From the IMG/VR virus record IMGVR_UViG_3300034104_001995, positions 1 to 36,639 of that record: a stretch of DNA of 36,639 bases; one strand, given 5' to 3'. Source of the stretch: a virus. Numbering within the stretch: the first letter of the stretch is position 1; the number at the start of each line of letters is the position of its first letter. The position numbers and the translations under genes are program-made. The notes beneath the pieces are model-generated. The model made no database searches. It was not told where the DNA came from and saw nothing but the letters and a program-made list of their open reading frames with translations. Below are positions 1 through 36,639 of this stretch, piece by piece.

Positions 1-52
1 GCAAGTTGTCATCCCTCAGTAGTTTTACTGCATCTTGCGCTTTGTTACTCAT
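1..52 (-). CDS. N-terminal fragment of the junction-spanning gene (duplicate copy)
   Basis: This is the first 17 codons of the small protein that is complete at 36361-36564, starting MSNKAQDAV at position 52. It appears cut off only because the contig was opened inside it. A good ribosome binding site (AAGGAG, 6 nt before the ATG) supports this start. It should not be counted as a separate gene. Confidence 0.85.
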   Translation of the reverse strand, partial: MSNKAQDAVKLLRDDNL

Positions 53-127
53 CTCTATCTCCTTCATCCTCGTAAGGATCTCGTGAATCTATTACTCTTG
101 CCATATAAAAAACTGTTACATAGCCGA
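1..127. repeat. Left copy of 127-bp terminal overlap
   Basis: Bases 1-127 are identical to bases 36513-36639. The length of exactly 127 equals a k-mer size commonly used by short-read assemblers, so this is most simply a circular-contig overlap rather than a biological terminal repeat. It means the window should be joined into a circle of about 36,512 bp. Confidence 0.95.
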
Positions 128-179
128 TAGCCAGCATAAGAAAACCGACCACCCCTATTGAAGTTATAATTTCTAGCAT
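45..179 (-). CDS. Small single-span membrane protein (44 aa)
   Basis: This short frame begins MLEIITSIGVVGFLML and continues as one hydrophobic helix (about residues 3-27), followed by an acidic, charged tail ending RDPYEDEGDRDE. That pattern suggests a type of membrane micropeptide with its tail in the cytoplasm. Its start sits directly after the TAA of the gene at 180-368, with an AAGGAAAG ribosome binding site. Its own stop overlaps the start of the next gene at position 52. No family is recognised; function is unknown. Part of it is duplicated in the right-hand contig overlap. Confidence 0.65.
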   Translation of the reverse strand: MLEIITSIGVVGFLMLAIGYVTVFYMARVIDSRDPYEDEGDRDE

Positions 180-368
180 TTACTTTCCTTCTACTTCCAG
201 CTTGTGTTCTTCACTTTCATAAAGGCGTAAAACATGAATACAAGGATCGCCTTCCTCAAATTCTTTCCACTCAGCTTCACTCATAGGCAATCCATCATGG
301 GTGTCGCAAACGCTTTCACTCACCCAATGATTATCTCTACCTATTTGTAGCCATTCACCAAAATCCAT
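180..368 (-). CDS. Conserved small actinophage-type protein (62 aa)
   Basis: The protein begins MDFGEWLQIGRDNHW and carries the string CDTHDGLPMSEAEW, then an acidic stretch and DPCIHVLRLYES. Small proteins with this FGEWL...THDG...CIH layout recur in phages of actinobacteria, by my recollection; none has a function I can name. Two cysteines and two histidines could bind a metal, but the spacing is not a classical zinc finger. The ATG overlaps the preceding stop as TAATG, which implies translational coupling. Confidence 0.7.
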   Translation of the reverse strand: MDFGEWLQIGRDNHWVSESVCDTHDGLPMSEAEWKEFEEGDPCIHVLRLYESEEHKLEVEGK

Positions 369-556
369 TAGTTCTCCTTTACATAAGTGTTACGGACTAG
401 CTCTATTACTTCTCGTTTATCTAACTGAATTGTCTGCCTGTCACCCATCCAGATAAAAGGCAAAGTTTCTAAGACTTTTACTATCGTGTGTTGCATAGAC
501 ATTTCCCCAGAGATTTTGGCTACATGCTCAAAGTTTTTGTTACACTTCTCGCACAT
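368..556 (-). CDS. Hypothetical protein with N-terminal CxxC (62 aa)
   Basis: The protein starts MCEKCNKNFEHVAK, so it has an N-terminal CxxC knuckle followed by a mostly hydrophilic body ending in a helix. The ATG lies within the end of the upstream gene (17-nt overlap) and is preceded by GGAAACCA, a plausible ribosome binding site. Its stop overlaps the next ATG as TAATG. I do not recognise the family; a single CxxC is not enough to claim zinc binding unless it dimerises. Confidence 0.6.
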   Translation of the reverse strand: MCEKCNKNFEHVAKISGEMSMQHTIVKVLETLPFIWMGDRQTIQLDKREVIELVRNTYVKEN

Positions 557-752
557 TGGTTTCCAAACCTGTCAGATAAATAACATTCTCCCCATTAGTG
601 TCAAAACCAACAAGTTTGTCAGTTGCAGCACAACGCCTAATAACGTTTAGCTCTAACAAAAGATTTATGATGCGCTCTTGCTCTTCACGCTTACCATTTT
701 GGTAGGCTCGCTCAATCCATTCATTTAGTTTTTCTGATTCTGTCCAAGACAT
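540..752 (-). CDS. Hypothetical small helical protein (70 aa)
   Basis: The protein MSWTESEKLNEWIERAYQ... has a charged amphipathic helical N-terminal half (KREEQERIINLLLEL) and a short beta-like C-terminal half ending with two LTGLETN-type turns. A purine-rich ribosome binding site (AAAGGGGGG) stands before the ATG. It overlaps both neighbours in the operon that starts at the promoter near 0.9 kb. No recognised family. Confidence 0.6.
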   Translation of the reverse strand: MSWTESEKLNEWIERAYQNGKREEQERIINLLLELNVIRRCAATDKLVGFDTNGENVIYLTGLETNVREV

Positions 753-867
753 TAGCGACCCCCCTTTTTAGATCTGGTTTGACGAAGAAACGCCAGCGAT
801 TCTGTAAGCGTAGATACTGTTGAAACAAGCGGCTACCGAGCTGGTAGTGACCTTTGTGTTTAGCCAT
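721..867 (-). CDS. First gene of the 0.9-kb operon: small basic protein (48 aa)
   Basis: The frame starts MAKHKGHYQLGSRLFQQY and ends VLDRIRKTK. It is strongly basic (many K, R and H) with a central helix, so it may bind nucleic acid. A strong AAGGAAGGG ribosome binding site is centred a few bases before the ATG, and a TTGACT/TAGATT promoter lies about 30-60 bp upstream. It overlaps the start of the next gene by 32 nt. It is a small early-type protein of unknown function. Confidence 0.6.
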   Translation of the reverse strand: MAKHKGHYQLGSRLFQQYLRLQNRWRFFVKPDLKRGVANVLDRIRKTK

Positions 868-895
868 GTTTCCCTTCCTTGTTGTCATACCCCTA

Positions 896-925
896 AATCT
901 AGTCCAACAAGAAGTCCAAAGTCAA
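896..925 (-). promoter_or_regulatory. Sigma-70-like promoter, leftward
   Basis: On the minus strand there is a -35 box TTGACT (920-925) and a -10 box TAGATT (896-901), with an 18-bp spacer. It sits in the gap upstream of the gene at 721-867, giving a short leader with a strong ribosome binding site. It is expected to drive the chain of small genes that crosses the contig junction. Confidence 0.6.
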
Positions 926-944
926 TAGCGAAACGCCAGAAAAA

Positions 945-1334
945 CTAATCTTTTATTTGACCGATCGTAATGTAAACGCCAGTCCAACCATCAACCGAAT
1001 AACGTTTATAAGCATGGAGATCAACGATCCTTGCATCATCTGCAATCGCCCCACCCTGGGTCAAACCATCCCCAACCGCTCGCACCAGTTTATCCACGTC
1101 AGGCATCACAGTCGGATAGTCCCTAGAAATGGAAGAAGGCTTCGGAAGATAAAACCAAAGTTCAACTTCCAAAGCCCCATCCATAGGTTCATCAAAAAGA
1201 GATTTACATTCAGTTTCAATAGCTTTACGCCAAGCAGGGAGATACTTGCTGGCTTCAATCATCCGACCATTACCGACATGACGTTTAGAGCCTTGCGGTG
1301 CTGGCAGACCTTCTACCGAAAACTTACTTATCAT
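945..1334 (-). CDS. rusA: RusA-family Holliday junction resolvase
   Basis: This 129-residue protein has the RusA signature: the N-terminal VEGLPAPQGSKRH strand-loop, then PDVDKL at about residues 78-83 and ADDARI at about 98-103. The three conserved metal-binding aspartates of the family fit D79, D81 and D99/D100. RusA dimers cut branched DNA, so its role would be resolving recombination intermediates before packaging. The start MISKFSVEG was chosen because it overlaps the stop of the small membrane ORF upstream (ATGATAAGTAA), although the ribosome binding site is weak. It follows SSB-like, initiator and ERF genes, consistent with a recombination-replication operon. Confidence 0.88.
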   Translation of the reverse strand: MISKFSVEGLPAPQGSKRHVGNGRMIEASKYLPAWRKAIETECKSLFDEPMDGALEVELWFYLPKPSSISRDYPTVMPDVDKLVRAVGDGLTQGGAIADDARIVDLHAYKRYSVDGWTGVYITIGQIKD

Positions 1335-1482
1335 ACTTTCTATAATAAGCGACACACAGAACCAGAAACCACCATGAAGCAAAAGTGAAAAGGATCAATT
1401 TTTCTTCTAGCGTGTCAGCATCAAAACCTAGATACATAAACATCACTACCGTTGCAAAAGTAGTGAAATAAACTAGCTTCAA
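1324..1482 (-). CDS. Small two-span membrane protein (about 53 aa, TTG start)
   Basis: An open frame overlaps both the SSB-like gene and rusA. Read from a TTG that overlaps the upstream TGA (TTGA), it gives MKLVYFTTFATVVMFMYLGF, a short charged turn (DTLEEK), then LILFTFASWWFLVLC and a basic end YYRKYDK. Two hydrophobic spans with a positively charged C-terminus are hard to explain by chance. The start is uncertain; an internal ATG at the 14th codon is possible but would remove most of the first helix. The overlapping layout suggests coupled translation. Confidence 0.5.
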   Translation of the reverse strand: MKLVYFTTFATVVMFMYLGFDADTLEEKLILFTFASWWFLVLCVAYYRKYDK

Positions 1483-1796
1483 AAAGTGTCCCAGCTAGTT
1501 GGAGTCGCAGCAGGAGCAGAAGGCAAAGAAGCAGCCACCTTGACTTCCTTAGCGTTTATGCTCAACTGAGCGTAAGTAACTTTCTGACCCTGCTGATCTG
1601 TGTACTCGTTTACGTTCGCTGAAGCGTTACCAACAACATCAACAACCTGGTTAGGTTGCACAGGCTCAGTTGACCAAATCTTGAAAGTCTGCTTACCCTC
1701 AGAGCCATCAGCTTTCTTGAAAGTGTCTACGGCAATAAAAAACTTACCGAAGGTCTTAGTTACTACAAGGTTTGTTGCTTTAATTGTGTTAGGCAC
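1479..1796 (-). CDS. Putative single-stranded DNA-binding protein (OB-fold-like)
   Basis: This 105-residue protein has a beta-rich first 75 residues (ATNLVVTKTFGKFFIAVDTFKK and later QVVDVVGNASANVNEY), then a flexible Ala/Pro/Ser stretch, and ends SWDTF. An OB-like body, a disordered linker and a short acidic-aromatic tip is the layout of bacterial SSB, whose tip recruits partners. The start is GTG, with AAAGGG 6 nt upstream. It lies between initiator and rusA, as expected for a replication-recombination protein. Assignment rests on architecture, not on a confident motif. Confidence 0.55.
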   Translation of the reverse strand: MPNTIKATNLVVTKTFGKFFIAVDTFKKADGSEGKQTFKIWSTEPVQPNQVVDVVGNASANVNEYTDQQGQKVTYAQLSINAKEVKVAASLPSAPAATPTSWDTF

Positions 1797-1799
1797 AAT

Positions 1800-2069
1800 T
1801 TACCCTTTCTCTACATGTTTAGGATTTACACAATCTTTGTGATTGCATATTCTTTTGCCTGGTAACACTTCAACCCCACCAGCCATAGGGGTTATCCCAT
1901 CCTCAGCAAAATCGCCTGAGTGCGGAACACATTTGAGATTACCGTACTGAACCACTTTAGCTGGCGTAGCACGACAAGAAACACACAACAAATCTTTGCG
2001 ATCTCTTTTCTCAGGAGCAACGACCCACGCATAACCACAACGGTTACAGAGAATCTTGTTGTCATCCAC
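1800..2069 (-). CDS. Zinc-binding protein with HNH-like C-terminus (89 aa)
   Basis: The protein has a CxxC pair near residue 8 (CNRCGYAW), a second CxxC near 29 (CVSC), a KCVPHSGDF motif, and ends with CNHKDCVNPKHVEKG. The C..NP.H ending matches the tail of a group of HNH nucleases (CvNPeHL), but the central catalytic part seems abbreviated, so nuclease activity is uncertain. It is more safely a zinc-stabilised DNA-binding protein. The start is probably GTG just after the initiator stop; no clear ribosome binding site is visible, suggesting coupling. Confidence 0.65.
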   Translation of the reverse strand: MDDNKILCNRCGYAWVVAPEKRDRKDLLCVSCRATPAKVVQYGNLKCVPHSGDFAEDGITPMAGGVEVLPGKRICNHKDCVNPKHVEKG

Positions 2070-2082
2070 AAATTAAGTTTAG

Positions 2083-2901
2083 TCATTCATTGCCCTTTTG
2101 CAACCCAAAACCACACTTGCGGCAGTTCCAAACAATGTTGCCATGCTCACAACTCTTAGGTGGCTCTGAACTGACCTTCTGTTCATGCTCCAAGGCTTCC
2201 AACTTGCGTAAACGCTCTAGCTCCTTCAAACGCTCCTGACGGGCTTTCTCAGCCATCCTCGCCTCGTTTTGCAGTTCTTCCTTAGTTTTCTGTCTTTCAG
2301 GCAACGGAGCATCACCCCAACGATCACCATTCAACCAAGTGGTCGGGTAAGGAATAAACTCCAGCGGTGGAAGGTTAACATCATTGGCGTAACGAATAGC
2401 ACCAGCAAGGATGTCATCAAAGCTTGCTCTGCCCAACGCAGACTCAAACGCTTTACAGGCAGCACGTTTAGAAACCTTGCGTGGATAAACTCTCCAGAAA
2501 TCTTCAAAATGAGCATATAGGTTAATATATGTTTCTTTTAAAGGTTTGTGTGCCAGATCTGTCACCCCTGACTTACCCAGTCTGTCACCCCTGCTTACCT
2601 GATCTGTCACCCCTGCTGTCCAGTTTGTCACCCCTGGTAGAAGAATCCAATACTTGTTTGTCTTGTATTGACCACCCGAATCAGAGCCATTCACTTCAAC
2701 GCTAATCTCACCGATCTCTTGAAGATACTGCAAGTCCCGTTTGATAGATCTTTCGGATGCGTTGGCGTACCGAGCTAGGGTTGCGATTGACGGCCATGCA
2801 CCGTTATCGCCATGATGGTTCGCAATGCCTATCAAAACGAGTTTGGCTCGCCCATCAGCACGACTATTATTCAAAACAGCCGCTATCATCTCCACACTCA
2901 T
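2083..2901 (-). CDS. Replication initiator with winged-helix N-terminus (lambda O-like layout)
   Basis: The 272-residue protein starts MSVEMIAAVLNNS. Residues about 10-80 form a winged-helix/HTH domain (WPSIATLARYANASERSIKRDL), as in phage replisome organisers. A linker (about 88-115) is encoded by four iterons. A central segment FEDFWRVYPRKVSKRAACKAF, typical of phage replication proteins that contact the host helicase loader, is followed by a charged coiled coil (about 195-235) and a Cys/His tail (CEHGNIVWNCRKCGFG). ATG at 2901 was chosen over the TTG one codon earlier because of an AGGGGG site. The role inferred is to bind the in-gene iterons and recruit host replication proteins. Confidence 0.75.
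   Translation of the reverse strand: MSVEMIAAVLNNSRADGRAKLVLIGIANHHGDNGAWPSIATLARYANASERSIKRDLQYLQEIGEISVEVNGSDSGGQYKTNKYWILLPGVTNWTAGVTDQVSRGDRLGKSGVTDLAHKPLKETYINLYAHFEDFWRVYPRKVSKRAACKAFESALGRASFDDILAGAIRYANDVNLPPLEFIPYPTTWLNGDRWGDAPLPERQKTKEELQNEARMAEKARQERLKELERLRKLEALEHEQKVSSEPPKSCEHGNIVWNCRKCGFGLQKGNE
2501..2550. other. AT-rich stretch beside the iterons (possible DNA unwinding element)
   Basis: This stretch inside the initiator gene is visibly richer in A and T than its surroundings, including TTAATATATG and CTTTTAAAGG. It directly abuts the iteron array. In lambda ori an AT-rich region lies next to the O-binding iterons and melts first; the same role is proposed here by analogy. Confidence 0.5.
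2555..2640. repeat. Four iterons (replication origin candidate)
   Basis: The 10-mer GTCACCCCTG occurs at 2561, 2584, 2606 and 2627, a spacing of 23, 22 and 21 bp, or about two helical turns. Three of the four are preceded by TCT and the fourth by TTT. They encode the repeated GVT (GVTNWTAGVTDQ...SGVTDL) in the initiator linker. The position within the initiator gene, between the DNA-binding domain and the C-terminal half, mirrors lambda ori in O. Confidence 0.75.
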
Positions 2902-2955
2902 CAAAAGCCCCCTACGAGGCGTTTAAAGGCGTTTTTGCGTAGGAATTTCATGTGT

Positions 2956-3240
2956 CTATTCTTCGCTCTCCATAAGTGCCTGAATAACCTTGTCAGCCAT
3001 CACAGCGACTTCATCCCTAGCACCACCAGCAAACCGACCAGCATTGAAGAACAACTTATCTCGCTGCTCACGCATAGCTTCAAGCTCTTCACCCTTTTGG
3101 CGTAACTGCCTTTTACCCTGCGCATAACGGATGTGATTCAACTCTTCATCAGTCAAAGGTCTATCAGCGTGTGTCACGTCAGTACGCTCCTTCTCCAAAG
3201 CTTCAGCTAAAGCAATCCATTCATCAGATCCATAATCCAT
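2956..3240 (-). CDS. Hypothetical charged helical protein (94 aa)
   Basis: The protein MDYGSDEWIALAEALEKER... is highly charged and helical; residues about 38-62 (AQGKRQLRQKGEELEAMREQ) look like a coiled coil. A GAAAGGGA ribosome binding site precedes the ATG. It lies just upstream of the initiator, separated by 54 bp that hold the initiator leader. No family is recognised; the position suggests a replication accessory role, which is only inference. Confidence 0.6.
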   Translation of the reverse strand: MDYGSDEWIALAEALEKERTDVTHADRPLTDEELNHIRYAQGKRQLRQKGEELEAMREQRDKLFFNAGRFAGGARDEVAVMADKVIQALMESEE

Positions 3241-3252
3241 TTTGTATCCCTT

Positions 3253-3594
3253 TCAATCTAAAGTAAGTCGGTACGGTGTCTTATTCCAGTCATTATCAAC
3301 CAAAAACCAGTCACCTTTATAAAAGTCGTAAATCGGTGTCGCTTCAGGAAACTTGTATCGCTCCAACTTCCAGCCATACACCAGAGCCTTCTCACGAAAC
3401 TCTGCATTAGATTCCATCAACAAATTAGATTCACTACACATAGCAACCAGGTTAGATGGGATGTCCAATAACTTAGACCCACCCATCCCCCGATTGATTC
3501 TGTGCTGTGGCACGAGAGTATCATCTATCCGCCCACAATGCCAACAACACACATCACGTTCAAGCACTTTCGCCCAAACAGTTTTACTAACCAT
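3253..3594 (-). CDS. HNH endonuclease-like protein
   Basis: The 113-residue protein carries CCWHCGRID near residue 16, then PQHRINRGMGG near 48 and SNLVAMCSESN near 67. A CxxC pair, an xxHR..RGMGG element and an N...C segment form the beta-beta-alpha metal fold of HNH nucleases; the paired second zinc cysteines are only partly visible. A long C-terminal tail follows. Start and upstream stop overlap by 8 nt. Possible roles are host DNA cleavage or recombination; a solitary HNH of this kind could also be a homing-type nuclease. Confidence 0.7.
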   Translation of the reverse strand: MVSKTVWAKVLERDVCCWHCGRIDDTLVPQHRINRGMGGSKLLDIPSNLVAMCSESNLLMESNAEFREKALVYGWKLERYKFPEATPIYDFYKGDWFLVDNDWNKTPYRLTLD

Positions 3595-3925
3595 GACGGA
3601 AAGTTAGCTCCACCTGTTTAGCAATAACAGCAGTCAAAGTACCTGCATCCGAGATCTGCTTTATCTTAGCCTTGACACGATTCAACTCAACTTTCGCCAT
3701 GTCATGCTCAAACTTCAACTCAGCAGTTTTTAGCCGAGCAACAGCAGTACGATCCGCCACAGTTCCCTGAGCTTCAAGAAACGCAGACTGGTAAGCCTTC
3801 TCGTAAGCCAAATCCTTATCGGCAACCTTGAACTCGGCATCATACAAAGCATTAATACCCTTCTCACCAGTCTGAATCAACTCATTCAGTTTGGCGATAA
3901 CTTGGTCAGGACTAACTATTTCCAA
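3587..3925 (-). CDS. Hypothetical coiled-coil protein next to ERF (112 aa)
   Basis: From a TTG at 3925 the protein reads MEIVSPDQVIAKLNELIQTG and then a long charged helix rich in A, E, K and Q (about residues 28-95). The frame overlaps the ERF gene end by 14 nt and the HNH gene start by 8 nt. GGGGTAAG upstream is a usable ribosome binding site; the longer frame upstream lacks one. Small helical partners adjacent to ERF genes are common, but no function is known to me. Confidence 0.6.
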   Translation of the reverse strand: MEIVSPDQVIAKLNELIQTGEKGINALYDAEFKVADKDLAYEKAYQSAFLEAQGTVADRTAVARLKTAELKFEHDMAKVELNRVKAKIKQISDAGTLTAVIAKQVELTFRHG

Positions 3926-4493
3926 GAGTCTTACCCCAATCCTGGATCTTCGCCAACTTATCGGCACTCAAACCTGCTTCTTGCGCCTTCACAAAAGTTG
4001 CTCGCAAGCCTTCAATGTCACGATTGTAATACTGCTCACCAGCAAGAATGTAAAGCTTGTCATGGTCAGCCTTAGCACCTAACTCATAACTAAAAGAATC
4101 AGGGTCAGGCTCATCAGTAGGTAGGCACAACAACTGCAACAAGAAAGTCCTGTAAGCAACGCTCATAGCCTTAGCAGTAGCCTTATCGCCAGAATCCATA
4201 GCTTCAGCAGCAACAGTCCCAGTAATCGGATCACCCTCACTACCAAAAACCGAATAAGTGACCTGCAAGCGACAAATGTTCAACGAACCACCACTCTTAG
4301 TAGTTGCAACCGAAGTAGAAACATCAGTCACACTCGGAGTAATGAACCCACCATGCTTACGCAAAGCAGGGCCAACAACATTCATCACAGCATCAATGCC
4401 ACGAAAATTAAATCCCTGCGAAGTGTTCTTATCCTTCTTCGCCAGACCCTGGACTTCCTTCATAACCTCAACAACAAGTTCCCTAGCTTGCAT
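3912..4493 (-). CDS. erf: ERF-family single-strand annealing protein
   Basis: The 193-residue protein shows the ERF pattern: an N-terminal helix, then KNTSQGFNFRGIDAVMN at about residues 22-38, GPALRKHGGFITP, and the later ATAKAMSVAYRTFLLQ helix followed by LCLPTDEPDPD. ERF proteins form rings that anneal homologous single strands and support phage recombination or genome circularisation. The ATG at 4493 is in a TAATG overlap and has GGAG six bases upstream; the longer TTG frame is not needed. With the adjacent YqaJ exonuclease it forms a two-component recombination pair. Confidence 0.88.
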   Translation of the reverse strand: MQARELVVEVMKEVQGLAKKDKNTSQGFNFRGIDAVMNVVGPALRKHGGFITPSVTDVSTSVATTKSGGSLNICRLQVTYSVFGSEGDPITGTVAAEAMDSGDKATAKAMSVAYRTFLLQLLCLPTDEPDPDSFSYELGAKADHDKLYILAGEQYYNRDIEGLRATFVKAQEAGLSADKLAKIQDWGKTLGNS

Positions 4494-4696
4494 TACGCAC
4501 TCCAAGTAACAGTCATGTTCTTTTCAAGCCAAATCCATTGACCTAACCCATAAATGCTCAAACCAACCTGTTCGCTTGGAAGAACCTGAATACCAGACAA
4601 AACACCTGAAACAGAAGCAGATTTCTTGTCTGGATTATTGATTACGATAGCGACCTTATCGCCAACTTTGATACCTTGAATGTCTGTGATCTTCAT
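4493..4696 (-). CDS. Hypothetical beta-rich small protein (67 aa)
   Basis: The protein MKITDIQGIKVGDKVAIVIN is followed by alternating hydrophobic strands and ends with WIWLEKNMTVTWSA. The pattern suggests a small SH3- or OB-like beta barrel. It is coupled by TAATG to ERF on one side and by overlap to the exonuclease on the other, so it is probably co-translated with the recombination pair. Function unknown. Confidence 0.6.
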   Translation of the reverse strand: MKITDIQGIKVGDKVAIVINNPDKKSASVSGVLSGIQVLPSEQVGLSIYGLGQWIWLEKNMTVTWSA

Positions 4697-5565
4697 TAGA
4701 TCCCTTTCTTACTGATAGTTAGATACGGAGTCCCACCGTTACGAGCAGATCTAGTAACAACAGTTTTGCCGTCAACCTGACCATACTTTGCTTTGTCCAT
4801 AAAATCAAGAACAATGCTCTTAATTTCATTCAACTTTTCTGTGGCAGCATCCAGCTCTGCTTGCTTCTCCAGCAACTGCGAACCGAACACGCCCAATTCA
4901 ACCTGAGTTTCCTCAATGTCAGGGTGCATCACACGAACAGTCTGGAACGTACTTTCAGAACCATCCCAATCAGGAGCAACATTTGCAGCCAAATGCGCCC
5001 AAAACTCTTCAACACGAGCAACCATAGACTCAGCCCACTCAGCATCATAATCAAGGTGGAAAGTTTCCAACTGATTACCCTGGAACAACACAACAACCTT
5101 GCACCACTTCAAACCAAGCAAGTGCATGTACCACATACATTGAGCCTGATAGTGCGCTGGAACAGTATCAAAACGGTAGCCAGCAGTCTTAATCTCCAGC
5201 AAACCAAACTCACCATCAAGCTCTAAAATGCCGTCAGGGTTAGCGTGTTTCCAGCCATCAGCCCAAGTGCCAGTTTCAAACATCTTGTATTCAGGGTTAC
5301 GCAAACCCCACTCGCTGAAGATCAGCGGTTCAACAATAGTTCCCCAACGCATCTTCTCATTCTGCTCAAAACTATCTTCAATCTTGTTAGACAGTTTCGC
5401 CCACAAAGTATAGGCAGACTCCCAAGGGTTCAACCCCAAAATAGTGCCTACCTGCGAACCACCAATACCACCAGCACGAAGCTCATGCCACTCAGGACTC
5501 TGATTGTCAAAGTCCCCAACCAATACAGCATTACCAAACAGTTTGTGATCTAATTTATTAGTCAT
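4696..5565 (-). CDS. YqaJ-type recombinase exonuclease
   Basis: This 289-residue protein has the YqaJ/lambda-exonuclease fold signature: SPEWHELRAGGIGGSQVGTI near residues 23-42, ILGLNPWESAYTLW, the glutamate region WGTIVEPL, and the catalytic core NPDGILELDGEFGLLEIKTA near 131-150, matching the PD-(D/E)xK nuclease motif. It would resect double-stranded ends to feed ERF. The ATG at 5565 was chosen over the longer upstream frame because it has AGGAAAAGGG just before it and because upstream DNA is the divergent region with whiB. It is the first gene of the recombination-replication operon. Confidence 0.88.
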   Translation of the reverse strand: MTNKLDHKLFGNAVLVGDFDNQSPEWHELRAGGIGGSQVGTILGLNPWESAYTLWAKLSNKIEDSFEQNEKMRWGTIVEPLIFSEWGLRNPEYKMFETGTWADGWKHANPDGILELDGEFGLLEIKTAGYRFDTVPAHYQAQCMWYMHLLGLKWCKVVVLFQGNQLETFHLDYDAEWAESMVARVEEFWAHLAANVAPDWDGSESTFQTVRVMHPDIEETQVELGVFGSQLLEKQAELDAATEKLNEIKSIVLDFMDKAKYGQVDGKTVVTRSARNGGTPYLTISKKGI

Positions 5566-5615
5566 AACCCTTTTCCTGATTTTACTTCTGACCGAATTGT
5601 CAGTAATGTAAGTGT
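5566..5615. promoter_or_regulatory. Divergent intergenic region (whiB right, exonuclease operon left)
   Basis: The only divergent gap in the genome is 50 bp long. Rightward, TAATGT at 5604-5609 could be a -10 box placed so that transcription starts at or next to the whiB ATG (leaderless mRNA, frequent in actinobacteria). Leftward, TAAAAT (5579-5584) is a possible -10. The pair TGTCA (5599-5603) and TGACA (5617-5621) forms an interrupted inverted repeat around the whiB start that could be an operator. No strong -35 is visible for either side. Confidence 0.4.
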
Positions 5616-5921
5616 ATGACAAACCACCGACATTCCATACCAATTTCAAGAAAACTTTTTTCTTTTTTAGAGCTACAAGAAAAAGTCGGTGAACTACCCT
5701 GCCAAAACTTTCCCGAAGCTTTCTACCCAGACATAGGCAGCACAGGACACCAAGACACGCTGTACGCTAAAAAACTATGCTCAATGTGTCCAATAATGGA
5801 AGAGTGCCGAACATACGCTATCGAAGCGAAAGAACCACTAGGGATCTGGGGTGGGCTAACAGCAGGAGAAAGAAGAACTTGGCGTTCTATTTCTTCTCGT
5901 TTTCCTTCACCTTCTGAATAG
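5616..5921 (+). CDS. whiB: WhiB-family iron-sulfur transcriptional regulator
   Basis: This 101-residue protein holds the WhiB hallmarks: four cysteines at 29, 55, 58 and 64 (LPC, then KLCSMCPIMEEC), which bind a [4Fe-4S] cluster, followed by GIWGG at 76-80 and a basic C-terminal segment GERRTW. WhiB proteins bind the main sigma factor and are confined to actinobacteria and their phages, making this the best host marker in the window. It is the only plus-strand gene. No good ribosome binding site precedes the ATG, consistent with leaderless expression. Its 3' end overlaps the convergent membrane gene by 35 bp. Confidence 0.93.
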   Translation: MTNHRHSIPISRKLFSFLELQEKVGELPCQNFPEAFYPDIGSTGHQDTLYAKKLCSMCPIMEECRTYAIEAKEPLGIWGGLTAGERRTWRSISSRFPSPSE

Positions 5922-6177
5922 CATCATTAGAAGCCTTAGCGACATCATCCTTAGTTACACGACCAGTAGTAGCAATCGCATAACCGATAGCCCCAATCAC
6001 ACCGATCATCAGCGTACCCCAAGCAATAATCACACCATCTAGCCAGTTGCCTGTCAGAGCTGCACCTACACCAGCAGAGCCACCAAGGATAAAAAGAAAA
6101 ATACCAAAGCCACGCCACGCCAGAAACGCCAAAACATCTGTAATCTCTTTTACTCTTGAACCGATCTTGTTTTTCAT
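5887..6177 (-). CDS. Holin-like membrane protein (96 aa)
   Basis: After a short amphipathic N-terminus (MKNKIGSRVKEITDV), two hydrophobic spans follow at about residues 15-42 and 46-72, then a charged C-terminal tail (KASNDAIQKVKENEKK). That topology and the position right behind the M23 endolysin suggest a holin that releases or triggers the endolysin. AAGGAAAG precedes the ATG. An alternative is that this is a general membrane protein and the 6667-6915 product is the holin. Confidence 0.65.
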   Translation of the reverse strand: MKNKIGSRVKEITDVLAFLAWRGFGIFLFILGGSAGVGAALTGNWLDGVIIAWGTLMIGVIGAIGYAIATTGRVTKDDVAKASNDAIQKVKENEKK

Positions 6178-6185
6178 GGCTTTCC

Positions 6186-6659
6186 TTAGACGAAACTTAG
6201 TGGGTTTAGTAAATCTTTGTACGGTGCTAGATGCACGTCAGGGTTGCCCCAAGACTTGTTAGCTTTACCGATAGTTTGGTGTAGATGCGCCCCTGTACTT
6301 GCGCTACCGCTAGGAGTGTTCTTGCCACCACCAACCTTGCCTACAATCGTTACGCCAGCGACAACCTTGTCACCCTTCTTCAGCTCTGACTGCTTTGCAA
6401 GGTGAGCATCCTGAATAAAGACATTGTGTGTCTTACCTGCTTTGTCTGTAAGAATCGCAGAATAAGTCACATACCAACCCAACACGTCAGACCAAGCACT
6501 AGCAAAAACTGTGCCAGAACCACTAGCCTTAATCGGACTTAGCTCTTTCGGTGACCAGTCCTGACCTCTATGCGGTCTACCATTACGGTAGGGTGCAAGA
6601 TTACCGAACTCATCATTACGAGTTTTTGCAGGGAACGGTTCAACATAACCAGTAGACAT
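6186..6659 (-). CDS. M23-family peptidoglycan endopeptidase (endolysin)
   Basis: The 157-residue protein contains the LytM/M23 zinc site: HRGQDW near residues 32-37 (H...D) and HLHQ near 126-129 (HxH), with the typical glycine-rich KVGGGKNTPSGSASTGAHL before it. M23 enzymes cleave peptide cross-links in peptidoglycan. There is no signal peptide, so release would need a holin; the membrane proteins on both sides fit. The LytM core occupies nearly the entire protein, with no separate cell-wall-binding domain. Confidence 0.9.
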   Translation of the reverse strand: MSTGYVEPFPAKTRNDEFGNLAPYRNGRPHRGQDWSPKELSPIKASGSGTVFASAWSDVLGWYVTYSAILTDKAGKTHNVFIQDAHLAKQSELKKGDKVVAGVTIVGKVGGGKNTPSGSASTGAHLHQTIGKANKSWGNPDVHLAPYKDLLNPLSFV

Positions 6660-6666
6660 TATTTTC

Positions 6667-6915
6667 CTAACCTATAACTTTCAATAAAACACCGACAATT
6701 CCAGAAGTCACGACAGCCGACAACACACCTGTAACCCAAGCAGACTTCCAGCGAGCCTGTTCCAGCTCACGAATACGAGCCTCGTGATCCATAACCAAAT
6801 CCGACTGGATAGTGACATCCTTCTTGATTACAGCAATGTCGGTCTTGATTATGGACATGTCATCAACAATTCTTTGTAGCAGTTCACTATTGTTAGGTCG
6901 CTTGGTTTCAGACAT
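6667..6915 (-). CDS. Coiled-coil protein with C-terminal membrane anchor (82 aa), lysis-associated
   Basis: Residues about 10-57 form a heptad-rich coiled coil (LLQRIVDDMSIIKTDIAVIKKD) and residues about 60-82 a single hydrophobic helix (WVTGVLSAVVTSGIVGVLLKVIG). This resembles XhlA-type haemolysin/holin partners found beside endolysins. It overlaps the start of the M23 operon chain and its own ATG overlaps the stop of the tail protein upstream. Probably a second holin or an anti-holin. Confidence 0.65.
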   Translation of the reverse strand: MSETKRPNNSELLQRIVDDMSIIKTDIAVIKKDVTIQSDLVMDHEARIRELEQARWKSAWVTGVLSAVVTSGIVGVLLKVIG

Positions 6916-7265
6916 TAGCCGACAGCCGTTCCAGAAGTCATCTGCACAGCCTGATAGTAAATAGGAACGTTAGTACCCTGAGCATCAGACACATTACGGA
7001 CAGTAATAGTTGCAGAACCAGCAGCAATGGTAGTAGCCGCAGCAATGTAACGCTGGCTACCAGTCCAAGCCATAACAAGAGGAGCAACAGTAAAACGACC
7101 CACAGGGAAAGTTACGCTCACAGCAGTCTGAGCAGCCGTAGCCAAAGTACCAGTAGTAGTCGTAGCAGTACCAACAGCGACACCGTAAGGCAAAGCATTG
7201 AAGTTAGCGTTCAAAGAAGCAGCACTCAACACCTGCCCCGCACTAAAGTTATTTACTCCAGCCAT
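6915..7265 (-). CDS. Small tail-associated beta protein (116 aa)
   Basis: The protein begins MAGVNNFSAGQVLSAASLNANFNALPYG, a motif common at the N-terminus of phage tail tip or fibre proteins, and continues as Thr/Ala/Val-rich strands ending SDAQGTNVPIYYQAVQM. The C-terminal part resembles small receptor-binding or H-type-lectin-like domains. It lies between the distal tail protein and the lysis genes, where tail tip proteins usually sit. Specific ligand unknown. Confidence 0.6.
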   Translation of the reverse strand: MAGVNNFSAGQVLSAASLNANFNALPYGVAVGTATTTTGTLATAAQTAVSVTFPVGRFTVAPLVMAWTGSQRYIAAATTIAAGSATITVRNVSDAQGTNVPIYYQAVQMTSGTAVG

Positions 7266-7275
7266 CTAATTCTCC

Positions 7276-8439
7276 TTAAAGCCCCAACGAATACGAGTCT
7301 AGTTTACCAAACTCAACATCATTCAAAACAAGCGTAGGAGTCTTGATACTCTCTAGCTGGAAAGTCACATAATGTGACCCTGGAAGAATCTCATGCGATA
7401 CCCCGATAACCCTCACAAAACGCTCAATAGCAGAACCAATACCATTAGGAGTAAAAATTACTTTCGCAAAGTTATTTAGATTAGCGTTTATCAAAAGCGT
7501 GGATTGGTTGGCTACGCTCACATTACCCAAGTTGATCCGCAACGAACTAAACCGATACTCAGGTGACTCATACTTCTTAGACAGCCAAGTAGCAAGATTC
7601 AACAACTTAGGGTAATCCTGATACAACACATTATCCAAGTTGTATTGAAAAAGACCATAAAGTTCTTGCGACTGAGGGACATTAGCCACAGCCCCAGACA
7701 CGCCATCCGAAGAATTAATAACTATCCTGTTGTAAAGCAACTCAGTTGAAAAACTGACTTCAATAGATTCATAACCATAGCCAGTACCATTATCAGAAAA
7801 AGTTAGGTAACTGCCTGTTGTAATGCTGTGATTATTGTCCTGAAAAGTTAAAGAATCTGTGCCAGTAATGTAAAGCTGACCCTGCTCAGACGATTCAATG
7901 CTCCGTAAATAATCTAAAACATTTGTGCCAGCTTCAACCGAATCGGCAGACAACATTTGAGTTCCAGGATCTATAACCTGCGAACCCCACCCAGTAGGCC
8001 ACGCAACATTATCGTCAGCCAAAATACGACTAACTCTTGCACCTGATAACTCGGCAGGAAAGCTTTGAGCGCCTAGAAACTGATTAGAGAACAATGCAGT
8101 CTTTTCGCTTGCAGTCACAGTAGCAATAGACTCACCAGAAACATCATAAGTAAAAGACCAGTTATCAATCAAACCAATAAATACATCTCCAGTACCGACA
8201 ATGTTGACCGAAATACGCCTTCTAGGGACAATGTAGCCGTTTAGAGGACTAGAAGTGTTAGTCGGATCAAAGACCCTACTGTAATTGTTGAAACTGATAA
8301 TCAGGCTTCCAGGCTCATAGTAATCTAGCTCCCTAGACTTTCCACGAGTCGTTCCAACACTCAAAACATACTGTGTCACATCAACATAGGTGCTGGCATC
8401 ACTACCATAAAGCCAAACAGTTGCATCAGGTAAAGACAT
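7276..8439 (-). CDS. Distal tail / minor tail protein (387 aa)
   Basis: The protein MSLPDATVWLYGSDASTYVDVTQYV has the strand-rich N-terminus seen in distal-tail and gp27-like tail hub proteins and lies immediately downstream of the tape measure, the expected place. The middle (about 90-330) alternates beta and short helical parts, with LLYNRIVINSSDG typical of hub domains. The ATG at 8439 overlaps the tape-measure stop (TAATG), which decides the start over a Met four codons upstream. It should form the tail tip ring linking tube and fibres. Confidence 0.7.
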   Translation of the reverse strand: MSLPDATVWLYGSDASTYVDVTQYVLSVGTTRGKSRELDYYEPGSLIISFNNYSRVFDPTNTSSPLNGYIVPRRRISVNIVGTGDVFIGLIDNWSFTYDVSGESIATVTASEKTALFSNQFLGAQSFPAELSGARVSRILADDNVAWPTGWGSQVIDPGTQMLSADSVEAGTNVLDYLRSIESSEQGQLYITGTDSLTFQDNNHSITTGSYLTFSDNGTGYGYESIEVSFSTELLYNRIVINSSDGVSGAVANVPQSQELYGLFQYNLDNVLYQDYPKLLNLATWLSKKYESPEYRFSSLRINLGNVSVANQSTLLINANLNNFAKVIFTPNGIGSAIERFVRVIGVSHEILPGSHYVTFQLESIKTPTLVLNDVEFGKLDSYSLGL

Positions 8440-10658
8440 TAGTTTCTCCACTTAGTGCCAGAAACACGCTCGTATTCCTTGATAGCTGAAACAAGAGCCT
8501 GACCAACCTGTGAAGGAGAAGCGTTAGGTGCAACATTGACACTAATGTTGTACTGTCTAGCTTGCTGTAACTGACCTTCCATGTTGAAGAAACCAGTCGG
8601 GTTGCTTTGCTGATTGAACGGGTTTTGAATGTCGCTTGCGTTCATCAAAGAGAAACGATCAATGCCCTGCAAGAAACCTGCTGGCAAAGTACCGACAAAA
8701 GGATTAGCAAACTGGCTTGTTTTCATAGGTGCAGCAAAGCCACCCTTATAGTCATCCTGCTGCCAAGGCTCAGTCTTTTTCAAACTCGCATCTAAAGTTT
8801 CCTTGAATGTGTTGGAAAAGTTACCTGCCATGCTAGTAGCCAAAGCCTGAAGCTTACCTGCCTGAGCCTGAATACCATCAATAAGACCATTACCAATGTC
8901 AGTACCAGCTTTTCGCATAGCCGTAGCGACCTTAGCTCCAATGTCACCAGCAATCTTCTTGATGCCCTTAAAAGTGCTATTCAAACTCTTGATGCCCTCT
9001 GTACCAGAAGCAATAATTGCTTCAGCAGTAGCATTACCAGCATCAGGGCCAGCCGAAGTGATCTGCTGAATCAAAACAGGATCTAAATTAGCCTTCAACA
9101 ACTCATTAATGTTCTTAGAGAAAGTCCTAATCTTAGTCAAGTTATCTTGGAAAGTAGCAACCAAGTTCCTAGAAGTATTAGACACCCCAGAAACCACAGT
9201 CTTGAACTTGCCGTCAACATAGACAACGCTCTCAACAATGCCTTCAGAAGTTTTGTCAAAAACATTATTGATGTCAAACGAACCCATCAAATCTGACTGA
9301 ATACCACGAGCATTTTTCAGCAAATCATCAATAGCTTTAGATGCGCCATCAATCTTGCCCTTAGCCTTATCCGCTGCCTGACCAACACCATCAATAGAGT
9401 TAGATGGAATCTTCTTAGACAACTTGCCAGTCATCTCATTCAAAGCGACATTTAGATCATCAGCACCATCAACGCTACCTGTAATACGAGAAGTAAAACC
9501 TTTCAAACCATTGTTGATTCCGTCAAAGAAAGATCCAACACCAGGTATCTTGCCTAACAAGTCAAACAAGTAAGTAAAGCCTTCAATGACTATTCGCAGA
9601 ATCATGGTTACCGCTGCGATCGCTGGAGCTAAAATAGCACCAAAAACATTAGCAAGAACAGCAATGATAGGGGTCAACGGTTTCACTATGGCAGTAAGTA
9701 ACTGGAATACGCCAGCCAACGGAATCATCAAAGGTTCAAGCAAAGCATAAAAAACATCCACAATAGGTTGTGTCGCTTCAAAGATTGCAAGCAAAGATTC
9801 AATCAAAGGCTGAATAACAGGAGTCAACATAGTGATAATCCTGTTCATAGTTTCAAAAGTAGGTGCAAGACCTTTACCTAAAGAATCAACTAGAGGCTGA
9901 ATACTGTTTAGCAAAGTTCCGAGAGGGCCAGTCAGAGAAGCACCTAAACTAGCTTTCAAGTTTTCAAAACTGGCAGCCAAATTCTTTTGAGCCACAAACA
10001 AACTGTCAGACTGCTGTGCGTAAGATCCCTGAGCATCCTGAGAGCGTTGATACAAAATGTCCAAACGACCCTGAGCCATAGCGTTACGCTGGGCAGCACC
10101 AGTCAACTTATCTTGACCACGAGCCGCCAACAAAGCGTTCACTTCAGACTGCTTCATAGCGACACCGAACTTCTCAATCGGGTCGTACTCACCTCTAAAC
10201 AACGCTGTCATACCAGTCAAAGCTTCAGAAACGTCATAACCATAAGTAGCAGCCAAGTCAGAAGCCAAACCAACAAGGTTCGTGGTTTCCTTAGCAACCA
10301 CACTCATCTCAAAACCAGACTGCTTCAAAACAGATCCCAAGAAAGTAGAAGCCCTAGAAGCTTCAACCTGGCTCAAACCAATAGCCGAAGCATCCTTAGC
10401 GAACTGTTGCATCTGAGGAGTCAAACCCTCAAAAACGTTACCCAAACCAACCATGTTACGGTCAAGGTCACGAGCAGCAGTAACAGAATCCTTTACAAAA
10501 CCAATAGAGCCAACCGTAGCCATAGCAGCACCAGCCGCCAAAGCCGCACCCTTAAGGTTCTTTACAATGCCAGCAATCGCACCAAGACCACTCTTAGCAT
10601 CCCTAACACCCTTAGCATCAAAAACCGAGATTAGCGGAATAAAAATAGAACCAGCCAT
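8439..10658 (-). CDS. Tape measure protein
   Basis: At 739 residues this is the second-longest gene and the longest in the tail module. It begins with beta structure (MAGSIFIPLISVFDAKG), then has long helical Ala/Gly/Lys/Gln-rich repeats, two strongly hydrophobic stretches at about residues 260-360 (PLIESLLAIFEATQPIVDV; FGAILAPAIAAVTMILRIV) and a C-terminal QQARQYNISVNVAPNASPS segment. These are typical of siphovirus tape measures, which set tail length and help DNA entry. It lies downstream of the chaperones. By the usual 1.5 angstrom per residue rule the tail would be about 110 nm, an inference. Confidence 0.9.
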   Translation of the reverse strand: MAGSIFIPLISVFDAKGVRDAKSGLGAIAGIVKNLKGAALAAGAAMATVGSIGFVKDSVTAARDLDRNMVGLGNVFEGLTPQMQQFAKDASAIGLSQVEASRASTFLGSVLKQSGFEMSVVAKETTNLVGLASDLAATYGYDVSEALTGMTALFRGEYDPIEKFGVAMKQSEVNALLAARGQDKLTGAAQRNAMAQGRLDILYQRSQDAQGSYAQQSDSLFVAQKNLAASFENLKASLGASLTGPLGTLLNSIQPLVDSLGKGLAPTFETMNRIITMLTPVIQPLIESLLAIFEATQPIVDVFYALLEPLMIPLAGVFQLLTAIVKPLTPIIAVLANVFGAILAPAIAAVTMILRIVIEGFTYLFDLLGKIPGVGSFFDGINNGLKGFTSRITGSVDGADDLNVALNEMTGKLSKKIPSNSIDGVGQAADKAKGKIDGASKAIDDLLKNARGIQSDLMGSFDINNVFDKTSEGIVESVVYVDGKFKTVVSGVSNTSRNLVATFQDNLTKIRTFSKNINELLKANLDPVLIQQITSAGPDAGNATAEAIIASGTEGIKSLNSTFKGIKKIAGDIGAKVATAMRKAGTDIGNGLIDGIQAQAGKLQALATSMAGNFSNTFKETLDASLKKTEPWQQDDYKGGFAAPMKTSQFANPFVGTLPAGFLQGIDRFSLMNASDIQNPFNQQSNPTGFFNMEGQLQQARQYNISVNVAPNASPSQVGQALVSAIKEYERVSGTKWRN

Positions 10659-11353
10659 CAGGCAGCCATCCTTCGGTTAACAATGTTGTAAGCTCGTTGC
10701 AAAGACTGGTTTACTTTGGGCAACATAGCAGGAATAGCGTTTTTAGCCGCAGGATAAACAAATCTAGACTTTTCAGTTTTACCAGCGATTGTAAGCCGTT
10801 TATTCTTTCTATCCAACGCTTCAATCATAGATTTACCTTGCCCATTGATCCTGTGGATTCTTTTACCTGTCGCAGAACGACTATAAGCATACTCACGAGT
10901 AACAGGCTTTCTATCAATATAATCTCTTGACGATCCAGCCAAATCAGCCATAACAGTAGCAGCATTATCTACCTTCAAGCGAGCAATAGAAGTAGCATCC
11001 ATCTTGTTGTACTTCATGCTACGTTTAGCTTTCTTATCAGAAAACGTTTGAATACCGACAGACCGAGCCTGTCGCATCTTATTCTGGCTGTTAGCACCCC
11101 AAGACAAACGACCAGGCACAGCAACAGGTCTAAAACCAGAAGTAGTCCTTTGTGGCTTTTTCTTGTGTACACCACTCGTAGGTGGATTCAAAGGAATAGC
11201 AGACTTTACAGCAGTCTGGACAGGTTTAGCAATCTGTTTATACTCTTTACGGAGCTGAGTGACAAGAGTAGGATGAATACGATTCAACTCACGAATCAGC
11301 TCTTCATAATCGGTGATGTACATTCCAGCACGATTACCCTTAGTAACCAACAT
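10658..11353 (-). CDS. Basic tail or neck protein between chaperones and tape measure (231 aa)
   Basis: The protein is very basic, with many K and R. The N-terminal helix YEELIRELNRIHPTLVTQLR and KPVQTAVKSAIP resemble HK97 gp10-like neck or tail-assembly proteins, whose usual place is before the tail tube rather than here. The middle is rich in K/R/S/T (KKKPQRTTSGFRP) and probably flexible. The start MLVTKGNRAG is an ATG 28 bp after the frameshifted chaperone stop; an alternative MYITDYEEL lies ten codons later. Function is inferred from position only. Confidence 0.5.
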   Translation of the reverse strand: MLVTKGNRAGMYITDYEELIRELNRIHPTLVTQLRKEYKQIAKPVQTAVKSAIPLNPPTSGVHKKKPQRTTSGFRPVAVPGRLSWGANSQNKMRQARSVGIQTFSDKKAKRSMKYNKMDATSIARLKVDNAATVMADLAGSSRDYIDRKPVTREYAYSRSATGKRIHRINGQGKSMIEALDRKNKRLTIAGKTEKSRFVYPAAKNAIPAMLPKVNQSLQRAYNIVNRRMAA

Positions 11354-11380
11354 ACAAAATCACCACCAATCTCTTATATT

Positions 11381-11787
11381 CTACCTCTTAGATTGTTGTT
11401 GACTTCGCCAAATCAAATACCTGCCCATAGTCCACAACATGCGATCACTACACTCCAAAAGAGCGTTAGGGCTGATACCTGTTTCAACTGCGAGAGAGGC
11501 GATATACCAATGAGCAGAACTATCGCCCAGACCCTTTATTTTGGGTCTGTTTCACTCGCCTTAATAGAAGCCACATCATCAACCCACACATCAAACTCTT
11601 TAGTAGTGGATTTAGTGCGAACTTCTGCTGACCAAGCTAAAAACAAAAGGTAAGTAAGTTTTACATTTGATTCCAGGACAGCAACTGACAAGTCGTATTT
11701 GGTTTCAAACTTAACTATGTCAGCTGCTGAACAAGAAACTTCTTTTTCTTCACCAGAAACAAATTCAATGCGTAGGTTAATTTTCAA
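11381..11787 (-). CDS. Tail assembly chaperone fusion made by -1 frameshift (gpGT type)
   Basis: Shifting -1 on CCCAAAA near the end of the upstream chaperone frame extends it from 83 to about 135 residues. The added part reads IKGLGDSSAHWYIASLAVE and onward to RYLIWRSQQQSKR, ending at TAG 11381-11383. The C CCA AAA heptamer is in the correct X XXY YYZ register. In lambda and most siphoviruses a similar shift makes a minor amount of a G-T fusion that recruits the tail tube protein to the tape measure. The position between tail tube and tape measure agrees. Confidence 0.85.
11528..11549. promoter_or_regulatory. Frameshift site: slippery CCCAAAA inside a 7-bp palindrome
   Basis: The minus-strand slippery heptamer CCCAAAA is at 11539-11545, with the zero-frame TAA at 11536-11538. 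It is flanked by a perfect inverted repeat (CAGACCC 11528-11534 and GGGTCTG 11543-11549), which shares its three Gs with the slippery site. Usually the stimulatory structure lies several bases downstream; here the hairpin encloses the site. Confidence 0.75.
11536..11787 (-). CDS. Tail assembly chaperone (gpG type), zero-frame product
   Basis: The 83-residue unshifted product begins MKINLRIEFVSGEEKEVSCS and ends SIKASETDPK. A small beta-strand start and helical end fit the gpG class, and the downstream frameshift confirms it. It would be made in excess over the fusion product and coat the tape measure during tail assembly. AAGGAAAA precedes the ATG. It follows the tail tube gene with a 16-bp gap. 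Confidence 0.82.
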   Translation of the reverse strand: MKINLRIEFVSGEEKEVSCSAADIVKFETKYDLSVAVLESNVKLTYLLFLAWSAEVRTKSTTKEFDVWVDDVASIKASETDPK

Positions 11788-11803
11788 TTTTTTTCCTTAG
11801 TTA

Positions 11804-12217
11804 TTAGGCTGTTGCACGAGTTACAGTACCGCTTGTTGGCCATGTAACAGATAGTGTGGCTACATCCCCGACTGATGCCGAGAATGGCTGGTACTGTGAA
11901 ACAAGACATACTGCTGTAAAGGCAGGGTTGGTTGCTGAAACTGTTGCAGAAGTAGGCTGTACAACAACAGTAGCCATTGCACCTGTGTTGAATAGCGGAT
12001 AAAGAACAGCATCAACCGCACCAGCAGCAAAGTCTTGGTAGAAGTTTAGAGTCACAGAACCTGAACGAAGTCCAGCAATTCTAGTTCTCCATAAGCCACC
12101 AAAAGCTGTGGTTTCAATTTCATCTGAACTTAGGTCAAGGCTTACACTCTGAAGAACGTTTGAAAATGCTGTTCCGTTGACTGTAATCCTGTGGTCTGTT
12201 GCTGCATAAATTGGCAT
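11804..12217 (-). CDS. Major tail tube protein
   Basis: This 137-residue protein reads MPIYAATDHRITVNGTAFSNV, then SVSLDLSSDEIETTAFGG, LRSGSVTLNFYQDFAAG and VATLSVTWPTSG. The alternating strands with the conserved ETTAFG..WRTRIAGL element are typical of siphovirus tail tube proteins, which stack as hexameric rings. The start has AGGAGAA upstream. Its place between tail terminator and chaperones fits canonical order. Confidence 0.85.
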   Translation of the reverse strand: MPIYAATDHRITVNGTAFSNVLQSVSLDLSSDEIETTAFGGLWRTRIAGLRSGSVTLNFYQDFAAGAVDAVLYPLFNTGAMATVVVQPTSATVSATNPAFTAVCLVSQYQPFSASVGDVATLSVTWPTSGTVTRATA

Positions 12218-12227
12218 TTATGTTCTC

Positions 12228-12635
12228 CTAATTTGCTTGAACAGCACAGTCAAACTCTGCTGTTAGATACGTGTTATCACCTATGATGACTGAGCCGTAG
12301 TTTCTCATATCAGATACTATCAAATCAAAACAACGACCTGAAAGTGTCCTATCTGATTCTATCGCATTTTTTATACTAGATGCCCCTGTTGGCGCACAGA
12401 ACGCATCAAGATTAGCTTGACCAGTACGATCAGAAACTCTACCCACAAAAACAGAGATAACAAAGTTGTAAGTGCTAAAACCATTCTTGAAAGCCTTGTG
12501 ATACTCAATGTTCTGTGGAGTTACGACAGCCATAGGTGGGTTAGGGTTGTCGGGCATAAAACTGGAAACTCTAAGCCCAGTGATCGTAGAAAGATTCTCG
12601 GCTATACCGTCACGAAGCTCGCCTAGACTAGCCAC
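12228..12635 (-). CDS. Tail terminator / tail completion protein (135 aa)
   Basis: The protein starts MASLGELRDGIAENLSTITGLRV, then shows PDNPNPPMAVVTPQ and a beta-rich second half. This layout (an N-terminal helix, then PxxPPxAVV) is seen in the neck or tail-terminator proteins of siphoviruses. It is coupled to the connector gene upstream by overlap and precedes the tail tube gene. A head-closure role cannot be excluded. Confidence 0.65.
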   Translation of the reverse strand: MASLGELRDGIAENLSTITGLRVSSFMPDNPNPPMAVVTPQNIEYHKAFKNGFSTYNFVISVFVGRVSDRTGQANLDAFCAPTGASSIKNAIESDRTLSGRCFDLIVSDMRNYGSVIIGDNTYLTAEFDCAVQAN

Positions 12636-13276
12636 TAGCCTTGATTCCTTATCTTGCGGTAAGAGTTCAACAACATAGCAACATCAGGATCAATACGGCT
12701 AGACACCCTAAAGAAACCTGTTTCTGGGCTAGAAATAACACCCAACGGAGAGTCAAGGCGTTTGAAGATACGCATAGCCTGGATAATGGTTGCTTGCTTC
12801 ACAGCAGTAGGCACAGCACTCCAACCCCACACACCAGTAACCTGCACAGTAGCAATGTCCTCTTGACCATAGCGACCCTCATAGCGGTAGCGAGTTTCAC
12901 CAGTAGGAAACTCAAAGTTACCGACAGCACGAATACGAGTGTAAGGCCACCCTGGTAGCCCATCAGCAACATTGTTTAGCGGTTCAAGCTGATAGTCAAC
13001 GTTAGACCAAACCTGATCATAAGTTTTGTTCATCATGGTAGAAACAGCGATAGCAGAGATAGAGATGGCATCATCAATGGCTACAAGGTCGTTGTGGTCT
13101 GGTACGAACACTCTCGCAGCAGTTCCACCATTGTAGAAGTTACGCATAGTGTATTCGTCTACCATACGAGAAGCCGACTCTAAAGCCAGCTCCAGTAGGG
13201 TGTCATCTACACCATCTTGGATTCTTAGTGCAGATTTTAGGTCGTTTAGGCTTGCATAGCCGTTGACAACAGGCAT
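12635..13276 (-). CDS. Head-tail connector protein (gp6/gp15-like, 213 aa)
   Basis: Residues about 8-50 read ASLNDLKSALRIQDGVDDTLLELALESASRMVDEYTMRNF, the helical hallmark of HK97 gp6 / SPP1 gp15 connectors that bind beneath the portal. The middle is beta-rich (WPYTRIRAVGNFEFP, VTGVWGWSAVP) and the end is helical. It is separated from the capsid gene by three glycan-type genes, an unusual insertion in the standard head-to-neck order. Confidence 0.8.
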   Translation of the reverse strand: MPVVNGYASLNDLKSALRIQDGVDDTLLELALESASRMVDEYTMRNFYNGGTAARVFVPDHNDLVAIDDAISISAIAVSTMMNKTYDQVWSNVDYQLEPLNNVADGLPGWPYTRIRAVGNFEFPTGETRYRYEGRYGQEDIATVQVTGVWGWSAVPTAVKQATIIQAMRIFKRLDSPLGVISSPETGFFRVSSRIDPDVAMLLNSYRKIRNQG

Positions 13277-13278
13277 GT

Positions 13279-13737
13279 TTACTCCTTGTCTTTACTAACC
13301 AATTTTACCCCATTTACAATACGGGCTTTCAGGTCAGTAGAACTGATGCCTAAAGTGTATGGCACATAGCAAAGTTGGATCTGTCGTTCATCCAGCCACT
13401 CCTGAGTGAACTGCATTTGAGCATAATAATCTCTCTTAGCCCAGTCATCACCAATAACCACAAAGTCAGGTATCACATTTTCTATTGCTGGTTTAGAATC
13501 TGCACCACCCACATTCGTCACAACCGAATCCACATACCTGCAACCAAGCAAAACTGCTTTACGCTCATCAAAAGACATAATAGGCGGCTTGCCCTTATAC
13601 CCATCTATAAACTCGTCAGTATTCAAGCTGACAACTACACGCCCATCCCTGCCAGCGATACGCTTACAAGCCTTCAAGAACTTCACATGACCTGCATGAA
13701 ACAAGTCAAACGTGCCACCTGTATAAACTACTCCCAC
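13279..13737 (-). CDS. Cytidylyltransferase-type nucleotidyltransferase (TagD-like)
   Basis: The 152-residue enzyme starts VVYTGGTFDLFHAGHVKFL, with the HxGH motif (HAGH, about residues 14-17), and has ISSTDLKARI near the C-terminus, the other family signature. The size matches glycerol-3-phosphate cytidylyltransferases, which activate a polyol or sugar-like group as a CDP derivative. The start is GTG with GGGAT upstream. It overlaps the upstream glycosyltransferase by 10 nt, so the three genes act as a unit, perhaps to decorate the virion or change the host surface. The substrate is unknown. Confidence 0.82.
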   Translation of the reverse strand: MGVVYTGGTFDLFHAGHVKFLKACKRIAGRDGRVVVSLNTDEFIDGYKGKPPIMSFDERKAVLLGCRYVDSVVTNVGGADSKPAIENVIPDFVVIGDDWAKRDYYAQMQFTQEWLDERQIQLCYVPYTLGISSTDLKARIVNGVKLVSKDKE

Positions 13738-14375
13738 GAGTTATCCCGTCTAATCTGCAACGACCAAGCACCCTCACTAAAGTCGTTAGTATCTTCCTTG
13801 TGTAGATAAAGCATGTGGTTACGACCGAAAGTTACGCTGTTCTGGCTGTGAAAACCCCCACCGATAGTAGAGCTGTTGTCGTGAGCCAGCGTAGCGTGAA
13901 TAAACTTAGCTTCAAAGCCAGCGTTCATAATCCTGCGCTCATAGTCGTTATCTTCAAAGTAGATAGGGTGAAAACGCTCATCAAACAAACCAACATCCTT
14001 GACAACCTTCTCACCCAACACGAAGCCCGACCATTTAGGCATAATGCTTAGGAAGTTGATTGTGTTAGGGTCAGCTTCCTCGCTGATCTTCTGCAACGCA
14101 CCAGGTGCAAGAACCGAATCATCATTCAACAAAACCCAGTACGGAGCAAACGGAGTAGACTTCACAATCAGGTTTAGCCCACCCCCATAACCAAGTCCAT
14201 ACGGAACTTGTATAAGCCACATTCGCTTAACCAATTCTGGTTTGACTGGCTTATACTCCTGCTTACCTGAGTTATCTACAATGACTAGGTTCTCTACTGG
14301 ATAGTCAATGCTCGCTAAGAGCCTGTCTGCCAGCTCAAAGCGTGAATAGGTGAGCATGCCAAGCACAGGGATCAT
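13728..14375 (-). CDS. Family 2-type glycosyltransferase (215 aa)
   Basis: The protein MIPVLGMLTYSRFELADRLL then gives NLVIVDNSG, a GT-A nucleotide-binding start, and YWVLLNDDSVLAPGAL holding the acidic DxD-like metal motif; later GLFDERFHPIYFEDNDYERR contains the typical ED acceptor-base region. It would transfer a sugar from a nucleotide donor. The ATG overlaps the upstream stop (ATGA), which sets the start at 14375 rather than the longer frame. It is shorter than full-length GT2 enzymes, but the catalytic domain seems complete. Confidence 0.82.
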   Translation of the reverse strand: MIPVLGMLTYSRFELADRLLASIDYPVENLVIVDNSGKQEYKPVKPELVKRMWLIQVPYGLGYGGGLNLIVKSTPFAPYWVLLNDDSVLAPGALQKISEEADPNTINFLSIMPKWSGFVLGEKVVKDVGLFDERFHPIYFEDNDYERRIMNAGFEAKFIHATLAHDNSSTIGGGFHSQNSVTFGRNHMLYLHKEDTNDFSEGAWSLQIRRDNSWE

Positions 14376-15571
14376 GCTAGAAGTTTCTTCAGGACAGGTA
14401 GCCAATGGTTAGTCCAAACAGTTTCCACATCAAACTGCTTTACAAAGTCAATGCTTTCCTGTGAGCGTGTGCCACGAAGTTTATAGGCTTCTTCCAAAGC
14501 GTTTACGATACTAGGAATAACTGGAACTTGCCACCAAGCGTTCTGCCCTGCATCCCAAGAAGGTTGACCATCAACAAGCCAAGAATCTGCTGACACAAGA
14601 TCTGGAGTTGCCGCCCAGTTAGAGCCGATCACTCTTGTCCCACAAGCTTGTGCCTCAATGGTTGGAACGCCAAAGCCTTCTCCATAAGACGGGGCAAGCA
14701 TCACATCCATAGTTGTATAAAAAGCAGCAAGAGTTTCAGATGAAATGCCGTACTTGTAGTCAGCCATGTCAGGAAACAAAATCTGCTCAGGTTTGATACC
14801 GATAGATTCACACAACACAAACAGATTCCAGCCACCAGCACCACCAAACGGATCTGTATGCAAATACAGTTTCACATCAGGTCTATCCTTAGCGAAAATA
14901 CTGAAAGCCATAATGTTCTCGGCAAACGCCTTACGGTGCAACAAGCCACCAGCCTTGTTAGCTGCGTTCATACCAACCACAAAGTCATCAGAGTTCAAGT
15001 TCATCCACTTACGAGTTTCAACACCGTTCACCTTATAGGTAGGCTTCATAACCTTAGTGTCAACAGCATGAGGGATGTACTCACACTCCAAACCATTCTC
15101 TTCCATCTGACGTTTACCATGCGGACTCATAGCAATAGGCACAACATTAGGTTTCTTCAACCAAGCCAACACAGCAGGTGGCATAGTCACATGATCCAAC
15201 GGAGTCCAAGAAGCAATCTTCGGAATCTTGTCATAAGCTTTGCCCTTAAAGACCCACACGTCATACAAAGTGATGAGCAAGTCTTTCAGCTTGTCTTTTC
15301 TACCCTTGTTTACGGTGTTAGCGTGATGAGCGTGATTCATAGGGGTCACATCATTGCTGTAAGGCTCAAAGCCACGAGCATAATGAGGTATCTCCCCATA
15401 AGGAGTTTTCAACGTACCATTATTGCCTTCTAAACCGAAATTACTTAGCGCAGCAACATCCACGCCATCACGCTTCAAACGCTCAACCAGAAAGCCAGCT
15501 TGAACACCATAACCAGTAGGGACATACGGGCTGTTAGAAGTAACCGAAATAATACCCTTTAACTTTGACAT
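14372..15571 (-). CDS. GT4-type glycosyltransferase (399 aa)
   Basis: The two-domain GT-B layout is visible: the N-terminal ITS-type strand and glycine-rich NSPYVPTGYGVQ region, and a C-terminal domain with MLAPSYGEGFGVPTIEAQ followed by ACGTRVIGSNW, the E-x7-E donor-binding signature. It is the first gene after the capsid terminator and has AAGGAAA before its ATG. With the next two genes it forms a surface-glycan or virion-glycosylation cassette inside the structural operon. Confidence 0.88.
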   Translation of the reverse strand: MSKLKGIISVTSNSPYVPTGYGVQAGFLVERLKRDGVDVAALSNFGLEGNNGTLKTPYGEIPHYARGFEPYSNDVTPMNHAHHANTVNKGRKDKLKDLLITLYDVWVFKGKAYDKIPKIASWTPLDHVTMPPAVLAWLKKPNVVPIAMSPHGKRQMEENGLECEYIPHAVDTKVMKPTYKVNGVETRKWMNLNSDDFVVGMNAANKAGGLLHRKAFAENIMAFSIFAKDRPDVKLYLHTDPFGGAGGWNLFVLCESIGIKPEQILFPDMADYKYGISSETLAAFYTTMDVMLAPSYGEGFGVPTIEAQACGTRVIGSNWAATPDLVSADSWLVDGQPSWDAGQNAWWQVPVIPSIVNALEEAYKLRGTRSQESIDFVKQFDVETVWTNHWLPVLKKLLA

Positions 15572-15613
15572 AGGATTTCCTTTTTCTCGTAGGTAACACT
15601 AGACTAGCATAAG

Positions 15614-15647
15614 AAAACCCCCCTAGTGCCTACGCACACTAGAGGGG
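15614..15647 (-). terminator. Rho-independent terminator after the capsid gene
   Basis: Minus-strand reading: CCCCTCTAGTG, a short loop, then CACTAGGGGG followed by TTTTCTT. The stem has a two-base bulge (TC). It lies 20 bp after the capsid stop and before the glycosyltransferase gene, so it should cut down expression of the downstream genes relative to capsid. Confidence 0.8.
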
Positions 15648-15667
15648 CTTTCAGTTTAAGTCAAGGT

Positions 15668-16837
15668 TTAGCTTGCGCCACCCTTGAAGTACTTGACGTG
15701 GTTAGCGTGGGTTAGGTTACCATCCACACGCATCTTGACACGGAAAGTTGTTACATCCTGGTTGAACGCATAGTCAGGTGACTGTGCAATGTCAATACCG
15801 CCAGCAACACGAACCTTGTATGAAGGTAGGTGACCGAACAGTACAGATCTAGCACCAGTAGCAACAGCAGCAACAGCAGGGTTCTCGTATACAGGGAAGC
15901 CTAGAACTTGGTCAGGCGCACCAGCAGTACCTGGAACGAAGATGTAGTTACCTGCGCCATCCTTCAACTTGCGAAGAACACCAAGTGAAGAAGTAGACAT
16001 CTGGAAACCAACACCTGGAAGCGCACGAGCAGCTCCGTCTAGGTTGTATACAAGGTCAACTAGGTTGTCGTAAGTGAAAGCACCTGACACACCAGTCCCG
16101 CCAGTTACAGCAGAACCAGCCTGAGTTGATAGACCAAACGGCTGTACAGTTCCAGTACCAATGGTTAGGTCACGGTTTACTGCGAAACCAATCTCGTTAC
16201 CAGCCTGTTCAGCGATAAGAGATGTTAGGTCAAATCCAGCATCAGCGATCAGTTCGTTCGCCACGCCAACCAAGAAGCTATATTTATACGCTCCAAGGGT
16301 GATGCTTGAGAATGTTGGATCGCTTGCACCAATAGCAGCAGTCGCAGTAGCGATAGCAGCAGTTGAACGAGCTGTCAGAGTTGGGATAGTTAGGTTCTCA
16401 CCAGAAGTAGTGTTGAAGATCTGGCTTGTCTGCAACATAGGGCCAACAAGTCTTGCAACCTGGAAAACCTGGTTGTAGAAAGACTGTGGAACTGTGTTGC
16501 TTGAACCAACTAGAGTACGCTTTTCTGGAGCAAACTCGTAACCCTTACGCTCGCCCAAAGCGATTGAACGAAGGATGTCAGAGTCTGCTGAAATAGCGCT
16601 CTCGGTTGGCTTGAATGAGGCAGCAGCTTCAGCCGCTCTCTCTTCACGCTCTGCGGTTGCCTTGATTGAGTCAATGAGCTTTGCTCTTTCGTCAATGTCA
16701 GCCATGATACGCTCGTAAGTCTGTGTTTCTTCACCTGAAAGATCACGCTTTTCAGCTGCTGCATTGTCAAGCAAAGCCTTAGCTTGCTCGTATGCTGACT
16801 TACGGGCTTCTTGCTGGATTTTAATAAATTCAGACAT
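15668..16837 (-). CDS. Major capsid protein (HK97 fold)
   Basis: The 389-residue protein has a helical charged N-terminal scaffold (delta) domain over residues 1 to about 95, rich in E, K and A, then VPQSFYNQVFQVARLVGPML, SGENLTIPTLTARSTA and FAVNRDLTIGTGT...QPFG, the typical HK97-capsid order. The fold assembles T-number shells, and the delta domain is removed by the protease encoded upstream. A strong AGGAGC ribosome binding site and a long leader with tRNA-like folds and two direct repeats precede it, and terminators lie on both sides, so it is a separate transcription unit. Confidence 0.93.
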   Translation of the reverse strand: MSEFIKIQQEARKSAYEQAKALLDNAAAEKRDLSGEETQTYERIMADIDERAKLIDSIKATAEREERAAEAAASFKPTESAISADSDILRSIALGERKGYEFAPEKRTLVGSSNTVPQSFYNQVFQVARLVGPMLQTSQIFNTTSGENLTIPTLTARSTAAIATATAAIGASDPTFSSITLGAYKYSFLVGVANELIADAGFDLTSLIAEQAGNEIGFAVNRDLTIGTGTVQPFGLSTQAGSAVTGGTGVSGAFTYDNLVDLVYNLDGAARALPGVGFQMSTSSLGVLRKLKDGAGNYIFVPGTAGAPDQVLGFPVYENPAVAAVATGARSVLFGHLPSYKVRVAGGIDIAQSPDYAFNQDVTTFRVKMRVDGNLTHANHVKYFKGGAS

Positions 16838-16873
16838 GAAATGCTCCTATAAATAAATGAATGAGGGATTCCT

Positions 16874-16916
16874 GCGGTGCTGACACTCAACAGATGTAGC
16901 GGTGCTGACACTCAAC
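16874..16916. repeat. Two 18-bp direct repeats in the capsid leader
   Basis: GCGGTGCTGACACTCAAC is present exactly at 16874-16891 and 16899-16916, 25 bp apart start to start. They lie between the tmRNA-like element and the capsid ribosome binding site. On the minus strand they read GTTGAGTGTCAGCACCGC. They could be a repressor or activator operator, or an RNA-binding site for translational control of capsid. Confidence 0.85.
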
Positions 16917-16959
16917 TACTAAGTTAAGTCTAGTAACTGAAAATAACGCATCCTAAAAG

Positions 16960-17038
16960 TGGACTAGCAGAGATTCGAACTCTGGTGCTAACAAGTTCCT
17001 TTACAGGTTTTACTTGTCAGACGAAACCGACCTAGCCC
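16960..17038 (-). ncRNA. Minimal tmRNA-like / alanine tRNA-like RNA (79 nt)
   Basis: A 7-bp acceptor stem (GGGCTAG with CTAGTCC) contains the G3-U70 wobble used by alanyl-tRNA synthetase, and the next base is A73. The T-arm is perfect: CAGAG, loop TTCGAAT, CTCTG. Instead of a D-arm and anticodon arm, the 5' part reads GTCGGTTTCGTCTG, like the CGGTTTCGACT region of actinobacterial tmRNA as I recall it. It continues into a 9-bp helix (CTGACAAGT with ACTTGTTAG) closed by a 15-nt loop. No 5+7+5 anticodon arm fits. There is no tag reading frame and no encoded CCA. Most likely a tRNA-like domain without the mRNA part. Confidence 0.6.
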
Positions 17039-17042
17039 TTTG

Positions 17043-17125
17043 TGAACTGATAAGGAATCGCACCCCTGACATCCATACGGAAGCCATCTCACCGCCATAT
17101 TCACAATGGTCAGGCAGTTCAGTTC
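17043..17125 (-). ncRNA. Degenerate tRNA-like fold upstream of the tmRNA-like RNA
   Basis: A 7-bp end stem (GAACTGA with TCAGTTC) encloses a 6-bp helix (CCTGAC with GTCAGG), a hairpin CCAT-TGTGAAT-ATGG and a T-loop-like GGTGCGATTCC. The D-arm and anticodon arm are not standard. It ends five bases before the tmRNA-like element, like genes in a tRNA cluster. It may be a decayed tRNA or another structured leader segment. Confidence 0.3.
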
Positions 17126-17128
17126 TAG

Positions 17129-17180
17129 GGCTAATTGATTGCACATTCAAGCTCACACGAGTACATACGGAACACTAGCC
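17129..17180 (-). ncRNA. Third, very small tRNA-like fold (52 nt)
   Basis: A 6-bp end stem (GGCTAG with TTAGCC, one G-U) encloses a short CTC-GTGT-GAG hairpin and a T-arm-like TTGA-ATGTGCAA-TCAA hairpin. At 52 nt it is too short for a normal tRNA. It is listed because it stands in a row with two others; chance folding cannot be excluded. Confidence 0.2.
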
Positions 17181-17216
17181 AAATTCACGCTCTACAAACA
17201 CTTTATCAGGGTGAAA

Positions 17217-17254
17217 GAAAACCCCACTAGGAGAAGGGAATAAACCTAGTGGGG
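17217..17254 (-). terminator. Rho-independent terminator after the protease operon
   Basis: Minus-strand reading: CCCCACTAGG, loop TTTATTCCCTTCT, CCTAGTGGGG, then TTTTCTTTC. The 10-bp stem is perfect (17222-17231 with 17245-17254). It closes the terminase-portal-protease transcript 23 bp after the 17277 stop, so the leader RNAs and capsid need their own promoter or read-through. Confidence 0.9.
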
Positions 17255-17276
17255 CGGTCGCTAGAAAAGGGAATAA

Positions 17277-17438
17277 CTAGCGAGTTTCTTTGGTTTCAAC
17301 AACCCTGACTTCTTTAGCAGGGGTGTCAATCGCAATAATTGCATCAGCAAACGCTTCAGCCAAATCTCTTACAACACCGACCGCAGGGTTACCAGCGGTT
17401 TCAAGTATAGCGGTAACAATCTGTTCTTTAGTAGCCAT
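17277..17438 (-). CDS. Small protein downstream of the prohead protease (53 aa)
   Basis: The frame MATKEQIVTAILETAGNPAV continues with an Ala/Asp-rich helix and ends AKEVRVVETKETR. It starts in a TAATG overlap with the protease stop and ends just before the terminator. Small acidic helical proteins at this place are frequent in actinophages, by recollection; a scaffold or capsid-assembly helper role is possible but not shown. Confidence 0.65.
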   Translation of the reverse strand: MATKEQIVTAILETAGNPAVGVVRDLAEAFADAIIAIDTPAKEVRVVETKETR

Positions 17439-18580
17439 TAGAGCATCTTTCCTTCAAGTTCGTGTTTCTTCTGTTTCAATGATAGCAGGTTTGGTTCAGG
17501 TTTAGCTTCAACTTCTTCAACCTTCTCGGTTTCTTCAGTTACTGGCTCTTCAGCCTTCTCACCCTTAGTCATCTGCTTGATAACGTTCTGAAGCAGATCT
17601 GCTTGGTCAGGTGTAAGTGAATCTTCAGTTTCTAAAGCTAACAGGGCATCAGATAGTTTCTCAACTTCAACTTGATCTATGGAACGTACTTGGGCAACAC
17701 TTGCTTCGTAGGCTGGAAAGGTCACGATACTCACTTCTATTAGGCGGACAGACTCTAGGGTTCTAACATTACCATCAGGTGACCAAGAATCGGACTGGAC
17801 ATTGAAACCGAAAGACATCTTGTTGATGTCACCTCGTTGCATCAAAATACTTAGGTCTTTGCCACGAGTAGTAGGTGCAAGATCGGCTTCAACCCTCAAA
17901 CCTTTAGAGTCCTCAAACAAGCGCATAGTGCCAGCACGAGTGCTACCTAACACTTCACCTGAATCGTGATTCCACAACAGTTTCACATCATTGCGAGCTT
18001 GCAGAGAACGCTTGAAAGCCCCTGGAGCTATACGCTCAATGAAAGGCAATGGCTGGCTATCACTATTGAACACAGCAGCATACCCTGAGAACGTCATCTT
18101 GTCCCCATCAGCACGAATCTCAAAATCAACATCAGAAACACGAGTTTCAGGTGCTGGCTTAATACCGTTTATCTTACGGAGAGTTGCCATAATCTTTTCG
18201 GCTCTACTATTAGCCCTCAAAACAACATCACTCATCAAATTCCTTTGTTTATCTGATTCCCTATCAACAATACCACGACTCCAAGTAAAGCCAGCATCTC
18301 CGCCCCAAGCATCCCACATGATACGACCATTTGAAGGATTATCGGTGTTGTAGAAATCTTTGCCTTTTTTATCTACTTCGTGTCTTGCGAAAAACGAGTA
18401 CATCCGTTTGACCACACTCAAAGACATGGATCTGCCAGCCACAATGTCCGTAGCTCTACCCCAACCAACAGGAGTGCCAGCACCAGTAGCCTTGCCTTCT
18501 TTTTTCCAACGCAAAGCCCTCGCAGCAGCAGTTTTCATGCCCTGTGTTGGCTTGTAGGTGGCTACGGCTCTGGTGTCCAT
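17438..18580 (-). CDS. Prohead protease (HK97/S78 family) with an extra N-terminal domain
   Basis: Residues about 148-300 hold the S78 protease: IRADGDKMTFSGYAAVFNSD, FIERIAPGAFKRSL, the catalytic-His region LLWNHDSGEVLGST and the Ser-containing INKMSFGFNV. Residues 1 to about 105 form an additional domain (RALRWKKEGKATGAGTPVGWGRA, SVVKRMYSFFARHEVDKKGKDF, GRIMWDAWGGDAG) seen elsewhere in phages on its own or fused to head proteins. The C-terminal 80 residues are acidic and helical and may act as scaffold. It should mature the capsid by cutting off the delta domain. Confidence 0.88.
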   Translation of the reverse strand: MDTRAVATYKPTQGMKTAAARALRWKKEGKATGAGTPVGWGRATDIVAGRSMSLSVVKRMYSFFARHEVDKKGKDFYNTDNPSNGRIMWDAWGGDAGFTWSRGIVDRESDKQRNLMSDVVLRANSRAEKIMATLRKINGIKPAPETRVSDVDFEIRADGDKMTFSGYAAVFNSDSQPLPFIERIAPGAFKRSLQARNDVKLLWNHDSGEVLGSTRAGTMRLFEDSKGLRVEADLAPTTRGKDLSILMQRGDINKMSFGFNVQSDSWSPDGNVRTLESVRLIEVSIVTFPAYEASVAQVRSIDQVEVEKLSDALLALETEDSLTPDQADLLQNVIKQMTKGEKAEEPVTEETEKVEEVEAKPEPNLLSLKQKKHELEGKML

Positions 18581-18589
18581 TGGTTCTAC

Positions 18590-18799
18590 TTACGCTAGAT
18601 CTGCTAGTTCTTCTTCGTGTACAGCGATAGCAGAAGTAATCACAGCGATAGCGGTGTTTGACTGCTCAACAAGTTCAGCGTTACCTAGAGATTCGGCAGA
18701 CTTCTTGTTTAGCTCGTGCTGGTAACCTTCAAGGTTCAAGGCTTCAATACGCTGTGTAAGCAACTGAATCTTTGCTTCGTTAGATACATTAAATGACAT
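18590..18799 (-). CDS. Small coiled-coil protein (69 aa)
   Basis: The protein MSFNVSNEAKIQLLTQRIEAL is nearly all amphipathic helix, with heptad spacing of I/L/A, ending VHEEELADLA. It is coupled by TAATG to the 53-residue ORF upstream and followed 10 bp later by the protease start. The small helical pair between fibre and protease could be fibre chaperones or scaffold pieces; no family recognised. Confidence 0.6.
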   Translation of the reverse strand: MSFNVSNEAKIQLLTQRIEALNLEGYQHELNKKSAESLGNAELVEQSNTAIAVITSAIAVHEEELADLA

Positions 18800-18960
18800 T
18801 AGTTTCCTTCTTGTAGGGATTGCAGAGTTGCAACCTGTTGTTCTAGTGACTCTACTTTAGCCACCAAGACAATCATAGCGTTATAGGCTGCTTCCAAGCC
18901 ATCAGGGTTGATGTAGTCGCTCTGCTTCCATTCCGCCAAAAAATTGTTTATTTCATTCAT
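18799..18960 (-). CDS. Small helical protein after the tail fibre (53 aa)
   Basis: Translation gives MNEINNFLAEWKQSDYINPDG, then a coiled-coil helix ending AKVESLEQQVATLQSLQEGN. It begins in a TAATG overlap with the fibre stop and ends in a TAATG overlap with the next gene. The tight coupling to the fibre gene and the coiled coil suggest a fibre assembly chaperone, which is inference. Confidence 0.6.
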   Translation of the reverse strand: MNEINNFLAEWKQSDYINPDGLEAAYNAMIVLVAKVESLEQQVATLQSLQEGN

Positions 18961-21900
18961 TATGTCCAAGTCCCAACTGTGGTTACTGTTCCATTACCGA
19001 TAGGTGTCAGATTGAAGATAAGCCCTGATTGTACGATCCAAGTGTTGTCGTTAGTTGCTGAAGCCGATAGACCTGGATAGATCTTTGTTGTACCTGTACC
19101 TGTAACCCTAATAATACCTTTGGCTCTAAGAATACCGTATCTTGATCCTGAAGAAATTGGGGTCATAAAGGCTACGTTTCCTGTGGTTCTAACGGTAGAC
19201 ATAGTGGTAGCAGTAACGAAAGAAGTTGTGTTGCTTCCATAATCTACATAGCTTGTGACCGCCACAGTAGGTGAACCGCTGACAGTAGTGTTTACTATTT
19301 GGAATGTTCCCTGCACACCTGAAGTAACCACAAAGTCATGTTGTACAGCTAGTTCTATCTCGTATTCATAAGTTGTTCCAGCAGCCACAGTAATTCCTGT
19401 TGTTGGGCCACCGATCATGCTTTGAACTGCACCGCTCTCAGAGAAGTCAATAAAGAAGTCTGAGTTAGAGATGTAATAGTAGTTTTGTGTCTTTAAAGCT
19501 CTACCAGGTGTGATGTTTGATGTCTGATAGTAGACTGTGCCGTCATACTCGTTTGCTCCAGCAGTAACTGTTGTCAGGTTTGTGCCTGACTGGAATGTTA
19601 GTGGAGATAGGCTTGTTGTTCCAGCAGCTAGGGTTAGGTTGCCTGTTAGTGTTCCACCAGTAAATGATCCGCCAGATACGGTTGTCCAAGTAGGTGTTGA
19701 ACCTGCACCGCTAGAAGTAAGAACTTGACCTGATGTTCCTGGGTTTCCGCCTAAAATGATTGATGCGTTTGTTCCTGCAATGCTTAGGCTTCCAGATGTT
19801 GTAAAAGATGCTAGGACTGTTCCTGCCGAGTTTTGTAGTTGTAGTAAATCTGCTGTTTGAGAGCTAGTTGCACGAATTACTTGACCAATAATTCCAGCGT
19901 TCAATGTCTTTATGTTTGATGTCGCTGAGAACCAAGAACTTGTACCTGCAAGCATGGCTGCTGAAGTTCCGATATCTCCAGCAGAGTTTACGCTGGCTAA
20001 TACTGTTCCTGCTGAATTTTGCCACTCTTGCAAGTTAGCGGACTGAGAAGCAGCACCACGAATTATTAAGCCCTTATTGGTTGCAGAACTACTATAAATA
20101 CCTGCTTGAATTGAACCAGCCGTAGAGTTAGCACCGACAGTAAAAGTTCCTGCGGCAAAAGTATTATTAAACGGATCAACTCTAAAATGAGTGCTTCCTG
20201 CTCGTTGAACAAGCAAAGAATCTGAACTTGTTGTTTGATTGTTGATGAATAATGCTCCGTCAGCAGAGATGTCTGCAATGACAGTTCCACCAGAGTTTTG
20301 CCATTGCTGGAGATCGCCCGTTGCGCCAGATACTTGTCGAACAACGACATGTGGGTTCGTGCCAACGCTTCCACCTGCTTGAATACGAGCAGTCTGCCCA
20401 GAGTTTAGCGAACCGTAATAAGTCGCACCAATAATGCTAAAACCTGTGGACTGGCTAGAAGTAAAAGTTCCTGCGCTAGTCACCCATGCAACAGCATTAT
20501 TTGATGAATCTCTTGCTTCTAAAAGATTTGCTGTCTGCCCTGTTGCGCCACGAATAACAGCACCAACAGTTGTCGAAGAAGAAGCTACTGAAGTTAATTG
20601 CCCTAAACCAGAAGAAGCTCCAGTAGTAATAGAGCCATACTGCACAACCAAGCTATTTGAAGAATCAACTGTAAATACAGGTGTAGATCCGCTATTTTGG
20701 ATTTGAAAGTACGGAACTGATTGGGATGCTGCACCACGAATTAGTTGACCAATACCACCCGAAGCATGAACAGTAATACCAAGCGTTGCGGACAGATCCG
20801 TTCCACCAAGGTTTAGACGGTTTACATTGTTTACAGGAGCAGTAAAGTTTGCTGTAATGCTACCAGCAGAGTTTTGCAACTCAAACATGCTGGCTGTCTG
20901 ACTTGCCTGACCACGAACAACCAGACCCTTCTCAGTAGTAGCCCTAGCCAACACATTCAAAGCAGCAGAAAAATAAGTTGAAGTACCGACTCGGTGATCA
21001 CCAGAAGTAACACCAATACCCGAAATAATTAGGTTACCTGCTGGCTCAACTCTTGCAACTGAAGTTCCAGCAGCATTTTGCCATTCTTGTAAATTTGCGC
21101 CTTGGCTTACAGTAGCCGAACCACCAGAAGTGTAAGTATCAGTCACAGCACTTGTAACAGTAAACTGAGTTTGGCTGATAACGGATGCCACAGTAGCAGC
21201 GTTAATGTTGAATCCAGTATTAGCAGTACCAGAAGGGTTACCTGTCGATACGATACCTGTGATCGTTAGCACCTGACCAACTAAAAATTCATGTTGAGCA
21301 GAAGTAGTGTAAGTAATTGCAGTACCGTTACCAGTAGCCCCAGTAATCGTAGAAGTGAGTGTTGTAGCTGCTTTTACAATTAAGCCTTTACCTGAAGGTG
21401 TGCTTGGCTGGAAAGTAGCAGTCCTGTTTGTGTCCCAAACCATTGGGAACTTGTTTTGAAAACCAAAACCTGTTCCTGGCTTAGACATGTAAGCCATCAA
21501 AGAACCTATTTGATAAGTGTCACCAGCAGACCAAAGAGCCATGTCAAAAGTTACACGAGTAGCTCTAGTGCTTCCGTTGTATGAGTTGAACTTCTGCATC
21601 AAAGCAGCACCATCAAACCCTACAACTCCAGTAGTAGGGCCAAAACTAGAGTTTACTGTCGTAAAGTCAGCATTTAGTAACTCTGTTTTCATTGTGATTG
21701 GCTTGTTGTTTGTTCCACCGACAAAACGAGCAGAAACTAACCCTAGGAATGTAAACAAAGGTTGATAGTGAGTGATGCGTAAAAATCTTGTTGTGACATT
21801 GATTTGAGATCCATTTTGAAACGCAAATAGTGATCTGTAAGCAGTCGGGTTTACTACACTCCAAGTAGTGCCGTCAGCAGAAGTTTCCACTACGTTAGGT

Positions 21901-22796
21901 ATTTTGAAGCCCCAGTAAGGGTAGTAGCCTTCTTCGTTAGGTAGCATCACAGGAGTAGAGAATCCTGCGTTAGTTGACAAGCTACCTTCAGCGTAAGTGC
22001 CTGGTGAACCAGTACCGTAAAGCACACCAAAAATGTTTGGGTTAGTAATTGTTCCAGAAATACCTAGATAAGAGCTGGTTGAAATCACTCCGCTAGAGTC
22101 AACTTTTGCTCCAACAGTTCCAGCACTATTTTGCCATTGCTGTAAATCAGCCGTCTGGCTTGCTGCGCCACGAATCAAAGCACCGACAGTTGTAGATGAA
22201 CCAGCAATAGCAGTAATTTGTGCAAGACCTGACGTTGTGCCAGAGCGAACTTGACCAGTATTTAGATTGCCAGCAGAAGTAATAGAACTTAGAACGCTTG
22301 ATGCTGAGTTCTGCCACTCCTGCAAGTTAGCCGATTGTGAAGCAGCTCCACGCACAATCACACCAACGTTAGTTGCAGAAGCAGAATAAACGCCCAACTG
22401 CACACCAGAAGAAAGCGAACTCAAACCAATAGTCACACGACCAGAAGTAAGCATGTTGTTAAAGTTCTGGTAGAAACCGTTGTGAGTGATAGTGTCGCTA
22501 AAAGTTTGTGTGCCAGCAAAAGTGTTTCCACCAGAAAGATTAGCTTTACCAGCCAGATCTGTAACAAGGTTAGTTACCTGCGACTGAGCAATAGTCAACC
22601 CACCCTGATTAATACCAATCACAGGAGCAGTAGGCGTACCCGAATTAGTTATAGGAGCTGTAACAGCAACCGAACCAACAGAACCAGGCGTGTTAGTTAC
22701 AGTAAAAGTCCATGCAACACCATTCCAAGTGTAAACAACGCCACCATAAGTGAACTGATCACCTATGGCTGGACTAGAAGGATAAGGGACAGCCAT
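18960..22796 (-). CDS. Long repeat tail fibre (1278 aa)
   Basis: The N-terminus AVPYPSSPAIGDQFTYGGVV and VYTWNGVAWTFT is a common fibre attachment motif. The body carries about nine degenerate repeats of the form IRGAASQTANLQEWQNSAGT, separated by Gly/Thr/Ser-rich beta segments, as in trimeric beta-helical fibre shafts. A unique central part (about residues 270-450) and a C-terminal part (about 1090-1278) with strand-rich sequence are likely receptor-binding or trimerisation domains. It is placed between portal and protease instead of beyond the tape measure. The repeats make it a likely site of recombination and length variation. Confidence 0.85.
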   Translation of the reverse strand: MAVPYPSSPAIGDQFTYGGVVYTWNGVAWTFTVTNTPGSVGSVAVTAPITNSGTPTAPVIGINQGGLTIAQSQVTNLVTDLAGKANLSGGNTFAGTQTFSDTITHNGFYQNFNNMLTSGRVTIGLSSLSSGVQLGVYSASATNVGVIVRGAASQSANLQEWQNSASSVLSSITSAGNLNTGQVRSGTTSGLAQITAIAGSSTTVGALIRGAASQTADLQQWQNSAGTVGAKVDSSGVISTSSYLGISGTITNPNIFGVLYGTGSPGTYAEGSLSTNAGFSTPVMLPNEEGYYPYWGFKIPNVVETSADGTTWSVVNPTAYRSLFAFQNGSQINVTTRFLRITHYQPLFTFLGLVSARFVGGTNNKPITMKTELLNADFTTVNSSFGPTTGVVGFDGAALMQKFNSYNGSTRATRVTFDMALWSAGDTYQIGSLMAYMSKPGTGFGFQNKFPMVWDTNRTATFQPSTPSGKGLIVKAATTLTSTITGATGNGTAITYTTSAQHEFLVGQVLTITGIVSTGNPSGTANTGFNINAATVASVISQTQFTVTSAVTDTYTSGGSATVSQGANLQEWQNAAGTSVARVEPAGNLIISGIGVTSGDHRVGTSTYFSAALNVLARATTEKGLVVRGQASQTASMFELQNSAGSITANFTAPVNNVNRLNLGGTDLSATLGITVHASGGIGQLIRGAASQSVPYFQIQNSGSTPVFTVDSSNSLVVQYGSITTGASSGLGQLTSVASSSTTVGAVIRGATGQTANLLEARDSSNNAVAWVTSAGTFTSSQSTGFSIIGATYYGSLNSGQTARIQAGGSVGTNPHVVVRQVSGATGDLQQWQNSGGTVIADISADGALFINNQTTSSDSLLVQRAGSTHFRVDPFNNTFAAGTFTVGANSTAGSIQAGIYSSSATNKGLIIRGAASQSANLQEWQNSAGTVLASVNSAGDIGTSAAMLAGTSSWFSATSNIKTLNAGIIGQVIRATSSQTADLLQLQNSAGTVLASFTTSGSLSIAGTNASIILGGNPGTSGQVLTSSGAGSTPTWTTVSGGSFTGGTLTGNLTLAAGTTSLSPLTFQSGTNLTTVTAGANEYDGTVYYQTSNITPGRALKTQNYYYISNSDFFIDFSESGAVQSMIGGPTTGITVAAGTTYEYEIELAVQHDFVVTSGVQGTFQIVNTTVSGSPTVAVTSYVDYGSNTTSFVTATTMSTVRTTGNVAFMTPISSGSRYGILRAKGIIRVTGTGTTKIYPGLSASATNDNTWIVQSGLIFNLTPIGNGTVTTVGTWT

Positions 22797-23374
22797 TACG
22801 CCACCTGTTGAGCAGTAAAGATGATCGCTGCCGTAGTAGGTCTAGTCGGGTTAGTTCCAGCGACATAAGATTCAAGACTTACAGTAGTGCTTGTAGATGA
22901 CCACATAAGTTCTACATACTGTCCAGCTGTAAAACGCAGAAAATAGTTCCAACCAACAAGAGTGTGAGCAGGAACTTCAGCAGACTTACGAGCATTGATA
23001 GAAATGTAGCCAGTAGATCCAACGACATCTTGCCCATTGATGCGAAGCCAAACATAAATGTTCTCTAAAGAGTTGCCAGTATTTTGAAACTGACCAGACC
23101 ATTGCAGATTGTATAAACCAGCAGTAGGAAAATAGATTCTACTTGTGTCACCGAAATAGACATCACTAGAAAAAGCTGTTGTGTCCCAAGGCATAGCGTA
23201 GGCAGTAGTAGTGCTTGTTATCGCTTGTCTACCTAAATACTCAAAAGCACCATACTTCATAAAAGGCGCATCAGTAATAGCAACATTGTTCTCTGTGACA
23301 GCAACATTGACTGTATCGCCAGAAACAGTTATGACAGGATTATTCTCAACAACACTTATAGAAGTATTACTCAT
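22796..23374 (-). CDS. Jelly-roll (C1q/TNF-like) virion surface protein (192 aa)
   Basis: Residues about 35-190 show a C1q-like strand pattern: MKYGAFEYLGRQAIT, YFPTAGLYNLQWSGQF, NIYVWLRINGQDVVG and AGQYVELMWSS. Such domains form trimers that bind surface glycans or end a fibre. The N-terminal 35 residues are Val/Asn-rich strands (VIT, VAV, VAI) likely used for attachment. It overlaps the fibre start by TAATG, so the two are probably partners on the same appendage. Confidence 0.7.
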   Translation of the reverse strand: MSNTSISVVENNPVITVSGDTVNVAVTENNVAITDAPFMKYGAFEYLGRQAITSTTTAYAMPWDTTAFSSDVYFGDTSRIYFPTAGLYNLQWSGQFQNTGNSLENIYVWLRINGQDVVGSTGYISINARKSAEVPAHTLVGWNYFLRFTAGQYVELMWSSTSTTVSLESYVAGTNPTRPTTAAIIFTAQQVA

Positions 23375-23718
23375 CTAGTCACCTGCGGTGTGACCACAAA
23401 TTTGCCTTGTAGCAAGCGGTCTGTAACTCCACCACCTGAAGTTATTTCAAGGTCATACTGATAGAAACCTTCATTGATAGATGATGTAGCGGTAGAAGAA
23501 GCAAGGATAGCGATAGTGCCAGCAGTACCACCAAGAGTGATGCCTGTACCAGAAGTCAAAGATAAGACAGTTGCAGTTGAATCGTAAGTTTCACGAACCT
23601 GCATAGCAGCTGTATAGCCAGTCAAGTTCATTGCAAGACCATTGACAGTAATAGTAAAAGTTCTGTCAAAGGTTGCACCCTGTGGGCAAGTGATGTTGTA
23701 TGTGCCTGGATTAATCAT
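23371..23718 (-). CDS. Ig-like/BppU N-terminal-like small structural protein (115 aa)
   Basis: The protein MINPGTYNITCPQGATFDRTF then gives VNGLAMNLTGYTAAMQVRE, SLTSGTGITLGGTAG, EGFYQYDLEITSGG and RLLQGKFVVTPQV. This order is typical of small beta-sandwich proteins related to the N-terminus of lactococcal-phage BppU. It starts inside the portal 3' end (8-nt overlap), which rules out the longer frame. It may be the adaptor that fixes the fibre to the virion. Confidence 0.65.
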   Translation of the reverse strand: MINPGTYNITCPQGATFDRTFTITVNGLAMNLTGYTAAMQVRETYDSTATVLSLTSGTGITLGGTAGTIAILASSTATSSINEGFYQYDLEITSGGGVTDRLLQGKFVVTPQVTR

Positions 23719-25051
23719 CTTCAACCTCATCTTCCATCTCTTCATCTTCAGGTTCTTCAGGTTCAACCATCATAGGCTGTGCAGACACAGTACCGACATA
23801 CGGCATAGCAGGTAAACCAAGTTCCATCAACACAGCTTCAGGGTCATAACCAGCGTTCACAAGCGTTTCAGCCATCTTCACCTTGATCTGTGTTTCAGAT
23901 AGATCCGCTGCACCAATGCTGATGTTAGCCAAAGGCACTCTAAACGCATCTCCGCCCTCAACTAAAGGCTCATCTTCCAACTTCTTTATTTCGTTGATTG
24001 ACTTGAAGCCAGCCTGAGTAGCGATTGAGTACGCTTGGTAACGGCTTTGAAGGTCACCACGAAGCAAAGCAGAGAAATTGAACTTGATAAACGCATTGTT
24101 AGGCAAAATACGGCTGTAAGCCCACTCTAACTTCTCCAAAATAGGTCTAAGAGTGTGAGAAATGAACTGTAAGTTGTTTTGTTCAACCGAAGCGTAGCTC
24201 GCTGTGTCAGGAATACCTAGCATGTGCAACGGAATGTTGAAAGCACGAGCAATCTCTTCCACAGCAAACCTGCGAGAATCCAAGAACTGTGCCTGATCGT
24301 TAGGAACAGTAGTAGTAACATACTTAGCTCCACCAGAAAGAACGCCAGTCTTGTGTGACTTTCTCAAACCTCTGTGGCGAGAGTCAAAACCATCACGCAA
24401 ATCTCTAGCTTCTTCCGAAGTTAGTTCCCCAGGGTACTCAATGATGCCGTTTGTGCTAGATCCGTTAGAGAAAAAGCGAGCAGCATACGACTGTAAAGCA
24501 GTAGCGACACCGAGAGCATCTTTCAACTTGTCTACTCTGGATAGTCCAGTAAGTGAGCCTGGTGTCGCTAGGTCTATGATGTGGATTACTTCATCAGAAG
24601 TTAGTGGCTTAGGTTCGTCAGCGTAAATAAACATTTTGCGACCGATAGCAGAACGTCTAACTTCCATCTTTGTAGGATCTAAAGCTACAAGGTTGACTAC
24701 ATCACCACGATTATCTCTGAAAACTCTGGTGTACGAGTTACCGAACACAAGTAGAGAAGCCACGACAGCTCCATAGTGTGCTTGACGAGTTGTGTCTACG
24801 TCTGGCTGTTCAATCCATAGTGGTTTAGGTCTGTAAGGGCTACGCTCGCCATCAATACGCTTGAACGCATCCACAGGCAAAGTAGAGATAGTGTCGCTGA
24901 TAAGGCTTACAGCAGAGAAGAACGCAACAATCTCGTAGGCAGTATTGCCGTTGATCGTTGTGCCAGACTGAGTTTCTGTTGCAAAATCCCCACCCTGCGA
25001 GAAAATGCTCTGATAAGAAACAGCACGTTTAATGAAAAGATTTTCAAGCAT
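23711..25051 (-). CDS. Portal protein (HK97 family)
   Basis: The 446-residue protein has the portal landmarks FFSAVSLISDTISTLPV near residue 45, FGNSYTRVFRDNRGDVVNL near 102 and FNIPLHMLGIPDTASYASVE near 271, followed by the helical crown. The C-terminal 40 residues are strongly acidic (EPEEPEDEEMEDEVEDD). The portal forms the dodecameric ring through which DNA is packaged and ejected. It is coupled to the tiny membrane protein upstream by TAATG and to the Ig-like protein downstream. Confidence 0.93.
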   Translation of the reverse strand: MLENLFIKRAVSYQSIFSQGGDFATETQSGTTINGNTAYEIVAFFSAVSLISDTISTLPVDAFKRIDGERSPYRPKPLWIEQPDVDTTRQAHYGAVVASLLVFGNSYTRVFRDNRGDVVNLVALDPTKMEVRRSAIGRKMFIYADEPKPLTSDEVIHIIDLATPGSLTGLSRVDKLKDALGVATALQSYAARFFSNGSSTNGIIEYPGELTSEEARDLRDGFDSRHRGLRKSHKTGVLSGGAKYVTTTVPNDQAQFLDSRRFAVEEIARAFNIPLHMLGIPDTASYASVEQNNLQFISHTLRPILEKLEWAYSRILPNNAFIKFNFSALLRGDLQSRYQAYSIATQAGFKSINEIKKLEDEPLVEGGDAFRVPLANISIGAADLSETQIKVKMAETLVNAGYDPEAVLMELGLPAMPYVGTVSAQPMMVEPEEPEDEEMEDEVEDD

Positions 25052-25188
25052 TATTTATCCGTTCCAAGAGCTAAACCAAAAAGAAGTGTGCCTACGCCTA
25101 ACGCAATGACACCTGCTGGTGGGTAAATCCATCCGATACCCAACGCCACAAAAATAACGCCTACCGCTTGAACTATTGAAGAAATCAT
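25051..25188 (-). CDS. Tiny membrane protein between terminase and portal (45 aa)
   Basis: Translation reads MISSIVQAVGVIFVALGIGW, then IYPPAG and a second hydrophobic stretch ending FGLALGTDK. Two helices with a PP turn make a membrane hairpin. The start is eight bases after the terminase stop and the stop overlaps the portal ATG. Its fixed position within the packaging genes suggests a conserved role, perhaps membrane-linked assembly, but none is known to me. Confidence 0.65.
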   Translation of the reverse strand: MISSIVQAVGVIFVALGIGWIYPPAGVIALGVGTLLFGLALGTDK

Positions 25189-25195
25189 AATTAAC

Positions 25196-26710
25196 CTATC
25201 CAAAAAACTTTGGCACTATCCTTTTCTCTATTTTAGCCCCTGCTCGGTCATACGCCAAGATAGCAGCAACAGCCGCATCTATTCGCCTATTACTGGAACG
25301 GTTCTCTTTTACGATACGAACACCAAGATTATCTGTCTTGACAACAGCGTTACTCAAATGTCTTGCAAGCAACGGATCTCCGTCATGCGTTATACGCTTC
25401 TCAACGACAGCATCAAAGAAATTAGCGCAAGCAGGAATCATACGCCTAGCCGAAGTAGACGGCCACTCCACGATAGGCACACCAACCTCAGCCAAAGCTT
25501 CCATAGATCTCTGCCAACGGTAAGGGTCACAAGCAACCTCACGAACCTTATACTTCGCACAGAAGTCCCTGATAGCGTTCTCGGCATCCAGAATGTCCAC
25601 ACGCCAAGTATCATCAGAATCAACAGGCTTCTCCCACGCCTTCACCAAGAAAATGTAGGGCTTATCTTCTTCATGTCTTGGCTTGCGACAACCAACAATA
25701 ACAGTCGTGTCACCTGAGAACGAGCCGTCAAAGCCAAGGACATACTCGGCATCAGGGTCAAGTTCTTCAGGTTGAGCGACAGCATCCCACACGCCAGTAG
25801 GTAGCCAAGAGATCTGCGAGCTAACCCATTGGTTACAACGCTTGGTACGGAACTCCGACTCAGGCGTACGCAACACAGCAGACTCATAATCGGACAAAGC
25901 ACAAATGTCATCTATGCCAGGGTTAGCGATACGCCAAGTTTCTTCCAACCTATGATCCGCTTCCATAGGGGCTTCCCACCATCCCATGAAAAATGTCGGG
26001 TCAACAACTTCGCCAGTAGAAACCTTACGCCCATATTGATACAAAGAGTAAGCGATACTGTCCTGACCCGTAGAGTCAGACTTCACACCAGCAGTAGTAA
26101 TCGCAATCATAGAAGCCATGTTGCCTCTAGCACCCTGAGCCAAAGACATTACATCAAACAGCTCTCTATTGGGTTGGGCATGTGCCTCGTCAAAAATCAC
26201 AGTTGTTGGACTAAGACCCTCTTTACTGAAAGCCTCAGCAGATAGCACACGATACACAGAGCCAGTAGACGGAACTTCAATCGCATCCCTATACAACTTC
26301 ACCATGTCCATCAAGTCAGGGTGAGCTTCAATCATCTTCTTAGCATCACCGAACACAATACGAGCCTGATCCTTGTCAGCCGCACAAGAATAAACCTCAG
26401 CACCATTGATGCCCTGAGCCAAAAGCCCATACACGCCAAGCGTAGAAGCCAAAGCCGACTTACCCTGCTTTCTCGGCATACCAATCAAATTGATGCGGTG
26501 CTTCAAACCCTTATCGTCATAAGCGTAAACATGGCGCAACAACTCTTTCTGCCAATCACGCAACTGCAAAGTAACGCCAGCCTTACCAGCCACAGAATCC
26601 TTAGTAATAATTCCAAAGGTTTCCGCAAACGCAATAACGGCTTCACCCTTGCCATTAGCGATCTCTAGCTCAGAAACAGGGGTCAGCCAAGCAGGTGGCC
26701 AACTAGCCAT
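25196..26710 (-). CDS. terL: Terminase large subunit
   Basis: The 504-residue protein has an ATPase domain with a Walker A-type GMPRKQGKS (residues 77-85) and Walker B VIFDEAH (171-177), then an RNase H-like nuclease with D328 in GFDGS, D395 in CDPYRW and D478 in RRIDAA. All key acidic residues are present and the length is normal. It powers DNA translocation into the procapsid and cuts the concatemer. The start overlaps the end of the small subunit gene by 8 nt. Confidence 0.95.
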   Translation of the reverse strand: MASWPPAWLTPVSELEIANGKGEAVIAFAETFGIITKDSVAGKAGVTLQLRDWQKELLRHVYAYDDKGLKHRINLIGMPRKQGKSALASTLGVYGLLAQGINGAEVYSCAADKDQARIVFGDAKKMIEAHPDLMDMVKLYRDAIEVPSTGSVYRVLSAEAFSKEGLSPTTVIFDEAHAQPNRELFDVMSLAQGARGNMASMIAITTAGVKSDSTGQDSIAYSLYQYGRKVSTGEVVDPTFFMGWWEAPMEADHRLEETWRIANPGIDDICALSDYESAVLRTPESEFRTKRCNQWVSSQISWLPTGVWDAVAQPEELDPDAEYVLGFDGSFSGDTTVIVGCRKPRHEEDKPYIFLVKAWEKPVDSDDTWRVDILDAENAIRDFCAKYKVREVACDPYRWQRSMEALAEVGVPIVEWPSTSARRMIPACANFFDAVVEKRITHDGDPLLARHLSNAVVKTDNLGVRIVKENRSSNRRIDAAVAAILAYDRAGAKIEKRIVPKFFG

Positions 26711-27146
26711 GCTTCTCCATAAAGTCAGCCAACTTCGACTTAGCCTTCACCTCAGCCAAACCATAGCGAGAACGATCAACAGGAGTCCAAGCCATCAAAG
26801 ACAAGTTAGAAATCAACGCACGTTCCAAATCACGCAACTGCCTACGATCACGCCACGAATCTTTATCCGCATTAGCGACCCTCTCCGCCAGAATCTCACG
26901 CAACTCATCACGCTCATCCAACATCTCAGCCGTAAGTTGCACAAGCCAAGCATCAGTACGACCCAACCACAACTGACCCTTATTCCAAGCCTCATCCCAA
27001 AACGCTGTGCCAGTCACACCCAAAGGGCGCAAAGGAGCAGGTCGCATGTCCAGCTGAGGCAACTCAACAGCATCCTTCGGCAAAGGCCGCCTACCAGGGT
27101 TACCAATCAGGCGTTTCTGTTCAATAGGCTTCGGGGGATTAGGCAT
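26703..27146 (-). CDS. terS: Terminase small subunit-type protein (147 aa)
   Basis: From the ATG at 27146 the protein reads MPNPPKPIEQKRLIGNPGRR, then LPQLDMRPAPLRPLGVTGTA and a long helical part (LVQLTAEMLDERDELREIL) with a basic end. The RLIGNPG.RPLP opening is characteristic of small terminases in phages of actinobacteria and others. GGAG five bases upstream decides the start. It should recognise the packaging site on phage DNA. Confidence 0.82.
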   Translation of the reverse strand: MPNPPKPIEQKRLIGNPGRRPLPKDAVELPQLDMRPAPLRPLGVTGTAFWDEAWNKGQLWLGRTDAWLVQLTAEMLDERDELREILAERVANADKDSWRDRRQLRDLERALISNLSLMAWTPVDRSRYGLAEVKAKSKLADFMEKHG

Positions 27147-27474
27147 ACACACTCCAAGACTCGTAGTTGACTTGTGCAACAAGCCTAACACCTAAAAAGG
27201 TTTGAACTGCTACTTTGCACAAAGACTCAGGACAGGGGTGTCGGGATCTTGGCGTGTGCCAGAATTTAGTCCACTCCTCCCCTAGTGTTTTGGCTGTTGT
27301 GTGTGTTTTAGGCCTGTTGTAAGGCTCTAGGCGGGCTTTTAGCTGGCCTTGTGTGTGTCTGTATGGTCTTGAGGTTGCGGGCTTCTGTGAGCCTTTTAGG
27401 GCTGTTTCTGAGGGTAAAGCTAAACCCGCCTAATCTCTAGGGACTAAGCGGGTAGCTTGTGGATAAGTTAGAGC
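27147..27474. other. Gene-free stretch upstream of terS
   Basis: No frame with a normal start is convincing. One minus-strand frame stays open for about 90 codons to a TAA at the terS start but has no ATG or GTG start and an improbable composition. The part 27280-27420 is rich in TGTGTG runs and CTAGGCGGG words. A terminator-like hairpin lies at 27419-27456. A packaging site (cos or pac) next to terS would be expected near here, but I cannot identify one. Confidence 0.5.
27419..27456 (-). terminator. Possible weak terminator after the 27475 gene
   Basis: Minus-strand reading: GCTACCCGC, an 18-nt loop, GCGGGTTTAGC, then TTTACC. The stem is CCCGC with GCGGG plus an outer GCTA/TAGC separated by a bulge. 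It shares its CCCGCC/GGCGGG word with the stronger terminator at 27954. It could separate the accessory region from the terminase operon. Confidence 0.45.
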
Positions 27475-27771
27475 TTAGAAAGTCAAGTCCATATCCTTTC
27501 TAACCTGTGCCATTAGCTCGCTGTAAGCTTTGCTAGCTCTCCAGAGCTTGCGGTCTAGAGCTGTGTCTATCTCTAGAAGCTGGCTAATTCTGGCGTGGCG
27601 GTCTGAAACTCTTTTGACTGCCTCAAAATCGCCTAGCTGTGTCTGTACCGCCTGAGACCTCTCTAAATTTCTTAGCTTCAGCTCTAGGGCTGTTATGTGG
27701 TCTAATGCCATTTCTTGAAGTAGCGCTAGCTCTGCTTCTGTTAGCTCTAGCTTTATTGTTGCCTGTGTCAT
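27475..27771 (-). CDS. Hypothetical coiled-coil protein (98 aa)
   Basis: The protein MTQATIKLELTEAELALLQE continues as long charged helices with Leu heptads and ends QVRKDMDLTF. GGGAGC precedes the ATG, and a TTGACT/TAAACT promoter lies 53-82 bp upstream, so it forms a one-gene unit between two terminators. AGCT is strikingly frequent in its DNA, partly through Glu-Leu codons. Function unknown. Confidence 0.6.
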   Translation of the reverse strand: MTQATIKLELTEAELALLQEMALDHITALELKLRNLERSQAVQTQLGDFEAVKRVSDRHARISQLLEIDTALDRKLWRASKAYSELMAQVRKDMDLTF

Positions 27772-27823
27772 TTTGTAGCTCCCTTTTTGTCCTGTGATAG
27801 CTGGCGGTTGCCTAGCTGTGTCC

Positions 27824-27853
27824 AGTTTAGAGCTGTGAGCTTGTTTTAGTCAA
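27824..27853 (-). promoter_or_regulatory. Sigma-70-like promoter for the 27475 gene
   Basis: Minus strand: -35 TTGACT (27848-27853), 18-bp spacer, -10 TAAACT (27824-27829). The -35 box is identical to that of the promoter at 896-925 and the spacer is the same length. Confidence 0.55.
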
Positions 27854-27953
27854 GCTTGAAACGCTAAATCTTTAGAGGCCTTTATTTAGGCGGGCTTCAG
27901 GCGTGTCTTATGATCCTGTGAAACCCTCAAAGCGCAGCTAAAACCGCATAGCA

Positions 27954-27987
27954 AAACCCGCCTAACTGTGTGAGCTTAGGCGGGTTT
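27954..27987. terminator. Strong bidirectional terminator
   Basis: A perfect 12-bp inverted repeat AAACCCGCCTAA / TTAGGCGGGTTT with a 10-nt loop lies 20 bp after the 28007 stop. It would end the accessory transcript coming from the right and has T-rich flanks suited to both directions. Confidence 0.85.
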
Positions 27988-28006
27988 AGGTGAGCTTCAG
28001 AGAGCT

Positions 28007-28237
28007 TTAGGGTTGCTCCAGAGCTTCTAGTAGAGCTACAAGCTGGCGGGCTATCCAGTTAGGCACGCCTAGCGCTTCTAAGTCCTCAGCTTCAAGTTCG
28101 TTAGCTGTGTAATCTCCGCAACCAAAGCGGACACATATCCAAGCTAAACCCTCGCTGTCCTCTGTGGACATATTTGGAAACATGAAGTCGCCACATTGAC
28201 AAATTAGGACATTTCTGAAATCAAATCTAGAAGCCAT
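28007..28237 (-). CDS. Hypothetical cysteine-containing protein (76 aa)
   Basis: The protein MASRFDFRNVLICQCGDFMF contains CxC near residue 13, then WICVRFGCGDYT with two more cysteines and a Glu/Leu-rich helical end (EAEDLEALGVPNW, ARQLVALLEALEQP). Four cysteines could form one zinc site. It overlaps the tiny membrane gene upstream and is the last gene before the strong terminator. Function unknown. Confidence 0.6.
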   Translation of the reverse strand: MASRFDFRNVLICQCGDFMFPNMSTEDSEGLAWICVRFGCGDYTANELEAEDLEALGVPNWIARQLVALLEALEQP

Positions 28238-28334
28238 AAATAACCCTGCCTAACTGAGCTAGTAACCAAGTAAGGCCATAAACCAAACCAATACCAGAAA
28301 CCAGAAACAAAAACCCTTTCAGCGTTTCACTCAT
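28227..28334 (-). CDS. Very small membrane protein (35 aa)
   Basis: The frame reads MSETLKGFLFLVSGIGLVYG and ends LAQLGRVIYGF. It is essentially one membrane helix with a short polar head. It overlaps the genes on both sides by about 8-11 nt, as typical in this region. It may be a membrane micropeptide that modifies host functions; no homology claimed. Confidence 0.5.
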   Translation of the reverse strand: MSETLKGFLFLVSGIGLVYGLTWLLAQLGRVIYGF

Positions 28335-28467
28335 TAGTTTCAGCTCTCAGCTCTGTAATAGCTTCCAGAAAGTCGTAATATCCCTCAGCTAGCTTTAGCT
28401 CCGCTTCTTCTAAGCTTTCAGCTTCAACTGAAACAAGCTCACCAGTTATAAATTCGTAAATTGCCAT
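28327..28467 (-). CDS. Small acidic protein (46 aa)
   Basis: From MAIYEFITGELVSVEAESLEEA the protein is acidic, with a beta start and helical rest. The pattern (a strand, then SLEEAELKLAEG) resembles that of the product at 31753-31950 (ADTIEEAQIYW). The start at 28467 is preceded by AAAGGGAA; the longer upstream frame overlaps the neighbouring gene. Function unknown. Confidence 0.55.
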   Translation of the reverse strand: MAIYEFITGELVSVEAESLEEAELKLAEGYYDFLEAITELRAETNE

Positions 28468-28471
28468 TTTG

Positions 28472-28819
28472 TTATTTCCCTTTCTTGAATAGCTCTGACT
28501 TTTTGCCATAGCTAATAACACTATACACAGTTAGCTCTAAAATTCTCGCAATTTGCCAAACTGGATATTCTCTTGTTGGTCTGTCGCTTCCATGCTGAAA
28601 TAAAGTTTCAGGCAACAAACCAAGCTCCACAAGCTCCCCTATTGCTGAAGCTTCATAAGCGTTTTCATATCCGTGACGCATTGGAATAATAGCCAAAACA
28701 TTACCATTGAGCCAAATTCTTACGCTGTGATAAGTGTTTCCGTTGATCCCGTCAAACCAAGCTCTACCCTCAAAAAACAAGCTTGAACCCTTAGCGACTT
28801 GTTCATAATCTTTAGACAT
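28472..28819 (-). CDS. Hypothetical protein (115 aa)
   Basis: The first half is beta-rich (GSSLFFEGRAWFDGINGNTY, HSVRIWLNGNVLAIIPMRHGY) and the second helical, ending with a Lys-rich tail (GKKSELFKKGK). Similar proteins with the SVRIWLNG and MRYGY-like pattern occur in phages of actinobacteria, to my recollection, without known role. GGAGCAAAG precedes the ATG, and the start overlaps the coiled-coil gene upstream by 8 nt. Confidence 0.62.
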   Translation of the reverse strand: MSKDYEQVAKGSSLFFEGRAWFDGINGNTYHSVRIWLNGNVLAIIPMRHGYENAYEASAIGELVELGLLPETLFQHGSDRPTREYPVWQIARILELTVYSVISYGKKSELFKKGK

Positions 28820-28979
28820 TTTCTTTGCTCCCTTTTAGTAGTTGAATGTTGCTGTTTATAGACATGATGTACTCTTCTTGCTCTCTGAGCTTCTTCTCTA
28901 ACTCTCTAATCTGATAGAAAGTGTTTAGTTGCTCTTTGATAGCGTAAGCCTGTTCAAGCTCTAAGCTCTCTAGCTCCAT
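28812..28979 (-). CDS. Small coiled-coil protein (55 aa)
   Basis: Translation gives MELESLELEQAYAIKEQLNT, then RELEKKLREQEEYIMS and a hydrophilic end. It is a nearly continuous heptad helix. GGGAGAAG precedes the ATG. It is the first gene downstream of the composite repeat array and AT-rich region, so its mRNA may begin near 29.07 kb. Confidence 0.55.
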   Translation of the reverse strand: MELESLELEQAYAIKEQLNTFYQIRELEKKLREQEEYIMSINSNIQLLKGSKENV

Positions 28980-29194
28980 TTTGCTTCTCCCTTTTTCTTG
29001 TGTTAGCTAACTTTTGCTAGCTTCAACTAATCTAAACACAAACTAGCCAAATCTAGCTAGCTTTTTTGATAACTTTTTTATAAATAATCGTTATAAAGCT
29101 TGAACACATTTTTCAGCGTTTCCCTGTAAGCTGTCGCACATTACAGAGAGGACATAATCGCAGCTAACTTTATTTAGAACCAATTACATATTTT
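28980..29194. promoter_or_regulatory. AT-rich leader between the repeat array and the 28979 gene
   Basis: No gene is seen. Bases 29062-29096 are almost wholly A/T (TTTTTTATAAATAATC). On the minus strand a -10 TATAAA (29077-29082) and a weak -35 TTCAAG (29099-29104) are 16 bp apart and could start leftward transcription. Several GCTAGC/AGCT palindromes follow. The AT-rich part next to a repeat array is also what an origin would look like. Confidence 0.4.
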
Positions 29195-29313
29195 GAGCTG
29201 GTCGAGCTGGCTGAGCTGGTCGAGCTGGCTGAGCTGGTCGAGCTGGCTGAGCTGGTCGAGCTGGCTGAGCTGGTCGAGCTGGCTGAGCTGGTCGAGCTGG
29301 CTGAGCTGGTCGA
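29195..29313. repeat. 18-bp tandem repeat (6.6 copies)
   Basis: GAGCTGGTCGAGCTGGCT repeats six times without error from 29195 to 29302, followed by 11 further bases. Each unit is two 9-bp halves differing at the last two bases. The repeat opens artificial reading frames (Ser/Ala/Thr or Trp/Ser/Leu repeats), which I do not regard as genes. It passes directly into the 5-bp and 11-bp phased repeats. Confidence 0.95.
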
Positions 29314-29430
29314 ACCGAACCAGACCGAACCGAACCAGATCTCAACCAGATTATGACCAGAATATGACCAAAATCTGACCAAGATCTGACCAAATAGCAA
29401 CCAGATTTTGACCAGATTTTGACCAAATTA
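29312..29430. repeat. 5-bp then 11-bp phased ACC repeats
   Basis: ACC trinucleotides occur at 29314, 29319, 29324, 29329 and 29334 (every 5 bp), then at 29345, 29356, 29367, 29378, 29389, 29400, 29411 and 29422 (every 11 bp, no exception). The 11-bp unit is approximately ACCAGATTTTG. It ends at the stop codon of the 29428 gene. Exact one-turn phasing suggests a protein filament or multimer bound on one face of the DNA. Confidence 0.92.
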
Positions 29431-29793
29431 GTCTGTATGCGGTTGATGACCAGCCAAAGTAAAGTTATCGCAGTCCCATTCACCATAAACCGCTTTACGG
29501 ATAGAAATAACTCCAACTGGAATTTCTGACCGAATTTGTTTCATAGCTTCAACAATGTTATCTGCCCAAACCATGTCATAAAGGCTACTATCGCCACCAA
29601 AAAAGCCACAAGCTCCAAGCCCATAAACATAACAGTTATCTTTCTTCATGTTTTTAGGAAATGTGTCTGGATCATAAGGGTTGATTACATGATCGTAAAA
29701 CAGATTAGAGCAAGTCAAACACATATGAGCTTCTTCTAGCCAAATCTCAAGATCCATAGAAACATTACAGTAAATACACTTTTCCAATTTCAT
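29428..29793 (-). CDS. Hypothetical zinc-ribbon protein (121 aa)
   Basis: The N-terminus [15 protein letters not shown] and [13 protein letters not shown] provide two CxxC pairs about 17 residues apart, a classical zinc ribbon. The middle has a Gly/Cys-rich part ([15 protein letters not shown]) and the end [18 protein letters not shown]. The family is unknown to me. GGAAAG stands before the ATG. Its stop is the exact edge of the 11-bp repeat array, so the array may have grown up to the gene. Confidence 0.65.
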
Positions 29794-29930
29794 TAGCTTT
29801 CCTTTTCTTCTAGAATTAGCTCTAAATCAACTAACATAGCCCAAACACTACTTTCTTTTATTTCAGGGTAAATTTCTGCCAAACTTTCGGTAGCTTCAGC
29901 AAAGTTATCCCAAATTTCTGTTTCTTTCAT
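29793..29930 (-). CDS. Small acidic helical protein (45 aa)
   Basis: The frame is MKETEIWDNFAEATESLAEI with an acidic helical end (LVDLELILEEKES). TAATG overlaps exist at both ends, and GAAAGGGAAA precedes the ATG. Such small acidic proteins are often inhibitors of host DNA-binding enzymes, but there is no direct sign of that here. Confidence 0.55.
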   Translation of the reverse strand: MKETEIWDNFAEATESLAEIYPEIKESSVWAMLVDLELILEEKES

Positions 29931-30037
29931 TAGTTTCCCTTTCTAACTAAAACTTGATCTGTCGCTTCATCATAGTAATAAATAGGGTAGCAAGTTTCAC
30001 AATTGCCCCTATCGCATTTTTCATCATCTTTTTTCAT
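29930..30037 (-). CDS. Very small Cys-containing protein (35 aa)
   Basis: The frame MKKDDEKCDRGNCETCYPIY has three cysteines in a C-x4-C-x2-C pattern and ends LVRKGN. It is flanked by TAATG overlaps and has a GGGAGAAA ribosome binding site. With its size and spacing it may bind a metal only as a multimer. Function unknown. Confidence 0.5.
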   Translation of the reverse strand: MKKDDEKCDRGNCETCYPIYYYDEATDQVLVRKGN

Positions 30038-30183
30038 TAGTTTCTCCCTTCTAAACCATCTTTTATGTAATCAAACATAGTCACCAAACCAAGCGTGAAA
30101 ATTGCAATAGACACAACTAATACCCATTTAGTGGCGGTAAGCGTAAAGCTGGTTTTCGGTTGCTCATAATTGAATTGCTCCAT
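30037..30183 (-). CDS. Small single-span membrane protein (48 aa)
   Basis: Translation gives MEQFNYEQPKTSFTLTATKW, then VLVVSIAIFTLGLVTMF as one membrane helix, and a charged end DYIKDGLEGRN. Both ends overlap neighbours by TAATG. It is one of at least six micro-membrane proteins of this genome. Function unknown. Confidence 0.58.
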   Translation of the reverse strand: MEQFNYEQPKTSFTLTATKWVLVVSIAIFTLGLVTMFDYIKDGLEGRN

Positions 30184-30698
30184 TATTTCCCGATCTCTAT
30201 GTTGCAGCTTGAACATTTAGCGCAATCTTCGCAATCAGCGTGTTCACCAAAAAAATCTTCAGTAGCCCAAAAATTGTCGCAATCACTAATATAGTTTTCG
30301 TCATAAACGGGTTTAGGTGTAATCTCGCCCTTATCATACAAATCCATTAGGTGTTTGTAAGTGCAATCAACACAAGATACAAACCGATCTTCACCGTTTC
30401 CAACTTCCCATAAAGCTTTAGGCATTAGAAACCCCTTTTCTTCTGCATAATAAAAATCGTTTAGTGGCATTTCTTTAGTGTGTTCTTCTATTGTTTCACC
30501 CGTATAGGCGTTTATCCAATAGAAAATGTTTTCATCAAAATCTATCCATTCGGGATCTTGATTTTCTAGCCCCTCATTTAGAGCTAGTTCTTGTTCTGGT
30601 GTTTCTAAAATTCCAAATCTCGCATAAAACTTTTCTTCTGGTAGATCGTGCCAAGCGATTAGGTATCTCTCAACTTTTATTGTGTCAATAATTGCCAT
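30183..30698 (-). CDS. Hypothetical acidic protein with C-terminal cysteine cluster (171 aa)
   Basis: The protein begins MAIIDTIKVERYLIAWHDLP, is rich in E, D, N and aromatic residues, and ends FGEHADCEDCAKCSSCNIEI, with two CxxC pairs close together; further cysteines (VSCVDCTYKH) stand near residue 110. This could hold one or two zinc sites or a small iron-sulfur site. It is the largest protein of the accessory operon. The family is not recognised. Confidence 0.6.
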   Translation of the reverse strand: MAIIDTIKVERYLIAWHDLPEEKFYARFGILETPEQELALNEGLENQDPEWIDFDENIFYWINAYTGETIEEHTKEMPLNDFYYAEEKGFLMPKALWEVGNGEDRFVSCVDCTYKHLMDLYDKGEITPKPVYDENYISDCDNFWATEDFFGEHADCEDCAKCSSCNIEIGK

Positions 30699-30716
30699 TT
30701 TCCCTTTTTCTTTCTC

Positions 30717-31106
30717 TTAGATTTCTTGAAGCTCTTTTAGCGACAAGTCGTTTTGTAACGCCACTAACACGATAGAACTAATGTTTACCCATTCACTTTC
30801 TTTAGCGTGTATCTTCTTCCAAAAAGTGTGTGCAGATCTAACTTTTGGAACATCTCCAGCTTCTGTATAGTCACCTAACACAAAAACACGATCTCCACGC
30901 CACCGCCCCAACACATCTTGATTTTCAGCGGTAAGTTTGAAATCTCCAAACCCTCTATCTGGACTAGCTGTTGTTAGCCAATACTGAACTAACGGTAAGT
31001 CACCAAGAAAACCGCAATGCTCTAACTGTTTAGCTCCGAAACCTAAATCTCTAGGATTGACAAATTCTTTTTTATCGCTATTTACTAGCAAATGATACTG
31101 ACCCAT
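30717..31106 (-). CDS. Conserved phage/bacterial protein of MGQYY type (129 aa)
   Basis: From the ATG at 31106 the protein reads MGQYHLLVNSDKKEFVNPRD, then LGFGAKQLEHCG. I recall a family of proteins in actinobacteria and their phages starting MGQYY.pVNLdk.E.l.P...G.G.KL.E; function is unknown. The middle includes RWRGDRVFVLGDYTE and the end is helical. TAATG overlap with the upstream gene decides the start over a longer frame. Confidence 0.68.
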   Translation of the reverse strand: MGQYHLLVNSDKKEFVNPRDLGFGAKQLEHCGFLGDLPLVQYWLTTASPDRGFGDFKLTAENQDVLGRWRGDRVFVLGDYTEAGDVPKVRSAHTFWKKIHAKESEWVNISSIVLVALQNDLSLKELQEI

Positions 31107-31360
31107 TACTTCTTCACCTCTTTCCAAGTTAGATCATCCAACATACTTTCAAATAGGGCATCAGTAGTTTCATGCCATTTATCCAGAGCTTCCCTAAACT
31201 TAGGCGTAAATTCTTCTTCCCAAATCTCATAGCTGTAACCCTCTTCCCAGATTAGAACCACATGTTGCTCTTCACCCTCATAAGTAAAGTAAATGTCCCT
31301 CACCCACTTCTTTACATCTTCTTCAACTTTTACAAGCTTTAGATCTTCAATGCTTTTCAT
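31106..31360 (-). CDS. Hypothetical acidic protein (84 aa)
   Basis: The protein MKSIEDLKLVKVEEDVKKWV contains strands with aromatic residues (DIYFTYEGEEQHVVLIWEEG) and an acidic helical end. It is coupled to the MGQYH-type gene by TAATG, so the two may work together. No family recognised. Confidence 0.58.
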   Translation of the reverse strand: MKSIEDLKLVKVEEDVKKWVRDIYFTYEGEEQHVVLIWEEGYSYEIWEEEFTPKFREALDKWHETTDALFESMLDDLTWKEVKK

Positions 31361-31382
31361 TATTTTCCCTCTTTCTTTCTTT

Positions 31383-31604
31383 TTATTTATTGTCTAGTTT
31401 TTCTAAACAAGCTTCGTGATAATCGCCCGTTTCCGTAGAAACTTCCTCATCAAGATAAATAAGTTCACCGCAACTATCGCACATGAACCCAGAACATTCA
31501 GCGCAACCGTAACCGTCATCAACTGGCAACCGATTCACAAATCTGCCAAATCCGAAAGCTGTTGAATTACCGCAATACACACAAGGATCTTTTATTGTGT
31601 CCAT
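31383..31604 (-). CDS. Zinc-finger protein (73 aa)
   Basis: The protein has DPCVYCGNST near residue 7, YGCAECSGFMCDSCGELIY near 33, and ends GDYHEACLEKLDNK. Three CxxC pairs plus a final H...C resemble a LIM- or RING-like double zinc module in miniature. It likely binds protein or DNA; phage proteins of this type are often host-takeover factors, which is inference. Confidence 0.62.
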   Translation of the reverse strand: MDTIKDPCVYCGNSTAFGFGRFVNRLPVDDGYGCAECSGFMCDSCGELIYLDEEVSTETGDYHEACLEKLDNK

Positions 31605-31613
31605 TTCTTCCCT

Positions 31614-31760
31614 TTACGTCAACTTTACAGATCGCACCGCAGTTAGCGGAGCTTTCTCTGACTTACAAACTAACTTTATAGCTTGCTTTGTATCTTTAGC
31701 TGACACAATAACAGTAACAAAACCCGTATCATGCTTTAGTCTAACTTTGAAATTAGTCAT
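31614..31760 (-). CDS. Small basic beta protein (48 aa)
   Basis: From MTNFKVRLKHDTGFVTVIVS the protein is compact, basic and strand-rich, ending PLTAVRSVKLT. The start at 31760 overlaps the upstream stop by 8 nt and has GAGAGAA upstream; the longer frame starting at a weak codon is less likely. The sequence pattern resembles that of the 31753-31950 product (short strand, then a kinase-free AxDTxxA helix), perhaps a shared fold. Confidence 0.52.
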   Translation of the reverse strand: MTNFKVRLKHDTGFVTVIVSAKDTKQAIKLVCKSEKAPLTAVRSVKLT

Positions 31761-31950
31761 TAGTATTCTCTCTTTTATACACACAATTAGAAATATCTTC
31801 TTTTTCCATGTAGACAGTTGAGCTATCAAGAAATTCGGTTTCACTACTAATACCAGTTAGCAATTCATTTCTCCAGTAAATTTGTGCTTCTTCTATTGTG
31901 TCCGCTTCAATTTCGTAGCGATCTGTTTGTTGAATTATAAATTTAGGCAT
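31753..31950 (-). CDS. Small alpha/beta protein (65 aa)
   Basis: The protein MPKFIIQQTDRYEIEADTIE continues EAQIYWRNELL and a charged end CVYKRENTND. The strand, then EADTIEEAQ helix, resembles short phage proteins at 28327 and 31614, hinting at a small paralogous set. The ATG at 31950 has AAAAGGGAGAA upstream, better than the longer frame. Function unknown. Confidence 0.55.
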   Translation of the reverse strand: MPKFIIQQTDRYEIEADTIEEAQIYWRNELLTGISSETEFLDSSTVYMEKEDISNCVYKRENTND

Positions 31951-32107
31951 TAGTTTCTCCCTTTTCTTCTTGTGTTGCAAAACCGTATCTCTCAATAAAT
32001 TCAGTTAGTAAGTTGAAACCGTAACCGTCATTATCTGAGCTTGTATCTGCAAGTAAGTTATGAATCTCTAACAGCTCCCAAGTTTGATCCTTAGTTAGTT
32101 TGCTCAT
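31943..32107 (-). CDS. First gene of the accessory operon (54 aa)
   Basis: Translation reads MSKLTKDQTWELLEIHNLLA, then DTSSDNDGYGFNLLTEFIER and an end KGETNA. It is helical and mildly acidic. It follows the consensus-like promoter at 32150-32177 by a leader of about 35 nt with AAAGGGAA before its ATG, so it is probably among the first proteins expressed from this operon. Function unknown. Confidence 0.58.
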   Translation of the reverse strand: MSKLTKDQTWELLEIHNLLADTSSDNDGYGFNLLTEFIERYGFATQEEKGETNA

Positions 32108-32149
32108 TTATTCCCTTTGTTTAGATAGCTGTTGTTAGCTACAAGAACA

Positions 32150-32177
32150 ACAATAAGCTCTAAACACGCCATGTCAA
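32150..32177 (-). promoter_or_regulatory. Consensus-like sigma-70 promoter of the accessory operon
   Basis: Minus strand: -35 TTGACA (32172-32177, perfect consensus), 16-bp spacer, -10 TATTGT (32150-32155). Transcription would start near 32143 and run left through the small-gene region. It lies just after the terminator at 32221-32250, as an early promoter would. Confidence 0.7.
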
Positions 32178-32220
32178 GAACATTTTTAGGTTTCGTTATA
32201 AATCCGTTATAAACGCCAAA

Positions 32221-32250
32221 AACCCCCTAGCGGACAAAAACTAGGGGGTT
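32221..32250. terminator. Strong bidirectional terminator before the accessory promoter
   Basis: Perfect inverted repeat AACCCCCTAG / CTAGGGGGTT with a 10-nt loop; the minus-strand copy is followed by TTTTTGG. It ends the long transcript that comes from the 36-kb side through methyltransferase, hydrolase and HNH genes. Confidence 0.9.
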
Positions 32251-32278
32251 AGGCGTGTTATCTGGTGTCGGGTATCGC

Positions 32279-32331
32279 AACCGAACTTAGAACCAAATAA
32301 CCAAAACTGTTTCAACCAAATTCTAACCGAA
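32279..32331. repeat. Cluster of five AACCRAA words
   Basis: AACC(A/G)AA occurs at 32279, 32291, 32299, 32314 and 32325, all in the same direction, in the gap between the HNH stop and the terminator. It resembles the phased repeats at 29312-29430 without strict periodicity. Confidence 0.8.
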
Positions 32332-32333
32332 TC

Positions 32334-32666
32334 TTAGCTCAACGGTTTGTTGCCACGCTTTTCGTTACAGCTTTTATGTGCTGGTAGCAGTATCGCATTA
32401 GAACCAGATTCCCCAGCGTTAGCGTGATCAGCAACCCAAGGATCGCTAAACCTAGCACCCCCATTACACAAATGACATACCAAGGCAGTTTCACGAACCA
32501 ATTTAGCTCTCTTGCGATAATCACCAGAATACTGTCCCGTCATTTTCTTTATTGCTGCCCTTTTAGCGTTATGCAGATCTGTAACCAGATTTTCATGTGT
32601 AACGCAACGATTAGAACCAGAAGTCAGCTCACCGCAATCTAGGCAGGGTTTAGGGAATCTACCCAT
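32334..32666 (-). CDS. HNH endonuclease (110 aa)
   Basis: The protein MGRFPKPCLDCGELTSGSNRC is followed by LVCHLCNGG, DPWVADHANAGESGSNAILL and AHKSCNEKRGNKPLS. Two CxxC pairs, the DH of the catalytic His and the final AH..CN..RG form a complete HNH motif. The start overlaps the stop of the small membrane protein upstream. Small HNH proteins can act in packaging with terminase or as free-standing mobile nucleases; here it is far from terminase on the map. Confidence 0.82.
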   Translation of the reverse strand: MGRFPKPCLDCGELTSGSNRCVTHENLVTDLHNAKRAAIKKMTGQYSGDYRKRAKLVRETALVCHLCNGGARFSDPWVADHANAGESGSNAILLPAHKSCNEKRGNKPLS

Positions 32667-32823
32667 TAGGTTTCTCGCAGTTGCTGATAGCTTCAAATTC
32701 GGTGTGGTATTTATCCCAACAATTTTCAACCGAATTTTGACCGAAGAAACTGAATATTCCAACCAAAATAACGACAACTAGAATACCGTTGATTACAACC
32801 AAAATTTTCTCAAATAATCTCAT
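32659..32823 (-). CDS. Small membrane protein downstream of the NlpC/P60 gene (54 aa)
   Basis: The frame gives MRLFEKILVVINGILVVVIL followed by VGIFSFFGQ, one long membrane helix, then an exterior-type part with two cysteines (NCWDKY, SNCEK). It overlaps the hydrolase stop (ATGA) and the HNH start. A membrane protein next to a secreted cell-wall enzyme could assist its action, which is inference. Its DNA contains AACCRAA words phased by 11 and 22 bp. Confidence 0.6.
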   Translation of the reverse strand: MRLFEKILVVINGILVVVILVGIFSFFGQNSVENCWDKYHTEFEAISNCEKPNG

Positions 32824-33341
32824 AACCCTACCCTTACGAACCGAATTTGGCTTTTCTTGAAATCAGTAAGCAACTGGATTTTAGTTGTCTTATACATCAA
32901 GTTAGCGTTGATAATTTTTCCTTCACCCAAATAAATCGCTGAATGGTAGAAGTTTGTTGAACCAGAATAAGCGAACACAACCAAATCCCCGATCTGTGGA
33001 TTACTGACACGCTTCCCCTGGTGAGCTTGCTTATCCGCTGAATGTGGCAGCGTAACGCCTACCTGCTTGTAAGCCCACACAACCATACCCGAACAATCCC
33101 AACCAGAAGGTGTTGAACCAGAAAACACATAAGGTGTCTTATCTGCGAACCGAACCAAATGTTTAGTTACTTGAACCAAATGTTTGCGTTTTTGAACCAA
33201 ATGTCTTTGCTTGTCTAACTCCACAAGTTTTTCAACCAGATTATAGGTTTGTGTTGTTGCAGGTTTACTGGTTGAACCGAAACTTGCCCAAGCTCCAACC
33301 AAAACAAGGAACGCTGTAACTAAAGCTGTAAATAATTTCAT
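32820..33341 (-). CDS. Secreted NlpC/P60-type peptidoglycan hydrolase
   Basis: The 173-residue protein has a signal peptide or anchor (MKLFTALVTAFLVLVGAWAS), a charged helical linker with three near-repeats (QRHLVQ, RKHLVQ, TKHLVR), and an NlpC/P60 domain with catalytic Cys83 in GWDCSGM and His133 in FYHSAIYLG. It should hydrolyse peptide bonds in peptidoglycan outside the membrane. It is encoded far from the M23 endolysin, in an operon with methyltransferases, so it may act early, for example against superinfection, or as a second lysis enzyme. Confidence 0.85.
   Translation of the reverse strand: MKLFTALVTAFLVLVGAWASFGSTSKPATTQTYNLVEKLVELDKQRHLVQKRKHLVQVTKHLVRFADKTPYVFSGSTPSGWDCSGMVVWAYKQVGVTLPHSADKQAHQGKRVSNPQIGDLVVFAYSGSTNFYHSAIYLGEGKIINANLMYKTTKIQLLTDFKKSQIRFVRVGL
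33149..33204. repeat. Three 21-bp-spaced GAACCAAATG repeats inside the hydrolase gene
   Basis: GAACCAAATG starts at 33152, 33173 and 33194, exactly 21 bp apart (two helical turns). A further CGAACC lies 5 bp before the first. On the coding strand they encode the HLVQ/HLVR repeats of the linker. They belong to the AACCRAA word family of this region. Confidence 0.85.
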
Positions 33342-33356
33342 TTTCCCTTTCCAATC

Positions 33357-33420
33357 TAATCTTTATCTCAGCCAGTCCATTGAACCGAACCAAAGGCGTC
33401 TTAAATAGTCTAACCAAATA
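33357..33420 (-). pseudogene. Duplicated fragment of the FmdB-type gene end
   Basis: The gap after the methyltransferase stop encodes LVRLFKTPLVRFNG in frame, matching LVRLFGSPSVRFKG at the end of the FmdB-type gene at 34179. The DNA shares AAATAGTCTAACCAAA exactly (33403-33418 and 34228-34243) and TTGAACCGAACC. No start or complete domain is present, so it seems a relic of a tandem gene copy. Confidence 0.6.
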
Positions 33421-34176
33421 TTAGGTATTATCTTCTACAACAGCAAATAATCTTTTTGACATAACTGCGACTGCTTCAGGATTGATGTCGTTTGTAATAA
33501 ATCTTCTACCCAACGATTTGGCGGCATCAGCAGTTGAACCAGAACCACCAAAAGGGTCAACAACGGTATCGTTACATTCCGTATGCACTTCAATAAATGG
33601 TTTGATCAAATCTAAAGGCTTTTGGTTAGGATAGCCAACTCGTTCAGGATGTGTATTAGACAAAGTTATGTCCCAAACTGAACTGACTTTCTTAGCTCCT
33701 TCATATCCTTTCTTTGGCCATTTACGATTGACTAAAGGGACAAATTCAGCGTTAAATTTAGGTTTATCTGTTTTGCTAAATAACAGAATTGTGTTGTGTT
33801 TATTTGCCCACCATTTAGAAGCACCCCTGCCCAAGCCAAATGTCCAAATGATTTCACCCTGAGCAATAAACCCAATTTCCACCATTTTGCAGTAAACCTG
33901 ATGAACAGCTCTATAATCCAAACAAATAGCGAATACTCCAGTTTGTGTCAAAGCATCATATGCAGATTTACCAACCTGCGTTAATAAATCAATAACCTGA
34001 TCAACAGTCAAATCTTTATACTGTTTTGCCGTTGATTCAATACGCTGAATGTTGTTAGTTCCAAAAGGCGGGTCAGTCCAAATTAATTGAATTGAATTAT
34101 TTGGCAAAGCTTGCATAAATTTAATAGCATCAACATTGTAAATAGAACCATTTGGATTAGAAATTGTAGGAAGCAT
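33421..34176 (-). CDS. DNA methyltransferase, beta class (N6-adenine or N4-cytosine)
   Basis: The 251-residue protein has the catalytic motif IV TDPPFGTN (residues 34-41) before the S-adenosylmethionine-binding motif DPFGGSGSTADAA (207-219), an order typical of beta-class enzymes. KPLDLIKPFIEV precedes the latter, as usual. It would methylate phage DNA to evade restriction or regulate it; the target site cannot be read from sequence. It starts 2 nt after the FmdB-type gene. Confidence 0.88.
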   Translation of the reverse strand: MLPTISNPNGSIYNVDAIKFMQALPNNSIQLIWTDPPFGTNNIQRIESTAKQYKDLTVDQVIDLLTQVGKSAYDALTQTGVFAICLDYRAVHQVYCKMVEIGFIAQGEIIWTFGLGRGASKWWANKHNTILLFSKTDKPKFNAEFVPLVNRKWPKKGYEGAKKVSSVWDITLSNTHPERVGYPNQKPLDLIKPFIEVHTECNDTVVDPFGGSGSTADAAKSLGRRFITNDINPEAVAVMSKRLFAVVEDNT

Positions 34177-34178
34177 GA

Positions 34179-34349
34179 TTAATCTTTACCCCACCCAGTT
34201 CCCTTGAACCGAACCGAAGGACTACCAAATAGTCTAACCAAAACTTCCTTGCATTGCTTACATTTTGTAGGTGGTTTATGTGTGTTATTTATAGGCTCAG
34301 TAATAATAAATTTATGCCCATTAGAGCATTGGTATTCATAAACTGGCAT
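34179..34349 (-). CDS. FmdB-type zinc ribbon protein (56 aa)
   Basis: Translation gives MPVYEYQCSNGHKFIITEPI, then KPPTKCKQCKEVLVRL and the end VRFKGTGWGKD. The PxYEYxC...H opening, CxxC and final FKGTGW motif are those of FmdB-family zinc ribbons, which are small proteins of uncertain regulatory role in bacteria. It sits between two methyltransferases with overlaps or 2-nt gaps, suggesting they are made together. Three visible Cys plus His13 would hold one zinc. Confidence 0.8.
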   Translation of the reverse strand: MPVYEYQCSNGHKFIITEPINNTHKPPTKCKQCKEVLVRLFGSPSVRFKGTGWGKD

Positions 34350-34792
34350 TATTCCGCCTTTGATCTAAATATAACTATCGCTGTTGGAAAAGGTGCTGAA
34401 GTTCCAGCAATCCTATTTTGTTCATACTTTAGTCTGCCTTTGATAAATCTAATTTCTGATGCTTTAGCTGCGTAATCATGCCACCAAATAGTGTCTGTTC
34501 TGGCTGGAACTAAACAAACAACAGTTGCGCCGTTTTCCCACGCTTCAACAGCTTTAGCCATCCATAGCTTGATTGTGCGACCATAAGGGGGATTGCACCA
34601 CACAACGCCATCCCAAACCTGCTCTAAACCATTCTTTTCAATGTCGAAATAGTTTTCAAGTTTATAGTTGTATTCATTTGCACAAACATCAACAGTAAAA
34701 CCAAATTCTTGATTTAGATCGTCAAACAACTTTTGTGGTGTCCCCCAATCATCCGCATTGCTAGTAAACCATGAGTCATTTATTTTTGGCAT
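34349..34792 (-). CDS. Phage Dam-type DNA N6-adenine methyltransferase (147 aa)
   Basis: The protein reads SNADDWGTPQKLFDDLNQEF near residues 11-30, then FTVDVCAN and the catalytic VVWCNPPYGRTIKLW (NPPY at 67-70), and ends FPTAIVIFR. That is the short phage Dam family layout. Together with the beta-class enzyme it gives two modification activities. TAATG couples it to the FmdB-type gene. Confidence 0.9.
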   Translation of the reverse strand: MPKINDSWFTSNADDWGTPQKLFDDLNQEFGFTVDVCANEYNYKLENYFDIEKNGLEQVWDGVVWCNPPYGRTIKLWMAKAVEAWENGATVVCLVPARTDTIWWHDYAAKASEIRFIKGRLKYEQNRIAGTSAPFPTAIVIFRSKAE

Positions 34793-34993
34793 TTATTCTT
34801 CTTCCAGAGGGTCGTAGATAGCTTGAAAACCTAAAGCTATGTCTGTGTTACTTGTTACAACTGCATCTCTTGTATCTTGTGTTGGCTGCTTTTCAGCGTG
34901 TTTATGTGTTCTGCGCCAGTTCTTAACCAAATTAACCGAATCTCGGTCATCAGTTTCAAACTCTGCACCACAAGAACACACCTCACGAATCAT
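34793..34993 (-). CDS. Small Cys-containing protein (66 aa)
   Basis: From the ATG at 34993 the protein is MIREVCSCGAEFETDDRDSV, with a CxC near residue 6 and a hydrophilic WRRTHKHAEK region, resembling half of a zinc ribbon with two histidines. The start overlaps the phosphoesterase stop (TAATG). Probably a small DNA- or protein-binding factor; no family recognised. Confidence 0.6.
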   Translation of the reverse strand: MIREVCSCGAEFETDDRDSVNLVKNWRRTHKHAEKQPTQDTRDAVVTSNTDIALGFQAIYDPLEEE

Positions 34994-36159
34994 TACAACT
35001 TCCAAACAGTTCCTGTAAAGTCTTTGTTCTTTTCTAAGGCAAAACAAACCAAACCAGGCTGGCTATCTTCGCCTGAGTTCAATCTCCACCAGTTAGATCC
35101 GTTGTCTAGGGTTGCAGCTTGAACCCAGAACCTAGATGTTCCTCTATTGGTTGAACCAAGTTCTTGCACTCTAAGGTGATGGAAGTGACCAGAAACCAGA
35201 ATTGTGGAAGCTGTAACAGGTTGCTTACCAAATGATTGCTTACGCCACCAGTCTGGGATGCCTTCAGGTCTGTTAGCTTGGTGTCCATGCACCATACCCA
35301 GAACATGGTAGGAATCTCCAAATATATCTAGGGCAAGTGATTCATCATGGGTCGCAGGTTCATGGAAAGTTATGTCAAGTCCAACTTCTTTACTCAACCT
35401 AGCAAGTGTTCTACCAATGTGAATACCCCAGTCATCCGTAGGAGTTCCAACTTTCTGTTTATTCACTCGGAACTGGCAATGATTACTTCCAACCGAAAGA
35501 TAAGTTATAGGAGCATACTTGGCTAATTCCTTTAGAGTTGACCAAGCCATGCTAGTAGCCACATCAACCTGTTGCTGAAGCGACATTGAATTTGTGGCGA
35601 GCTGGTGAAGATCTGCTGCGTTACCGAAATTTTCTATAACGTCACCTACATCACAGAATACGATCCGTTCTGGCTTTAGTTGCTTTACTTTTTGGACTAA
35701 CCGAACTTGTGTTTCAGCGACACGCAAAAACAATGCTTCAGTACCGCCCCTATGATCTACCTTGCCAACCTGAAGATCTGACCAAAGAACAACCAAAGCT
35801 TTACCAGAAGCCACAGGCTTAGGTGTTACAGGTTTAGTTTTCTTAGCCAACGAATAAAGCAAAGGCAAATCAAGTTTTGCGTTCTTCCTACGCCAGCGAA
35901 TACGAACAGCAGTCATCCACATAGGGTCAAGTGGAAAGGGTCTAGCAACCTGCCAGCGGCTAATTCTAGGCTCACCAACAATATCTATCTCGTCAGGATT
36001 TATCCCTGCATCACGCAAGAACCCCTCAATGTCAACAGGGTTATCGCCTTCAACGGCAGGAAGAGTAGCTTCACCGCCATCACCATCAAACACCACAGAC
36101 GGATGCCAGCCTTCAGGAGCTTGAACTTTAGGGGCAGGGGTACTTAGATTCTCCAACAT
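34993..36159 (-). CDS. Metallophosphoesterase (388 aa)
   Basis: After about 120 residues of N-terminal region, including an HTH-like piece (DIEGFLRDAGINPDEIDI), the calcineurin-type core appears: LVVLWSDLQVGKVDHRGG, VFCDVGDVIENFG, YLSVGSNHCQFR, MVHGHQANRP and SGHFHHLRVQ. These correspond to the metal-binding D, GD, GNH and GH.H motifs, with Q in place of the first His and S before NH. Phage proteins of this type are likely nucleases or phosphatases for DNA metabolism. ATG 36159 was chosen over an upstream TTG; GGAAAG is 8 nt before. Confidence 0.8.
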   Translation of the reverse strand: MLENLSTPAPKVQAPEGWHPSVVFDGDGGEATLPAVEGDNPVDIEGFLRDAGINPDEIDIVGEPRISRWQVARPFPLDPMWMTAVRIRWRRKNAKLDLPLLYSLAKKTKPVTPKPVASGKALVVLWSDLQVGKVDHRGGTEALFLRVAETQVRLVQKVKQLKPERIVFCDVGDVIENFGNAADLHQLATNSMSLQQQVDVATSMAWSTLKELAKYAPITYLSVGSNHCQFRVNKQKVGTPTDDWGIHIGRTLARLSKEVGLDITFHEPATHDESLALDIFGDSYHVLGMVHGHQANRPEGIPDWWRKQSFGKQPVTASTILVSGHFHHLRVQELGSTNRGTSRFWVQAATLDNGSNWWRLNSGEDSQPGLVCFALEKNKDFTGTVWKL

Positions 36160-36368
36160 GAGCAACGCTTTCCTGTATGGCTATCAACTGAATAACGGCT
36201 AACTTTTAGACCACGCTCATTTAGAGCAGTTGTAAGAGCAGAATTGTTCCACAAAGGAGATTCTAACGCCTCAACCAAAACTTTCCTATCTGCATCAGAT
36301 AGTTCCTGCAAAATAGTGCGTATCTTACAAGGGTACTGCCTAGTGCCTGGAGTAAGGTTTTCAAGCAT
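36144..36368 (-). CDS. Small HTH-like protein (74 aa)
   Basis: From MLENLTPGTRQYPCKIRTIL the protein goes on with LSDADRKVLVEALESPLW, ALTTALNERGLKVSRYSV and HTGKRCSCWRI. The two helices followed by a Ser-Arg turn and an H...CxC end resemble small DNA-binding proteins common in actinophages. It overlaps the phosphoesterase start by 16 nt and the junction gene by 8 nt. Function unknown, regulatory role possible. Confidence 0.68.
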   Translation of the reverse strand: MLENLTPGTRQYPCKIRTILQELSDADRKVLVEALESPLWNNSALTTALNERGLKVSRYSVDSHTGKRCSCWRI

Positions 36369-36564
36369 TAGGTTTCTCCAATAGGACAGGGCTAGTGATG
36401 TGATGGCATAGGTCACGAATGGTAGCCAAAATAACTGGGTGAGTTATAGTGTTAGCTTCCTCAATGACATCCGCTATCTTGTGTCTAACCAAATCAAAGT
36501 CATTAGACCACAGCAAGTTGTCATCCCTCAGTAGTTTTACTGCATCTTGCGCTTTGTTACTCAT
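36361..36564 (-). CDS. Hypothetical helical protein at the contig junction (67 aa)
   Basis: The protein MSNKAQDAVKLLRDDNLLWS continues NDFDLVRHKIADVIEEANTI and LATIRDLCHHITSPVLLEKPNA. It is helical and mildly acidic. The ATG at 36564 has AAGGAG six bases upstream and overlaps the stop of the membrane gene seen complete at 45-179. Its first codons are duplicated at 1-52 through the contig overlap. No family recognised. Confidence 0.65.
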   Translation of the reverse strand: MSNKAQDAVKLLRDDNLLWSNDFDLVRHKIADVIEEANTITHPVILATIRDLCHHITSPVLLEKPNA

Positions 36565-36639
36565 CTCTATCTCCTTCATCCTCGTAAGGATCTCGTGAAT
36601 CTATTACTCTTGCCATATAAAAAACTGTTACATAGCCGA
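36513..36639. repeat. Right copy of 127-bp terminal overlap
   Basis: Identical to bases 1-127. It contains the start of the 36361-36564 gene and the C-terminal part of the small membrane gene that is complete at 45-179. Confidence 0.95.

Follow-up and report, generated by a model that had tools for sequence, protein, structure and literature searches.

The 79-nt stretch at positions 16960-17038 of the window (the whole stretch of DNA analyzed here, a tailed-phage contig of 36,639 nucleotides from a virus record) almost certainly encodes, on its minus strand, a phage-borne tmRNA without a message, i.e., a CDS-less or "TLD-only" tmRNA. Judged by its conservation among relatives, it is a real phage RNA that has been maintained by selection, and the comparisons show a predicted architecture in which the tmRNA acceptor with its alanine determinants, the D-loop sequence, the base of P2 and the T-arm have been kept and a conserved small cap replaces the message and pseudoknot domain. 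Trans-translation is nearly universal in bacteria, and to our knowledge the ways in which phages deal with it have been little studied. That so compact an RNA occurs in unrelated phages and diverse gene neighborhoods, and that its capacity for alanine charging is strictly selected, suggests that phages have a general way of countering ribosome rescue or of turning it to their own use. This idea can be tested with the ~80-nt RNAs of the cultured phages Shaeky, GiJojo, phiPsal1 and Jojan60, where they are unannotated or lie under a hypothetical-protein call. Recognition of the family also fills an annotation gap, in that copies like that of the window escape both ARAGORN and Rfam.

Structure of the RNA

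The RNA reads GGGCUAGGUCGGUUUCGUCUGACAAGUAAAACCUGUAAAGGAACUUGUUAGCACCAGAGUUCGAAUCUCUGCUAGUCCA (79 nt, minus strand of 16960-17038), with its 5' end at 17038 and A73 at 16960; CCA is not encoded in the window copy. The features of the RNA and its surroundings are the following.

16960..17038, minus strand: whole RNA, almost certainly a message-less tmRNA (covariance model R1, 71.2 bits, window outside the training set; fold)
17032..17038, minus strand: acceptor stem 5' strand GGGCUAG, G3 at 17036 (G3-U70 in 98 of 98 distinct members)
17022..17028, minus strand: tmRNA-type D-loop element GGUUUCG (shared with host-family tmRNAs, UCGGUUUCGAC; as the element belongs to the search pattern, its invariance is in part imposed)
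17012..17020, minus strand: P2 helix 5' strand CUGACAAGU (all 8 modeled P2 pairs covary)
16997..17011, minus strand: cap, consisting of an AAAA internal loop, the mini-hairpin P3 (CCU-GUAA-AGG) and an A (conserved across the family)
16988..16996, minus strand: P2 helix 3' strand ACUUGUUAG (covariation of the P2 pairs)
16985..16987, minus strand: linker CAC, replaced by GAC in the majority of members (covariation of its first base with 17021, as U:C in the window and mostly as A:G elsewhere)
16968..16984, minus strand: T-arm CAGAG-UUCGAAU-CUCUG (sequence; family alignment)
16960..16967, minus strand: acceptor stem 3' strand CUAGUCC plus A73, U70 equivalent at 16963 (A73 in 98 of 98 distinct members)
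17200..17205, minus strand: possible -10 box TAAAGT (sequence comparison only)

A first-pass annotation of this DNA had taken the stretch for the tRNA-like end of a tmRNA with its mRNA part removed, and most of what it described is borne out. The acceptor strands pair in all seven positions (17038-17032 with 16967-16961) and carry the G3-U70 and A73 that it named, the T-arm (16984-16968) is as perfect as claimed, and GGUUUCG (17028-17022) lies where actinobacterial tmRNAs carry their D-loop element. Its 9-bp helix also stands, closed by exactly 15 nt, but those nucleotides are not only a loop: behind the AAAA they hold a second helix of 3 bp, CCU-GUAA-AGG, that was missed. This cap occupies the position at which tmRNA carries its message and pseudoknots. 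The unconstrained fold is identical to the proposed structure, at -26.9 kcal/mol (z -3.5; 1 of 200 shuffles equally good), and folding with flanks gives -26.7 kcal/mol (z -2.8).

ARAGORN calls neither a tRNA nor a tmRNA in the window, and the fold, which is not a standard cloverleaf, puts P2 and the cap where an anticodon arm would belong, in agreement with the earlier claim that no such arm fits. An Rfam scan of the region matched neither tRNA nor tmRNA at E<=1, the gathering score for tmRNA (RF00023) thus being out of reach of the window copy, so that the canonical tRNA call that the first-pass annotation had named as counterevidence came from neither program. Other Rfam families were considered as identities and rejected, the window having no match to RF02544 (E<=1) or the others; LhrC, the sole Rfam family near the RNA, has an E of 0.07, far under its cut-off, and sits on an upstream hairpin.

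By length and sequence the window RNA lacks a resume codon and an mRNA-like tag domain, the 15 nt between the P2 strands being free of pseudoknots. A hidden mini-tag was entertained nonetheless: the window and L065, one of its diverged relatives, read K-T-x-x-G-x-x-stop in one frame, and UAGUC-GCU in L065 resembles a resume signal. It was rejected on finding that a stop occurs in that frame in 39 of 94 distinct members (11 and 14 in the other frames), which we attribute to the pairing of CUA...UAG at the P2 base, and is missing from the other 55. The mini-frame is thus not conserved, as befits the tag-less RNA that had been proposed.

Relationship to tmRNA and covariation within the family

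The Rfam tmRNA model spans relatives of the window RNA over its full length (1-374) with the middle deleted. Of 10 short loci, 7 score above its cut-off, as do 31 of 40 whole phage records. Related actinobacterial tmRNAs (L372-L374 and L392-L395) start GGGG....AUCGGUUUCGAC or nearly so, and have the pairing partner of their P2 5' strand right before GGAC and the T-arm, which is the layout of the window RNA; the comparison with host-type ssrA that had been suggested therefore yields a shared D-loop sequence and P2 base. Taken together, the Rfam deletion and the actinobacterial layout indicate that the mini-RNA corresponds to P1, the D-loop, the P2 base and the T-arm of tmRNA, with an AARR/P3 cap in place of everything beyond P2.

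Covariation was assessed in an ungapped alignment (A2) of 18 relatives of equal length, window excluded. In A2, 96.1% of cells are paired under the proposed structure, 17 of the 23 pairs have changed on both sides, and covariation stands at 0.742 versus 0.173 in shuffles (0 of 500 reach it), collapsing when the partners are slid by 1-3 columns; the D-linker is variable among relatives. The covariance model R1, built from A2, finds the window RNA at E ~1e-16 and separates members (53-98 bits) bimodally from ordinary tRNAs (at most 27 bits). A larger alignment of 98 distinct members (A4), which was fitted to R1 and is hence less independent, gives 97% paired cells and covariation of 0.775 versus 0.166. 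Acceptor and T-stem pairing, GGTTTCG, AARRCC and the T-loop letters were required by the member filter and are thus partly imposed; P2, the third P3 pair, G3-U70, A73 and the non-Watson-Crick covariation are free of it.

Among these unimposed features, all 8 P2 pairs covary in A4 (95% paired), which answers the earlier call for compensatory changes in the 9-bp helix, and in homologous leaders with the element both the fold and G3-U70 are retained. The base after GGUUUCG covaries in non-Watson-Crick fashion with the base after P2 (A:G in 75, U:C in 14, including the window, and C:U in 3). G3-U70 is a determinant for alanyl-tRNA synthetase. Acceptor pairs 4-6 vary freely among distinct members and pair 3 is invariably G-U, as would be expected of an RNA selected for its recognition by that enzyme.

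Distribution and genomic setting

The search pattern, which combines D-loop, cap and T-loop (GGTTTCG N7-15 AARRCC N13-30 GTTCGAWTC), occurs in at least 119 stretches of viral sequence, and in 56 stretches among 84,980 bacterial and archaeal species (one genome each), 8 of which score as members; a narrower sub-family pattern alone finds 55 viral stretches. After filtering, at least 130 loci, a few of them overlapping on the same contig, hold a copy of the RNA in 93 distinct sequences, and CCA is encoded in 24 of 94 members. Named carriers include the Streptomyces phages Shaeky, pSt2308, GiJojo, LuckySocke, BRock and Alone3, the Pontimonas phage phiPsal1 and the Stenotrophomonas phage Jojan60; none of them has an annotated RNA over the copy, and in GiJojo a hypothetical ORF is called across it. 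A search of 200 genomes of one actinobacterial family, centered on a Cryobacterium record, turned up no copy (positive control, 5 of 5 found). In Microbacterium phage Armstrong (L380, 1438-1527), an unannotated 90-nt relative of 38.2 bits adjoins tRNA genes; it has GGCAUCG in place of GGUUUCG and a different inner part, and may represent a second sub-family.

In the window, the RNA sits between the genes for the head maturation protease (17438-18580) and the major capsid protein (15668-16837), both on the minus strand, and the contig also encodes terminase, portal, tape measure, a RecE-like exonuclease, Erf and replication genes. A minus-strand ORF of 1278 aa (18960-22796), flanked by the genes for portal (23711-25051) and protease, matches nothing in PHROGs or Pfam. 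By its capsid, the nearest cultured phage is phiPsal1 (50% identity over 99% of the capsid), and since this Pontimonas phage has the same kind of RNA directly upstream of its capsid gene, the host of the window phage is likely to be an aquatic member of the Microbacteriaceae. Among capsid-related IMG/VR contigs, the RNA is present in L002, L004, L014, L023 and L024 and, in diverged form, in L065, L074 and L075; most of the other capsid-related leaders there are without it, so that it appears to be dispensable. Copies in near kin are 94-99% identical to the window RNA, compared to ~45% for the 100 nt upstream, and their substitutions respect pairing (G-U to A-U and G-C to G-U in P2), the P2 of L065 being wholly different in sequence and still complementary.

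Across the family the setting varies. Of 99 members, 38 have tRNA genes at a distance of up to 1 kb, all 130 of these tRNAs being on the member's strand, and 61 have none that near. Among other copies, those of L222 and L248 are flanked by protease and capsid genes and those of L217 and L257 by terminase and portal genes; in L297, L235, L265 and L302 the copy follows a phrog_284 exonuclease, and in L256, L223 and L303 it is near DnaB or polymerase genes. Such varied locations argue that the RNA is a mobile, trans-acting, phage-specific gene and not an element of the capsid leader. A search for SmpB in 40 carrier phage records was negative, its positive control having succeeded in 10 of 14 genomes; whatever SmpB the RNA uses must therefore come from the host.

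In L014 and L004 a box similar to the one at 17200..17205 immediately precedes the RNA, whereas in the window ~160 nt of unrelated sequence intervene (17039-17200). These are missing from L014, L004 and L023, are not unusually structured (z 0.75), and include a 24-nt piece for which L161, the contig of L002, is the sole other place of occurrence. A scan for a sigma-70 consensus directly at the RNA was negative in the window. Across the family, a TANNNT box lies 4-9 nt upstream in 18 of 92 members versus 3-10 in shifted controls, which suggests that perhaps only some copies have a promoter of their own.

Several other elements were noticed in these leaders. Between the RNA and the capsid start, the window has a perfect 18-nt direct repeat, GCGGTGCTGACACTCAAC, at 16874-16891 and 16899-16916 (25 nt apart); many relatives, RNA-less ones included, likewise have repeat pairs of the GAGTGTCAGCACCGC type in their capsid leaders, and on this recurrence the pairs look like a conserved capsid-leader element in their own right. 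L009, L013 and L016, which lack the mini-tmRNA, have in its place, ~90-260 nt ahead of the capsid start, another hairpin-bearing and possibly terminator-ended stretch, and this site may be a hot spot for small RNA genes. In L218 and L215, the ~75 nt immediately before the mini-tmRNA, of the form GUGGACCUGGC...GCCAGGUCCAC, make an 11-bp perfect helix around two hairpins; this element is conserved although the two mini-tmRNAs differ, and is possibly another tRNA-like small RNA.

Possible roles in ribosome rescue

Close structural relatives in many unrelated phages make interference with host ribosome rescue probable. We envisage that the RNA would be transcribed from an upstream promoter or within an array, after which the host would trim its ends, add CCA and charge it with alanine. 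The charged RNA could then bind host SmpB and EF-Tu and rival host tmRNA for SmpB and stalled ribosomes; as it has neither resume codon nor tag, host trans-translation would be blocked, and phage products would be spared tagging or ribosome rescue tuned during infection. That the RNA acts in this way, as an alanylatable competitor or inhibitor of host tmRNA, we give an even chance. A decoy for SmpB and ribosome rescue is also the best supported of the three roles offered by the first-pass annotation, because the TLD-only tmRNA of Mycobacterium phage DS6A (Mao et al. 2009) is reported, in PMC4131195 and PMC11915505, to inhibit tmRNA in E. coli; according to PMC4131195, a similar uncharged molecule inhibited tmRNA as well.

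Pure titration would have no need of perfect alanine determinants, and selection for charging thus suggests something more; since titration alone leaves both these determinants and the conserved cap unexplained, tag-free rescue or a ribosome-blocking role is a further candidate. We tentatively suggest, at somewhat less than even likelihood, that the copies form a widespread and overlooked class of phage RNA, a chargeable message-less tmRNA with a dedicated cap (AARR internal loop and mini-hairpin) that would actively reprogram rescue by entering stalled ribosomes and ending trans-translation tag-free, beyond any titration of SmpB. Full tag-free rescue, in which the alanine-charged RNA with SmpB and EF-Tu would enter stalled ribosomes, take over the nascent chain and exit by drop-off and hydrolysis with its product unmarked, would account for the perfectly kept determinants, but we know of no route by which a chain is released without a resume codon, and consider it unlikely. 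CDS-less mitochondrial tmRNAs, which occur alongside SmpB and are believed to assist with incomplete mRNAs (PMC11915505), lend it some plausibility; the inhibition reported for DS6A, the sole phage-type TLD-only RNA to have been tried, does the opposite.

Functions outside ribosome rescue fare less well. Proximity to phage tRNA genes in 38 of 99 copies, all on the same strand, would suit a counter-defense decoy that draws off host nucleases or modifying enzymes directed at tRNA or tmRNA, and phage tRNA arrays are discussed as an antidefense system (PMC12803027); this reading leaves the tmRNA-specific D-loop, P2 and the missing anticodon arm unexplained, has no tRNA neighbor to appeal to in 61 copies, and is improbable. 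The other two roles suggested at first, an RNase P/Z processing signal or translation control in the capsid leader, have in their favor the RNA's place immediately ahead of the capsid gene, in the window and also in phiPsal1, and a tRNA-like shape that could be an RNase P substrate, but as a general function they are disfavored, and decidedly improbable, given the copies in tRNA arrays, the terminase/portal gap and near replication genes and the same leader without the RNA in most kin. A prophage attachment-site relic, with the host ssrA 3' end copied as attP, is disfavored to the point of being barely credible: some mycobacteriophages do have tRNA or tmRNA 3' ends beside a tyrosine integrase, but here the RNA has the two strands of the acceptor as well as P2, with covariation in each, instead of a 3' part alone, the tested ORFs gave no integrase match, and R1 gives the mycobacteriophage attP copies no more than 16.6 bits.

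Comparison with known systems

The common bacterial tmRNA (ssrA, RF00023) shares with the window RNA an acceptor with G3-U70 and A73, the GGUUUCGAC D-loop, the P2 base, a GAC linker and the T-arm, and differs from it in its length of ~370 nt, with message, tag and pseudoknots, as compared to 79 nt and a small cap. Phage ssrA genes that keep message and tag are likewise known, from the mycobacteriophages Wildcat, Bxz1 and others and from the methylophage Melnitz (PMC9004378), and in Wildcat the tmRNA is the most highly expressed lytic gene of the phage (PMC7474061). The CDS-less tmRNAs of mitochondria (RF02544) and Mallomonadaceae plastids are also without a tag frame (PMC11915505), but belong to organelle lineages, with a nuclear SmpB partner in the case of mitochondria, whereas the phage RNAs bear a distinct cap and come without a phage-encoded SmpB. 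In the open-licence literature we came across neither a broad phage family of this type nor the conserved cap. The closest counterpart is the "TLD only" tmRNA of DS6A (tmID 11587), which, like the window RNA, is phage-encoded, has little beyond the tRNA-like domain and lacks a tag frame, but is described from one phage where the present family is found in many. The message-less phage tmRNA was therefore already known as a kind from DS6A, with which the comparison is by description only, and what appears to be new is the breadth of the family and its conserved cap.

Follow-up and report, generated by a model that had tools for sequence, protein, structure and literature searches.

The stretch of DNA analysed here (hereafter the window) is the 36,639 bp virus record IMGVR_UViG_3300034104_001995 from IMG/VR. 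A gene for a 121-aa protein on its minus strand (29428–29793) terminates with TAA at 29428–29430, and a composite repeat array directly abuts this stop codon. Counting from the stop codon, the array consists of eight 11-bp units that read (A/T)T(C/T)(C/T)GGT(C/T) in the sense direction of transcription (29339–29428, minus strand), a short part with 5-bp steps, reading GGTTC/GGTCT on the sense strand (29314–29338, minus strand), and 6.7 identical 18-bp units (GAGCTGGTCGAGCTGGCT, 29194–29313, 100% match), the 5-bp part linking the two others. The ACC trinucleotides follow each other at 29314, 29319, 29324, 29329 and 29334 with step 5 and at 29345, 29356, 29367, 29378, 29389, 29400, 29411 and 29422 with step 11, without a slip. 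These re-measured coordinates agree with the exact periods of 18, 5 and 11 bp and with the contact to the stop codon given in the initial annotation, and the ACCAG core does change strand as described there: on the plus strand, GGT recurs at 18-bp intervals from 29200 to 29308. It was overlooked there that the 11-bp units lie on the sense strand of minus-strand genes; given the minus-strand orientation of the nearby genes, the order in the transcript is TGGTC at 11-nt intervals, GGTTC-type words at 5-nt intervals and finally GACCAGCTCAGCCAGCTC. The AT-rich stretch adjoining the array (29000–29190) forms the leader of the genes that follow. A pattern of two units was observed eight times in the window, with 0.02 expected, and is confined to 29.3, 32.3–32.7 and 35.8 kb. 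A second IMG/VR contig, 3300042507_002951 (8,420 bp), contains the region with 100% identity over 2,009 bp and an equal copy number, which makes the assembly artefact considered earlier unlikely. Pfam and PHROGs searches with the 121-aa protein returned no match, and its predicted structure (mean pLDDT 54) was too poor for a structure search; relatives of the gene with the ...GHxPH end have the same array behind the stop codon.

A second array, also overlooked in the initial annotation, begins 2 nt past the stop codon of an HNH-type endonuclease gene (32334–32777, minus strand), the identity of which rests on the motif DPW.ADH...H..CN..RGNK, no match being found in Pfam; the start of the gene in relatives corresponds to residue 38. 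The units of this array (32290–32332, minus strand) are separated by steps of 11, 15 and 8 bp, and the same order was found in G004 and G034. The last unit is included in a covarying RNA hairpin (32257–32301, minus strand) composed of the stems P1 (GUUAUUUGGU/ACCAGAUAAC) and P2 (UCGG/CCGA) and the loop UUGYGAUAC, where 19 cells are changed on both sides, a value that none of 500 shuffles reached; in G006 (L329) the stem is kept with different letters (GUAAAGGG/CCCUUUAC). An intrinsic-terminator hairpin (32218–32249, minus strand) follows past the array, and the two-stem hairpin with the succeeding terminator is also present behind the HNH gene in L316–L329; an Rfam search found no match. Two or more motif units are also contained within a short coding gene that precedes HNH (32727–32745 in the window, 3125–3178 in L014), which may be a coding coincidence.

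The large terminase is 59% identical to its counterpart in Pontimonas phage phiPsal1, and for phiC31-type phages the identity is about 37%; the window represents an actinobacterial siphophage of the phiC31/phiPsal1 type. Genes recognised with Pfam and/or PHROGs encode a RecE-like exonuclease, ERF, RusA, an O-like initiator, two DNA methyltransferases and an NlpC/P60 protein; among the proteins scanned, none was recognised as an integrase, a partition motor or a repressor. The repeat search located 22-bp iterons (CAGGGGTGACA..., 2553–2636, minus strand) inside the O-like replication initiator gene (2083–2904); iterons of 21–22 bp in this gene are conserved in 12 of 14 relatives, and those of the window are a probable lambda-style origin. 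The contigs of many relatives start about 517 bp ahead of the terminase gene, and since the region 27192–27227 matches the extreme end of several relatives' contigs, the cohesive end can be placed near 27227, leaving about 2 kb between the array and the right end. In the interval 27190–29190 of the window, AGCT is about seven times as frequent as in the remaining genome, in coding and non-coding DNA alike, and GCTAGC was counted 10 times on both strands versus 0 elsewhere; a moderate rise was also noted in G027 and G003.

Searches in related DNA revealed a family of 22 such arrays with 146 AT[TC][TC]GGT[CT] units in total, located on more than a dozen phage contigs and placed in the sense direction of the gene; the consensus of the units is AAWTYYGGTYRRAA and the short word common to them is TYYGGTY. 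Clusters of four units were found 45 times in 1.2 Mb of related DNA and never in an order-1 Markov copy, the figure of 45 being an overcount because the loci overlap one another; the relatives that enter the array counts are likewise not independent. Most arrays begin 0–10 nt past a stop codon, and they occur behind at least four unrelated gene families, namely the ...GHxPH gene, the HNH gene and at least two more. All of them are sense-oriented, which is weak evidence since all neighbouring genes run one way. Clusters in the window are restricted to the right arm, and several genomes have two arrays each. The search with the HNH family yielded 76 loci, with arrays behind the gene in the clade of the window and its neighbours; the longer arrays behind related HNH genes contain from 3 to 11 units, and copy number differs at one site between L324 and L327. 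The array is missing where the HNH gene sits near the genome end, and in phiPsal1, the nearest isolate, the HNH gene is present and the array is absent. In G014 (L113, about 3980–4060) a tRNA-like sequence separates the HNH stop codon from the array. Irregular GGTT-rich tracts directly behind hairpins were noticed in L027 (2805), L031 (7880) and L032 (6825), and the genes ahead of them seem to be distantly related to the 121-aa gene.

No such array was found in 394 other Actinomycetes genomes, and the array thus looks like a phage feature. A host element was considered and rejected, the sole match being a chance-like CCGGTCCG repeat in the Streptomyces genome used as the centre of the comparison; among the matches listed in a pattern scan of bacterial genomes, there were scattered occurrences in unrelated organisms. 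Wider pattern matches in other phages, judged by eye to be repeats inside replication genes, were set aside. No description of such arrays was found in open-licence papers.

The GGT core is mutated in about one of 147 units, an invariance that is partly built in because the core served to find the arrays, and the adjacent pyrimidines vary between C and T. Of 144 units, 107 have CA (75) or TG (32) as the two bases after GGT (Y5R6), a proportion reached in none of 5,000 within-array shuffles, and TA (13) and CG (4) are rare; this linkage, like the resemblances to Fis sites and polymerase pauses discussed below, was noticed after looking at the data. It favours a reading of the unit as DNA, since CA and TG, as the two strands of a single double-stranded DNA step, are equivalent there and not in RNA. 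The step between units is 11 bp in 113 of 186 cases, 13 bp in 22 and 15 bp in 12; among the steps other than 11 within the range of 9–17 bp, 43 are odd and 4 even, and the four even ones (10–16 bp) belong to the irregular array L331 and to L329, in a stretch that overlaps a coding sequence. The almost exclusively odd spacing (11, 13, 15) is a puzzle that any binding model must account for. In the initial annotation, the phasing by one helical turn had been taken to place a protein multimer along one face of the DNA, and random copy numbers with loss of the 11-bp phase would have spoken for ordinary slippage. The phasing is borne out by the 113 steps of 11 bp but not by the 13- and 15-bp steps, which are common in relatives; copy number is indeed free, whereas the core and the spacing rule are kept.

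Beyond the window, the 18-bp part was found, among 2.9 million viral contigs, only in the near-identical contig L006, and the relatives possess the 11-bp part and lack the 18-bp one. Its distribution marks it as private to one lineage, and the identity of the units indicates a young addition. It looks like the product of a recent expansion, at this site, of a GACCAGCTC/AGCCAGCTC element; it does not have to be functional and may be plain slippage.

As for the DNA behind the arrays, the strongest hairpin within 180 nt has a median energy of -17.7 kcal/mol, compared with a random-window median of -12.3 kcal/mol (p=1.7e-5). A terminator-like hairpin was seen in about half of the cases, and a strict test for a T-run was passed by 4 of 23. 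Palindromes resembling the actinobacterial LexA (SOS) box, e.g., CGAACAGGTGTTCG, are present downstream of the arrays in L308, L309, L306, L311 and L312.

Several phage and plasmid systems can be compared with these arrays. According to two publications, stoperators are short asymmetric sites with genome-specific variants, oriented mostly in one direction relative to transcription (PMC6550527; PMC9283540). Like the arrays, the stoperators of cluster A mycobacteriophages (L5, Bxb1) are short asymmetric sites repeated in one genome and predominantly in one direction, and in behaviour they are the closest known counterpart. At the same time, they are 13-bp sites spread genome-wide, whereas the arrays form tandem rows right after stop codons in the right arm, and because of this tandem layout and right-arm restriction the arrays were not classed as stoperators. 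The stoperator sequence, compared by eye, looks unrelated to the unit TYYGGTYR, and stoperators are bound by the phage repressor and block elongation, while a repressor gene was not recognised in the proteins scanned here. The start-associated sequences of cluster K and the 17-bp repeats of cluster O mycobacteriophages are also short, with several copies in gene gaps, and the function of the latter is unknown (PMC4351075); the former are tied to translation starts and the latter are single dyads, unlike the tandem arrays at gene ends. Rows of 11-bp direct repeats make up parC, the centromere of plasmid R1 (type II partition). This centromere has linked motor and adaptor genes, whereas the arrays had none in the scan and stand behind several different genes.

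Taken as a pattern, these features suggest that the arrays are rows of tandem, same-direction sites in double-stranded DNA for a DNA-binding protein that acts on transcription at the end of an operon, a tentative reading to which we assign a probability of roughly 0.45. The site would be (A/T)T(C/T)(C/T)GGT followed by CA or TG, and the row would sit between the stop codon of the operon-final gene in the right arm and a terminator or the control region of the next operon. A sequence-specific protein would load along the row, many molecules side by side, and, once loaded, would help to halt or gate transcription where the operon ends, comparable to what the cluster A stoperators do with single sites. 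We infer both the binding and the action on transcription; as for the identity of the binder, no gene family was found that all array carriers share and non-carriers lack. A protein-binding array with multiple sites, as proposed in the initial annotation, is still the best reading, and of the roles it listed, transcription control is the most likely. A further step, on which we would put odds clearly against, is that a protein assembles on TYYGGTYR rows of odd spacing behind stop codons, reused at several operon ends, as a new phage control element.

The main alternative without a bound protein is a row of tandem RNA polymerase pause sites, since each exact 11-bp step also sets G-10 Y-1 G+1, the elemental pause consensus (PMC9291695), and pausing would slow the polymerase past the stop codon, resulting in efficient termination. 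The arrays are positioned ahead of hairpins, as would be expected, and contain 6.4 consensus matches per 100 nt versus 2.95 in the same loci overall, a 2.2-fold enrichment that the motif and the 11-bp spacing entail. Pausing nevertheless leaves unexplained the invariant T after GG, the CA/TG linkage, the 13- and 15-bp steps and the strict pyrimidine at -2, a position at which the fuller pause consensus prefers G; moreover, a 10-bp step would do equally well, yet it is almost absent, and this explanation is unlikely. It is also possible to imagine the array as an upstream regulatory element for the promoter of the next operon, with curved DNA, A-tracts and a bound protein about 100–200 bp upstream activating it, as Fis sites do upstream of strong promoters. 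One common pair of adjacent units reads GGTCAAAATTTGGTC, which by inspection coincides with the Fis consensus GNTYAAAWTTTRANC (PMC6907758) in 14 of 15 positions, and some candidate promoters with TTGACA lie 110–160 bp past the array. The distance of these promoter-like sites is not fixed, however, and they are absent in many cases; the start of the array is tied to the stop codon, a hairpin often intervenes, and the C at the right end of the Fis consensus is T in about 40% of the array units. Fis is not known from Actinobacteria, and we consider such upstream activation quite unlikely.

Ordinary slippage DNA, i.e., neutral minisatellites growing in the free space between the stop codon and the terminator, would account for the free copy number at one site (3 to 11 units; L324 versus L327) and for the identical 18-bp units of a single lineage. 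It is a good reading of the 18-bp part and a poor one of the 11-bp part, where one motif recurs behind unrelated genes, the core is fixed while its neighbours vary, and odd steps outnumber even ones 43 to 4, although slips of a single A should yield 12 and 14; as a general explanation it has a small chance. A role of the units as RNA within the 3' untranslated region, by self-pairing or by binding a protein or Rho, is suggested by the unit being a G-U wobble palindrome, by the folding of the array plus the 18-bp part at -88 kcal/mol (z -4.05) and by the covarying HNH 3' hairpin, which takes in the last units. Column-permuted arrays fold equally well, however (z about 0, 15 arrays), and pairing-type covariation inside the units is absent; both being no better than chance, self-pairing was rejected, and an RNA role as a whole seems very improbable. 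Rho utilisation sites are C-rich, G-poor RNA with YC dimers 9–13 nt apart (PMC9160355), and C is less frequent than G in each of the 22 arrays, so that such a site was rejected too. The remaining suggestions, a centromere-like partition site, a replication origin, a packaging site or a Chi-like recombination signal, draw on the location of the arrays in the right arm, about 1–5 kb from the cohesive end and in one direction, and on the 11-bp direct repeats that occur in type II centromeres. They fit the genome badly and hardly deserve credence: no ParA, ParM, TubZ or adaptor gene was found among the proteins scanned (sense-strand ORFs of at least 200 aa, Pfam and/or PHROGs), the GC skew keeps its sign at the array and the iterons of a lambda-type origin are within the initiator gene and not at the array, and the cohesive end is 2 kb off, with two arrays in several genomes. 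The partition, second-origin and packaging roles listed in the initial annotation were accordingly dropped.

Phages of aquatic Microbacteriaceae-like hosts have been little studied. If the reading of the arrays as rows of protein-binding sites is true, these conserved rows at operon ends would be a way in which such phages partition their transcription, and the rows themselves would offer a lead to the protein that recognises them.
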